64,000 nucleotides of DNA, taken from positions 62,001-126,000 of the forward strand of contig NEEC01000012.1 in NCBI GenBank assembly GCA_002189035.1, in the 5' to 3' direction. Made by a program: the position numbers and the translations under genes. This DNA comes from Utricularia gibba (taxonomy: Eukaryota; Streptophyta; Magnoliopsida; Lamiales; Lentibulariaceae). Position 1 is the first letter of the stretch. Every line of letters starts with the position of its first letter. The notes below the pieces were generated by a model. It was not told where the DNA came from, ran no database searches, and worked only from the letters and a program-made list of their open reading frames with translations. Positions 1 through 64,000 of the stretch are shown in pieces.

Positions 1-570
1 CCGATTAAGATCTTAGTGTTGTGCGGGGTGCGATATGGTTGACGGAAACTGAGAAAGACAGGATTTTTACGTGAAAACCGTCGGAAAACGGAAAAACCAT
101 GGAGCTATCGGGGCTCGCCGAAAAAACAACCTTTACTAGACGGATGTGGAGAGAAAATACAAGTTAGAAGGCTTCGAGTCGAACCCTTTCTTCTTTGGGG
201 TTTCTTATATTTATAAGAGAGGTTGACTTGATCGAATTGTGAATTCTGCAAGTGTTGGTTGCTTTCCGCGCCTGTTGTACATACTGTAGTTCTGTTTTTT
301 GATAACCGCGAACTGCTCTGTCATCACCGTAATCCGACTACTTTTCAATCTATCCAAAACGGCCGTCGCTGACAACTCTGACACTTATCGATCTGTTGGC
401 CTATGCATGTCTATCATGACATCTTTCAGCTGCTTTTCAGTGGCCAATTACCTTACTCCGATTTAATCCCCATCACTCACTACTCTGATTTACCGATATT
501 GGCTTTTCCAGGGCAGGTCGGTGAATCAGAGTCACTACTATGCTGTTCTCGAGCATGCCGATTTCCCATG
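1..570 (-). repeat. partial LTR of Tat-type gypsy element
   Basis: This stretch resembles the solo LTR at 56074-56626 in the same orientation. Both contain a TTTTACGTG(A/G)AAACC block, then a GAAAAACCA(T/C)GGAGCT block, then GAGCTCGCCGG-like and ACTAGA motifs in the same order, followed by a short TTTATA-rich stretch. The first ~30 bases of the LTR appear to lie outside the window. Because the element's pol is on the minus strand, this is its 3' LTR. The inner edge near 570 is estimated from the GCCGATTTCCCATGA block, which resembles the end of the solo copy; it is not fixed by a visible terminus. Confidence 0.7.
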
Positions 571-695
571 AATAAGTCTTAAACTGATTTAAATCGATCT
601 CCATGCCACGCGTCATCTCCTGGATGCTCCACGTTTTTCCCGCTCATTTTGGGTACCTCAAATGACGCGCCGTTTCGACTTCCGAATACCCCCTC

Positions 696-703
696 TATAA
701 ATA
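696..703 (+). promoter_or_regulatory. TATA box upstream of the extra ORF
   Basis: A perfect TATAAATA lies in a pyrimidine-rich context about 285 bases before the ATG of the plus-strand extra ORF and just inside the LTR edge. Its position suggests that the plus-strand ORF has its own promoter, pointing opposite to the element's genomic transcript. This is inference from motif and position only. Confidence 0.5.
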
Positions 704-981
704 CGTGCTCCTTTAGTCATTTCTTTCCTTTGCTTCTCTGTTTTTGCCAGCCAGACTTCGGTGTTTCTTCACTCTCTATCGTGCTCGTCCGCTACATTCG
801 CTGCCACGAAACCCACCGGAGACTACAAATTTTTCAGGTAGTTTTTCTTTTGCATCTCTTTTTGTTTGCCTTTGGGGATTTCTGGGTTCTACCGGACTTC
901 TAATCTATTTCCTCTCGACTTTCCCTCTGAAGGTTCAAACCCTTCTGTTTCGAATCCCTCTCTTCTTCAATTCTCCAAATC

Positions 982-2650
982 ATGATGGGTCAAAGGTCTA
1001 GTGAGTTGAATATTTCCTCCATTCGGTCTAAGTATTCGATTCCAGAGGAATATATCATTTCCCACGCTAAAGACGGCCAGATTTCTTGGGGATTTGGGGA
1101 AAGACCTCTTCCCCGTTTCAGTATTCCTATCCCCCTCTCCTATCTGGAAAGCAGCCTCGGATTTCCGCTTCACCCTTTACTCATTCAAGTTCTCCACATG
1201 TTCGCTATCCCCCTCTGTTTTACCGCTTTCTTATTCTATTTGGCGGGTATGGATCCAGCAATGACCCTGGTGGATTTTTTCCAACTTTTTAAATTTACGG
1301 TTCAAAAAGCTAAGCTGTCAAAGATTAAGCCATTCAGTCGCTTTCATCCTTCTAACGAGTCTCGTAGGGACGTGTATCGAAGACTTGGTGAGTGCTCTAT
1401 GAAATACGAGTCCCGGTCCCAAATACTCTCATGGGATACTTTGACAGCTTGTGGGATCCTTGGCCATACTCGAGGTGGGCAATGGTCTGACTTCATCATT
1501 CCTCCAGGTTCTAAGTTAGAGTTTTGTCCCCTCTTTCAATCTCCGCCCGATATTCCTGTCATTTCGGATACGCCCTCCACTTCCGATCCGATAATATTTG
1601 TTCCCACTAGCCCTGTCCCAAAGCCCTCAGCTCCAAAGAAAAAGAGGAGGGTTAAGGTTTCTGCTCAGAAACCCTCGAAAAACGGAAAAGTAGCCCGTAA
1701 TATTCTCCTAGTCATGAGTTCTTTTTTGTTGTTTTCATACGTTTTGGTCTGATATGCAGTTGAGGAAATGGCACGGAGGAATGCTTTGGAGGACTCGGTG
1801 ATGGCACGCTTTTCTATCGAGATGCACAGAATGCAGGAATCGGATGCAGCCCCCTCTGTGCAGGTTTGCTTGGTTTTTGCGATCCATTCTTATGGGCTCC
1901 CGACCCTAATTTCTTCACCTCTTTTTCTAGGCCGATCCCGAGGAGGCTCAAACGGATGCAACCAACTACCTTTTAGGAGGGGATCAAGCGATTGAGGTTT
2001 CCAGGATTCGGGAGCTGACGCCTCCTCCTGCCATCGGGAAGGGAAAAGGGAAACTCTTCCCTTCTCCTCAGGCCGCCGAAGTTCCGATTCTCGTCAGGGG
2101 AGTCTTGTCAACTGACGCCTCCACATCGGCCCCTCCAAATGAGGCACGGAGGGAATCTCCTCCAATTGAGATAAGGGAGGATCTAGCCCATCTCCCGTCT
2201 TCGGTTTCGGCCGAATTAAGCAGAATACTGAAGGAAGCCATGCCGAGTCTTCCAGATGTTCAGCCGGAAGTTGTGCTTCAGGGAATCTGGTAGGTATTCA
2301 TCTTCTTCCTTCTCAGGGCTATACATAACCGATTCTTGACTTAATTATCTTTCTGCAGGCTTTGACTTTCGGTTGAGGAATGGCTAAGGAGATCGGTTCC
2401 CACTCGGAGAGATTTTCACGACTTCAAGCCCTCGCTATAGCCCAGGATGCAAAGATAAAGCTCTTGGAGGAGGAAGGAAGTTCATTAAGGATGGTCCTAG
2501 GAAACGGCATTCGCCGCGAGCAAGAATTGTAGAATGTGATAGACGAGATGGGGAAGGCGATTGATGAGGCCAACTCCGAAAAGGAGAGCTTCAAAGTAAG
2601 GTTCGGAGAGGCGGAAACGGAATTGAAGCATGCCAAGGACCATGTCTCGG
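982..2650 (+). CDS. additional ORF of Tat element (putative gypsy-type transposon domain), spliced, decayed at 3' end
   Basis: The first exon (982-1696) encodes a protein with YSIPEEYIISH and HPLLIQVLHMF, typical of the plant domain annotated as 'putative gypsy type transposon' (PF04195, from memory). A basic PKKKRRVK stretch that could be a nuclear signal follows. Phase-consistent introns are visible: donor GTAATA at 1697 with acceptor CAG ending 1759, and donor GTTTGC at 1864 with acceptor TAG ending 1930. The third exon is Pro/Ser-rich and reaches about 2290. Downstream (2380-2640) an Ala/Glu/Lys-rich, coiled-coil-like coding trace carries stops. The ORF points away from pol. Its role is unknown even in intact relatives. 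Confidence 0.6.
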
Positions 2651-3980
2651 CTTTTGGAGGACTTCGTCAATTCAGCTTGGTTCTTTGAACTATCTGATAT
2701 TTACGTGGGGGGACCTAATCGGCTGATTGCTGTACCGATAGAGGCGTCAATTTAGCCAAGAATTCAGGCTGTCGATCACTAACCCTCGCTTCGACAGGAT
2801 CAACCCCTTGACAAAGGACGAAAACATGCTGGATGTTATTGTGGACGTGTTTCAAGCCTCGAAATTCAGGTTTGAAGCAGATGGGGAGCACCTAATAGCA
2901 CTTATTCGGGCTAGGATCCAGCGGGAGAACGAGGCAAAGTTAAGGGCGAGGTTAGGATCCAGAGGGACATGTCAGCCCCTCAACTAATCCCCTCCCCTGA
3001 ACTTTAATTTCTGTAGAACTAATGTTTTTGCCCTCGATTTGGGGTTTTCCGTACATTTGAGATCCCGGTTTGGGATTCTTTCTTTCAGTTTTACTTAAAT
3101 TTTTCATATTGCTTTCTCTTTCATTCATTTTTCCGATTTGAAAGTTGCGTGATTTGCCAGTCACTTGGATGGGCTTTTTTGCAAAGTCTTTTCTTATGCA
3201 TGCGAGACCGCTACTAAGGACGTAACTCGGAACCCTTATCGGGCTGAGATACCTCCTCAATCCAAATAGGATCTCTTCTGGCCAGATATATATGCTTTCA
3301 GGGCATAGTCAGATCTGCTTCGGGTGCACTTACCATCTCGAGATTCAGTAGCAAGATCTTTACTTAGGGCTTTTTCGGGGCTTACGCGAACGGCTTATGG
3401 AAACCGGTGCCCGATTCATACCATGGCTTACCGTTGCCACTAGTGCCTATGTTAGGGGATTCAATACTTCAGAGGGAGCCCTGGGATGCTTTGCTATGCC
3501 CATCGGAGGGTATAGACTTAGAAGGTTTGACTGGCTTACATGACTCGGTTAGGGCTTACAGTTCTATTAATTCATCTCCACTTTGGAGGAATGTATAACC
3601 GCTTGAGTGTTTAGATAAAGAAAATATCAAGATTGGTAAAAACCTGCAATAGGAATTGATATCGGGCCGATTAGGCGTAAAATCTTTTCAAATGTGATGC
3701 GTTCCATGACCTCGGGAATTCAACGCCATCTAGTTGTTCTAGATGATAAGCTCCTTTTCCGATCACCCTAGAAACCTGATAAGCACCTTCCCAATTGTGT
3801 TCCAATTTCTCAACGTGCCTTTACGGTTGGATGTTTCGAAGCACCAATTCACCTTCTGAGAATCCTCTTGGGGATACTGATCTGTAGTAGTTTTTCTCCG
3901 TTCTTCTCTGATAAGCCCCTAGTCGGCTGTAAATACTTTGTTGTTTTTCCTCAAACAACCCCAACTACACTTTTCACAGA
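2651..3980. other. non-coding interior of the Tat element
   Basis: The short ORFs here match nothing I recognise. The stretch lies between the extra ORF and the end of integrase and is most likely element-internal spacer. Confidence 0.5.
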
Positions 3981-4086
3981 TCAGCATTTTCCTCTTCGTT
4001 GTAGTGTTCCACCCTGTAGTTTTTCAGTGTTAATTCGACTAGGCATAAGGCTTCCATTCCGTAAACTAACAAGAAAGAAGATTCTT

Positions 4087-4800
4087 CTATAGTGGTTCGA
4101 GGGTGGATCGATATGACCATAACACCTCATCCAGTCGGTCCGCCCATGATCCCACAAAATTCTCAAGTTTGGTTCTCAAACCTTGCCTGAGCGTCCGGTT
4201 CGTTACCTCTATAAGATCGTTGCTCTGAGGGTGATAGATCAAAGTGAAGTTGTGCCTGACCGAATACTTGTCTAAGAATCCGTCCATCTCCCCTCCATCA
4301 AACTGAGTCCCGTTATTGGTTACTAGCTCCCTAGGAACTCCAAATCGGATGCAGATGTTTCACCATAGAAATCGGATAACGGTTTCCTCTGATATCTTTT
4401 CCATGGCTTCTGCTTCCACCCATTTGGAGAAATATTCGACTCTGATGATAATGAATTTCCTCTTGCCCAAGGTTTGGGGAAAAGGTCCCATGATGTCTAC
4501 TCCCGAACAATCAAACGAGCATGAGAACGACAAAACAATTAGGCTGTTTACCGGTTTTTTAGGTATGCTTGCATGGTATTGGCATACTTTGCACCTCCTT
4601 ACCACTTCCATGACATCCTACTTCATAGTTGGCCAATAATATCCGCTTCTCAATGCCTTCCTGCATAGTGATCGTGCCCCAACATGATTGCCGCATTCTC
4701 CCTCATGCAAATCGGTTATGAGGTCTTGAGATTGCTCTTTTCCGATAAATCTCAACAAAGGCCCATCAAAAGACTTTCGATAGAGAACTCCGCCTATCAA
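4087..4800 (-). pseudogene. Tat gypsy integrase, frame-broken
   Basis: Reading on the minus strand, 4800-4618 holds the HHCC zinc-binding region (LHEGECGNHVGARSL, then RSGYYWPTM). 4611-4360 holds the start of the catalytic core (CKVCQYHA, GVDIMGPFP, YFSKWVEAEA). 4287-4087 holds the core end (YHPQSNDLIEVTNRTLRQGL), where the usual YHPQ(A/S)NG(Q/L)(V/I)E motif has Asp instead of Gly. The pieces lie in different frames separated by stops, so no functional integrase can be made. The family is retroviral-type DDE integrase. Confidence 0.85.
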
Positions 4801-5015
4801 TGTGTATCTTTGTCCCCTGATTTATAGTTTTTGGGCCTCCGATTGATCGACTGGTATCTCTCCGTTTTGCAGGTATCAAATATAGGGTGTCGTCCAGTCT
4901 TCAGGGGGATTAAGCTGCGAAGAGATGTTGTTCACCGATTGTTGGGTAATATGGTTCACTATCCATAAGACCACCGAGAGTTGACCTCGCAACAGGATCG
5001 TCACACTTCCTTCCT

Positions 5016-5644
5016 TTAGCTCCTGAAATCCTGCGGCAAAACGGGCGAAGCTGTCCACGGATCCGTTTTCTTCACGTGCCACATGTGATAGGGTAAGCAA
5101 TATAACGCCATTAATGGATCGTGAGTTTCGTACTCACCAGAGAATTGTCCTTGCACCAGCCGCGAGTCAATGTAAGCATTGAGTTCTGCAACTCCAAGTC
5201 CTTTGACTACCTTCATCCCTTCAATCAAGGCCTCATACTCGGCAACATTGTTGGTGGTGGGGAATGAGAACTTCACCGTGATGTAAATGTGTTCTCCGTC
5301 CTGAGTTTTGATATCAATTCCTCCTCCTGCCCCATTTTATCCTGATTCGTCGACATACATGGCCCATCGGTCATTGGTTTCCACGAATCTGTCATTTTGA
5401 CTACAAAATCGGTGAGAGGTTGGGCTTTGATTGCCGTTCTCGATCTGAATTCGATATTCATTGTGCTCAATTCAACTGCCCATTTGGTCACCTTTCCGGA
5501 AATTTCAGGTCGAGACAGAATGTTCTTTAATGGTTGATTGGTGAACCACAATATGCCGATCTTGGTGGCAGCCATTTTCAAAGCCAAGATGAACTTCTCG
5601 GTCACCGTATATCGGGTTTCTGCTGGTAGAAGAACCTTACTCAT
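5016..5644 (-). pseudogene. dual RNase H region of Tat pol
   Basis: 5644-5273 contains the RT-linked RNase H segment (LLPAETRYTVTEKFILAL, then TDFVVKMTDSW). 5276-5016 contains the second, archaeal-type RNase H (FPTTNNVAEYEALIEGMKVV, then YIDSRLVQGQFSGEYE). The two overlap by a frame change near 5275. Two RNase H domains in tandem are a hallmark of the Tat branch. Confidence 0.8.
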
Positions 5645-5879
5645 AATACACCGGCAGGTGCTTTTCTTCCGAAATAGTTGTCAGGACGGCACTAACTGCA
5701 ACGGGGCGATATTGATAGGTAAAGCCCCAAGGGTTCCCCTTCCTTTGAAGCCACCAGCAGTGGGGGTGATGAGAGATATTCCTTGAGTTTTTCGAAAGCA
5801 ACCCGACAATCCTCGTTCCATTCCACAGTGTTCCCCTTTCGAAAGGCCCTGAAAAAGATGCCGATTTTTTTGCCGACCG

Positions 5880-6697
5880 AGATATGAATCGACTAAGGGC
5901 GGCCAGTTTACCTGTGAGGCTCTGATATTCCTTAACTATTCTCGGGGCTGCATTTCACATATCGCCTTGATCTTTGCAAGGTCGGCCTTGATCCCCCTCT
6001 CTAATACGTAATAACCAAGGAATTTTCCGCTCTATACCCCAAAGCAACACTTTAGAGGGTTGAGTTTTAACTCGTATGATCAACATAGAGGGAAACAAGA
6101 ATCTAAATAAGCCAAATGATCTTCTTCATTCATTGATTTCACAATCATATCGTCTACGTACACTTCCATGGGGGTACCGATTTCGGAAGCAAAGATTTTG
6201 TTCACAAACCTTTGATAAGTAGCTCCAGTATTTTTCAAACCGAAAGGCATCGCGACGTAGCAATAAACCCCATCCTTGGTGTAAAAAGTAGTTTTCAGCT
6301 GATCCTTTTTTGCAACGAAAATCTGGTGATATCCGGAGTACGCGTCCATTGTGCTCAGGAATCGGGATCCGACAATGGCATCTACCAGCTTGTCAATCTT
6401 CGGGAGGGGGTATGGATCCCTCTCACAACAAGTGTTGAGGTCGGTGAAGTCGACACACATTCTCCATTTTCCTCTCGGCTTCGGGACAACAACAAGGTTG
6501 GTCACCCACTCGGAGTACTGAATCTCCTTCATGTAGCCGGCTTCCAGCAACTCTCTCATTTTCTCTATTATGATCCGGCACTTTTCTTCAGACAAATGCC
6601 GTTGCTTCTGTCGAATCGGTTTTGCTCCCAGATAGGTATCAATGTGATGTTTAGCAATAGATAGGCTGATACCTACAATCTGCAGCAGTCCAAGCAA
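5880..6697 (-). pseudogene. Tat gypsy reverse transcriptase
   Basis: The minus-strand ORF 6697-6080 carries the RT fingers and palm: an EAGYMKEIQYSEWVTNLVVV block, WRMCVDFTDLN, DPYPLPKID, STMDAYSGYHQI, AMPFGLKNTGATYQR and the catalytic YVDDMIVKS. The thumb continues in other frames to about 5880, where SLTGKLAALSRFISRSA is readable. The catalytic aspartates are present, but stops and shifts break the polyprotein on both sides. Confidence 0.9.
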
Positions 6698-6929
6698 AGA
6701 TATCAGTATTTTTCTTCAGGAGTTCCGCTAACCTTTCCTCAAATCTGGCCTCTAAGTTGGTGCCAATGAGGGTTATCCTCTGTATATCTCATGGTATTAA
6801 CCATAATTGCTTGTACTCTACAGGTTCCATGGCTTTTCTGGGAGGCTCCATGTGTTCCCTTTCCACCATCATTATTCTCGTTTTCTTCACGTAGGGGTCT
6901 CGACAAGAGGATACATAGCAGGATCAGGC

Positions 6930-7068
6930 GGCTGGTTGGTCGATATCAAGTGTGCAAACGCCCCTTGGTGTTGGAAACTTAACTTTCAGATGCATAGTGG
7001 AGGGTATCATACCGAATTGGTTGATCCCTAGTCGGCTAAGGATGATGTTATACGAAATTTCCTAATCC
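6930..7068 (-). pseudogene. end of Tat protease, cut by a hAT insertion
   Basis: The minus strand encodes ISYNIILSRLGINQFGMIPS followed by LKVKFPTPRGV, the conserved end of Tat proteases and the linker to RT. The match stops at about 7070, where the hAT transposon begins. The protease active site would lie beyond and is not seen. Confidence 0.7.
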
Positions 7069-7488
7069 AGTATCCGTCTACCCGCGGGTCAACCCGTTCT
7101 ATATGATAACCGGTCATTCGTACTCGTACAATATAGATACGGGTCGAGTCGCCCAAAAACGAGAACAGGTTGACCCACCGGATTGGGCCAACCTGTAAAA
7201 GCCCAATCGAAATTAGGATAAATTTTGGATCTTCCTATCATATGCCCCATTATAATCCTTGTGAAGAATGGACATACGACAAGACATCTGATAGGACGAC
7301 AAGACATCTGATGGGATGACTGCATAATAAAGAGAGAAAGTAGACCCAATAATTGCAATGCTATTAATTGTACCGTAGCTTGATGGGCTACCCATTAACA
7401 TTGTTAATTCTAGGGTTAAAAAAAATAAGATGAGTAATTAGTACTTCATCAACTATTTTCATCTAAGTTTCCTTCTCAAATCTTCAAC

Positions 7489-9503
7489 TTGAATATGACC
7501 GATCAATCATCCAATCCTTCGATTTCTCATCTTGTGGTTGATCTAGATGATGAACCTGAATTTCCAGAGAATGATTTCGGAGATCCAGAAGTTAGCTCAT
7601 CTTCAAACAAAAGAAAACATGAATCTTGTTGGCATGAGCACTTTGTTCATGATTCGGTAAGAGGAAAGGTAATATGCAAATATTGTCGTATTTCTTATAA
7701 GCATGGAAAAGGTGGTTCAACTTCGAATTTTTTGAGACATATAGTGAATAAACATCCTGATAGATGCAATAGTAATACTTTTCAATCTACTTTAAATGTT
7801 GTTGGAGGTAATGTTGCTACTAAATTTACATTCGATAATGAAGTAGCTCAAGTTGATTATGTTCTTGCTTTGTTAGCTAGTGGAAAACCTTTTACTGAAG
7901 TTTAAAATCCATTCATGTCAACTTTTTTTAAAACTAGATTGCAACCTCATTTTATGTCTTTTTCTAGAAGAAAAGCTGTTCGGATTGTCTTTGACCAATT
8001 TGAAAAGAAAAAAACAGCTTTAATTTCATCATTTCAATCTCTAAAATGTTGGTTTACATTGACTGTTGATGGTTGGCATGGGAATAATGGTGAGGATTAT
8101 ATTGTTGTCACTGCTAATTGGATTGATGATTTATGGATTATGCAAAAAAGAGTTTTAGCATTTAGACCTTATGGCACTCCACACACAGGTGCCCAAATTG
8201 CTCAATTGATTACTAGTGTTTGTGTTGAATATGGCATTGTTGAACGTGTATTTTCTGTTACTTTTGATAATGCTTCTAATAATTCAAATGCTATTTCAGC
8301 CTTGAAAACCTCTATTAATCCTCCTTTAGGTGGTGTTTTTTTTCATTTAAGATGTGTTTGTCATATTTTGAATTTAAATGTGCAAGATGCTTTAAGAATA
8401 TATGATTTTGCAGATGCTCTTGCTTCATTACGTAAGTTGGTTAAGTTAGTCAAGAAATCTAGTCCTAAAAGAGCCATTTTCAAAAATCTTTGTGAGGCTA
8501 GAGGCATTGCATATAGAACTTTAAAAAAAGATTGTCCAACTAGATGGAATTCTACTCTTCACATGCTTAGATCTTTGTTTCCATATAAGAGTATTATTCC
8601 CTTATTTATGAGAATGCATGTTGATCAAAATTGTTCAATTGATTCTGAAATATTTTTGAAATTTCAAACTTTGTGTGAAATGCTCGATGTTTTTTAGAAG
8701 TATACTACTTTATTTAGTGGTTGTTATTATCCAACAACTCATTTGGTGTTACCAGCTTTAGTTACTATTTCAAGTATATTTAAAAAATATGTTGAAGTTG
8801 AGTTTTTGTCAGAAACTGTTTCAGTGATGGTTGAAAAATTCGTTAAGTATTTTCTCAATGTTCCTATTCTATTTCTTATCTCCAGTATACTTGATCCAAG
8901 AGTTAAAGCTACTGGTTTACAAATTGGTTTGAAAGTTTATTGTTCTTATATTTGTTCTCTTTAGTTTCCATTATGTCAACCTAATGCTCAATATATGTAT
9001 GACACTGCAATCATTGTTTTAAATCATTTGTATGACTTATTTGAGGTTGAGACTGGTTGTGCTAGATCTGTTTCTGAGGTGGCTGAATTTGCCAACCTTC
9101 TGAAACAAATGATTTTTATGCTATGGTTTCAGCTTCTCCTAACAGTTTCACAAAAACCAGTGAGATTGCTTTATACAATGCAATGCATCAAGTGCAGCAT
9201 AAAGGAGAAAACTTTGACATTTTGGCTTGGTGGAAGGGTCAATCTTCAGTTTATCCTACTTTGGCAGCAGTGGCTAGAGCAATTCTCACATCCCCTGTGT
9301 CTACAGTTGCATCATAAAGTGCATTCAGTTTAGGTGGAAGAGTATTGTCACCAAGGTGGCTCAAATTAGCAGATAAAACATTGGAGGTTTGCATTTGTTT
9401 GAAGGATTAAACTGGAGCAGATCATATAATGCAAAATCTTGTCTTAGATGAAGATAATGATGATGACGACGAAGATGATGGTTCTACATCTGAAAAAGAG
9501 TAA
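7489..9503 (+). pseudogene. hAT transposase (BED finger, RNase H-like core, dimerisation domain), inactivated
   Basis: The reading starts at an ATG near 7492. The BED zinc finger is CKYCRISYKHGKGGS followed by LRHIVNKH. After an in-frame TAA at 7903-7905 the same frame resumes with the RNase H-like core (TLTVDGWHGNNGEDYIVVTA, CVCHILNLNVQDAL, DCPTRWNSTLHML). Further in-frame stops lie at 8695-8697 and 8962-8964. A frameshift near 9115-9123 moves to the C-terminal dimerisation domain (FDILAWWKG, YPTLAAVARAIL, STVAS), which has stops at 9315-9317 and about 9408. An acidic tail ends near 9503. It cannot encode an active transposase. Confidence 0.9.
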
Positions 9504-10139
9504 ACTTTTTTTCGTTGTTAATGTTTTTAGTTATTTTATATTTGAAACTAACAAAAAAAAATTTTTTAACTCCGCTGTATTGTTTGAAACTACACAGCCA
9601 GTCCCAAACCTGAAAAAAGGAGGGAAAACTTGTATATTTTTATTGTAGTTTTTGTACATATTCATTCATTTTAGTTTTAATTATATTAAAAGACATAATT
9701 TATATTATGATTATTTTTTATAGATTTGATTCAAAAAAATATAGTTTTCTACTTATATTTCATCAAATGGGTGTACATAAAATATAAAACTTTGTTTCAT
9801 ATTCATAAACAATTGTTTTATGATAATTAAAAGATGTAATTGATATGATTCACACCACGTACTCTACCTAGTCCCACCCCACCTCTTCTATCCAATCCAA
9901 CCATATTATTAGGGCATATTTAGTGATTTCCGGAAATGCTGACATGGCTTTCCGGAAATCACTTTTATTTTTCCGGAAACGACTTTTATTCTTAGATTTA
10001 TATGTTGCGGAAACCATTTTGAGGAAACTGATTTTCCTCATGAAAACTTAATAACTGAAATCACGTCATCATTTCATTGCAGCCAATCTCTCTCCAGTCT
10101 CTTTCCTCTTATCGAGGTGTTTGATTGACGTGTCACAAC
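9504..10139 (+). other. AT-rich non-coding 3' part of the hAT element
   Basis: No coding signal is seen. Around 9920-10035 there are several TTCCGGAAA copies in both orientations, which may be internal repeats of the element. Confidence 0.4.
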
Positions 10140-10285
10140 TCACCAACCCGTAATTGAATGACCCGCGGGTACTGGTTGAGTCAAGGATTGAGACCCGCCA
10201 ACCCGTGACTCGTCGACCCGTGACCCAGTACATGACCCGCGTGGGTGAACCCGTGACCCGGCGGTTTATGACCCGTGCCCAGGTC
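10140..10285. repeat. subterminal ACCCG-type repeats of the hAT element
   Basis: About ten copies of ACCCG/GACCCGTG/ACCCGCGGGT variants are packed in 146 bases, and a smaller set lies at the left end near 7075-7200. hAT transposases are known to bind clustered subterminal motifs, so this is the likely binding array. Confidence 0.6.
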
Positions 10286-10986
10286 TAATTGTTACCCCCC
10301 ATCGGCCCTAAAGGTGATATTCTTTCTAATATCGGGCCTTGAGCTGGAGCGCAACACCTACCCCCCCTATCTCCCGTAGAGATGCATCGGCATTTATGAC
10401 CATACAAACAAAACAACGCGAGATATCTGAGTTGGGTGATATCATCTGAATCCGCACTCGCCGCTTGAATCCATCCTTAGATCATAGATTCTGAAAAACA
10501 TGGAGCGGCCCCGTAAACGGTTTCTCCTTTTTTTTTTTTTTTTTTGAATTACTGGAACGAGTTGAACATAGAATAGGTGAATGACGAACACAGAAGTCAA
10601 GTTGTTACCAAATCAATGGCCTGGTTTCAGAACTATGGAACACTGATTATTTATTTGAGCTGATCTTTCAGTCTGCGATACTGTCAACTTTCATTCCAGA
10701 ACGCATTTGTTTCGAATTGTATACTTAGAGTATGACCAAAATTCTAGTGAGTGGTAGTTGTGGCATTAGAATCAGGATGCTTACTGGAGTGAATGAAGAT
10801 TTTGCCCTTTTTGCATACCTGTATGAGAACCAAGGTGTAGCATATTACAAAGTCAAGCCTCTTCGGAAGTCTACGAATTGAAAAAGTAAAAGACCCTTTT
10901 AATATTCCCTATTGGCTTCCCCCATTGTCTATATACTCCCACGCCTGTTGCCGAAACACCCAACAAGGAACCCCAAGCACTGGAGG
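10286..10986. other. spacer and upstream region of the AP2 gene
   Basis: No gene is seen. A T-run lies at about 10528-10545. The first ~200 bases may still be transposon-derived (ATATCGGGCC-type words), but I could not assign them. The rest is the likely promoter and leader of the gene starting at 10987. Confidence 0.4.
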
Positions 10987-12689
10987 ATGAAACATCCGTC
11001 GTTCGGCTCTCGCTCGACGGCTCCACGGAGCTCTCGATATCGAGGCGTCACGAGGTAACTTGCATTGCAAAGGTCTTCTTCTTCCACTTCCATTCAATTC
11101 TACGTAAGTGACCACCATCCCCGGTGGTGCGTGCAGACACAAGGCCACGGGGAGGTACGAAGCTCATATTTGGGACAAGGCCACTTGGAACCCAGCCCGC
11201 AAAGCCAGAGGAAAACAAAGTAGTAATCTTCCTGAAACCGTTTTCCTTTTCATCTTCTTACCAACAACAAAACACGCATTTTCACACAACCCGAATCGAG
11301 CTCGGTATCTTGTAAACTAGATCGGCTTCCGGCCTTCTGTCGGCCAAAACAATCCACATTCTATTTATTATAAAGCCAAGCAGCATCACGGCTTCACTTG
11401 GTGATTGCATTGATGACATCACTCCTGGGGCGCCTATTGATTATTTAACAGCCTGTGTTTCTAGAAAATTATTATCACCACAATGTTGTTGGTGTTACTG
11501 ATCTTTCTTTGTTCTTTTTCTGTTTTGCGCCTGGTGCGGTCCAACCGAATTAACTACCGCAGTATATTTAGGTACCCGCTTTTTTAATTATAAATCGTAT
11601 TTCTGGTGCATTCTTCAAGTTTGTTTTAGAAAGAATTGGCTTGGTGGATGCCCAGGAGCATATGATGTTGAAGAGCAGGCTGCCAGGGCGCATGACCTCG
11701 CCGCCCTCAAGTACTGGGGAGGCGCCGCCATTCTCAATTTCCCGGTCAGTTCCCAGTTTTACATACTGCTAGCCTAAACGATGTTATCTAGATGCACGGC
11801 TCATTCTCAAACGAACCGAACCAGATTCGAACTTATGGGAAGGAGTTGGAGGAGATGCAGAAGGTGAACAAGGAGGCGTATCTAGCAAACCTGAAGCGTC
11901 AGAGCAGCGGATTCTCACGCGGCGCTTCAAAGTATCGTGGTGTCGCCAGGTGACGAATAGCAGGCGCATTCAGTTTGCCTTTACTTGGCATTTTTTGTTT
12001 CATTTAAATTGAAAATGCCCCCCGGTGTCTAACAGGCATCATCATAGTGGCCGATGGGAGGCTCGCATCGGTCTCATGCACCGCAAAAAGTACATTTACT
12101 TGGGTACTTACGGTATGGTGATCTTGAACTGCTCGGGTACTTGAACGCGTAGCGTGCGTGTCATTAACGTTGCTTCTATGGAGCAGACTCCCAGGAAGAA
12201 GCGGCGGCGGCGTACGATATCGCAGCCATTGAAATTCGAGGTCCAAATGCGGTGACCAACTTCGAGGTCAGCAACTACGCCGAGAAGGAGAAGCTGATAA
12301 GCGATCGCTTCGAGGCGCCGGCTCAAGCAACGCAGGAAGCCGCCAGCACGTGGGATACCACCCATCTCCTTCACAACAACGAGCACGTTGAAGGGCTGCG
12401 CTCACTGGACTCGGGTATCTCGGATCCATGCCTCGACAACGCTTTCGACATCCAACACTTGTTTGATTGGGCCTTCGAAGAAGATGCTACGAACTTGGGC
12501 ATTGGAAAGACGCAAGGCAACAGTGAGGAAACAAGGAAGAGCCATGAGTCGGGGTTAAGCTCAGTAGACTGGGTATGGCCCCAAGGCAAGAGCGAGGTGA
12601 ACCCCAGGAATGATGAGGCATGGCTCGATACTGCTACTTTCGACATCTCTTGGTGGATGGTGGATGAAGAGGAAATAACTCTTGTTTGA
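10987..12689 (+). CDS. AP2/ERF transcription factor with two AP2 domains, WRINKLED1-like
   Basis: Seven exons join in phase: 10987-11054, 11137-11219, 11563-11571, 11656-11744, 11825-11949, 12036-12112 and 12187-12689, giving 317 residues. AP2 domain 1 spans residues 17-84 or so ([36 protein letters not shown]). Domain 2 starts near SKYRGVAR ([34 protein letters not shown]). The linker [20 protein letters not shown] and the 9-base third exon are typical of WRI1-type genes. WRI1 activates late glycolysis and fatty-acid synthesis genes; that role here is inferred. The acidic C-terminus fits an activation region. Oddities: domain 1 has RHKATG where relatives have RH(R)WTG, and domain 2 has GLMHRK where RVFGN is usual. 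WRI3/WRI4-type is an alternative. Confidence 0.9.
11563..11571 (+). other. 9-base micro-exon of the AP2 gene
   Basis: TATATTTAG lies between an AG acceptor (11561-11562) and a GT donor (11572-11573). With the last base of exon 2 and the first bases of exon 4 it encodes I-Y-L-G, the strand that begins the YLG element of the AP2 fold. A 9-base micro-exon at exactly this place is known for the WRI1/AP2 group. Without it the frame would still be kept but the domain would lose three core residues. Confidence 0.9.
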
Positions 12690-12979
12690 TCCACATTCAG
12701 ACAAGCAAATCCCCATGTCTGAGATAAGACAAGGGGAGGGGGTGGGCACTGGCAGGGGTATCTTAAATCTCTTCCGCAATTCCTCTTGATTACAAAAGAT
12801 TTCGGGATAAGATAAAAAATCATTTTACCATATGATCAATCCCCCAGCATCGTTTTGGTGTCAATAATGGCACGAAGATTGAGGGCCCACACAGGCTGGA
12901 AAATAATGTCACTCATAAAAGAAACACACACATATATACATATATCCGAATTCCGATTAGAATGTGGGAACGGGGGGGT

Positions 12980-14110
12980 TCACAAAAGCCCTAATTGGTC
13001 CACGATGTCCTGCAACTCCTCCTCCCAGTTCGCCACTTCTTCCGAATTTACTTCCTGCACAGGCGGCACGCTCTCCGGTGCTACGTCTTCACTGAACAGC
13101 TCCTCCCAGATGCTCTGATTCGTCTCCGGTTCGCCGCCCAAGAAATCCTCCACATTCAACCGAGTGCGCTCCTCGAGGGCGGGACTCATTGTGAGCCTTC
13201 TCTTCAGTCCAATCTGGATTTGCTTGTGTCCATTCATGTTCCCCAATTGATGAATAAACGTGGGATTTCTGAATGCCTTGGCAAGAAAATTCATCATTTG
13301 CCCCTGTTTCCTCTCCAATTCCCCAATTCGCAACTCCATCTCCGCCAGCAAGTCCGTCGACTTTTTCTGCTGTTGCCTTAGTCTCACTGTCTCCGCCATG
13401 AGAATACTCCGGTCACACTTCAGTTTCTCCAGCTCCTCCTCGATGCCGTATTGCCCAATTTCCACACAACTCTGGGGCGCCGGCGGATTCTGTTGCAGAG
13501 CGCTGCTGTTTCGCCGTCTTTTGATTGTTCTGAGAAGATGCTTCTGCCCTCCTAGAAACCCCGAGTTCGCGAATTCCCATCGATCGGGATCTACTTTCCT
13601 AAACCCCTGTACGTGTTCGCGGATTGAATCAGCATTTCAATCTCAAAGAAGCAAAACAGAGCAGAAATTCAATCTCCGCAAATCTCTTCCTCTAACCCCA
13701 GAAAGCTGCAAATTCGCGAACTCATCAGAAGCCAAGTCCAAGAAACTCAAGGAGCCCATCTCCGGGGGGAAAACATAAAAGAGGAATTGACTTACATAAG
13801 TGTTGAGCTGCCGAATGAAGCTTGCGAAATTCCTGTGTCTGAAGTATCGGGGAAGAAGAGTGTTTGCAAATTTGTGGGAATCCCAGACAATGAAACTGTT
13901 TTTTGCTTCGCTCCAGGAGATTATCGGATCAGTCTCAGGATCCTCCACTATTTCGTAGGTCTTCATCAAGAACGGCGGCGGCCCAATTTCTTGCAGCCCC
14001 TCCATCGGTCGTGGCGTTGAAGACGACGGAAACGACGGCGCTGCTGCGGCGACGTAGGCACCCTCGTCTTCCACTTTCACCTCCGCAAATTCCATGCTCC
14101 GATTCCTCAA
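12980..14110 (-). CDS. heat-shock transcription factor, class A (A2/A6/A7-like)
   Basis: Two exons on the minus strand, 14110-13796 and 13606-12980, join after ...LNTY to GFRKVDPD..., the conserved intron site inside the HSF DNA-binding domain; total 313 residues (a second in-frame ATG lies at 14097-14095). The DNA-binding domain spans about residues 44-138 ([43 protein letters not shown]). A heptad HR-A/B coiled coil with the long class A spacing follows (about 150-215, [13 protein letters not shown] at its end). An aromatic-acidic AHA-like activator ([11 protein letters not shown]) comes next, and a terminal IVDQLGLL looks like a nuclear export signal. It would drive heat-stress genes as a trimer. 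It is convergent with the AP2 gene, 290 bases apart. Confidence 0.93.
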
Positions 14111-14112
14111 AC

Positions 14113-14206
14113 TTCTAGAAACTAGCGTGTTGGTTGCATTTGAGAATTCGAAGACGCGGGTATTTAAGGGAGAGAAGTCGAAGGTTCCGGGGAGTCTAGA
14201 AACTTC
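14113..14206 (-). promoter_or_regulatory. heat-shock elements and TATA-like box upstream of the HSF gene
   Basis: Three head-to-head units are visible: TTCTAGAA at 14113-14120, GAAGGTTC at 14180-14187 and GAAACTTC at 14199-14206. On the minus strand a TTAAATA box (14161-14167) sits between the last two and the gene. The spacing fits a TATA box about 50 bases from the start codon with HSEs just upstream. This suggests heat induction, possibly by other HSFs or by the protein itself. Confidence 0.65.
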
Positions 14207-15104
14207 TAGGTTTTTCCAGGATCCTTGCCTCTATTAATTCAAAAAAAAAAAAAAAAGGAAATGCAGTGTAGGGGATTCAACTCATTCTTCTACCAGTTCA
14301 TTAATTTTCTACTATAAAATATAAATTAAATTATCGGATGCAATCCAAAAGAAGTCCACATGGATGGTGCCGTACAAAACATTTATCTAAACAGAGCGGG
14401 GCCGGAGCAATGGAAACTGTGGTGAAGGCTATCCGCCCAATTAAATTAAACAGTGAACATCGACAGGCCCACTTTGGTAAACTGCTATTGGGCCTGCTGC
14501 AACCCCACATCTCTTGGAGAAAGATCGGGTCCAGTCCAATTAACTGGTTTGATTTTTATGTCTTGGACAAAAAATAAAATGAAATTAGTGTTTGTAATAA
14601 TGCACGCAAGGCGGGCGTCATCCGTATCGGTGGCCGTGGCCGTGGGGCATCAATTGAAAAGAAAGGGTCATCAGAATTGCTTGCTTCCGTCAGCGATGGA
14701 AAGAAATATCCCCAATATTTTTGTATTTATTAAATGGCTCCTCTATTTTCCACGCCTTCTGGAGTCACCAAATCCACACAACTCACCCCCGTCATGGCTG
14801 ACGCCATCCTACATGGACATGTCATCCCCCTCCCTAACCCCAAAATACTGCTCATTATTATGTGCTTAGTGGAACAACCTTTTTTTTCCTGTCAATGGTA
14901 CATTTTTAACCTTCGTAGCCGTCGCCACTGAACAACGAAGTAGGGGTATTTTGGTCATTTTCAAAATCATCCAAAGTGAGCAGACCACGAGTGTTTTTAT
15001 TTATTCGTTTGCAGGGTGCTTTTGTCTTCCTATTTACAGAGAGGGACACAAAATTCAAGAGTCGGTGTCCGATACGTCACTAGCATGTGTCCATGTGGGA
15101 TGCT
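14207..15104. other. intergenic, HSF to glutaredoxin
   Basis: An A-run lies at about 14240-14256. I see no gene. The part next to 15105 is the upstream region of the glutaredoxin. Confidence 0.5.
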
Positions 15105-15112
15105 CTATAAAT
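15105..15112 (+). promoter_or_regulatory. TATA box of the glutaredoxin gene
   Basis: CTATAAAT lies 60-67 bases before the ATG at 15172 in a GC-rich context, a usual distance for a short-leader plant gene. Confidence 0.6.
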
Positions 15113-15171
15113 TGCCCGCCACCCACACAGGGCTTCCCCGGCCCCCACAAGAAAGAACCCTCGACTCCACG

Positions 15172-15557
15172 ATGCAACCTCAGCTTCACTCCCCGATCAC
15201 CGCCACCGCTCTGGCCATGGGCGTGTCGGAGTCGGCGGACACGCGGATCCGCCGCCTCATCTCGGAGAACCCGGTCCTCATCTTCAGCCGCCCCTCCTGC
15301 TGCATGTCTCATGCCATGAAGCGGCTGCTGTCCGTCCTGGGCGTCCACCGACGGTCATCGAGGTCGACGACGATGAGATCGCGGTCCTTCGGGCTCCGCA
15401 CTCCGGGGACCTCTCCCTCGCCACCTTCCCTTATCTATACATCGGCGGCGCGTGCGTTGGTGGCTTGGAGACGCTGGTGGCGCTTCATTTGAGTAATAGT
15501 CTTGTCCCTAAACTCGTCGAAGCCGGAGCTCTCCGCACTCAAGTGTCGATCGGTTAG
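15172..15557 (+). pseudogene. CC-type (ROXY-like) glutaredoxin with a one-base deletion
   Basis: The reading starts MQPQLHSPIT and reaches the active site SRPSCCMS (C43, C44) and KRLLSVLGVH in one frame. At about 15349 one base is missing: the next codon should read as the Pro of GVHPTV. From there the family continues in the shifted frame: TVIEVDDDEIAVL, FPYLYIGGACVGG, LVALHLSNSLVPKLVEAGAL, stop at 15555-15557. CC-type glutaredoxins are land-plant regulators that bind TGA factors. The usual C-terminal ALWL is replaced by ALRTQVSIG. Either the gene is freshly inactivated, or the base is an assembly error: everything on both sides, plus the TATA box, looks well kept. Intronless, as usual for the group. 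Confidence 0.85.
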
Positions 15558-17322
15558 AAATTATGTGTATCTTGTATGTGGTTCAAGTGCAATTCCCTTT
15601 CCCTTTTGGTCCTAAACTCGCATTCAATACACGTCCGAATTCTACTAGTCCCCGCTCACCTAACCCCAGTATTCAAGAGAAGGTAGTATTCTTCTACTTG
15701 TTTAATTAATATTTTATAATACCAAGATATTTCTTCTTTCTATGTTCCAAGCAATCCGATCCCAATTTCTGTGAATTCACTTCCATTAGTAAGAAGACCG
15801 TGTACAATTCATTTACCAATACTCAACATAATATCAAATGACTAATCTTTTAATATCAAAGTTAATCGCTTTTTTATACAATTCATTTTTCATCTACAAA
15901 TGACTACTTATTACCGTTTTGTTTCCCTAAGTTGGAGTTGTAAGAATATAAGTGATTGATTCATGTGTTGTGTTGGAGTGAGAGTTTCACTTCCTAGGAA
16001 TCAACAGATTGTGTGTTTGTGCGGGTGGAGTTAATTGTGTTGGTGTCATTCGTCGGCAGGGCAGCAAAGTGTTGTAAGAATCATGGCACTGAGCGTGAAA
16101 TTCTGCGTGTCGCAATTCATTGGCACGAGGCTTAGGACATGGTTTTGAAGCCCGCCGCCTGAATTTTTTGCTTTACGGGAAATAAATCAATATTAGTGAA
16201 ATATAAATGATAATAATAAAGAAAAAATGATGTAAATATTCAGGGAAAAAATGATAATAATAATAGTCGGGGCAAGGCAAAGCAACAAAGCAAAGGGAAA
16301 AGGCGTTTGTTAGAGAAGAAATTCATTTAGGAAAACGACACGCCTTTCTGTCGTTTTGAGGTTGGGAAGTGATTACTGTCAGCCCCCATGACCATCCATC
16401 CATCCATCCTTCTTGAGTTCTGACTCGGAATCGCATTCCCGGTTTTCTTTTCTTACGGGATACAAACTCCACCCCTTCCAGCAGATAAAACTTATCGACC
16501 AAGTCATGGAGTTTCCCAATTCATACCCTAAAACTATTATTGGCTTCCCATAACACACCAAAATGGTAAGTCACGGTTCAACTATTTTGGTCGCGTTTCG
16601 ATTCACAGTCGCACCACCGCACGGTATTTTATTGAATGGGCTGCTGCTGCAGGAAAAATAATGCTCAATCATGGGAAGAAAATGGAGAGTGGTGGGGGAC
16701 ACCGGGACACGCCCCCTCCAGTGACGTGTCCATAAACTTCACTTGGGCAACACACCAACCGCATTCTTGATTGGTGCGTTTTGCCAAGGCCTTTCTGTTC
16801 TTCAATCTGTGAAGCAGCAGTTCACGTACATGATAATTCCAGGTTACCACTAGAAGAGTGGTGGTGTATTAGTGGGGGAAAAGCTATAAATGATTGACAG
16901 AATCCACTGTGCGTTTTAAAAGCAACACAAGGGAGAAAGATAAAGAGGAAAGAAGAAAAAGGGATGGGCTTTTGAGCCAAGTCAGGACATGTTTCCAACT
17001 CTTTCGTGGGCGTCGAGTATGAGACCTTGTCGCTTTCTCTTCTGGGCTGACTCATCTTCATCCTCGCTGTCCAAAACACACACAGAAGGCAACGATGGGC
17101 TAGATTGGAGTTAAGGATGGGGTCGCAGCGGATGGCCCATGACCTGTGTTCCCGTTCGATATTGCAATGCAATCTAAAGAAGCATACGAAAAAGATAAGA
17201 GGAGTCCTCATTTGCGTTCTTACCAAAAGGAGGGTTCTGTGCCATTTGTGAGATGCATGAAGCCTATGACTACATCAACGGGGTTACTTGCTGCTGCTAC
17301 TCAATGAACAAATGTGATGCTG
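15558..17322. other. intergenic, glutaredoxin to carrier gene
   Basis: The stretch is about 1.76 kb with no recognisable gene. Short ORFs on either strand look random. The part next to 17322 is the 3' flank of the minus-strand carrier. Confidence 0.5.
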
Positions 17323-18688
17323 CTACAAGCCTGTCCAGTTCATCAGCTTCTTGACCTCATCGTACAGGACTAAAACAGCCGCTGCGCCGGTGCTTCGGAA
17401 GATGTTGGACATCGCACCCCGGTAAAAGGAAGCCGGACCCTCCTTCCTGTATATCTTCCTCCAGCAATCCAATGTGTTTCGATACATAGGTTTCTCCAAC
17501 CCTGACTGCATCATCATTCGCCTCCGAACTGTATCGAGTGGATACGACAGCATGCCGGCTGCAGTTGTGATCGCTTGAGCTGCGATCCATCGTTTCCAAA
17601 GTGGCAACCCGGACTTGGATTCCTGGGACAGCATTTCTTTTGCAGTGTCGAATCCGCCAAAGTAGAGGCCTCGATGGACTACCATGCCTTGGAGAGAAGC
17701 AGGGAGTCCTCTGTAGATCCCACGGACTCCATTTTTGTGGTGAATGGTTTTCAGAAAGTGGTAGATCCCCTGGAACTGGCGTGTTTTTCCGAGATCAGCA
17801 GCCAGGCGTGTGTGAGCGATGTCAAGAGGGTAGATGATGACGAGTGTGGTGCAACCAGCTGCTGATCCGGCAATGAAGTTGGAAAGTGGCCCATTTAGAA
17901 GATCCCCTTCCCTCGTGTTACCTCGGAGAATGTTTCTGTAAAGATCCTGTTATGAGGTACACATATCAGGCTTCCAGCATATGCCACTGTTACGCAAGGG
18001 AACCCGAGAACTTCAATGAAGATTAAACATAGACAAGCAACCAAACAGATATAAAACAAGCCTTGTAATTTCTGGTTCCTCCTGTTTATAAGGCTCAGTA
18101 CTCATTGAATTTCAGATATCTCTTATACTGCTTCCTTTCAGTTCTAGCAAGGAATCAAAATATGTAGACAGAGACTGAAAGTTTAAGTTCAGAAATGACT
18201 TATGAAGGCAGGATCATGACAAACGAACCTTCCGTAACACACAGTGGCTCTTCCGTACCGGCATATATTGCAGTATTCACATCCAATCTCAAGGGAAACC
18301 AAATATACAAAAACTAAAAGTAACAGAGACATCGCCAGAGTTAAATTTAGAAAATGATCATCATTCCACGCATTCACCATTAGCAATTCAGCATGTTATT
18401 CAAATGCGCGCATACCTTGAGAGAAAAGTTCAAGGCCACAGAAGGGTAATATCTGATCACGCTACTACCATTCCCCCTCCATAAAGACAACACACCTTCT
18501 TCCCTCACAATACGCACAATGCAGTCGATCATGCCTTTGAACTTTCTCTGCGGCCCACCAGACAAAATAGCCACGTTACTCTCTTGGGTCTGCAACAGAA
18601 GCTTCGCTCTTTCAATGGGAGCCACCATCGTATGCACCACACCACCCATCACCGCCCCAGCGACGAGATCCCTGTGGAAACTGGACAC
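17323..18688 (-). CDS. adenine-nucleotide carrier of the mitochondrial carrier family, PM-ANT1 type
   Basis: Two minus-strand exons, 18688-18416 and 17946-17323, join in phase (VALNFSLK to DLYRNILR), about 298 residues. It has the three carrier repeats with their signatures: VAPIERAK, YPLDIAHTR and YPLDTVRRR; the last runs into RRRMMM, the ADP/ATP carrier signature. As remembered, the sequence follows Arabidopsis At5g56450 (PM-ANT1, a plasma-membrane ATP/ADP carrier) more closely than the mitochondrial AAC proteins, and it lacks their N-terminal extension. The true start is not settled: the frame opens with GTG at 18688 and no in-frame ATG was found just upstream, so a small first exon may exist (an acceptor-like CCAG precedes TTTCCAC near 18680). 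Confidence 0.85.
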
Positions 18689-19347
18689 ATAATTACATAG
18701 CCCAGATTGATTTCTCGCGACAACTCCACCCCTTCTTCCGTCATTGAAACAAAAAGGCCCCTACAACCAACACGAGAAAAGGACTAACACTAATCCATCA
18801 TCGCAACAAGAGAAGACGCAAAAATAATTCGAATCTTCATCGTCCGTCAAGATTCTTCATTTCGTAACACTACGCAAACTCATAACTTAGGTTTCCAGTT
18901 ATCCTCTCCATCGTTATGCTGCTATGTCCCAAACAGACAAAGATGGCTACTTTCATGCGCTTCTTCTTGTCCGATAATCGTCAACACAGGAAAACCGAAA
19001 TGATGAATTCAGACTCCACAACATAAGAAAATGGAACACCGAGAAATTCACGCGCCTGTGTGTACATTTTGTTGGATTTCCTGCAGATAGGTCATAATGG
19101 GCTTCATAAGGCCCAATAAGAAGCCCATAAAACGCTTCGTTTGGAAATGTCAAATATAACCCTTTCAGGTTTTTGTGGAATCAACTGGGTCCGGCTTCTG
19201 TTGAATTCTCCAGAATTAATTAACATTTTAAAATCCTGCGTTTTCTCATTTCCGTGAAGCTTCAGAACAGATAAGTGTGTCTTCTCCGGGGCCAGGAGGG
19301 AGGCGTTGAGCATTCGTCTTTGTTCTTTATTTCTCTTAGGAACCAGT
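18689..19347. promoter_or_regulatory. shared upstream region between carrier (-) and FTSH4-like gene (+)
   Basis: The two genes are head to head with only about 660 bases between start codons, so the region must hold both promoters and leaders. It may also hold an unseen first exon of the carrier. No clear TATA box was found for either gene. Confidence 0.5.
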
Positions 19348-22300
19348 ATGTCTTTGAGGCGTCTGCTTGGTCAGGTTTGCTTTTGATTCTGCAGCTCTTG
19401 TTTGCCCGACGTGATTCTAATTTTCATGTTTTGCATTTTCTTTTGTGCAAGATTAGAGATTTTAATATTGGATACCGATTGATGATTATAATACGGGTAA
19501 AAGCCCTCACCGTGGGATCCCCTTGTTTTTCCCTGACCATTCTGTTTTTTTATGGTCGTGGGTTTTGAAGGGCTAGCCGATTTTATTTGTAATTCTGGTG
19601 TACGCTATCTTTTCATGAAAAATTCGTAATTTTTTTAGGGTACTTTCAGTTTTTGTGGGATTACCTGCGGCGCTCTTGAAACTGCATGCGTTCTGTAAAC
19701 TGTTAGACTGTGTGTGTATGTGCGCTTCCTATCATCTTGAATTTTTTAATAATTTGGATTCATTGTTCCAAGATAAGTCTTCCTTCGTAGTCTTGAGAAA
19801 GTACTGTTACAGGTCAAATTGCATCAATCATATTTGATGCTGTTTAGTCGCCCTGGCGCTAGACCATATCAAACTGCACCCATATTCTATAACATTACCG
19901 ATACAGGTGCGCACCACTCTTTGTACAAAAGTTCCATATTTCTATGTATAACCATAGATCATTGCTTTATATCTACTGTCTCATGGTCTTGTTTTTCTAT
20001 TGTTTTTTAAAAAACTAGACGCCCATGTTTCGTGTAAGGAGCTATTTGACTCTGGTTTTGATTCACATGTCTGTGGTTCATTTTTCCTTTCAGCACATAC
20101 GCTTGCAAGTGGTTTTGAATCAACCACCCAAAGAAGCTGTAAATATTTTGGTAGTTTAGCTCGGAGAACACGCAATGTAGATGGAACAAGTGATGGTGCA
20201 TATCTCAAGGAGCTCTATTATAATAGTGATCCTGAGGGAATAATAAGATTGTTTGAGAGTCAACCTTCTCTACATTCAAACCCTGCAGCCCTTGCTGAGT
20301 ATGTCAAGGCTTTAGTTAAGGTGGATCGTCTTGATGAAAGCGAACTTCTAAGGACACTGAATAGAGGTTGTCACACTGAGTGTTGGAAAAAGTCCATTTT
20401 TTTTTTTCCATTTATCATAGCAAGCTATATGATTTAAACGTGCCTGAAACTCTTGTTATGAGCATTACGAGGTCCAATTAAAAGATGTAATGTTATCTAC
20501 AGGAATATCTTCAGCTGCTCGCTCACATGTGGATGAAGAAAGCTTGGGAGCATTTTCTACGGCCCTTAGAAATGCTGGAAAGCCTGCAAAAGAAGGGATT
20601 CTGGGGACCTCTAGTGCCCCAATTCACATGGTAACAGCCGAAGGAGGAAATTTCAAGGACCAACTGTGGCGTACTTTCCGTGGATTGGCTTTGGCTTTCC
20701 TTCTGATTTCTGGCATTGGGACATTAATGGAGGACAGGGGAATAAGTAAAGGTAATGGCATATCTTTCTATTCCACAGTGTTGTTCGCCAACATTCCTGA
20801 CTGATGTGATGAACTTGTTCACTTCAATATTCTATAGGACTTGGCTTGCATGAAGAGGTCCGGCCTACTATGGAGTCTGAAACTAAGTTTAGTGATGTCA
20901 AGGGAGTTGATGAGGCTAAGGCTGAGCTTGAAGAAATTGTTCATTATCTTCGTGATCCAAAGGTAATGTACTAACTGGGTCTTGGTTTATGTACGTCAAT
21001 AGGATCTTCCATTTTTACTTGCAGCACATGCGACCGAAGTAGAGATTTTATCAGTCTACTCTCTGCATTTCTTGCTGTGCATTTGTTTCTAGTGTTCATA
21101 TTTGCTTCTTGACCAAAACGTACTGCTTTTTTTCGTGGGATGGATGATGAGAACAAAGCCTAATTTACCTTTAAAAGATGTGAATTCTTATCATATAGTG
21201 TCACCACAGCGTTTTACACGCCTTGGTGGAAAGCTTCCAAAGGGTGTTCTGCTAGTTGGTCCTCCTGGAACTGGGAAAACTATGTTAGCAAGAGCCATTG
21301 CTGGAGAAGCTGGTGTACCTTTTTTTTCATGCAGTGGAAGTGAGTTTGAAGAGATGTTTGTGGGTGTTGGAGCACGCAGGGTGCGAGATCTTTTTGGTGC
21401 AGCTAAGAAGAGGTCACCATGCATTATATTTATTGATGAAATTGATGCCATTGGAGGGAGCCGGAATCCAAAAGATCAGCAGTACATGAAGATGACTTTG
21501 AATCAGCTACTTGTTGAGCTTGATGGTTTCAAACAAAATGAGGGAATCATCGTGATTGCTGCAACAAATTTTCCTGAATCATTGGATAAGGCACTGGTGA
21601 GACCTGGGCGATTTGATCGCCATATCGTTGTGCCAAACCCCGATGTTGAGGGACGCAGGCAAATCTTGGAATCACATATGTCGAAGGTGAGCTCATGAGA
21701 CACGTATCAAATGATCAAATCCGTTTGTAGCATTTCTTTCTACTAAATCTTTATCAACTGTAGGTTCTCAAGGCAGAAGATGTGGATCTTATGGTCATCG
21801 CAAGAGGGACTCCTGGTTTCTCTGGAGCTGATCTTGCAAACTTGGTTAATGTTGCAGCTTTAAAGGCCGCCATGGATGGTGCAAAAGCCGTGACAATGGC
21901 TGACCTCGAGCATGCCAAGGATAAAATCATGATGGGAAGCGAGCGGAAGTCAGCAGTAATTTCTCCAGAGTCCCGAAAATTAACTGCCTATCATGAGGGT
22001 GGCCATGCTCTTGTGGCTATACACACTGAAGGAGCACTTCCAGTCCACAAAGCAACTATTGTTCCAAGAGGTATGGCGCTTGGAATGGTTTCCCAGCTAC
22101 CCGAGAAGGACGAGACGAGCATATCCCTTAAGCAAATGCTCGCCCGACTCGACGTCTGCATGGGTGGAAGAGTTGCAGAAGAGCTGATATTTGGTGAATG
22201 TGAAGTAACCTCTGGTGCATCAAACGATCTCCAGCAAGCCACTAACCTGGCTCGTGCAATGATCACCAAATATGGCATGAGCAAAGAAGTGGGAGTTGTC

Positions 22301-22684
22301 ACTCACAACTACGAGGACAATGGCAAGAGTATGAGCACCGAAACAAGGCTCCTTGTCGAAAGGGAAGTGAAGGCGTTCCTGGAAAGGGCGTACAACAACG
22401 CGAGGACGATTCTAACCACACACAACAAGGAACTTCATGCTCTTGCAAATGCTTTGCTCGAACACGAGACACTATCTGGTACTCAGATCAAGGCTCTTCT
22501 TGCACAGGTGAACTCTCAGCAACCCCAGCTCCGAGTTATTCCCTCACAGAATAGTTCACCATCGAATGTGACTCCATCTCCACCCCCAAACGCTGCTGCT
22601 TCGGCCGCAGCAGCAGCGGCAGCTGCAGCTGCAACTGCAACTGCAGCAGCCAAGTCGAAGGGCATTGCGCCGGTGGGATCCTAG
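19348..22684 (+). CDS. FTSH4: ATP-dependent zinc metalloprotease FTSH4-like (mitochondrial i-AAA)
   Basis: Seven exons join in phase: 19348-19374, 19813-19906, 20094-20366, 20503-20751, 20838-20962, 21210-21686 and 21764-22684, total 721 residues, very near Arabidopsis FTSH4. Order: N-terminal targeting region; [20 protein letters not shown]; one membrane helix at about 190-206 ([16 protein letters not shown]); Walker A GPPGTGKT at 273-280; Walker B IIFIDE at 328-333; SRH ending RPGRFDR; zinc site HEGGH at 492-496; a Pro- and Ala-rich tail. The enzyme forms a hexamer in the inner mitochondrial membrane facing the intermembrane space and degrades damaged membrane proteins. Exon 2 is the least conserved and was chosen because it is the only open stretch with matching borders and phase. 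Confidence 0.95.
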
Positions 22685-23030
22685 CTGGGAAATTGCTCGG
22701 GCAGACAAACTATCCATGGCCCTATAATTCTTTTTCTGTTGTAGCTGAAATTTGGCGGGGATGAGTTATGTATAGGATCTGCTTGACTGTACTCTGCTTA
22801 AAAATGCACTAAATTAGACAATGCCATCTACAGTGGACCTAATTTATACAGAAAAATTACATACGCTCGAACATCTGGGTGCTCTTGCAATCAGAAGAAT
22901 CTGATAACACAGAAAATTCTGAGAGTAACAATTAAAGCGTTACATCGGCAAGGATCCATAATCGAGAAGAGGGAAACTATGGCCAGTGTTAAAGGGTCAG
23001 CAGAATACTAATCTCCAGTTGAGTTTGGTT
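22685..23030. other. convergent 3' flanks
   Basis: The 346 bases between the stop of the FTSH4-like gene and the stop of the bHLH gene on the other strand hold 3' untranslated sequence of both. No other feature is seen. Confidence 0.6.
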
Positions 23031-24400
23031 TCATGACGAGGACACGCCAGGAGACGTGTTGTTCCCAGACCAACTTAAATCTAACTGCAGTCGAAAAACG
23101 GTGTCGTCCCGGCAAATATCCTGTGCAGCAATGGATTATATAGGGGTGAGAGTTGAGTTTCCTATCAAGTTTTAAGCAATGTGTACATGAAAGAGAAACC
23201 TGTGTGGAGTTTAGATGGTTAAGCATTCCGTATTGGATCTGTGTTGGGGGAACGAACTGGGGGATGATTCCGGAGCTAGTGGTGTTGGCCATAGAGGTCA
23301 TGCAGTTTGGTGCAGTTGAGGAGTCGGCAACATTGGACTCTGGTAATCTCTGCACAAAAACGTTGTCGTCCCTTGTGTGTGGTTCTTGAACGGCCGAAGA
23401 GGATAGCATGGATTGCGGTGTGCCCAGTGAGTGTGCAGGATGCAAACTTAATCCATTTCTCACGGTCAAAATCTGCAACAAGTCCATGGTATTGACAAGT
23501 TTCAAAATGGAACAATTTCAATGAAATCTCCTTGTAAAAGCAGGTGCAGAACACACTCGTAGATGTAATTGAGCATGATTAAAGATAATTCATAAGGTAT
23601 TGGCGATGCTGAAATTAAGTGCGTTAAAACGCAAGTTGAAAGTGGCCTCATCCTCTGACGCAAACAAGGGAGAAGAGGAAAAGCACAGGTAAAAACCTGA
23701 ACTTGCCGTTGAAGCTGCTTAAGATATTCAATGGCTTCATCCAACATGGATGCTTTATCAGTCTACGAACAGAAAAGAAACTAGTTCAATTCATTGCAAA
23801 CTACTAAAGCACAGCATGAGAGCAATAGCCCCATATATTTACTTTGTTGGAGTTTGGAATCAGAGTCTGAAGTGCTTTCAGCTTTTCGTTGATCCGACTT
23901 CGTCTCCTCTGTTTACATATGTTCAAGGATTAGGAAGAATCATCAAGACGCAAAACCGCACAGGAAGATTTGTTGTAAAAAAAGATGAAACCTTCTCAGA
24001 CAAATTATGAACCTCTGCAGCTCTAGTTCTTTTAGAGGAGCGAAGGGGAGCAGAGCATGGAACAGCAGCATCAAAAGAATCAGATCCCTGCAAGAACCAA
24101 ACAGTGGAATTACGAGGAAAATCATGAAAATAAACATGGATATATGCACACCTCCGGTGAGGAACCTAACACGTGTTTCATAGAATTCATCCTCTCAGAA
24201 TCTCCGGTGAAAAAACTGTTGGGACCGGGGAAATTGATGCTAGAGGAAGAAGACTCTGCTTTAATCCCTCCAGAGATAAACACACTAGATGCAGCGGTAT
24301 TTCCATCGTGATTATTCGGTGAAGAAGACGAATTCTGAAGAAGAATTTGAAGAAAAGAGGACATGTCCCCAGATTCATTGTTTCCATAAAGATCCCACAT
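23031..24400 (-). CDS. bHLH transcription factor, SPATULA/ALCATRAZ-like
   Basis: Six minus-strand exons join in phase 0: 24400-24152, 24087-23992, 23908-23843, 23762-23697, 23472-23200 and 23120-23031, total 279 residues. The bHLH lies at about 101-159: RAAEVHNLSEKRRRSRINEK, then KALQTLIPNSNK and TDKASMLDEAIEYLKQLQ, followed by QVQILTVRNGLSLHPA. This run is typical of SPATULA and ALCATRAZ, which act in carpel margin, style and fruit-valve development and in seedling growth control. The N-terminus (MWDLYGNNES, SSFLQILLQNSSSS) fits too. The last exon ends DLSWSGNNTSPGVSSS. Function here is inferred from the family; a PIF identity is less likely because no phytochrome-binding motif is seen. Confidence 0.92.
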
Positions 24401-26300
24401 GTCAAACACCAAAACACGATCAAAGAACGCGGAAAGGTTCAAACCCACAAGCCTAGAAAACCCAGATTACCTCTCAAATCGACATTTCAAAAACTGTTTA
24501 CTTTTTTCCTCCGGAAAACACGAAAATCAATCAACAACACAAAGCATTTGGATAAATCTGGCTCATTCACATTTCGATCTTTTGAAAACCAATTTCGAAG
24601 TGTTTCTAGTTCGCCATCGATTGTTCTAGTAAGTGGAGCATCTCTGAGAGTTAGTTCCCTTCCTCAACGTCGCCCTTTTCAGGAAAAAGCTCAACTGAAA
24701 TCAGGTGATTCTTGACGGATGCGCCTCCCGCCTTAATCAGCAGCCTAATCTCTTTTTATTTACATTAAAGCCGCCCCATCTCATTAATCCCCTGAAAATC
24801 GTATTTTTTAAAAAAACTTTTCGTCCCTGCAAATTTCAAATGGACTCGAAACATATTGTGATTAGGTGGTGCACATCGTGAAGTAGGAACACTGGCCTTT
24901 AAAATTAAGTGATATTGCTACCAACATGATTAAGAATCTAAAAAAACATATCCAAATGTATAAAATATGTCAGTACCATGAGAAATTGATAAGTACTCTA
25001 ATGTGTCCATTTAATCCACACATCCATCCTATATTTTTGATCCATCTAGAATTGATATCACGGGATCATTTATCTTATTTTCAAGATAGGCAGCAATTTG
25101 ACATCGTTGCGATCTAATACTTCATCAAGTCGACGATGACCCACAACAATAAGTTTCGTAATCTTCTTGATTAGTAGAATGATAATTTCATTATGTGTTG
25201 ATAATGATTACTTATATTGACTCTACTAATAATTATTTTAGTAGAAAATAATTATTGCAAATGTATATGTATGCCCATTATGCAATCTGTGTTTCAAAAG
25301 TTAAAAAAAAAATTGGAAAAACATACGACAATATTGAATTTGTGTGTTCATATTATGACTTAACCTATAAGGAATGGTATTCTATAGTTAAAAGAAATTT
25401 GTTAAGATTAATTGATAAAGGAATATAAGTTTGTGAAACTATACCAAGATCAAAACATATTATAGTATTTGACTTGGAAAATAAATCACGTGAAAGAAGA
25501 CTATAAAATAAACGAAAAATTGTCAGTTCATTGTAATCAAAATGTGATAGCTCATTTATGGATATGAACTTTGTAGAATAATTTTATTAAAAAGGAAAAA
25601 ATGATGTTTGATACTATTTACAATAAAAGAGTTCCATAAGAATTATATTAGCAAATTGAAAGAATGTTTATTATTTGGTACTTCTTTCATACTTACTAAC
25701 AATCCTCATACTAAGAAGTCATATAAAATTAGTATATGAATTGAACATTGCAATTTTATACTTTACTTGTTTAAATGCTTTCAATTTAATAATATATGTT
25801 TAATTTCTACTAAAATTTTGTGCAATTTATAGTTTACAAGACTCCATTATATAGTTCTGTGTAGAATACTTTTTATTAATTTCTTGAACATAAATCAATC
25901 AGAAGCATTTTTTTTCTTAAAGCTACGAATTGCAAAAGAAATTGTTTAATAATTCAACATAGTTTTCTAGGGATGCTTCATTTTTTTTATGTTCTCTATA
26001 AATTGAGACCATCAGTACTAAATATTTATGAATTATTTATATAGGTTTTCTGAATTCTATTTTTTTTTATCATACATTAAGATCATTAGTACTAAATATC
26101 TATGAATTATTTATGTAGGTTTTCTGGATTACATTTGTTGTGTACAAATTAAATTTGATATTAAAAGATATATTCTCTCAAAAGAAGTAAGCTATGTGAG
26201 TGTTATATTTTTTGTATTACTTTAATAGTTATGGTGAAAAAGACTATTTATATGTATGAAAAAATTTCAGAATATATAAAGCATTGAATTCTACTTGCAA
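24401..26300. other. AT-rich intergenic DNA, probably worn transposon
   Basis: The part next to 24401 is the leader of the bHLH gene. From about 24900 the sequence is AT-rich with no open frame of note. A possible worn coding trace runs at 25261-25440 (EFVCSYYDLTYKEWYSIVKR on the plus strand), which may belong to the hAT relic that is clearer further on. Confidence 0.4.
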
Positions 26301-26309
26301 GAAGACAAC

Positions 26310-26790
26310 ATGATTTGACTCATTTACATGTTATGCCTCATACTTTGAATCCAAGATGAATACAATTTATTCCTTTATACTTACATTAAAATGTCATTAA
26401 AAACACTCAAATAATGTTCCACTTGATGTTGATAGTGAACTTTTATATTTGAGAAAGAAATTGATAGAATTTTGCTTCTATAATAAAGATGATCGAACAA
26501 TTATGATGATAATAATTTCAGTGTATATAGAAATATTGGATGCATTTGAATATCGAATTAATATACTTTGTAGTTCTAAAATGGAGTCATTAGATTGGTG
26601 GCTATAACGCCTCATTTTCAAACTTTTGCTAAAAAGCTTATTAGATAGGTCTATTCATCTTTAAATTATGAAATAAATTGAAGAACATATGTTTTTATAC
26701 ATTCTCTTAAAAAAAAAAGTTTCTTTAGCTTATGAGCATGTAGAATTTTCATGTGTTTTCACGAACTTCTTCTGATTATCTTATAAATTT
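26310..26790 (+). pseudogene. relic of a hAT transposase C-terminus (DUF659 type)
   Basis: Plus-strand traces in order: HLHVMPHTLNPR at about 26319-26355, matching the PLHALAHxLNPRYY motif of this family; LDWWL near 26592; then NYEIN, stop, RTYVFIHSLKKK near 26663-26710, matching the CERNWSTFSFIHSxKRN dimerisation motif with Trp turned into a stop. The frame changes several times. The order and spacing fit the last ~150 residues of a DUF659-hAT transposase. It is a different hAT type from the one at 7.5-9.5 kb. Confidence 0.55.
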
Positions 26791-29700
26791 ATAAATAATA
26801 TTTTTGTAATATAAATTCTTTATAAGATATGATTGCTAAGAAATTAGGATATTTAAATCATTTATTTATAAAATTATTTCTCATTTATTTCACTTCAAAA
26901 AAGTGAATCTATTCTATAATAGTAATTCTTAAAAAAAAAAAACATTTAGAAACAGTTTCATTTTACAAAAAGTTTTCATTCTATTAGAATTATTTTTGTA
27001 AAGTGGTTTTAAATGGCGCAGAATTGAGCTCTAGGCCCGAGATACTGAAAATGCTTTGGGGTAGGCCCACAAGGGCGATGACGAGCAAGATACCTCATAT
27101 GGGCGTATTGGGCCCCCGTTCACGCATCTCGAAAAGAAGCATAAGACTTGATTGTTATTCATTAATTTTGTGGACCCAAAACCTGAAGTTCTTGAGCCAA
27201 TTCGCGCATTTCACTCACCCCTTTGTATGTTTTCATTCTAAAAGAAATAAAAACACGTACGACAATATACTTACTCATCAGGTTTTCATTCATTCACATA
27301 TTAGCCTCCAAGTAAGGGCGGCATATGTTTTGTTTTGTTTTTTTTTTTTTTTTTTGTGTGTTTGAAGATGATGCTATACAATACGAAACTGAAAACAGGA
27401 ACTAGAGGAGTCTGTCTTATGGGGACCGAGCCCATTGATTGATGACATTTAGTGAGGGTGTGGACTCGGGAGCCCCCACCGGCATTCAAGAAGCCAGCCA
27501 GCCAGCCGTATGCTTCCTCTTCCTTTGTGGTATGGCGAGGTACATGAGAAAGCTAAGCTACATGTATGGTGTGGTATGGTATGGTATGATGAGACTTGCC
27601 AGTTTCCAGTTTCCCAAATCCATCCATGGGGTATCTGAAGGGAGTGGTCCCGATTCATGATTCTGGAAAATAGATGCTTGGAGTGTGTTGAATGAAATGG
27701 AAGCGCATGTGGCAAGTGGAAAAGCCCTCAACTATTATATTCTATCAATTAATTAAACGTAACTCAATGATAACCACCCAACACTGCTTTTCAACCTCAT
27801 CACATGACATGTCCTTCCTCCGCCTTCTTCAACACCACACCGCATTCCAATTCCGCATTCAAACTCCTGCTATTTCCTACAAATATTATTATTATTATTA
27901 TTATTATTTTGATAACTATGTTTTAAATTGAAGATGTAAAGACATGACAAGGGATAGAGCTTCCCTCCTACTAACGTGTGCCATGTTAAAGAGGAGGACA
28001 GGACCACACCCACGTGAAATTTCAACTATATGGTTCATTTTAATTAATAATAACCACTCGAAAAAAAAAGCCAAGAGTGGTTGTGGCATAATTTGGTGCG
28101 CAACAAAGTCATATAGAATTTGGGGATCGATAGGCCGGTTGCCTGCTTACTCGAAACCATTCACAAAACGAGGGATTCACGATCGCAAATATTTGCTAAA
28201 AAAAAAAAAGAGGAAAACTGCAAAGTTTGCACGTGATGATTATTGAAACGATGATGGATCTTGTTGTCTAAGTCGTAAGCAACCCCACCCATTGAAGTCC
28301 CATCTGGTGACTTTACCTCGCATCTAACAGCAGGAATTAGAAGAAGTTGGTGGAGGGGAAAAAGAATGCAAAAGGTGGCATGTGATCCAAAGCAAGAAAA
28401 AGGGGGGGTTGTGCTGTGCTGCGATTGAGAAGTCGGAGTGGGGTGTACTTTATTCTTCAAGTGCTTGTCAAGTATGCGAAATGGAACCCCACTTTAGCAA
28501 CACCATGATGAAATGGAACTCACACTGTCACATGAATGGTATGGGTTTGTGCGTTCGGGGTAAGGATGGCGACTTGGTTTTTTTTTTTTTTTTTTTTTTT
28601 TCCTGTAGCGTGATGCCCGGAAAACAACAAAATCCATGACATGCGGTGGAGTTGGTTGCCATCTTGACGCTCAAGTCTGAAGGAATATGTCCTCTGAAAC
28701 AGGAGTTGTTTTAGGTTGGAGCGTGATTTGGAAGATAGCATCATGTCGTGGGCTCGCTGGTTAGGTTACGAGGCTATCTATCTATCTATGCGCATAGTAG
28801 GGTTGGCTCTCCCTACCTGGACATGGACGCGGTGGAGGCTCGTTTAAACGCAGAATGTGTGGCCTGGATGGATCATGATCATGTGTGTGCTAATTAATTA
28901 AAAACGCAATCGTCGGAGCATCCCGGGGCTGTCAACAACAAAAGGTCTGGTCAGGTATGTGTGTGAGTGCAAGAAGAAAACAAGAGCCTAAATCCCTATG
29001 CCATGCTTCTCTAACATCCAAGGAGGCACAGCACAGCCCCTGTCCAGACTTGTCATGTGTAATTTAACATTTTGGCGTTTTTACGCTTAGCATCATCTAG
29101 TACCTATTTTTCCTTTTAGGATGGAGTTACCATCGTCGTCATGATGGTTTCTTTTTAATATTCGGACAACTGGAATTCTCTTTAGCAGCATTTTAAGTGG
29201 AATTCTTGAGAAGCGCGCATATTCCAGATGGGAAATATTAGAATTTTCAACATCTACTGCAAAACCCTAATCTAGGAACAAATCAAACATGAATCCAACA
29301 GCATCATGCTACCATTCCTGTCGAGGTTTTTTTAAAAGAAATAAAACCGCATGGTCCATGCGCAGAGATTTAAATGGTCGGTGGTTCCTGCGTTCCTGGT
29401 ATCCCTGTCATCTGTTTAGCTTCGATCGCACACCTACTAGGACTGGGACTAGGACTAGGAGCGAGTGCCCTGCCCTGCCCCATGTTGCGTCGGTTGGGGT
29501 TGGGTGCCTTGATTGTAAAACAAGTGAGCGCCCGCTGCTGGTGCTGGTCGTTGAAACGCCATTCATTCCCATCATCAACTTTTGGTTTCTTCCCTTGGAA
29601 CCAACCACTGCCGCTGCATCCAACACATACAGGCTCCACCCCAATTAACCATCTTTAGGAGGAAGGATGCAGTTGTCCCCAACCGCAAGCATTAAGTAAA

Positions 29701-32582
29701 GTAAATGAATATCATTGCGCCCGGGACGCAAGAAAAAAGCAATAGGATTGATTCGACATTCAAAATCGTTTGTCAACATGGGTAACTTGTAACTAGTTAT
29801 GTTGAATTATTTAGGGTTTAAAATACTTGTGGTGGTGTAGGTGTACCCTGTACGGGTCCGTCGGGTACTTTGGATTTATTCGTAATTTTTGTATTAAAAG
29901 AAAAAAAAAAGGTAACTACTTCCACCGCAGACTTGGGACGCAACGGAAGATTCCATTTCATTTCCACAGGAAGGAAGGAATAATCAGTGTATTTTTTTTT
30001 TTTTTGGACTGTGAGGGTGTGTAGGGTGGCGGGTGGGTCCCAGGCCATGTGAGGTAGGAGACCACCGAGCTGGCAGCTTTGCCCGACCCGACCGTGTGCG
30101 ACTTTCCCCCTCCGTCTCCATTTCTTTTATCCCTTAATTGAGAAATAATAAAATAAAAAAAAAAGTAGAAATTTGTAGATGGTGTCATGTATGCCTCTCG
30201 AGTCGCATCATCATCCATTCATTTAAAATGCATCCTTCCATTCCATTCCATTCTATTCCATATGGAGGATGAGCATCTATCTGGTTAGGTTAGGGACAAA
30301 AGAGTCCTTGGAACACAAAGAAAGATGATCGGAAGAATATTTTTGTCCCCGCCCACGCACCCGAACAAAAGGCTACTGCGTTTGCAGTTATTTTTGCCCA
30401 TTCACATGTCTTGAGGATGAGGGGCCCAACCACACAACTCAACTCTTCTTTTTTCACCCACTATACACCAAAAACTTGCATTTTTTTTCCCAAAAAATAA
30501 CAACACAAGATTTCGTCCCCTATTCACGTGTGGATGAGGGGCAAATCAGCGAATTCCTTCTCTCTCTGTGTGTGCTTTTTTAATTATTAGAGATGGTGGT
30601 TTTGCATAAATCAACTTATCTTCCTCCGTACATATTTATATGTATGTGTGAGACTAGTGGTGTGATCTGTTCAATACCGAATTGAATTGGAATCATGGTT
30701 TTTTAGTTTTCAAGATAATGAAATGTCTCAAAAATAGAACGGTACGAAAAGTCAAAATCTTGAACCGAAATTGGAATTGGAACCATGGTTTCTGTTTGAA
30801 TCAATCACAACTCTATGTGAGAATGTGGATTTATGTTTGGTTTACTCGAATTATGTAGGTAAAATTAACTCGAAAATAATTAAATTATTTTCCAAAGCGA
30901 AGCAGCCCGCCCATAAAACACACGGTTTCTCCAAACGTGATTTGATATTACGTGAGTCTTTTTTAATTAAACGAGTTTTAGCTTTTTTAATTATAGTCCC
31001 AATATGACTGAGTGATTACGTGCGTGGCCGTCTTAGGAAGGGTGGAGTCGTATGCATGCATGTATATCCATCCATCGCTATTGAATGTAGCATTTGACTT
31101 GGGCGTATGTCAATGTAGGCACTGAGATTATTTTAACCACGCACACCATTAATTCTCAATAATGACACGTGTGCACCTACCCCACACACACACACATACA
31201 CATACACACAGAGACGGTACAAATAATTTTTACAACTGTCCCTCCCTCCCAGGGATGGACGGCATTGGCGTCCTACCCCTACACCCCCCTATAAAAGTAA
31301 AACTGTCATTTTCGAGCTGCCCTAACAACTGTCGGGCAGAAGACCAAGACCGTTGCGTTGCGTTGCGTTGCGTCGGATCCTCCTGCTCCCCTTCCCACTG
31401 CCAAAGAATCCATCCATCCATCCATCCCTGTTTAAACTATAATGAAGGTGGCGCATGGCGGAGATAAAATACATTTATTTTTGCGTAGGAACAAAAGAGG
31501 AGCTACACACATACATGGGCCTGGCCTCGCTCCAGCCCTTCCTTGTATGCAATGCAATGGGATGCGTTCTCGTACTGTTGTCCCATTAGGTGGGGGCGGG
31601 ACCCACCAAACTTAATACACCCCGCGTTAAAAATACGGATCGGTAATTCTTTCTTTTTCTGCTCTTGGATTTGATACCATGCGAGGGGCGGGGCGGGGCT
31701 GATTGAATGACTGAATGCATGCAGATCAGTTCAGCTCATGAGATGAGATGGAGCAACTGGATCCTGCTTCATCTGTATTACACATACAATCTTGGCTTGA
31801 TTAGATAAATAGGTTGTGTTCATAATTAAAGTTGGTTTTGATAAACAAGTTTTAATTTGGATGAATTACTCATGCTGGAGTAGTGAACACACAACTTGTC
31901 ATTTGATGGGGGATTTTTGCGTCTATTGAATTAGAAGAGGAAAGCAGCGGAAAAATCCGATTATGGGCAGGGCAGTTGCATCAAGTATTAACTGACAAAA
32001 GAAGAAAGGGAAAGCATTCGGTTGTATTATTGATTGGGAATCTGAGATTTGTTCGTTGCCTCAACAATACGTAGCAAATAATTGCAATCCCTCCCCTCCC
32101 AAAAGAGAGAGAGAGAGAGAGAGGGAGAGAGGTGGTTGTGCGACTGCGCTCCTGCTGACGGATTTCACCTTCACCGCCATTAAAATCACAGAGAAAGAGA
32201 AGAGCTGAGCTGAGCTTTCTCCTTGCGTTCCTCAACTACCTCTTCCTAATTGCCACTCTCTCGCTCTATGGACTTTTGGTAGAGAGGAGTAATGGGCAAT
32301 CTAGCTGGCTGTCTTCTTCACTTCTCTCTCTACTGGCATCATCGTTTTTCAGGCTAAACTAAAGGGAAGAACAAAAAACACACACCCACATTCTCTCTCT
32401 CTCTCTCATTCTCCTCCTGTTGTTGGTTGTGTTCCATTTCACTCTTGGGGCCGTTGGGCATTTCTCTACCTCTCTTCCTTGACGCATTTCACGCATTGGG
32501 TTCAGCTATTTTTCCCCTCCCTTGGTGGCTTTTGCAATTCTGAGCTCTGATTGTTGGTAAAAATCAAAGCTCAGTGGAGACT
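26791..32582. other. gene-free intergenic region with many simple repeats, upstream of the kinesin gene
   Basis: No gene is recognised in 5.8 kb. Simple repeats: T-run 27337-27354, TTA repeat 27884-27908, T-run 28578-28601, ATCT repeat near 28776-28790, T-run 29992-30005, CA-rich 31182-31211, CGTTG repeat 31351-31373, CCATC repeat 31408-31425, GA repeat about 32104-32122, CT repeat about 32392-32407. The last few hundred bases, CT-rich and containing short CACACA runs, are the likely promoter and leader of the kinesin gene at 32583. Confidence 0.55.
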
Positions 32583-35500
32583 ATGGAAGCTAGTCCTTCT
32601 GGGGAGGATTGCTGTGTGAAAGTGGCTGTTCACATTAGGCCTCTGATAGGCGATGAGAAACTTCAGGGATGCAAAGATTGTGTTGCTATAGTCCCCGGGA
32701 AACCTCAGGTACAGTCGCGGTTGATAATGTGACATGGGTTTTCGGAATGGAGCCTCAATGTGGTGCCAATTGATTGGGAGAAACAAAAGCTTTTCATTTC
32801 GATTTTTTTTTCGTCAGGAATTCTCTTTGACAGATCCTGGTTTTCGTCTGGAGCTCTCTGTGACAGATCATTAGGAACAACGTCCTAGTGTATTGGTTTT
32901 GATAGCGTTGAGAAATTATGGAGTCCATGCATGCGGAAAGACTTGATTTGGGAGTTTAATGAGTAAACTAATAGCAGAAATATCCATAGCCCTTTTGATT
33001 GCATATTGTTGTGACTTTGATCAGCTTTCTGGGTTTCAAAGATATGCACTCTGATTTCGTTGAGTAATCCCTCCTTTTGATGCCCTATTTGTTTGGGCTT
33101 CAATTTTCAGCTGTAACGAATCTCTTGTTCTCTGCATTTTTCTTGTAACGATCTTATGATTGAGAATTTTGGATCTGGTTGCTTATATACAGGTTCAAAT
33201 AGGCGCCCATTCCTTCACTTTTGATCATGTATATGGAAGCACAGCTTCGCCCTCAACTACCATGTATGACGAGTGTATTAATCCTTTGGTGGATGGCTTG
33301 TTTCAAGGATATAATGCCACCGTTCTTGCCTATGGGCAGGTAGCATATCAATATTTTCTGTGAAAAAATGGGGGTTTGCAGGACAATATTATGTTTTTTT
33401 TGAAAGAAAGTTGCTCATTTGATGCAGACGGGTTCCGGTAAGACGTATACTATGGGCACCAATGTAAAGGATGGGAATCAAACTGGCCTGATTCCCAAAG
33501 TTATGAATGCTTTATTCAGCAGGATTGAAGCTCTCAAGCATGAAGTAGAGTTCCAACTGCACGTTTCCTTCATTGAGGTTCTTGATCTTTACCCTGCACT
33601 TTCATTCTTACTAGTTGTCATTTTTAGACAATGTGTTTTTCCAAGGTAAGAAAACAGGGAAACCTATCAATCTTTTTGTTATTCTTTGCTTGCCCTTTGA
33701 GGCACGCCTTGAGTTTTCAACCCCAGTCTAAGTTAGATCCTGGGTCATATTCAAAGCTGGTGATGAGATATTGATCTTTTTCTGATTGAAATGAAACCCC
33801 ACTTTGTTATGTCTAAAGTTCATACACTGTTACTAATACAGAAAATCGTGTGTTGTATTGAAGATTCACAAAGAAGAAGTCAGGGATCTGTTAGAGACCA
33901 ACTGTCCTAACAGACAAGAGATAGCAAATGGAAATGGTGCAAAAGTAACGATCCCTGGAAAACCTCCGATTCAAATTCGTGAGACCTCCGATGGGGTGAT
34001 TACACTTGCTGGTACTACAGAGTGCTGTGTAAAGACACTCAAAGAAATGGCCGATTGCTTGGAGCAGGGATCTTTAAACAGGGCAACTGGTAGCACAAAC
34101 ATGAACAACCAGTCCAGGTTGGTAACTCTGTCATCACGCGTTCTGTTCTTTTTATGGTTAATGATTTAAGTTAAGAGTGTTAAAGGTCTACCGGTATCAA
34201 TGCCAACTGATGGCAAATAACACTGCCCTTCTGTAACCATTACTTCTCAGCCGGTCTCATGCAATCTTCACAATCACAATGGAGCAGATGAGACATCTTC
34301 AACCGGTAGTTTCTAATGATTGTATGACCGAGGATTATCTCTGTGCGAAGTTTCACTTGGTGGATCTCGCTGGATCAGAACGTGCCAAGAGAACAGGATC
34401 AGATGGACTACGTTTTAAGGAAGGTACCAAAAGGCTTCTAGGGTGATGATCTTAGAGTCTAATCCTCATTACCCTGAGAAATGCTCTTTAACAGGTGTTC
34501 ACATCAACAAGGGCCTCCTCGCACTTGGGAATTGTATAAGTGCATTGGGAGATGATAAAAAACGAAAAGAAGGTGCACACGTACCTTATCGAGATAGCAA
34601 ACTTACACGTTTACTGCAGGTCCAGTATACTTGACATACTTCAAATTTTTAGTTGGCCTGGTTTCATTAGCAGAATTTTTTTTCTTTTATGATCACCATA
34701 CTGCAAGCTTTGTGGTCCAAAGCATCAGTAGATTTCTGAGCTTGTGAGTTTTCCATAGCTATAATTCATGTTAAAAGCTTTTGTGTTCATAGGATTCTCT
34801 CGGTGGAAACAGCAAAACAGTGATGATAGGTGAGAATTAATAGATCCCTTCCTGTTGAAACTCCGGGGACCTATCGTTGAATGTTGCAAATTCACTTGTC
34901 TTTCAGCATGCATTAGTCCTGCGGATATCAATGCTGAGGAAACACTTAACACACTGAAGTATGCTAATCGTGCTAGGAATATCCAGAACAAACCTATTGT
35001 AAGTTACTGGGTTACCATTTCTGTTTTGACACTCGCATTATGTGTATTTCTTTTAAATCCATCTTCCTTGGATCAGATCAACAGAGATCCGATGTCTAGT
35101 GAAATGCTGAAGATGCGGCAGCAACTGGAATATCTGCAGGCTGAGCTTTGTGCCCTTGGTGGAATTTCATTTGATGAAATACAGGTTATCCAGTTACATC
35201 CTTTTCACCGTTTTTCCTTACCATCACTATTGCAGTCTCGTATGATGTAGTCGAAATGCTTGTTGCTTTCAGAATATCGAGATCAGTTCATTTACGTGAT
35301 TTGTCTTTTAAGCTTTCTCCATTAATGTGAAGAGTGCTAATGAGGTTGGACTTGTCCAGGCTCTGAGAGATAGGATCGCTTGGCTTGAAGCTACCAATGA
35401 AGAGATGTGCCGTGAATTGAATGAATTTCGCAGCAGAGATAGAACCACCACTGAGCAATATGAACCGAGTACTTATGTACGATATTTTCTCACAAAAATT

Positions 35501-38500
35501 ATTTTTGCATGATGGCCTCATGCACTTGGCTATAAGGAAACTGATGAGCATTCTGCAGGTTGATGGAAATGTTGTAGTAAATGGTGAAATTCTCAATGGT
35601 GGATTGCAGAGTATGGAGTCTTGTGACTATCAAATGACAGAGAGTGGTATTTCGATCTGTAAACGTACTAAGACTGCATCGTTTAATTGCCCAAGAGGAA
35701 TGGAAGTATAAATTCAATCCTTGTTTTGCATATAATTTTCAGTCTCTGATGGTGAAAATGGAGTTACTGATGAAGACGCAGCGAAGGAATTAGAGCATGC
35801 ATATGTGCAGAACAGTCTAGACAAAGAATTGACTGAGCTAAATAGGCAGCTCGAGAAGAAAGAGGTGCATTATGAATGTTTTCACACTTGCAGTGTGTAG
35901 CTAATTCCTTTTGAGTCAAGGGCGCGTGTTAAGTTGCGCTTGTGATTACTGTGACTTGCAGTCTGAGATGAAGCGGTTCGGTGGGTATGAAGCTCTGGCC
36001 TTGAAACAGCATTTTGGAAAAAAAATTACAGAACTTGAGGAGGAAAAGAGATTAGTGCAGGTGTGGCGTCTAAGTCATCACTCATGATGATGTAATCGCA
36101 TTCTTGTGTTGTTAGAATATCCCTTCACATGTTCATGTTGCAGCAAGAGAGGGATCGACTGCTGGCCGAAATTGAAAATCTCTCAGCTAATTCCGATGGA
36201 CATGCTCATAGAATGCAAGATGTCCACTCGCAGAAACTCAAACATCTTGAAGCACAGGTTCTTCTACTGCTCATCTGACGTGAATAATGAGATCATATTC
36301 GATAACAGGACTAGGAATGAAGTTTTAAAACATGATACATCAGATACAAGAACTTAAGAAGAAGCAAGAGAACCAGGTTCAGTTATTGAAGCAGAAGCAA
36401 AAGAGTGATGATGCAGCTAAAAAGCTGCAGGATGAGATACAGAGCATCAAAGCGCAAAAGGTATATAAAATACTTGTGGTCTTGTAATCGTACGCAAGTT
36501 CTTATATCTTTTTGTTTCATATTCAGGTTCAACTACAGCAGAAGATTAAACAAGAAGCTGAGCAATTTCGACAGTGGAAAGCATCTCGAGAGAAGGAACT
36601 ACTACAGGTGATTTTGCGCTTGAGCTTTCGCAAAAACTAATTGATGGATGGCCATCAGCTGTTGGATGTTAACCTAAAACCTCTATTTTATGCTATCCCT
36701 GCAGTTGAAAAAGGAAGGAAGAAGAAATGAGTATGAAAGGCATAAACTGCAAGCATTGAATCAGCGGCAAAAGATGGTGAATATTGCAGCTCTAAGCTTA
36801 AAAATTTTATCCTGGACGGACACATGATGATGTCCGTACTTGTTCAAGAAAGACTGAGGAATTGATTATTGCCTAACCCCTGCTGCATCTTTTCTTCAGG
36901 TTCTTCAGAGAAAGACCGAGGAAGCAGCAGTTGCTACCAAGAGACTTAAAGAATTACTTGAAGCACGTAAACCGTCAGCTCGTGAAAACTCCAGTATGTA
37001 TCCTTGTTTCCAAATAATCTTTTTGTTTTATTTCGGTCATGCATTAATGTGGTTTTTTTTTTTTTTTTTCCAGTTGTGAGCAATGGAAATGGAACTAACG
37101 GGCAGGTAATCTCTATGCAAAGCATCCCACTTTTTTCATTCATATGAATCTAATAATGCCTCTTGTGTTTTTCAGAACAACGAGAAATCCTTGCAGCGCT
37201 GGATTGATCACGAGCTTGAGGTTTTGGTTAATATTCATGAAGTTCGTTATGAGTATGAGAAGCAAAGTGAAGTGTAAGATTTCATACTTTCAAAGATTTT
37301 TTGCATATCACTTGAAAGATTTTTTGTAAAGTTTCCATTGACTCATCACTAGGCGAGCTGCACTAGCAGAGGAGCTCGCTGTTCTGAAGCAGGTTGACGA
37401 GTTTATGTCAAAAGGTGGTAGCCCTCCTAGTGGAAAAAATGGCTTTTCAAGGTAATCTCATCTCTGTTACGTAAAGAAATGGTGTGATCTAGTCACAGCT
37501 TTCCTCATGGCTGCTACCTCATGTTTCAGATTGTCTTCAATGCCTGCGAATGCAAGAATGGCCAGAATGGCGTCTCTTGAGAATATGCTGAGTATTTCAT
37601 CAAATTCATTAGTTTCCATGGCTTCACAGCTTTCTGAAGCAGAAGAACGGGAGCGTACAGTCAATGCTCGTGGGCGATGGAACCAGCTTCGTTCTATGGG
37701 AGATGCAAAAAATATGCTCCAATACATGTTCAATATTCTTGGCGACACAAGGTATACAATTTAGCCTCATGCATTCTCTTTTCAACCATCTCTGCTGCTT
37801 CAAGACACCAATGGATCACTCTTTTTCTGCATGACCTGAAATCGTATTTGGGCTTGCTACTTGCAGATGCCAACTGTGGGAAAGGGAAGTTGAGATAAAA
37901 GAGATGAAAGAGCAGATGAAGGAATTAGTTGGCCTGCTGCGACAGAGCGAAGTCAGGAGAAGGGAAATCGAGAAGGAGTTAAAATCTAGGGAGCAAGATA
38001 TTGATGCAGCACCGGGCACACCTCCTCCTCCTGTATGAATGTTTTTTTTTTCTTTCCAAGTGGTCTCACTGTTTCTCTGTCTCCTCACTGCTATACCTTC
38101 GTAGGTGAACTCTCACAAACATATTGCCGATGAACTGTGCCCCCCAATGTCTCCGGTTCCGGTACCAGCACAGAAACAACTGAAATATACAGCAGGAATT
38201 GCTAATGGTTCCGTTAGAGAATCAGCTGCATTCATGGACCAAACACGAAAGGTTCTATTATCCCATTAATCTCCATGGCATCATTTTCATTCAACAAAGT
38301 AAAAAGTCCTCTCCAAGTTGCACTAAATGCTCTTCGATTGATCAACTGCAGATGGTCCCCATCTCCCATATGTCGATGAAGAAACTAGCCCTCGTCGGAG
38401 GTGGTGGAAAATTGTGGAGGTGGAAAAGGAGCCATCACCAGTGGCTATTGCAATTCAAATGGAAGTGGCAAAAACCATGGAAACTTTCAGAATGGATTCG

Positions 38501-38579
38501 ACATAGTGACGAAACTATCATGAGGGCTCGGCCTCGCCCCCAGGCTCTCCCAGACGTTATGTACAGAAATGGACACTAG
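32583..38579 (+). CDS. KIN4A: kinesin-4 motor protein, KIN-4A / FRA1 type
   Basis: Twenty-five exons join with consistent phase, from ATG 32583 to TAG 38579, giving 1035 residues, the size of Arabidopsis FRA1. Exon starts: 32583, 33193, 33428, 33864, 34251, 34495, 34793, 34907, 35077, 35360, 35559, 35743, 35962, 36144, 36344, 36527, 36705, 36900, 37074, 37176, 37353, 37530, 37867, 38105, 38352. The motor domain (about 10-370) has GQTGSGKT at 90-97, NNQSSRSH (switch I), [15 protein letters not shown] (switch II) and [14 protein letters not shown]. Long coiled coils follow. The C-terminus has [20 protein letters not shown], a basic-aromatic tail of the family. KIN-4A walks on cortical microtubules and supports delivery of wall matrix material and ordered cellulose (FRA1, rice BC12). 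No lesion is seen. Exon 11 border (35646) is the least certain. Confidence 0.97.
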
Positions 38580-38812
38580 CTCCTGCATCACAATGTAGCT
38601 CCCAACTCAGAGGCACACAAAGTACATGGTAATAAAACCAGGTACATCTCAATGAAACTGCTGTTTCTCTACATGCATTGGAGCAGCATTAACGCTGCAT
38701 TTTTGGGCTCCAATCTGTAGGTAGAGATGGAAGTAGGAGAAGTTTTTGCTAGAGCAGGGTAAAGAAGAAGTAGACATTTTGTGGAGGGTTGTGGATCATC
38801 AGCTCATGCTCA

Positions 38813-38844
<32 letters not shown>

Positions 38845-39577
38845 ATGTGCATCCATCCCTCTCCGAAGATAAGTTTGGGATTGCTTACTGCATTCTTTGA
38901 ATCTTTTGTTTCTTTGTGTTGTAGGCTGCTGATTGTATGTATACTGTGTGTTGGTGTAACTGTAAACAATACATATAATGGCTCAAGAAACATTTTGTTT
39001 CTTCCAAAATGAAAAGATAAGATAAAGAAGGGAATATTTTTTCTTTTATTTATTGGGTATGGGCGGAGAAATCCCTTCCGTGGAAGGCATCAGCTTCTGT
39101 GGGTGTAGATATGAACGGGTGGTGGTAGAAATAGAAATGTGGCTTTGTGGTTTGCGTGCGGGCCAGCCCATCTTACCTTTCAAATTACACAAGTATTTGT
39201 AGGAATCAATTCAATCTAGAACTAATTTTTAGAACTAGGGTTTGATTGGTTCTATTTTCCGAAATATATATATATTTTTAACAAACTATAAATTGCTATT
39301 ATGTCGTTTTTTAAAAAAATAATAAGATTTTTTAAAAAAAAAAATCAAAATTGTTTGGAAACGTGTGTATTACAAGATTCAAAGGAGAAGAGAAATTGAA
39401 ATTTAATCTATTAAACTAATCCTAATAAATTAAAAAAAGTAATTTATTTTGTGCACCAATGACGCCGCTGCATTCCACGTCTCTCTTTGTGCACTATTAA
39501 AACCTCCTCCTCCCAGAGGAACTTCAGAACCTCTGCGCCGGCTGCAGCTTCTCCGCCAGTCGCCTTCTTTTCCGGCC
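38580..39577 (+). other. 3' flank of kinesin gene and upstream region of protease gene
   Basis: The first 450 bases are the likely 3' untranslated region, including the CTG repeat. From about 39190 the sequence turns AT-rich (TATATATAT near 39267, A-runs). The leader of the protease gene lies just before 39578. No other gene is seen. Confidence 0.5.
38814..38843 (+). repeat. (CTG)10 repeat in the kinesin 3' region
   Basis: Ten perfect CTG units lie 235 bases after the kinesin stop codon, probably in the 3' untranslated region. They are non-coding in the gene's sense direction. Confidence 0.9.
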
Positions 39578-41749
<2,172 letters not shown>

Positions 41750-42061
41750 AGTGGCTGCTGTGACCTCCCCTCACTTCTGTGAATGTTGATGACTCTGACG
41801 TGGGAACCAGTAACCATTCAAGTCATTTGAATTCCAGTGCTTATGTTTATGGCAAGGTGTTGTTGCAATGTCCTCATTCCCATCTGTACATTTGAACAAC
41901 TAATGCGCGTCTGTTTCAAGTTAACACTTGCGCTACCTTATCGACTACAAATTTAAGCTGAAAATAGTGGAAAGCTGGAGGGCCAAAAAATAAATACATC
42001 CATTCGAGATTTGTTGTGAGTTTCTGCTTGGCGAATGGACGTCGCCCTCTTCTTGTAATTG

Positions 42062-43403
42062 ATGGCCGCTTCCTTTCTCCTCAGACCTCTGCCTTCACTC
42101 CGCCTTCGTTTCAGACAACTTCGCCTACCTACACAAATCCGAGAAGGGTCCTTCTCCGGCCGATTCCTTTGTAGCGCCGCTGACTCAGCTGCGGCGGGCG
42201 GTGATTACCCAAGATCTAATAGTTCAAGTGTTGCACCAAAACCTGTTAAAGAACCCGACTTTTTCACGAGATTGGATGACCCAGAATTCCGGAAATGGAA
42301 AAACAAGGAAGCTGAAATACTCCAGGACGTTGAGCCCATTATTGAGCTCACAAAAGATATTCTCCACTCTAGAAGGTTACCCTCTCTATCTTGGTCGCTT
42401 TTATCTTCAAGTTTCTTTTGTTTTTTATCACTATTTTTTTTTCAAGTTTTTGGTTCATCGATTTAAGTGATTTCTAAATTCCACAATCTGTAAATTGGTT
42501 ATGGATACTTGAAGGTATTGGGTGGTGTTGGATGGCTGTTTGATCCAAGGCAGGAAGCCATTAGCTATAATTTTCTCGTTTGGTGTTGTGTTTTAATAGA
42601 TATCTGGATGGAGAACGTCTCAGCCCAGAAGATGAGAAAGCAGTGTTCGATAAACTCCTTGCCTATCATCCACATTGTGAGGATAAAATTGGCTGTGGGC
42701 TTGACTATATCATGGTGAGATTTACCTTCGAAACTTACTCTTTTGACATAGAACTTGCTCGCTCTACGCTTTTTTCCCTTTTAAGTTTGTGTACTTTACT
42801 CTTGCAATTCAAGAAATCGAAACTAGTCTAGCGCCAAAGCCGACACTTACTCTACTGATTTTGTTTTTTAAGACTTACTTTCACCAAACTAGTAGCTTTA
42901 TGCCCTTTCGAGGTAGTGTTCTCTTCTGATGGCTGCTTATTTGACCTTCTTTCTAAGTAAAAATAGAGGTATGAAGAAGCATGTGCTTTGTGGAAGTTGC
43001 AAATCTTTTTTGCAGAGAGTGTTATTGTTTACTAGCGTTTAAGGCAGTATCTTACACTACTAATGACTGTCCTCTAGACCTCAAATGGACGGACACTAAA
43101 CTTTATAGGCAACTCTCTTGAACATCTTCTGCATATTGACTTCAGGCTTGGCTGCAAACGCATTGAAACACAGCTAACATGATATGGAAACTGTTGGTGC
43201 TGCAAAATGTCTGACTGTTCTTTGCTTCCTGTGTGAAGGTTGATCGACACCCTCAGTTCAAATTCTCAAGATGCTTATTTGTGGTAAGAACTGACGGTGT
43301 ATGGATTGACTTTTCATACCAGAAGTGCTTACGAGCATACATTCGAGCGAGATACCCATCACACGCTGACCAGTTCATAAAACGACACTTCAAACGCAGC
43401 TGA
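42062..43403 (+). CDS. DCL-like organelle protein with DUF3223 domain
   Basis: Three exons join in phase: 42062-42375, 42600-42714 and 43239-43403, total 197 residues. The N-terminus (MAASFLLRPLPSLRLRFRQL) is basic and Ser/Leu-rich like a plastid or mitochondrial transit peptide. The DUF3223 domain fills about residues 98-190: YLDGERLSPEDEKAVFDKLL, YHPHCEDKIGCGLDYIMV, DRHPQF, SRCLFVVRTDGVWIDFSYQK and CLRAYI. The family includes tomato DEFECTIVE CHLOROPLASTS AND LEAVES, needed for plastid rRNA processing and palisade development. Which member this is, and plastid versus mitochondrial targeting, cannot be told by eye. It starts 312 bases after the RD21 stop. Confidence 0.9.
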
Positions 43404-46400
43404 ATGTTGAGCATGAGGTATGGATGGATGCTTTCAGTGGGGTAGGATCAGAAATGAAATACCGATCAATGCCTGTATTATTTGCAGCCTTTGATTCTCC
43501 TGGTAGGAGTGTTGCGCCTCGGCATGCCACAAGAAATACCCTTGTGCTGTTTTCTATATTCCTCATGCACTCGGTTGTTCAGATATCTGTGTTTTTTGGT
43601 AGAAAGGTAGCGTTGGCAACACAGTTGTTTCACTGAGGGGCACAAACCAGGTGCAGAGCTCACGAAGGCGAAACTTCGTTGCTCTGCTAACGCCATTGAA
43701 AAAAAACACCTTCAAGCTTGCTAACTCTGCTACACTGCTACTGCTTCTGTTTAGCTTTGGGTGACGACACGAGTAAATGGACCGTGCGTGCAGTTCGGCC
43801 TCAGTAGAGCAGAGCATCATGGGCCAGTGAGCAGTCCCAAATGATGGGCTTATCCATAGATACGGGATTTTTCCTATCAGTTCCAAAAAGCATGGTTTAG
43901 GCCATGGGCATACTAGTTTAACAATAATTATTAGGGGTTTTTTTATTCTTAATCCACTTTTCACAACATTAATTTGAGTTTAAATATGAAGAAAACGGTA
44001 AACAACTGTGATAATCCTGAAAAAAAACATGAAAATCGACAATTCTTTACACACCAAGAAAGCAAATCTATTAAAAATATGGAGAAGGTTTGTAAGAGGT
44101 TACAAAGATTATGATAATAAGAATTTCAGCCATAAGCCAATCTCTTAACCTATCTTCTTTCCATATACTCCAACCATAGGATGATGCTACGAGCTCTTCT
44201 TTCGTAAACATGTCAAATGGACGAGTTTATTGGTCAAATAATAATCTGTTTAAAAGATATTTTAAAAAGTAATAAAGATCCACTTATATGGAATCTTAAC
44301 AACATCATGGCATGCTCAATTTGAATAGTATGTGTTTGAAAATCATTTGTTAAATAACATTCTATAAAAAATTAATTAGCTAAATAGCACATGTTTTAAA
44401 AGCATTTATCATATTTCAGATCATTGTGCAAAAATGATCAGAATTATTCATTTATTTTGTGGGATTATTATAATAATTTTATATAATTTGAAGTATAAAA
44501 ATAGTTTTATATAACTGGGCACTTATAATAATAGAACATATTATGAAATATACTATATCATTAAATAAAAAGAATTATTATATATGTTTTAATTAGACTA
44601 ACATGTATTTTTTTATCTCAAATATGAAAATATAGTTGGAATGCAAAACAGAAAATAATGCTCATTGAGTAAAATTTTTTGTATTTTTTGTGTCAAAATA
44701 ATATTTAAATAAAATGCATGGTATCTACAATAGTTTGAATAAAAATTATAAATGTATTGAATATGATTTTATTAAATCAGTTATGATTAAAAAAAATTAG
44801 TGACAAATTTTTTATTAATGTTATAGCAATAATACTTTAACATTAAATGTAAACAATTAATATAGATGATATTAATTAGTTTAATATATACTTTCTTATA
44901 TAATGTACTAAAATATAATACGTTAAATTTTATTTTTATTTTTTTATTTAAAAAATATTAAAATACAACACATACTTTGTATTTGTTAGTTTTAAAATAA
45001 AGTAAATTATTATGCATATATAAATATAAGGCATAAATAAAATTAATTAAAAACATTCATAAAAATACTATTTGACAAATGTTTTTAAACATATGCTATA
45101 CAACTAATTGGTTTTTGACATAGTTTTGTTTGACCCATGAGTCCTTAGATGGACATATGCGGGCAACTAGGCTAAATACTTTAACTTTAAAATTTGATTT
45201 TAATTGCATTCTATCTTATTATTGAACAAAATTTTAATCCAAATGCAAAATAACTAAATTTTTTATATAATATTTTGTTTTTAATTATGTATTTATTTTA
45301 CTTTAAATTTTAAAATATATAATTTCTTCATACAAAATTAATATTATATGATACATATATTATAAGTTTGTATGGTTTTGATTTATATTTTGTCAATAAA
45401 TAATTTATTTATTTATTTCAATCACTTAAGTAATATTATAAAAAAAGTATTGAAATCTATTTTTATTCTTTGATAAATAAAATGACTTATTATTATTTTT
45501 AATTTATTAGTTTTGATTTTATAGTGATAAAATGTTAAAGGTAAAATTAAATTATTCACGATTTTTTAATTTTATTTTATTTAAATATATTATTAAACTA
45601 AGAAAAGATATGTTTAATCTTAATTTAAACAAAAGATAAGTTTGAAATAATGTATTTTCTCATATTATATAGTAATTTTTTTATGGATAACATATATGAT
45701 AAACGAAAAAATTGATTTCATCGCAATAAAATCAAATTACGTATCAAATATATTTATAAATGCATAATCTTCACAAAATACAAAGCAAACACAAAATGAA
45801 TAGTGGAAGTTCGAGGTCGATTAAGGAACAAATACTTACTAAGTGTTTTTATCAAATGTAGAATTACAAAAGAAACGTGACTCTTAATCTAAGGGGTCAA
45901 ACTAACATCAACATACAAGATAGAAAATTCGTAGCAAATAACAATGTAAAAGATAAATAAACTTTGATTTTGCACAAAGAGTAATGTGATGCTTTAGGGT
46001 ACTCCGATGATATGATAAACAAATCCTTAATTTTATATGCAATCTCACACTTTCATAACCCCAAATAACCTTAATCTACCAAGGTCATTTGCGATATTTT
46101 TTGCTACCATACACTCTAATATCATTACTCATTTCACACATAGATCTATTAATTTATGAAACATATAAAATTAGATCTATCCAATTCTATTGATTCTATC
46201 CGAGAGTAACACCTATTAAGATTGTCTCAACTTTTTGATCTACCTTCAAGTTGATGATCTAAGTTATACAGCTGATTTGTCTATCCCATAGGTCTACCCG
46301 AGATATAGTAGTACATACAGTAATTTCGTAAAAATCACAATCAAAATAGACATTCATATCACACTATCTTTGTTACTCTAAGACATCTCAAGGATTTAGT

Positions 46401-48279
46401 TACTCATAATTTATGTTCTAAGCGAGCTTTCATAAAGATAAACAAAAAATATCATTACAACCATGGTAAGATAAATAGTAATAAAGGCAAAGTCTTCAAT
46501 AAACAAGAATAAAGTAAAATAAGTTTCTTTTTATGTTTATTACTGTTCACGGTCTGAAACAATAACGTTAAATTGGTATTGATATTCAAGATGGTGGCTT
46601 TTCTTTAAAAAAAAAATCATCGTTTTCTCTTCATTCCTTTGTTATTCTGAGCTCCTTATTATGTGTTCTAAATCTATCTTCCTCTTTTTTTTTTCTCTCC
46701 CCAAAAAAGATTTTTTTTCCATTCTCTAAGCAAGTACAATTCTATGATACTACTGTTGATCCTTTTCCTGATTAGCAATCTGCTATGGTGGAAATTCACT
46801 TATCGCCCTCTTCTTGTTATGCTGCTCGATATGTTAAATGGCTGATTACATGAAATTCATATCTTCTCTTCTGTTTTTTGGGTTTAGGGTTTAGGGTTTA
46901 AATTGAAATTAAAATGTTTTTAATTAAAATTCAAATACGAAGAGATAAAGGAAGTTTTGTGTATATAAATATTATTTCTATAATACCATTTTGTAGGAAA
47001 TTATAAAAAATGAAACTAGAGACAATTGTGATAATTTTCTATAATTTTTTAATATTTTTGAATAATTTTTTAAAAATTTACAATATTTTTGAAAAATGTA
47101 TATTAAATTTTAGTTCTCTTTAAAAATATTTATCTCAAATTTTAAAAATTTTTAAAATAGTTTTTAACTGAAATGACATAAATTGAATTTATTGAAAAAC
47201 TTATTGACTATATTTTGTATAAATTAAAGTGTTTGACTGTAAAATGAAAATATGTAAAACATTGTAACTTAAAAAACGATTTTTCCCAAGAGGTTAATAA
47301 CATAAAATGAGCTAAATTCAAGGATTTAGTCTATTTGCACATAAAATTCATATATTTCTTAAATTTTGGAAACATATTTAAAACTAAAAAATAAACAACT
47401 AAAACATAATTAAAAAGTTATAATTTTCATATCATAAAACTCGAAAATTTATATGTTATCTTAATAATATATTTTGAATATAATTAAATTTTTTAAATAA
47501 AAATATTCAATCTTATCATATTTTCAATATTTAGACATAAAATTTATTTCATTTTTATCATCACTATAAAAATATTATTAAAATCTTATTTATATAAAAA
47601 ATTTCAAAACAATGCATCACATTTTATTATTTATGAAGTATTATTTTCTGCATTTTTATTATGTATTATTGTATACTAAATTAGGATTAAATCATTCAAT
47701 TTAAGAATTAAATTAATAAGTATTTTATTTTATTAAAAAATTTAATTATTATTATTTGTATATATTTTTGTATTTTTTATATAATTTAACTCAATTATGA
47801 CATGAATCAATGTTGGAATGTTGCAGGATATTCGCATGAGACAACACAATGACATTATTGTTTTATTAATAGAATATGCGGTAATTGAGTAAACTTGTAA
47901 AATAAAAAAAAATTAAAATATGTAAGAATTAATTTTAATTAACTAAATAATATATTCGTAATTTCATATATAAATTCATCATATAATTAATTTTAAACCC
48001 ATGTATCAAATGTGTCTTCATGTTAAACTCAAATAAATTAAATCTATCAACCAAACACGAATAATCCTTTAAATTCATGAAATACATTTATCTAAATCTA
48101 AATAAACTAAACCCAAGCTTAATACTTACTCAACAACCAAACATGGCCTAAGTAAATGTATGTGACAAAAGTAAAATGTGAAAGGGAATTGTACATATGC
48201 AGACATTAAAGATTGTCTAACTATATATCATCCCATTCTCGTTTGACTTGAGAGTGCATCGAGAGCCAAGGTCCTTATC
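43404..48279. other. AT-rich gene-free region
   Basis: The first ~250 bases are the 3' flank of the DCL-like gene. From about 44000 to 48200 the sequence is strongly AT-rich without coding signal. An insert of less extreme composition at about 45780-46560 might be an old LTR or non-autonomous element, but I could not find its ends. Nothing else is supported. Confidence 0.5.
46880..46900 (+). repeat. short plant telomere-like repeat
   Basis: GGGTTTAGGGTTTAGGGTTTA contains nearly three units of the plant telomere repeat TTTAGGG. Such short runs also occur as telo-boxes near promoters or at repair sites. No gene start is seen nearby. Confidence 0.7.
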
Positions 48280-48495
48280 TGTCAGCCAGATCAGCAACAA
48301 GACATAAAGACTACAAGCCGACACATTAAAGGAATAGATACGGAAGATCAAACGACATAGACGTTACCCCAATTTGTATAAATACATAGATACACAACTT
48401 ACACAGATTTGTGAAGTATTCCAAGAGCTCCAATAATCAAGCTTCAAGCTCTCGGTCTCTCTTCACAGCATCCCATTCTCCCATTAAGCTTTACA
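48280..48495 (+). repeat. 5' LTR of copia A
   Basis: 216 bases from TGTCAGCC to GCTTTACA. It shares long identical stretches with the 3' LTR, including a TATAAATACATAGATACACAA core that probably holds the TATA box. About ten substitutions and one 15-base gap separate the two LTRs. Confidence 0.9.
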
Positions 48496-48508
48496 TGGTA
48501 TTAGAGCC
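48496..48508 (+). promoter_or_regulatory. primer-binding site of copia A (initiator Met-tRNA type)
   Basis: TGGTATTAGAGCC follows the LTR directly and differs by one base from the usual plant copia TGGTATCAGAGCC, complementary to the 3' part of initiator methionine tRNA. Confidence 0.8.
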
Positions 48509-48519
48509 AACAACCCAGA

Positions 48520-49425
48520 ATGGCAACTGAAACTCTTATCCGAGATCTCCTTGCTGCATTTAAAGCTACAGCAGCTAAAACCTCCTCCTCTACATACACC
48601 GATCTCCCCTCACCCTACAAGGTGCTACCCAATGAAACCAGTGACATCACTCTCACTACTCCTCCTCTCTCTCTTCTCAACTACGCTCAATGGTCCCAAA
48701 ATGTACTTCGCGCACTTTGAATCAGGGGAAAGGAAGCATTTGTCAACAAAGATCTTGAGCAACCCACACCATCAGACCCACTATACAAGCAATGGGAGAG
48801 ATGCAACAATCTGGTCATAGGATGGCTTCATAAATGCATTGAACCGACTATATCCACAACATTGGCACACTGTGAGACAGCTAGAGAGATATGGTTGATA
48901 CTCGAAGAAAGGTTCACACACCCAGATGAATACGACATAGTTGCACATCTGCAACATGAGATAGGAACCCTAGTTCAGGGTAACCTGACAATTGATCTGT
49001 TTTTCAATAAATTAACCACTCTATGGCAGAAATACGATGCATCTCGCCCACCTGGACGCTGCAAGTGTGGGAAGTGTAACGATGCATGCTTCCAACCTCT
49101 CCGAGAGCAGAGAACTAAAGACCTCGTACACAACTTTCTGACCGGCCTCAACTCCGAATACCACTCACTGAGGCAACAATTATTGAATCAGAAACCATTT
49201 CCCAGCATCAATGAGGCCTATCAATCTGCATTTCAGGAGGAAAATCGCCTCAAGAAGCCACTCCTCTCAACTCCAACAGAAGCATCGGCGTTATATAGCA
49301 GGGGGCCTTCACAAACGGAGAACAAAGCATCCATCAACAAAACCTCCGGTAAATATTGTACCAATTGTCGCCGAACCAATCACAACATTGGCCAATGTTG
49401 GAGAATTATCGGCGTTCCCTCTTAG
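48520..49425 (+). pseudogene. copia A gag with one in-frame stop
   Basis: The frame runs from MATETLIRDLL to 49425 with a single TGA at 48718-48720. It shows the copia gag region (SLLNYAQWSQNVLRAL, WERCNNLVIGWL, CETAREIWLILEERF, LREQRTKDLVHNFLTGLNSE) and a zinc knuckle of CX2CX4HX4C form (CTNCRRTNHNIGQC). After the knuckle the ORF ends early, and protease is not recognised. Confidence 0.85.
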
Positions 49426-49501
49426 TTCAAGAAAACAGACAGAAAGGGCCAGGGGAATAAGCCGCATACCTTCTACGCTAACGATATAAGTTCTATGCCA
49501 C

Positions 49502-50022
49502 ATGATCAACCCAAGAGCTAGGTGTTGCATATTTATCAGATATCCCCAAGGCATTAAAGGCTATAAATTATTCGACCTGGATAATCATGAAACGTTCATA
49601 TCCAGAAATGTCATATTCCATGAAACCGTTTTTCCCTACTCACCCAGCTTCTCTTCTCATCTTAATGCAGATTACCCATTCAACAAGGGTGAAGATCCCG
49701 TGCAACAGCATGAAGATGTCAATTTTCTTGAGCCAACAATACCAACTGACACAACAATGATGTTGGGCCCCACATTTACCAGCCCGACAACTCAGCCCGA
49801 CTTGGGGAGAACTCATGATGCTAAAATTACAAACGGAAGCCCAGAATGCAGAAATGATCAACCACCTGACATGGAGACCGCACATGAAGAACCTCCAATG
49901 ATCGAAATCCCAGAGCCAGAAATCTCAGAAAATACAACCGATGACTCTAGATCTCAACGGAACAAGCGACTCACTGCTTATCTCAACGTCTACTCACATA
50001 CCTTAAGAGACCCACGAGCAAA
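49502..50022 (+). pseudogene. copia A integrase C-terminal fragment
   Basis: PRARCCIFIRYPQGIKGYKL and FISRNVIFHETVFPY are the typical end of copia integrase and linker. The reading goes on to RLTAYLNVYSHTLRDPRA and then runs into the LTR of the nested gypsy element. The integrase zinc finger and catalytic core are absent upstream, so the element lost them by deletion. Confidence 0.8.
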
Positions 50023-50576
50023 TGATGAGATCATGGATGCTACAGATTATTTCAATAAAGATAAATGACACAAGATCAATAATCCTCCATTAATTTCAGT
50101 TGAGCCAATCACTAGATCAAGAGCAAGAAAGAATCAATAAGTGCTTAAGAGCTTATGGGCCAATCAACCAAGCTATGAGGTGTTTGGCATGGAATTCAAC
50201 CTTGTTAAAATGGACCAACTTGATTAGAGGAGGCCCATTAGTTTCAAATACATTATTACTACTTTTTTTTTGAGGAGGCTCAATCCTTCATCTATATAAG
50301 AAGGGTCTTACTCTTGTTTTGGATAACTTTGATTGTAATAACTTTTTAGAGCAATTCTACTTCATTGAGTTCTTGTAGAACTTAGACTTATCAAGCATTG
50401 CTTGTGGTGTCTAGTGTGTGGTTTATCACTCCCGATTCCTTCCTTGATTCTATGAGTGTACCATTTTATAGTTTGGGTTGCAAGGATCTTTCAATCCTTG
50501 AAGGCCAACTTCTTTTCCTTGAGAGATTGCTTCTTTTCAACCAAGATCTGGTTTACCAATCACTTGTTGATTGCCA
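50023..50576 (+). repeat. 5' LTR of gypsy B
   Basis: It begins TGATGAGATCATGG and ends GTTGATTGCCA, with a CTATATAAGAAGGG TATA region in the middle, and pairs with the copy at 53340-53896. The first bases fuse to copia A coding sequence. Confidence 0.88.
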
Positions 50577-51171
50577 GGTGGTGTTAGAGCCAATCTTTCT
50601 ATTATTCATATCCTATCTAGCCTATTGGATGTAAGTGGGTTTATAAGGTTCCAAGATATGAAACTTCTAGATTCAGCTCCATCGCTTACCCCACTACCAC
50701 GCAACTTCAAGTTTGCTCCACTTGGAGAGGGAGATATATTGGAAGAAACTGCATATCGAAAGTGATGTAAATAAGGGAGAGGAATTTGCCAACAATTGGT
50801 GAGTAATATTGTGTTTCACCAGCATGAACCCAAAATTACACAAAAGGGAACAGCAACAAGGCTGTGACGCACAAAGACAGCAAGGGAACTGTCCAAATGT
50901 CACTACAACGGAGGTTATCACAAAAACGCAAGCCTGGGACTCGGCTGCAACAATAACCCCGATAGCTGAAACACCGTACCTGCAACACCAAGTAACTCAA
51001 GTAGGCAATCTAGGCTTCAAACACAGAGTAAGGAAGCATAAGGAAGGAGAACGAATTAGCAACCAGAAAGGTCAAAAATTGCTTCCATTCTTGCTGCTGT
51101 TGTATTTCACATGCTTCATGGGCCCTCGTTGTTTATAGGCCCAAGGAGTGGTTCCTGGACTAACCCACTTG
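50577..51171 (+). other. interior of gypsy B, unassigned
   Basis: A primer-site-like GGTGGTGTTAGAGCC opens the stretch. The remainder has short ORFs without recognisable domains. It may hold leader sequence of gypsy B or the upstream flank of the inserted copia fragment. Confidence 0.4.
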
Positions 51172-51870
51172 CATCAGAAAGCTAGTAGGACGTTTATTCA
51201 ATCTTGGTTTTACTAGGCCTGATTTGGCCTATGTCACTCAACAATTAAGTCAGTTTCTTCAACATCCTACTTCAAACCAATGGAAAATTGCAAAGAGGGT
51301 TGTACGTTATCTTAATGGCACCTTGATGCGAGGTTTGTTCTTTCCCAAGTATGGTGATTTACATTTGGAAGCTTATTGTGATGCAGATTGGGGTGCATGT
51401 AGTACCACTCGACGATCTATATCCGATTATTGTGTATTTTTGGGGCATTCACTTATCTCTTGGTGTGCCAAAAAGCAAAATGTGGTTGCTAAATCCTCTG
51501 CTGAAGCAGAATACAAGAGCATGTCTCTCACTACAAGTGAATTGCGGTGGATTAGTTATTTGCTTCAAGAAATGCATGTGCCCTTAATCACACCAATACC
51601 CTTGTGGTGTGATAACCAAGCAGCTATTCACATTGCTTCTAATCCGGTATTCCATGAGCGAACAAAGCACATTGAGATTGATTGCCACAATGTTCGAGAA
51701 CAACAACGAAAAGGTTTTTTGAGTTGCAGATTTGTTTCCTCTTCTTGTAGCTTGCTTACTTGTTCACAAAAGATTTGAGCACTACACACTTTCTCAATAT
51801 GATTGGCAAGCTGGGATTATGTGATGTCTCCCAATTCCAACTTGAGGGGCGTGTGTTGAATTACAAAGAC
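51172..51870 (+). mobile_element. fragment of a second copia element (C): RT end and RNase H
   Basis: The plus strand encodes IRKLVGRLFNLGFTRPDLAY, LEAYCDADWGACSTTRRSIS, VVAKSSAEAEYKSMS, WCDNQAAIHIASNPVFHERT and, after a frameshift near 51755, MFTKDLSTTHFLNMIGKLGL. This is the end of a copia polyprotein. It differs from the RNase H of copia A at 54590-55000, so it is an independent element. No LTRs of its own were found. Confidence 0.85.
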
Positions 51871-51879
51871 ATGAATGAG

Positions 51880-52092
51880 GATGAACGCGTGTTGAATGAC
51901 TTTAATGGAAAAGGAATATTTTTTAGTATAGCCATCATGGATCACCTTCCTATCATATTGCCACGACCTTCCCAAGAGTATGTGTTCTGCATGCATGGGT
52001 ACTACATCACAAAGAATCTCATCCTGATACTTTCCAATTTGGAAAACAACAAGAACTTGCTTATCGATCTTTACTTCACCCCCTTCATTCAA
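51880..52092 (-). pseudogene. gypsy B protease middle part, inverted
   Basis: On the minus strand, NEGGEVKIDKQVLVVFQIGK, DEILCDVVPMHAEHILLGR and YDRKVIHDGYTKKYSF match the protease-to-RT stretch of plant gypsy elements. It reads opposite to the integrase of the same element. Confidence 0.8.
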
Positions 52093-52104
52093 CCATTGAG
52101 GCTT

Positions 52105-52350
52105 ATAGGGATTCTAGATATGTTGAATCTGAAGTTGAGAGTGAAAGTGGAAGTGAACTATAGCAGATAGATGATAGGGAACAACAACGTGTCATTGGTG
52201 AAAGTTTGGTAATAAGGACTTTAGCCATGGATGCTAAGCCAATGGAGGAGCAACGTGAAAACTTATTCCATACACGTTGCTTTGTGCATGGAAAGGTTTG
52301 CAGCCTAATAATCGATGGAGGCAGTTGCACAAACGTTGCTAGTACTCTTT
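52105..52350 (+). pseudogene. gypsy B protease start, in element orientation
   Basis: The plus strand encodes RVIGESLVIRTLAMD, QRENLFHTRCFVHGKVCS and LIIDGGSCTNVAS, the active-site part of a plant gypsy protease (DGGS in place of DSG, as usual in this group). Upstream is the acidic Ser/Glu-rich end of gag. Confidence 0.8.
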
Positions 52351-52351
52351 C

Positions 52352-52545
52352 GCACAACTCCTTCATTCATGACTTTCTTTTCACTCTCTTTTTTACATGT
52401 TCTTTTCCTTTCTTGTGATATCTCTTTTTTCTCTCCCAAGCTCTCATCTCTCAACTCACCAAAAGATTTGATAGCAGCAGTAATCTTAACTTGATTTTCA
52501 TGTGCCTCTTTTGGAGATAAAGGCACCAACGTGATTGATTTTCTA
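52352..52545 (-). pseudogene. gypsy B linker between protease and RT, inverted
   Basis: On the minus strand, SITLVPLSPKEAHENQVKI is followed by a Lys/Glu/Ser-rich stretch. In relatives this follows directly after the YSF motif now at 51890. Here it lies on the far side of the protease start. Confidence 0.7.
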
Positions 52546-52546
52546 A

Positions 52547-53339
52547 AATGGCACATTTCATCCCTTGTCACAAGACTGATGATGCTTTTTATGTTGCAGA
52601 TTTATTCTTTAGGGAGATTGTTAGGCTTTATGGTATGCCACTTACCATTGTAAGTGATCGTGACACAAAGTTTCTCAACCACTTTTGGCGCACACTTTGG
52701 AGTAAGTTGGGAACAAAGCTTCTTTTTTGTATCACTTGTCATCCCCAAACTGATGGACAAATCGAGGTAACAAGCCGAACCCTAGCTACCCTACTTCGTG
52801 CCATTATAAAAAAAGAACATTAGAACATAGGAAGATTGCTTACGTCATGTTGAGTTTGCATACAATAGAACAGTACATTATTCTACTCATTGTTCTTCTT
52901 TTGAAATTGTGTGTGATTTTAATTCTTGTGCTCCTATAGACTTGTTGCCCCTGCCATCTGATGAATTTCGTAGTTTTGATGGTACTAAGAGAGCAGATGC
53001 CATCTGAAGACTATATGAGAAGGTTCGAAATCAAATGGAAGCTAAAAACAAGGAGTATGTAGCTAAAGCAAATAAACATAGGAAGACAGTTACTCTACAA
53101 CCAGGAGATTGGGTTTGGGTACATTTTCGTAAGGAAAGATTTCCAAGCAAGAGACATTCAAAGCTTTTACCAAGAGGAGATGGACCCTTTCAAGTCATTG
53201 AGAAAATCAATGACAATGCTTATAAGATTGATCTTTTATGTGAGTTTTTGGTCCACTCCACATTCAATATTGTTGACTTAGTTCCTTGTGATGTAGATGA
53301 TGACGATTCAAGGATGAATCTGCTAAAAGAAATGGGGGA
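52547..53339 (+). pseudogene. gypsy B integrase, broken
   Basis: The plus strand encodes [40 protein letters not shown] and [20 protein letters not shown] (integrase core). After stops and a gap at 52823-53030 comes the C-terminal part (KEYVAKANKHRKTVTLQPGD, FPSKRHSKLLPRGDGPFQVI). The frame runs into the 3' LTR and ends at 53544, a common arrangement in this group. Confidence 0.88.
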
Positions 53340-53896
53340 TGATGAGATCATGGATGCTACATATTATCCCAATAAAGATAAAGGACACAAGATCAATAAT
53401 CCTCCATTGATTTCAGTTGAGCTAATCACTAGATCAAGAGCAAGAAAGAATCAAGAAGTGCTTAAGAGTTTATGGGTCAATCAACCAAGCTATGAGGTGT
53501 TTGGCTTGAAATTTAACCTTCTTAAAGTGGACCAACTTGTTTAGAGGAGGCCCATTAGTTTCAAATACATTATTACTACTTTTCTTTTGAGGAGGTCCAA
53601 TCCTTCATCTATATAAGAAGGGCCTTATTCTTGTTTTGGACAACTTTGATTATAATTATTTTTTAGAGCAATTCTATTTCCTTGAGTTCTTGTAGAACTT
53701 AGACTTATCAAGCCTTGCTTGTGGTGTCTAGTGTGTGGTTTATCACTCTCAATTGCTTCCTTGATTATGTGAGTGTGGTACCATTTCATAGTTTGGGTTG
53801 CAAGGATCTTTAAATCCTTGAGGGCCAACTTCTTTTCCTTGAGGGATTGCTTCTTTTCAACCAAGATCTGGTTTATCAATCACTTGTTGATTGTCA
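53340..53896 (+). repeat. 3' LTR of gypsy B
   Basis: It matches the 50023-50576 copy throughout, beginning TGATGAGATCATGG and ending GTTGATTGTCA. The polypurine tract GAAATGGGGGA lies immediately upstream. The last codons of the integrase ORF are inside it. Confidence 0.88.
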
Positions 53897-53897
53897 G

Positions 53898-55056
53898 TGT
53901 GGACATAGATAATGCTTTCTTGAACGGAGATCTTGAGGAATGTACCTCCAGGATATAAACCTGACTTGAAAGCTAGCGAGACTGGAAAACTAGTATGCAC
54001 ACTAAGGAAATCAATCTATGGTCTAAAACAATCTCCTGACTGTGGAACTGTATACTCTCAACAACTCTATTGGCGTTCGGGTGCAAGCAAAGCCCTACTG
54101 ACCCCTCATTGTACACCAAACATACAAACTCTGGAGACTTCATCAGGCTTGTAGTATACGTCAACGATATCGTCATCGGAAGCTCATTTGCCAAAATCAT
54201 GGAAGAATTAGTCGTGTTCCTCAAGAATCGATTCAAAATAAAGGATCTCGGTCGACCTCGATACTTTCTTCGAATCAAAGTGGCACACTCAAAAACAAGG
54301 ATATCACTATGCCAAAGAAAATATGCACTGGATCTATTATCTGAATTTGGAATTCTGGGAGCAAAGCGTATCTCAAAACCACTGGATAGAACTCATCAAC
54401 TATGTCAACAAGACTCTCCAGCCCTCAAAGATCCTACTATGTACCGGCAACTAGTAGGAAAACTCACAATACATAAACTTGCTCACCAAGCAGCATGTTG
54501 CTGCTGCCCTTCGAGTTCTCCGATATATCAAGGGAGCCCTGGAATGGGACTTCTGTACCAAAGGTCGTAGCCACTCCAATTGCAAGCATTTAGTGACAGT
54601 GATTGGGCGAAATCCCCTGATACTTGAAGGTCAATCACCGGCATGTGTATATTCTTAGGGGAATCCCCCTAAAGTTGGAAATCGAAGAAGCAAAAATTAG
54701 TAGCCCGAAGCTCGACAGAAGCCGAGTATCGAGCCATGACGTCTACGGCATGTGAAGTTATATGGATCATACAACTCCTCAAATCATTCGGAATTCAACA
54801 TCCCAATTCAGTTCCACTCTACTACGACAACAATTCAGCAATACATATTGCGAAAAACCCGATTCTACATGAAAGGACCAAACATTTTCAACTAGATTGG
54901 CATTACATTAGAGAGATTGTGTACTCAAGCCTCATCCAGTTGATATATGTAGGAACCAACGATCAAATCGCAGACATCCTCACCAAAGGCCTTGGCAGGG
55001 AACAACATAACTATTTGATCAGCAAGATGAGCATGACTAACATCCATGCTCCTCTT
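53898..55056 (+). pseudogene. copia A reverse transcriptase and RNase H, broken
   Basis: The plus strand encodes VDIDNAFLNGDLEE, then after a frameshift PGYKPDL and LRKSIYGLKQSP. Next comes DPSLYTKHTNSGDFIRLVVY followed by VNDIVIGSS, where the catalytic YVDD reads YVND. RNase H follows with in-frame stops (DSDWAKSPDT, SSTEAEYRAM, YYDNNSAIHIAKNPILHERT, DILTKGLGREQHN). The part of RT before VDIDNAF is lost at the border with gypsy B. Confidence 0.88.
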
Positions 55057-55064
55057 GAGGGGGG
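55057..55064 (+). promoter_or_regulatory. polypurine tract of copia A
   Basis: GAGGGGGG ends directly at the TG of the 3' LTR, where plus-strand DNA synthesis is primed in this family. Confidence 0.75.
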
Positions 55065-55295
55065 TGCCAGCCAAATCAGCAACAAGACATAAAGATTGCA
55101 AACCGATGCATTAAAGGAATAGGTACGTTACACAAAGATACGGAAGATCAAACAACATAGACGTTACCCCAATTTGTATAAATACATAGATACACAACTT
55201 ACATAGATTTGTGAAGTATTCCAGGAGCTCCAATAATCAAGCTTCAAGCTCTCGGTCTCTCTTCACAGCATCCCATTCTCCCATTAAGCTTTACA
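55065..55295 (+). repeat. 3' LTR of copia A
   Basis: 231 bases from TGCCAGCC to GCTTTACA. It is 15 bases longer than the 5' LTR because of GTACGTTACACAAA-like sequence after GGAATAG, which the other copy lacks. Confidence 0.9.
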
Positions 55296-55399
55296 ATCTC
55301 ATCCTTGTAATTGTCATTTCTTCTTTAAGTGCATTAAAACAATATGCAAAAGAGAGAAGTCAATAGTTTCAAAAGGTACCATGTAATAAGGACGTGAGT

Positions 55400-55990
55400 G
55401 AATCGCATTTCATGATCAGAGCAAGATGATTCCATCCGGGGTGTTGAGACGGTAAGCATCAAGGTGAAGAATCTGGTTTATTCAATAGGATCCATCCATC
55501 CCACTGTTGCTTGGACACAACAAGACTCTTTAAGATGAAGTTCTCAATCTTATATACATGTGGGTATATAGCCTTCCCCTTGTTATGTGATGCTTCCATT
55601 CTACATTGATAATCCAAAAATCATCCATATACATCATCACATTTCTCCTTCAGCAGCAGAAGATCCAATTGGTGCTGCTCATTAAGCTCCTCATCTGATA
55701 ATGGCACCCAATGACTATGAAGAACACTCTCAATGGAAGCTGAGGCTTCAGAACCATACAGCAATGAGAATAGCATCTCGCCAGTCGTGGCTCCAAAAAT
55801 TTGAGCCCATTGATCACCTTATATCTCGAGTTTCTTCTTCAAGGTTGAACTTATGTCACGAGTTGAGACTTCAACTTACCGCTGGCCTCTAGATTCATTA
55901 CACATGTGAACCGTTGGTGCATCCCATATTCATTGCAAAAGCTCTCTACTCTATAGCTGGTGGATTGAGTAAAATTTTTGGATACTAGTA
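55400..55990 (-). pseudogene. relic of a Tat-type integrase
   Basis: Reading the minus strand from high to low coordinate: FCNEYGMHQRFTCVMNLEAS (relatives have FCxEYGIxxxFTSVAHPQAN), LFSLLYGSEASASIESV, WVPLSDEELNEQHQLDLL and YQCRMEASHNKGKAIYPHVY (relatives: YQxRMxRxYNKxVRPRxF). The pieces change frame and carry stops. This is a second, more worn Tat copy, separate from that at 4-7 kb. Confidence 0.7.
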
Positions 55991-56068
55991 GGCGTGGAAT
56001 CTCGAGTTTCCAGTTACCACCGAGAGCCGTCACGCGTAAAAAAAATGTAAAAATTACAAAGCCAAAAA

Positions 56069-56631
56069 AATGTTGTTAAGGGTCAAATCGGTATCCGGCG
56101 TAAGACCGATTTAAGGTGATAAGTGCGGTCGGAATTGCCACACTTAGTCGCATTTTTTGCGGTTGGTTCAATCGAGATAAGAATGAGCAGGGGTTTTTTA
56201 CGTGGAAACCACCGAAAAGTGGAAAAACCACGGAGCTGCCGGAGCTCGCCGGAAAAGATTTCCACTAGATATAGGGGGGAGAAGACGAGGTTACAAGTCT
56301 AAGAATTCTCCCTTTAATTTTCTTGCGTCCCCAAAAAAAAAAACCACCACCTTCGTCATGATTCTTCCTATTTATAGGAGAGCTCACTCTGACCGAATTC
56401 TGACGTCTGCAAATATCGGTTGCTTTCTGCTCCTGCTATACAATCTCTCTTTTCAGATATCGGCCGCCTGTTATGCCGTAATTCGGCCGCTTTTCAGACT
56501 GTGTCATATGGCCATACCTGTCAGGTTTCCGACAGATATTGATCTGTCGTTAGGCGTTATCCCCTCAGGATCACTTTTGATAGCCTTTTAGGAGCCGATT
56601 GTGTCATACCGGTTTATCCCCTATCAAATGT
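56069..56631 (-). repeat. solo LTR of a Tat-type element with target site duplication
   Basis: The LTR spans 56074-56626 (553 bases), starting TGTTAAGGG and ending CCCTATCA. It is flanked by the identical 5-mer AATGT at 56069-56073 and 56627-56631. It shares the ordered blocks described for the LTR at 1-570. No internal sequence lies between the target repeats, so the element was reduced by recombination between its two LTRs. Orientation is taken from the match to the first LTR. Confidence 0.9.
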
Positions 56632-59082
56632 GAAGAACGTAAGATGAGATAATATTTATAGACAAATTGACTTATGAAATGATTAAAATAACATTGATTA
56701 TCTGAAATTCATACTAACAGTGCTAATCCAACGTTTAGCAATTTTGAGTAGATCATTTTTGTCGAACCAGTTAAATCTTTTGATCAAAGCTACCATTTTG
56801 ATGAAACTGTAGAAGCAAATATGTCAATAAAATGAAATTACAATATAATAGTTGTACCACTTTTGCCAATTAAGAGATCAAAATTGACAAATTGATTAAA
56901 ATGTTAACAAATATGATGGTTATTGTTGTCAATATCCATAAACATTTCGATCAAAACCTCTTTTTTCTTCTTCATTGCATAGAAAAATATGTATAATATG
57001 ATTAAAATTGAAAGCCTTTTTTTTTAAAGAAAAACGAAACATATTATGCTGAAATCCATTTATTTATTCATTGAACTGATTTCTATAGTCACTCTATTAA
57101 AAGATAAATAGGCACGTGTGCCGGTTGGAGGAAGCCGAGTGCGCCACAGCTAGCAAGCAAGCAAAGCAAAACCGACCCACGTTTTTTTTTTCCGAAACTG
57201 TCCGTGTGGGACCTACTCAAGTAACCGACGATGATGATGCATGCTTTGTGGCCCCCGGTCTCCCCAGCACGTGTTTGTTTTATATGACAAGTATGTTTGC
57301 TGATTATTCATTCCGTTGAAGGGGCCGGGCAGGAAGTTGTTGCCGGGAGCGAGCCAGCAATTCCGTTGCCAAATTGATTTTATCAACTGCGAGGAGGGCG
57401 GACTGACGGGTTCTGTTTCTCACTTTTAAACTAGAATGAGACAAGTTGTTTTACTGCATTTTATGTTTGTCATAATAGTTGTTGCAAAAGTGATTTAAAG
57501 GTAAACAAAAATAAACTATTATTCAAAAATGTACAAGTGTTTTTGTTGGGTATTTTCAGAATAACCCTGTAGTGAAGTGGGTGGCCGGGCCGACAAGAGG
57601 AGAGAAGAAAGGCAACTGTGTGTCCCTTCCCAATCCCAACGTCGGTCCAGAGAATAGAATAGAAATAGGGGGGAAGGCGGGTACTGGTTCAATGATGAAT
57701 AAAATAATTCACCGCTGCTGCTGCTGGCTTTCATTTCATTCTCATGGCTTCTTTCAGAAAGGTCTTTCTGGCCTGGCCACAGCTGGAAGCAGTCGTAGTC
57801 AAAAAGAGAAGAGAATTGACATGGTCTACGGGCGCGGCGAGGATCGGACAGCCCTGCCCTCTAAATTTGTGTTAGAGCACTGACATCATTTTTTATTTGT
57901 CAGACAACACTGTTTTAGAAAGTGTTGGTGCAGGGCACCTGTTTCATTTCTCAAAATTATATTAATACTGAAATTTAGTTTTAATAATTTATTATAAGTA
58001 TTATAAATAATTCAAATTTTATAAAACTAAAAATACAAAAAATAGGTATTATTTGTGAGCATTTTTAATTAATTTTATTATAAATTTGTTGTCTAAGTTT
58101 TCAAAAATTGGAAAAATTATTAATAGAGAAATTGTTTTGAAGATCTAATTTCAAAAGAAATTACAATATATCTAATTTGTACATTTTAATAAACTAATAT
58201 TACAATAAAAAATAAAATAAGAATTTCATATTCAAATAACCAAATACCTATCTAAAAGTATTCATATCTATCTATAAGTTTAATTCAAATTGCATTATAG
58301 GAATTAGAAAAAAAAAAGATTCTTTTGAATCATTATTATTATTCAATATTAATTCAATTAATAAAAAATTGATGAAAAATATTGTTTAACAAAAGTTTGA
58401 TTTGTTTTAATTTAACATGAGTACATAGGAATTTTAAAATTAAATTAAATTAATTTTTTAATTTAAAATTTTTATTTAATCATTTTAAATTAGAAAAAAT
58501 AAAATAAATCTAAAGGTGTCAATAAGCAGTAAAGAATAATGCTCATTCAATTAAATATAATGGTTTACTTAAATAAACAGTAAAGAATAATACTTATTTA
58601 ATAATAAAGGGTAAAGAATAACATCTATTAAATAATAAACATTAAAGAATAATACTTACTCAATAATAAAGGATAAAGAATAACCCTTATTCAAAAATAA
58701 AGGGTAAATAATAATACTCATTTTAATCTAACAGTTATTCAAACAATCAAATTAAATATTCATGTGACTTATATATATAAACCATGATTAATGTTATACA
58801 AAATTTATTTACATTCAACACTTGATAGATAAAAAAAAATACATATCTTTTTTTCAAGTTGTTTTATATTTTTTTATAAAAGTTTTTAAGAAAAAAACAA
58901 ACTATTCATAGTTTTTTTTGTGACTTTTATGTTGTCATATCCCAAGGTCCCTTTAAGGGCTTACCTACGGTTTTTATGTGCAAATTCTTGTTGAACACAT
59001 GAAAATAAAAGGCCATGCAACGAAATGGTTCCGTAGCCTACCCATTGAATCCTTTTTTTTTTTCTTTGGAACAGCCTGGTTA
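56632..59082. other. AT-rich intergenic region
   Basis: No gene is recognised. ORFs at 57116-57319 and 57572-57883 lack family features. The only structured part is the tandem repeat at 58525-58725. Confidence 0.5.
58525..58725 (+). repeat. imperfect tandem repeat, about 30-40 bases per unit
   Basis: The word (A/G)TAAAGAATAA(T/C)(A/G)CT(T/C)ATT followed by (C/T)AATAATAAAGG recurs about five times with small changes. The units are AT-rich and non-coding. Confidence 0.7.
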
Positions 59083-59233
59083 TGCATGGACCTGGAATGA
59101 CTATGCATAGATCAACCCTATTTGTTTGATTCGTTCTAGTGATAGCATTCCCACTTTTATTATCACTTCCGGTACTAGCAGGGGCAATTACCATGTTATT
59201 AACTGATCGAAACTTTAATACAACCTTTTTTGA
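59083..59233 (+). pseudogene. cox1: nuclear copy of a mitochondrial cox1 fragment (NUMT)
   Basis: One frame reads GPGMTMHRSTLFV, a TGA where plant cox1 has TGG (Trp), then [20 protein letters not shown] and [16 protein letters not shown]. This is an internal stretch of cytochrome c oxidase subunit 1 (transmembrane helix VI region). Both ends break off abruptly. The GPGMTMHR form is that of plant mitochondrial cox1. A few residues differ from the plant consensus I remember, which suggests nuclear decay. It is about 50 codons long, so not functional. Confidence 0.85.
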
Positions 59234-59376
59234 TCCTACTAAAGGGGTTAATGGCTCAATTTATTATGAAATATTTGGTATTTATTCCAAATAATACATT
59301 GATATTGCTTCAATGTTTCATTTATTTAAAAAAGTACAATTTATACAACAATATGAAAATAAATATGATAAATGTT

Positions 59377-62236
59377 TCATTTTCTGAAGTTACGAAATCC
59401 ACCGAAAAGTCTATCCAATATGGAAACAGCTTCTTTTGAAGTAGGTTTATTGCTGGACCTTGTTCTAGTTGAAGGTTGAGAGAACTCTTGTGGATACGAA
59501 ATAGAATGTCTTGCAGGAATTCGTCCTCCATAGTTATTAGGCTCTCCTCCAAAGTAATTTGAATTTTTTCCATAAAAACTTAATTGTCTATAAGTACTTG
59601 GATTTCCTTCTTCAAGATTTGATGGCATCAATATCATATCACGACTTTGAGGTGATGAACGCTCTTCTAAACCATGATGAACATACTCTTGTTCAGCAGG
59701 AGTCTCTGTAGTTGTTTTACGTGGTTTTTGTACTCCAACAGAATGACGTACTTTACGATTTTGAAAATCAACAGCACCCTGATAACGTGATGTCTTCTTA
59801 TGGCCAACCCTTGTACTTTCATATTCAGGATCAACATGAAGTGTAAAACCAGCAGATGGCCAATATGACTTATCTCGACAAAGGTGAACCTCAGATGCAT
59901 AAGTTTTCTCCATAAAACGAGTATGATAAAACTGACTTGACCTTGTTCTTGGATTTATATTAAATTCATGACAAGCCTACAATAAGATATTGTGTTAAAT
60001 ATAAAAAATAAAATATAGATTAATATAAAACATACCCTTTGTGCATAAAGGCGTGGAAGAGATTCTGTTTGCCAAAATCCACAGTCACATGTTACATTTC
60101 GTATGTTTACTCTAAAAGTAGTAGAATTATGAATTCCCATCTCAGTAACATTGCACTCCATGTTTCGATCATTATATCTTTTGCAAAGAAGGTTTTGAAC
60201 TTGTTCCTTGTGATGCTTGTAAACTTGTTGAATTTTTTCTGCAAAATATTTTCTTTGTGCACGATACTTAGTAGCTCTCTCTTTGCCTTTCTCAAAATAA
60301 TAAAGCTCTTTCTCAAATGTGACCTGCATAATCATTTAGTTATTTATATTTAATCTCATAATGATGGTTGAAATAAGAAAATAAACCTTTGCAATAGCAG
60401 TAGGAGGAAGGCGTCGAGTTCCTTTGAGTACACCATTTAATGCCTTCACATGATTTGTCGTCATGGTGGTTTTTCTTCACAAACATAAATATGTTAGGAA
60501 ATTAATTTAGAATTTTAAAATATATTAAAAATTACATACCTGTCTCCATTATCGTAAACTAATGTTCACAATTCAACGGGTATATCCATCATATATTTAT
60601 ATGCTCCGGGACATGAATCATAAACCGCTTGCATTCTTTCTAAGAATTCTTTTTCTATTCGTGCGACAGCAGCAGACCATATGAGATCCTTAATCCGCGA
60701 TGTATACTTCTTTTTGTTGTATTTCAAGCAATTACTCCTTAAATGATATAGGCACCATTTATGATTCCCAAGAGGAGTACTAAACTTTGCAATTTTCCCA
60801 TAAGCAACTACTAAACCTGAGCCTCGGTCACTTATGATACATACTTGACGTTCACGAACAACATGAATATCAAGATTCTTTAAAAACCATTTCCAAGATG
60901 AACCTGATTCTGAAGGCACACACCCATATACCACAGGTAATATATGCTTATTTGCATCAATAGCTACTGCAGCCAATAATACATACTTATAACCACCGTA
61001 GAGATGCGTTGCGTCAACACAAAGCACTGGTCTGCAATATTTAAAAGCTTCTATAGCAAATCCAAAAGCCCAGAAAACATATTTTAGGAGTTGTCTCCCT
61101 TTAGCATCTATATTATTCTCAAAATTCACAATAGTACCCGGATTTTGCCATTTCACCTCTTCAAGATAATTTGGTAACTCTACACATGAATCATCCCATG
61201 AACCATATTGCAACTCATATGACTTAGTCAAAGCCATCCATGCTTGCCAATAAGAAATTGTAAACTTATACTCTCTTTTGATATAAGCTTGAATTGCTCT
61301 AGCTGTTATCTTCGCATTTGTATCCAATATAAGATGGATGATGATTCGAGGAGCAATGAAATCAGATGTCAAGTTAACATGCTTTTTAGCCAAAGAGTTT
61401 CTTAGCTCACATGTATGTGGCCCATTGTATGAAGAAATCTTCCATGTGCCTGTTCATTTTTGTGGCCCTGCATTCAAAGACCAAGAACAATTTGGTTGCA
61501 GACATTTAACAGCATAAAGTGAATTATTTCCTCTTCGTAATATATACTCCCTTTTGACGTTGATATTGTATAATTTCAAAGCATCCTTCAAAACTTGCTT
61601 GTCTTTAAAATGCATGCCAATTGATAGCTCTTTTGAATCTTTATTATAGTAATTCATTGAATAGTCACTTTGCATAGCTGCATCCTGCCACATTTCTGGT
61701 GGTGAGGATGGTTCATCTTCTTGTGATTCATATACAGGAATCTCTTCTTCAACATCTGCCAACATATTAGAAGCACTATCTGCATGCATTTCATCTGAGT
61801 AATCATGATCAGTTGATGTATATGTTGAGTCATCTTCATCAGTGTTAACCTCATCATAATGTTTGAAAGCTGATAAAAAAAAACATGGAATATTTATTAA
61901 ATACTGAAAAAAATATTTTAACCTTATAAAAATGCAAATCTAATCATTTTCTAGTGTTGGTTGTTTATAAGCCGTTGAAAAACCAAAATTAGGATCAAAT
62001 GGATCAAAGTTGTCATTATAGTTGATATCTCTATTTGTGTTTTGATTCTCGAAATATGGAGTATTCAAATTATATTCATCACCTGAAATTTTGAAATTGT
62101 AAATGTTGACAAATTATATGTAAAAAAAAAAAATTGAAATAATTAAATAATTACCATGCTAATTAGAAGAAGAAGGAAAACCCGAACTTTCCGTATCAAT
62201 ATAAAGTTCAATACTCGAATCCTTGTTATGTGACAT
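59377..62236 (-). pseudogene. Mutator-like (MULE) transposase with two stop mutations
   Basis: Minus-strand exons: short 5' exons between 62236 (MSHNKDSSIELY) and about 61940, main exon 61869-60540, then 60474-60387, 60323-60036 and 59976-59377, all in phase from the main exon on. Order: MuDR N-terminal domain (ELSIGMHFKDKQVLKDALKL, VKCLQPNCSWSL), DDE core (PVLCVDATHLYGGYKYVLLA, GCVPSESGSSWKWFL, IISDRGSGLV, WCLYHLRSN), SWIM-like zinc region (CDCGFWQTESLPRLY, ACHEFN), basic Ser-rich tail. TGA stops lie at 61454-61456 (QK, stop, TGTWKISS) and 60566-60568 (VEL, stop, TLVYDNGD, where relatives have WTLVYD). Both fit C-to-T or G-to-A changes. Terminal inverted repeats were not found. Confidence 0.88.
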
Positions 62237-63641
62237 TAATATCTAGCACAACAAATCCGTATTTGTAAGCGAAACATAGCTAATATTACTTGTATTTGCG
62301 TCGAAGAATTTGGCGGTGATTCGAATTGAATATAAATTAGGATTTATATTCAATTCTCTATAAATATTCCTGAGAAATTCTCTACAATAATAATGCTTAT
62401 CGGATTTCAATCATATTGCATGTACACGGTATGAAGATCATTGATAAAAGAACCTCCAAAGAACAACTTCAGAGTAACTTAGCCATTAATTGAGCAACTA
62501 AAATAATGAATGATTTATCAATGAACGCCTTCAAGACTTTTGTAGACAAAATATAGAATAACTTTGAAAATAGGAAATGTATTTTCATGATACCAAACAA
62601 AGTAAAGAATATTTGTATTGAAAGGTTATGTTTATTTTTTGGAAAAATGTCATACAAGCCGTTAAACATGAGAATTGTTTTCATTTTTGCCATCAAATTT
62701 GTTTTGTTTCACTAATATCATTAAATATATAAAAACTTCATTATTAATTGTAATAAAAAATGGTTTATTTGATTTGTCCAAACGGTTTGTAACTAAGTCT
62801 TATTTTTTACCATTTATTATTTAATAACTAAGTTGCTATTCAAATATTAAATTTTTTTATTGTTATTTAAAAACTTTGACATTAAATTTATATACAAATT
62901 ACTTGAAAAACGTTATAGTAATAAATCTTTATAAATAAGACTTTTATTGATTATGTAAAATGTTAATAATTATTTTTTTTAAAACACATTAAAAAAATAT
63001 AAATGAAAACAGGTGGCCTGCACCAAATACTTTTCCAAGTATTGCTATGTGATAAAGAGAAAGAGGTGTGAGGTGCCTAATCCCAAATTCAGCCAGCCCT
63101 GCCCTGCCCTGCCCTGCCGTCGCCTAGCCTTCCTTCACAAATCTCTTCTTCCGCTACAGACTACAGCCTGGCTGGCTGGCTGGCTGGATGAGTCCGCCCG
63201 GCCCAACCGCTTTGCCCTGCGCTGCGCTTCAGTGACTTCATTGACCCGCCAAGGATGATCTGGGGATAACAACAAAGAAATTCATGGAATTAACCTTCCC
63301 GAGTTGCCTTAAAACGACCCAACCCAACTCAGTCACTCACCCACTTCCGATTACAAATACATAAAAAAATATCATGGAAAAGGAGGCGCCCCCCCCCCCC
63401 CCCCCCCCCGCATTTCCTTTCCTTTCGTTTTATGTCACTCCTTTGCCAGCTTGCCGTCCACTCCACCAGGTTACTGCTTCTTTTTCACTGGTTTGAACCG
63501 GTCATCCCCGTCTTCCCCTCCCCTCCCCTCCCTCCCTCCTCTTATAAAATGTCCTCCAAAAGAGAAACCAGTCTCCCCAAATTCTTGCCACACCCTGCTT
63601 CCATTTCAATGTCTTAGGCTTCCTTGTTTCTTCTTCTCCTT
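62237..63641. other. intergenic, upstream of the MYB gene
   Basis: 62240-63000 is AT-rich without signal, possibly the outer part of the MULE. From 63000 the composition changes sharply to C-rich with simple repeats: CCCTG repeat 63096-63118, GGCT repeat 63167-63185, a 21-base C-run at 63389-63409, CCCCT-rich 63515-63540. This is the likely promoter and leader of the MYB gene; a TTATAAAAT TATA-like motif lies at 63541-63549. Confidence 0.5.
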
Positions 63642-64000
63642 ATGCTGTCACCCAACCAACACGACCGTATAAGGGGGCCGTGGAGCCCTGAAGAAGACCA
63701 CTTATTGCAGAAACTGGTTGATACGCATGGGCCCAGGAACTGGTCCCTCATTAGCAAATCCATACCCGCCCGATCCGGTAAATCCTGCCGTCTAAGGTGG
63801 TGGAACCAGCTTTCTCCGCAGGTGGAGCACCGCGCCTTCACGCCGGAGGAGGACGAGGCAATCCTACGTGCGCACGCCGAGTTTGGGAACAAATGGGCAA
63901 CCATCGCGCGGCTTCTCTCCGGTCGTACGGATAACGCGATTAAGAACCACTGGAACTCGACCCTGAAGCGCAAGTGTGTGTCGATGTCGGCGGAGGAGTT
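63642..64000 (+). CDS. R2R3-MYB transcription factor, MYB44/70/73/77 type, cut by window end
   Basis: It starts [20 protein letters not shown] and is intronless as far as seen. R2 (about 9-60) and R3 (about 62-111) are complete: [73 protein letters not shown], then NSTLKRKC. This is the signature of subgroup 22, abscisic-acid, auxin and stress regulators. Residue 54 is Trp (TGG at 63801-63803) where nearly all plant R2 repeats have Cys. The C-terminal repression or activation part lies beyond the window. Confidence 0.92.

Follow-up and report, generated by a model that had tools for sequence, protein, structure and literature searches.

How did the protease region of a degenerate gypsy element, gypsy B, come to lie in several pieces whose order and strands differ from those in its relatives? 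The element lies in a window of 64,000 nucleotides with plant-like content (positions 62001-126000 of contig C244), which we compared with the whole assembly of 100.09 Mb in 516 contigs. The window is the whole stretch of DNA analyzed here, and coordinates refer to it unless another locus is named.

The gypsy B element and its host site

Gypsy B is bounded by two plus-strand LTRs with TG...CA ends, the 5' LTR at 50023-50576 and the matching 3' LTR at 53340-53896. They are 93% identical to each other and at most 90% identical to any other LTR scored (40 of 139 candidates). Their K2P distance of 0.0725 +/- 0.011 would correspond to a few million years at commonly used plant rates; for the dating of the nested elements, this value does not differ clearly from the approximately 5% found for the short LTRs of the outer copia element. 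Close to the 3' end of each gypsy B LTR (50570-50578 and 53890-53896), about 10 bp that are present in the inspected relatives (GAGGGTCGTA) are missing. The 5' LTR is followed, on its 3' side, by a tRNA-Met-type primer-binding site (TGGTGTTAGAGCC, at 50579) and the start of the gypsy leader, together spanning 50579-50619 on the plus strand and alignable to the copies on C414, C2 and C244. A polypurine tract, AAATGGGGGA, lies directly ahead of the 3' LTR at 53340. A remnant of the integrase core and its SH3 tail, interrupted by stops, occupies 52539-53334 on the plus strand, direct and collinear with the relatives. The single-direction order gag-PR-RT-RH-IN is broken in gypsy B: the protease is shuffled, and the gag and RT/RH regions are absent. 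Because the protease blocks and the integrase are collinear in the relatives, gypsy B was classified as a damaged descendant and not as an intact member of the family.

The host site of gypsy B is an internally deleted outer copia element. The LTR ends are exact at the 50022 and 53897 boundaries, and no 5-bp target-site duplication was found at the flanks (GCAAA versus GTGTG), whereas the gypsy relatives on C414 and C2 do carry such duplications (CCATC and AAATA, respectively). The duplication could also have been lost later. Compared with a relative on C451 (L063:993-1411), about 419 bp of the outer copia are missing at the insertion point. Given this loss and the missing duplication, we considered an origin of the LTRs by recombination of two gypsy insertions, which is less likely because both LTRs are closest to each other. 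Farther upstream in the outer copia (49430-49540), the gag zinc knuckle appears to be joined straight to the end of the integrase, which would make this a further large internal deletion.

Order and strands of the protease blocks

Comparison of the segment 51860-52600 with the whole assembly, together with alignments to the parent sequences, resolved 51900-52543 into three blocks of about 200 bp from the protease region that are neighbours in intact copies of the same genome. Block B, the middle of the protease region, lies at 51900-52113 on the minus strand; block A, the start of the region (IIDGGSCTNVAS), at 52107-52348 on the plus strand; and block C, the SITLVPLSP segment past the protease, at 52348/52353-52543 on the minus strand. 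The plus-strand order in the window is B inverted, A direct, C inverted and then integrase direct; comparison with intact copies bears out the reading of the first-pass annotation. Each block matches many loci, with top identities of 91-92% and E values of 1e-73 to 1e-94 in the assembly search. At these values the minus-strand matches of B and C are not due to chance, a possibility which the annotation had raised and which is ruled out. Pfam searches with the B and C pieces taken singly gave no match, probably because both are short.

In intact copies such as L003 and L009, A, about 40 bp, B and C follow each other on a single strand in one open frame (...IIDGGSCTNVAS-TLMVDKLHLPTLKH-PNPYRLQWLNEG...YSFSMKGK-PITLVSLSPKEAHE...). 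Two or more blocks occur at 30 other loci, and every one of these is collinear, with its blocks on a single strand (A-B-C in 22, A-B in 4, A-C in 3 and B-C in 1); the window copy is the sole exception. The other caveat of the annotation, that the scrambled order might be a normal arrangement among relatives, is ruled out by this count. The B-C spacing is 0 bp in half of the 22 A-B-C loci; the rest mostly carry insertions or are diverged. Two further features of the relatives were observed. The gypsy copies on C406, C407, C408 and C409 have in common an insertion of about 350-390 bp in block B, at matching positions, which suggests a segmental duplication or redundant contigs. Near 1992-2007 of L009 there is a short perfect hairpin (CCTTTT-ATGG-AAAAGG) with the B|C breakpoint at its base, which could be a fragile point or a chance occurrence.

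Relative to the intact arrangement, the approximately 690-bp A-x-B-C segment was split at A5', within x, at B|C and at C3'. Every block is present once in the window, with no overlap beyond the common junction bases, and only about 40 bp are missing between A and B. On the outside, the shuffled block is bounded by B3' and C5', which in intact copies flank a single point. Compared with the relatives, about 1.85 kb to the left of A (most of the leader/gag) and about 1.97 kb to the right of C (RT/RNase H to early integrase) are missing. When three blocks were placed at random in simulations, exact non-overlapping abutment arose in 0.3-0.4% of the draws; full tight tiling was rarer, at 0.1% when placement was confined to 1 kb and 0.008% when it ranged over the whole lost span. 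Tiling without overlap is the expected product of breakage and re-ligation, whereas template-switch copying would usually produce overlaps or leave gaps.

The conversion of A B C into -B A -C takes at least three inversions (reversal distance 3), so that one inversion alone is ruled out, as the annotation had maintained. Its suggestion of repeated inversion fared less well. At least three successive small chromosomal inversions with deletions would reproduce the order at the minimum of three reversals and would yield the non-overlapping tiling automatically, but these would be independent events within about 700 bp that reuse one breakpoint, the gain of copia DNA and two deletions of about 1.9 kb would be needed besides, and none of the 30 other copies represents an intermediate. 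We regard such a series as improbable, a single multi-fragment end-joining event being simpler.

Blocks A, B and C diverge by 7-13% from each full-length relative compared (best identity, 93%). No block was therefore recently copied from a surviving locus, and a recent capture of any of the three from such a copy is ruled out. The same values bear on an assembly artefact in which unrelated repeat reads were joined. The scramble occurs once and lies within a repeat, as such an artefact would, but the blocks match nowhere else in the assembly above 93%, so that misjoined reads would have no source, and the stretch contains no N or gap; an artefact is hardly credible here.

Junctions and the foreign copia fragment

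The junction bases were read from alignments of the window with both parents at every join. The leader|copia junction (J0, 50619/50620) has 1 bp of microhomology, and the copia|B-inverted junction (J1, 51898-51900) has none, with perhaps one base added. B-inverted and A share 7 bp, AGGGATT (J2, 52107-52113), and A and C-inverted share 1 bp (J3, near 52348). The junction of C-inverted with the integrase (J4) has up to 8 bp, one of them mismatched, and lies at about 52536-52543, which corrects the edge given in the first-pass annotation. Such a mixture of microhomology lengths (1, 0, 7, 1 and, imperfectly, up to 8 bp) is as in NHEJ/alt-EJ. In pattern searches of the assembly that tolerated up to 3 mismatches, each of the five junctions matched only at the window locus, although copies in assembly gaps would escape such searches. 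The scrambled form is thus private and shows no sign of transposition; a family of transposed scrambled copies, which had been envisaged earlier, is ruled out within the assembly.

Between J0 and J1 lies the foreign copia fragment (50620-51898, plus strand), which matches C317:1655201-1656030 and C142:332846-334262 and belongs to a family different from that of the outer copia. It extends from the RT to the RNase H, the polypurine tract and the first approximately 50 bp of its 3' LTR, with about 607 bp missing at 50650. The fragment also harbors a solo LTR (50763-51176, 414 bp, TGATG...GCATCA), which comes from a third retroelement family and is flanked by GAAAG duplications. The first-pass annotation had the end of the copia fragment coincide with the start of the shuffle at about 51870; the coincidence holds, but the edge is at 51898/51900. 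Because the copia fragment is joined directly to the broken end of block B, its arrival in the same event as the shuffle, which the annotation had proposed, would fit the data, short of proof.

Probable break repair, its alternatives and known systems

The tiling, the mixed microhomologies of 0-8 bp, the flank losses of about 1.9 kb and the copia-B join favour breakage and end joining. We put at roughly 55% the probability that an episode of clustered double-strand breaks, repaired by end joining with copia DNA as filler, made the scramble. The breaks would have hit the locus itself, or else the DNA of the element at the time of its insertion or shortly beforehand. In their repair by microhomology-mediated and non-homologous end joining, local fragments would have been re-ligated without regard to order or orientation, copia DNA being taken up as filler in the process, and the outcome would be a dead gypsy element without spread. 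Gypsy B shows the private junctions, short or absent microhomology, flanking deletions and fragments in both orientations that are expected of an end-joining/filler-DNA scar, and the scramble has the look of a scar left by a single episode of DNA-break repair. We give little weight to a reading in which end joining, and not integrase, captured a linear gypsy cDNA at a break, along with copia DNA and further gypsy cDNA in shattered pieces; if true, one repair event would explain the missing duplication, the target loss of about 420 bp, the chimera and the shuffle.

The first-pass annotation had also pointed to template switching during reverse transcription. Strand switching in a virus-like particle with co-packaged copia RNA/cDNA, followed by integration of the chimera, is possible in principle: template switching is documented in plant LTR elements (PMC1950507), and the outer LTRs of gypsy B are mutually closest, so that both come from one cycle. 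It is disfavoured by the non-overlapping tiling, which it leaves without explanation, and by the exact B-C abutment. Moreover, there are no sibling copies in the assembly and no target-site duplication, the LTR K2P is 0.0725, and the two strand changes would need a cDNA template. Switching between packaged plus-strand RNAs would not in itself turn pieces around. Altogether, we consider this origin quite unlikely. The complex Triticeae LTR elements that arose by reverse-transcription switching were recognised via target-site duplications and shared LTRs (PMC1950507). Gypsy B resembles them in being composite, with outer LTRs closest to each other; the Triticeae insertions, however, remain in direct orientation and possess a third LTR as well as target-site duplications, and gypsy B shows none of these features.

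Within its own genome, gypsy B has LTRs and a tRNA-Met-type primer site in common with a Ty3/gypsy family (IIDGGSC protease, SH3_Tf2-1 integrase tail), and its protease and integrase blocks are 86-92% identical to many genomic Ty3/gypsy copies. In contrast to that family, it lacks most of the leader/gag, the RT/RNase H and a target-site duplication, its protease is shuffled and foreign copia DNA lies inside. The scramble is an ordinary kind of transposable element decay and an unusually clear example of it. Under the end-joining origin that we favour, gypsy B would be a clear natural record of how a small plant genome rejoins several short fragments after a break, for which 30 other copies supply the unshuffled order, although a single private scar says little on the frequency of such scrambles.

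Templated insertions in yeast consist of inverted neighbouring pieces of one locus with little overlap and microhomologies of 2-11 bp (PMC11724301), and by analogy copying with strand switching can mimic a scramble such as that in gypsy B. In such synthesis-based repair, a polymerase (e.g., pol theta), its switches guided by microhomology, would have used the two strands of a gypsy template, broken or single-stranded, to copy B, A and C, and the resulting DNA would have been captured at the break. The 7-bp AGGGATT at B|A and the up to 8 bp at C|integrase agree with this origin, as do the similar two-piece inverted insertions of about 150 bp with little overlap at yeast breaks (PMC11724301). 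Against it, the blocks are single-copy and tile the intact region without overlap, the B-C abutment is exact, and no close donor survives; we regard it as rather unlikely. Like the yeast break insertions (PMC11724301), gypsy B contains pieces that are neighbours at one locus but point in opposite directions, on a scale of about 150 bp, with several bp of microhomology at the inner joins and 0-4 bp at the outer joins. The yeast pieces, however, are copies from distant loci, two per insertion (PMC11724301), whereas gypsy B combines three pieces, each present once and in exact tiling, with copia DNA. The inverted yeast neighbours with about 6 bp of microhomology resemble J2, so that, by this analogy, a mixed mechanism is possible.
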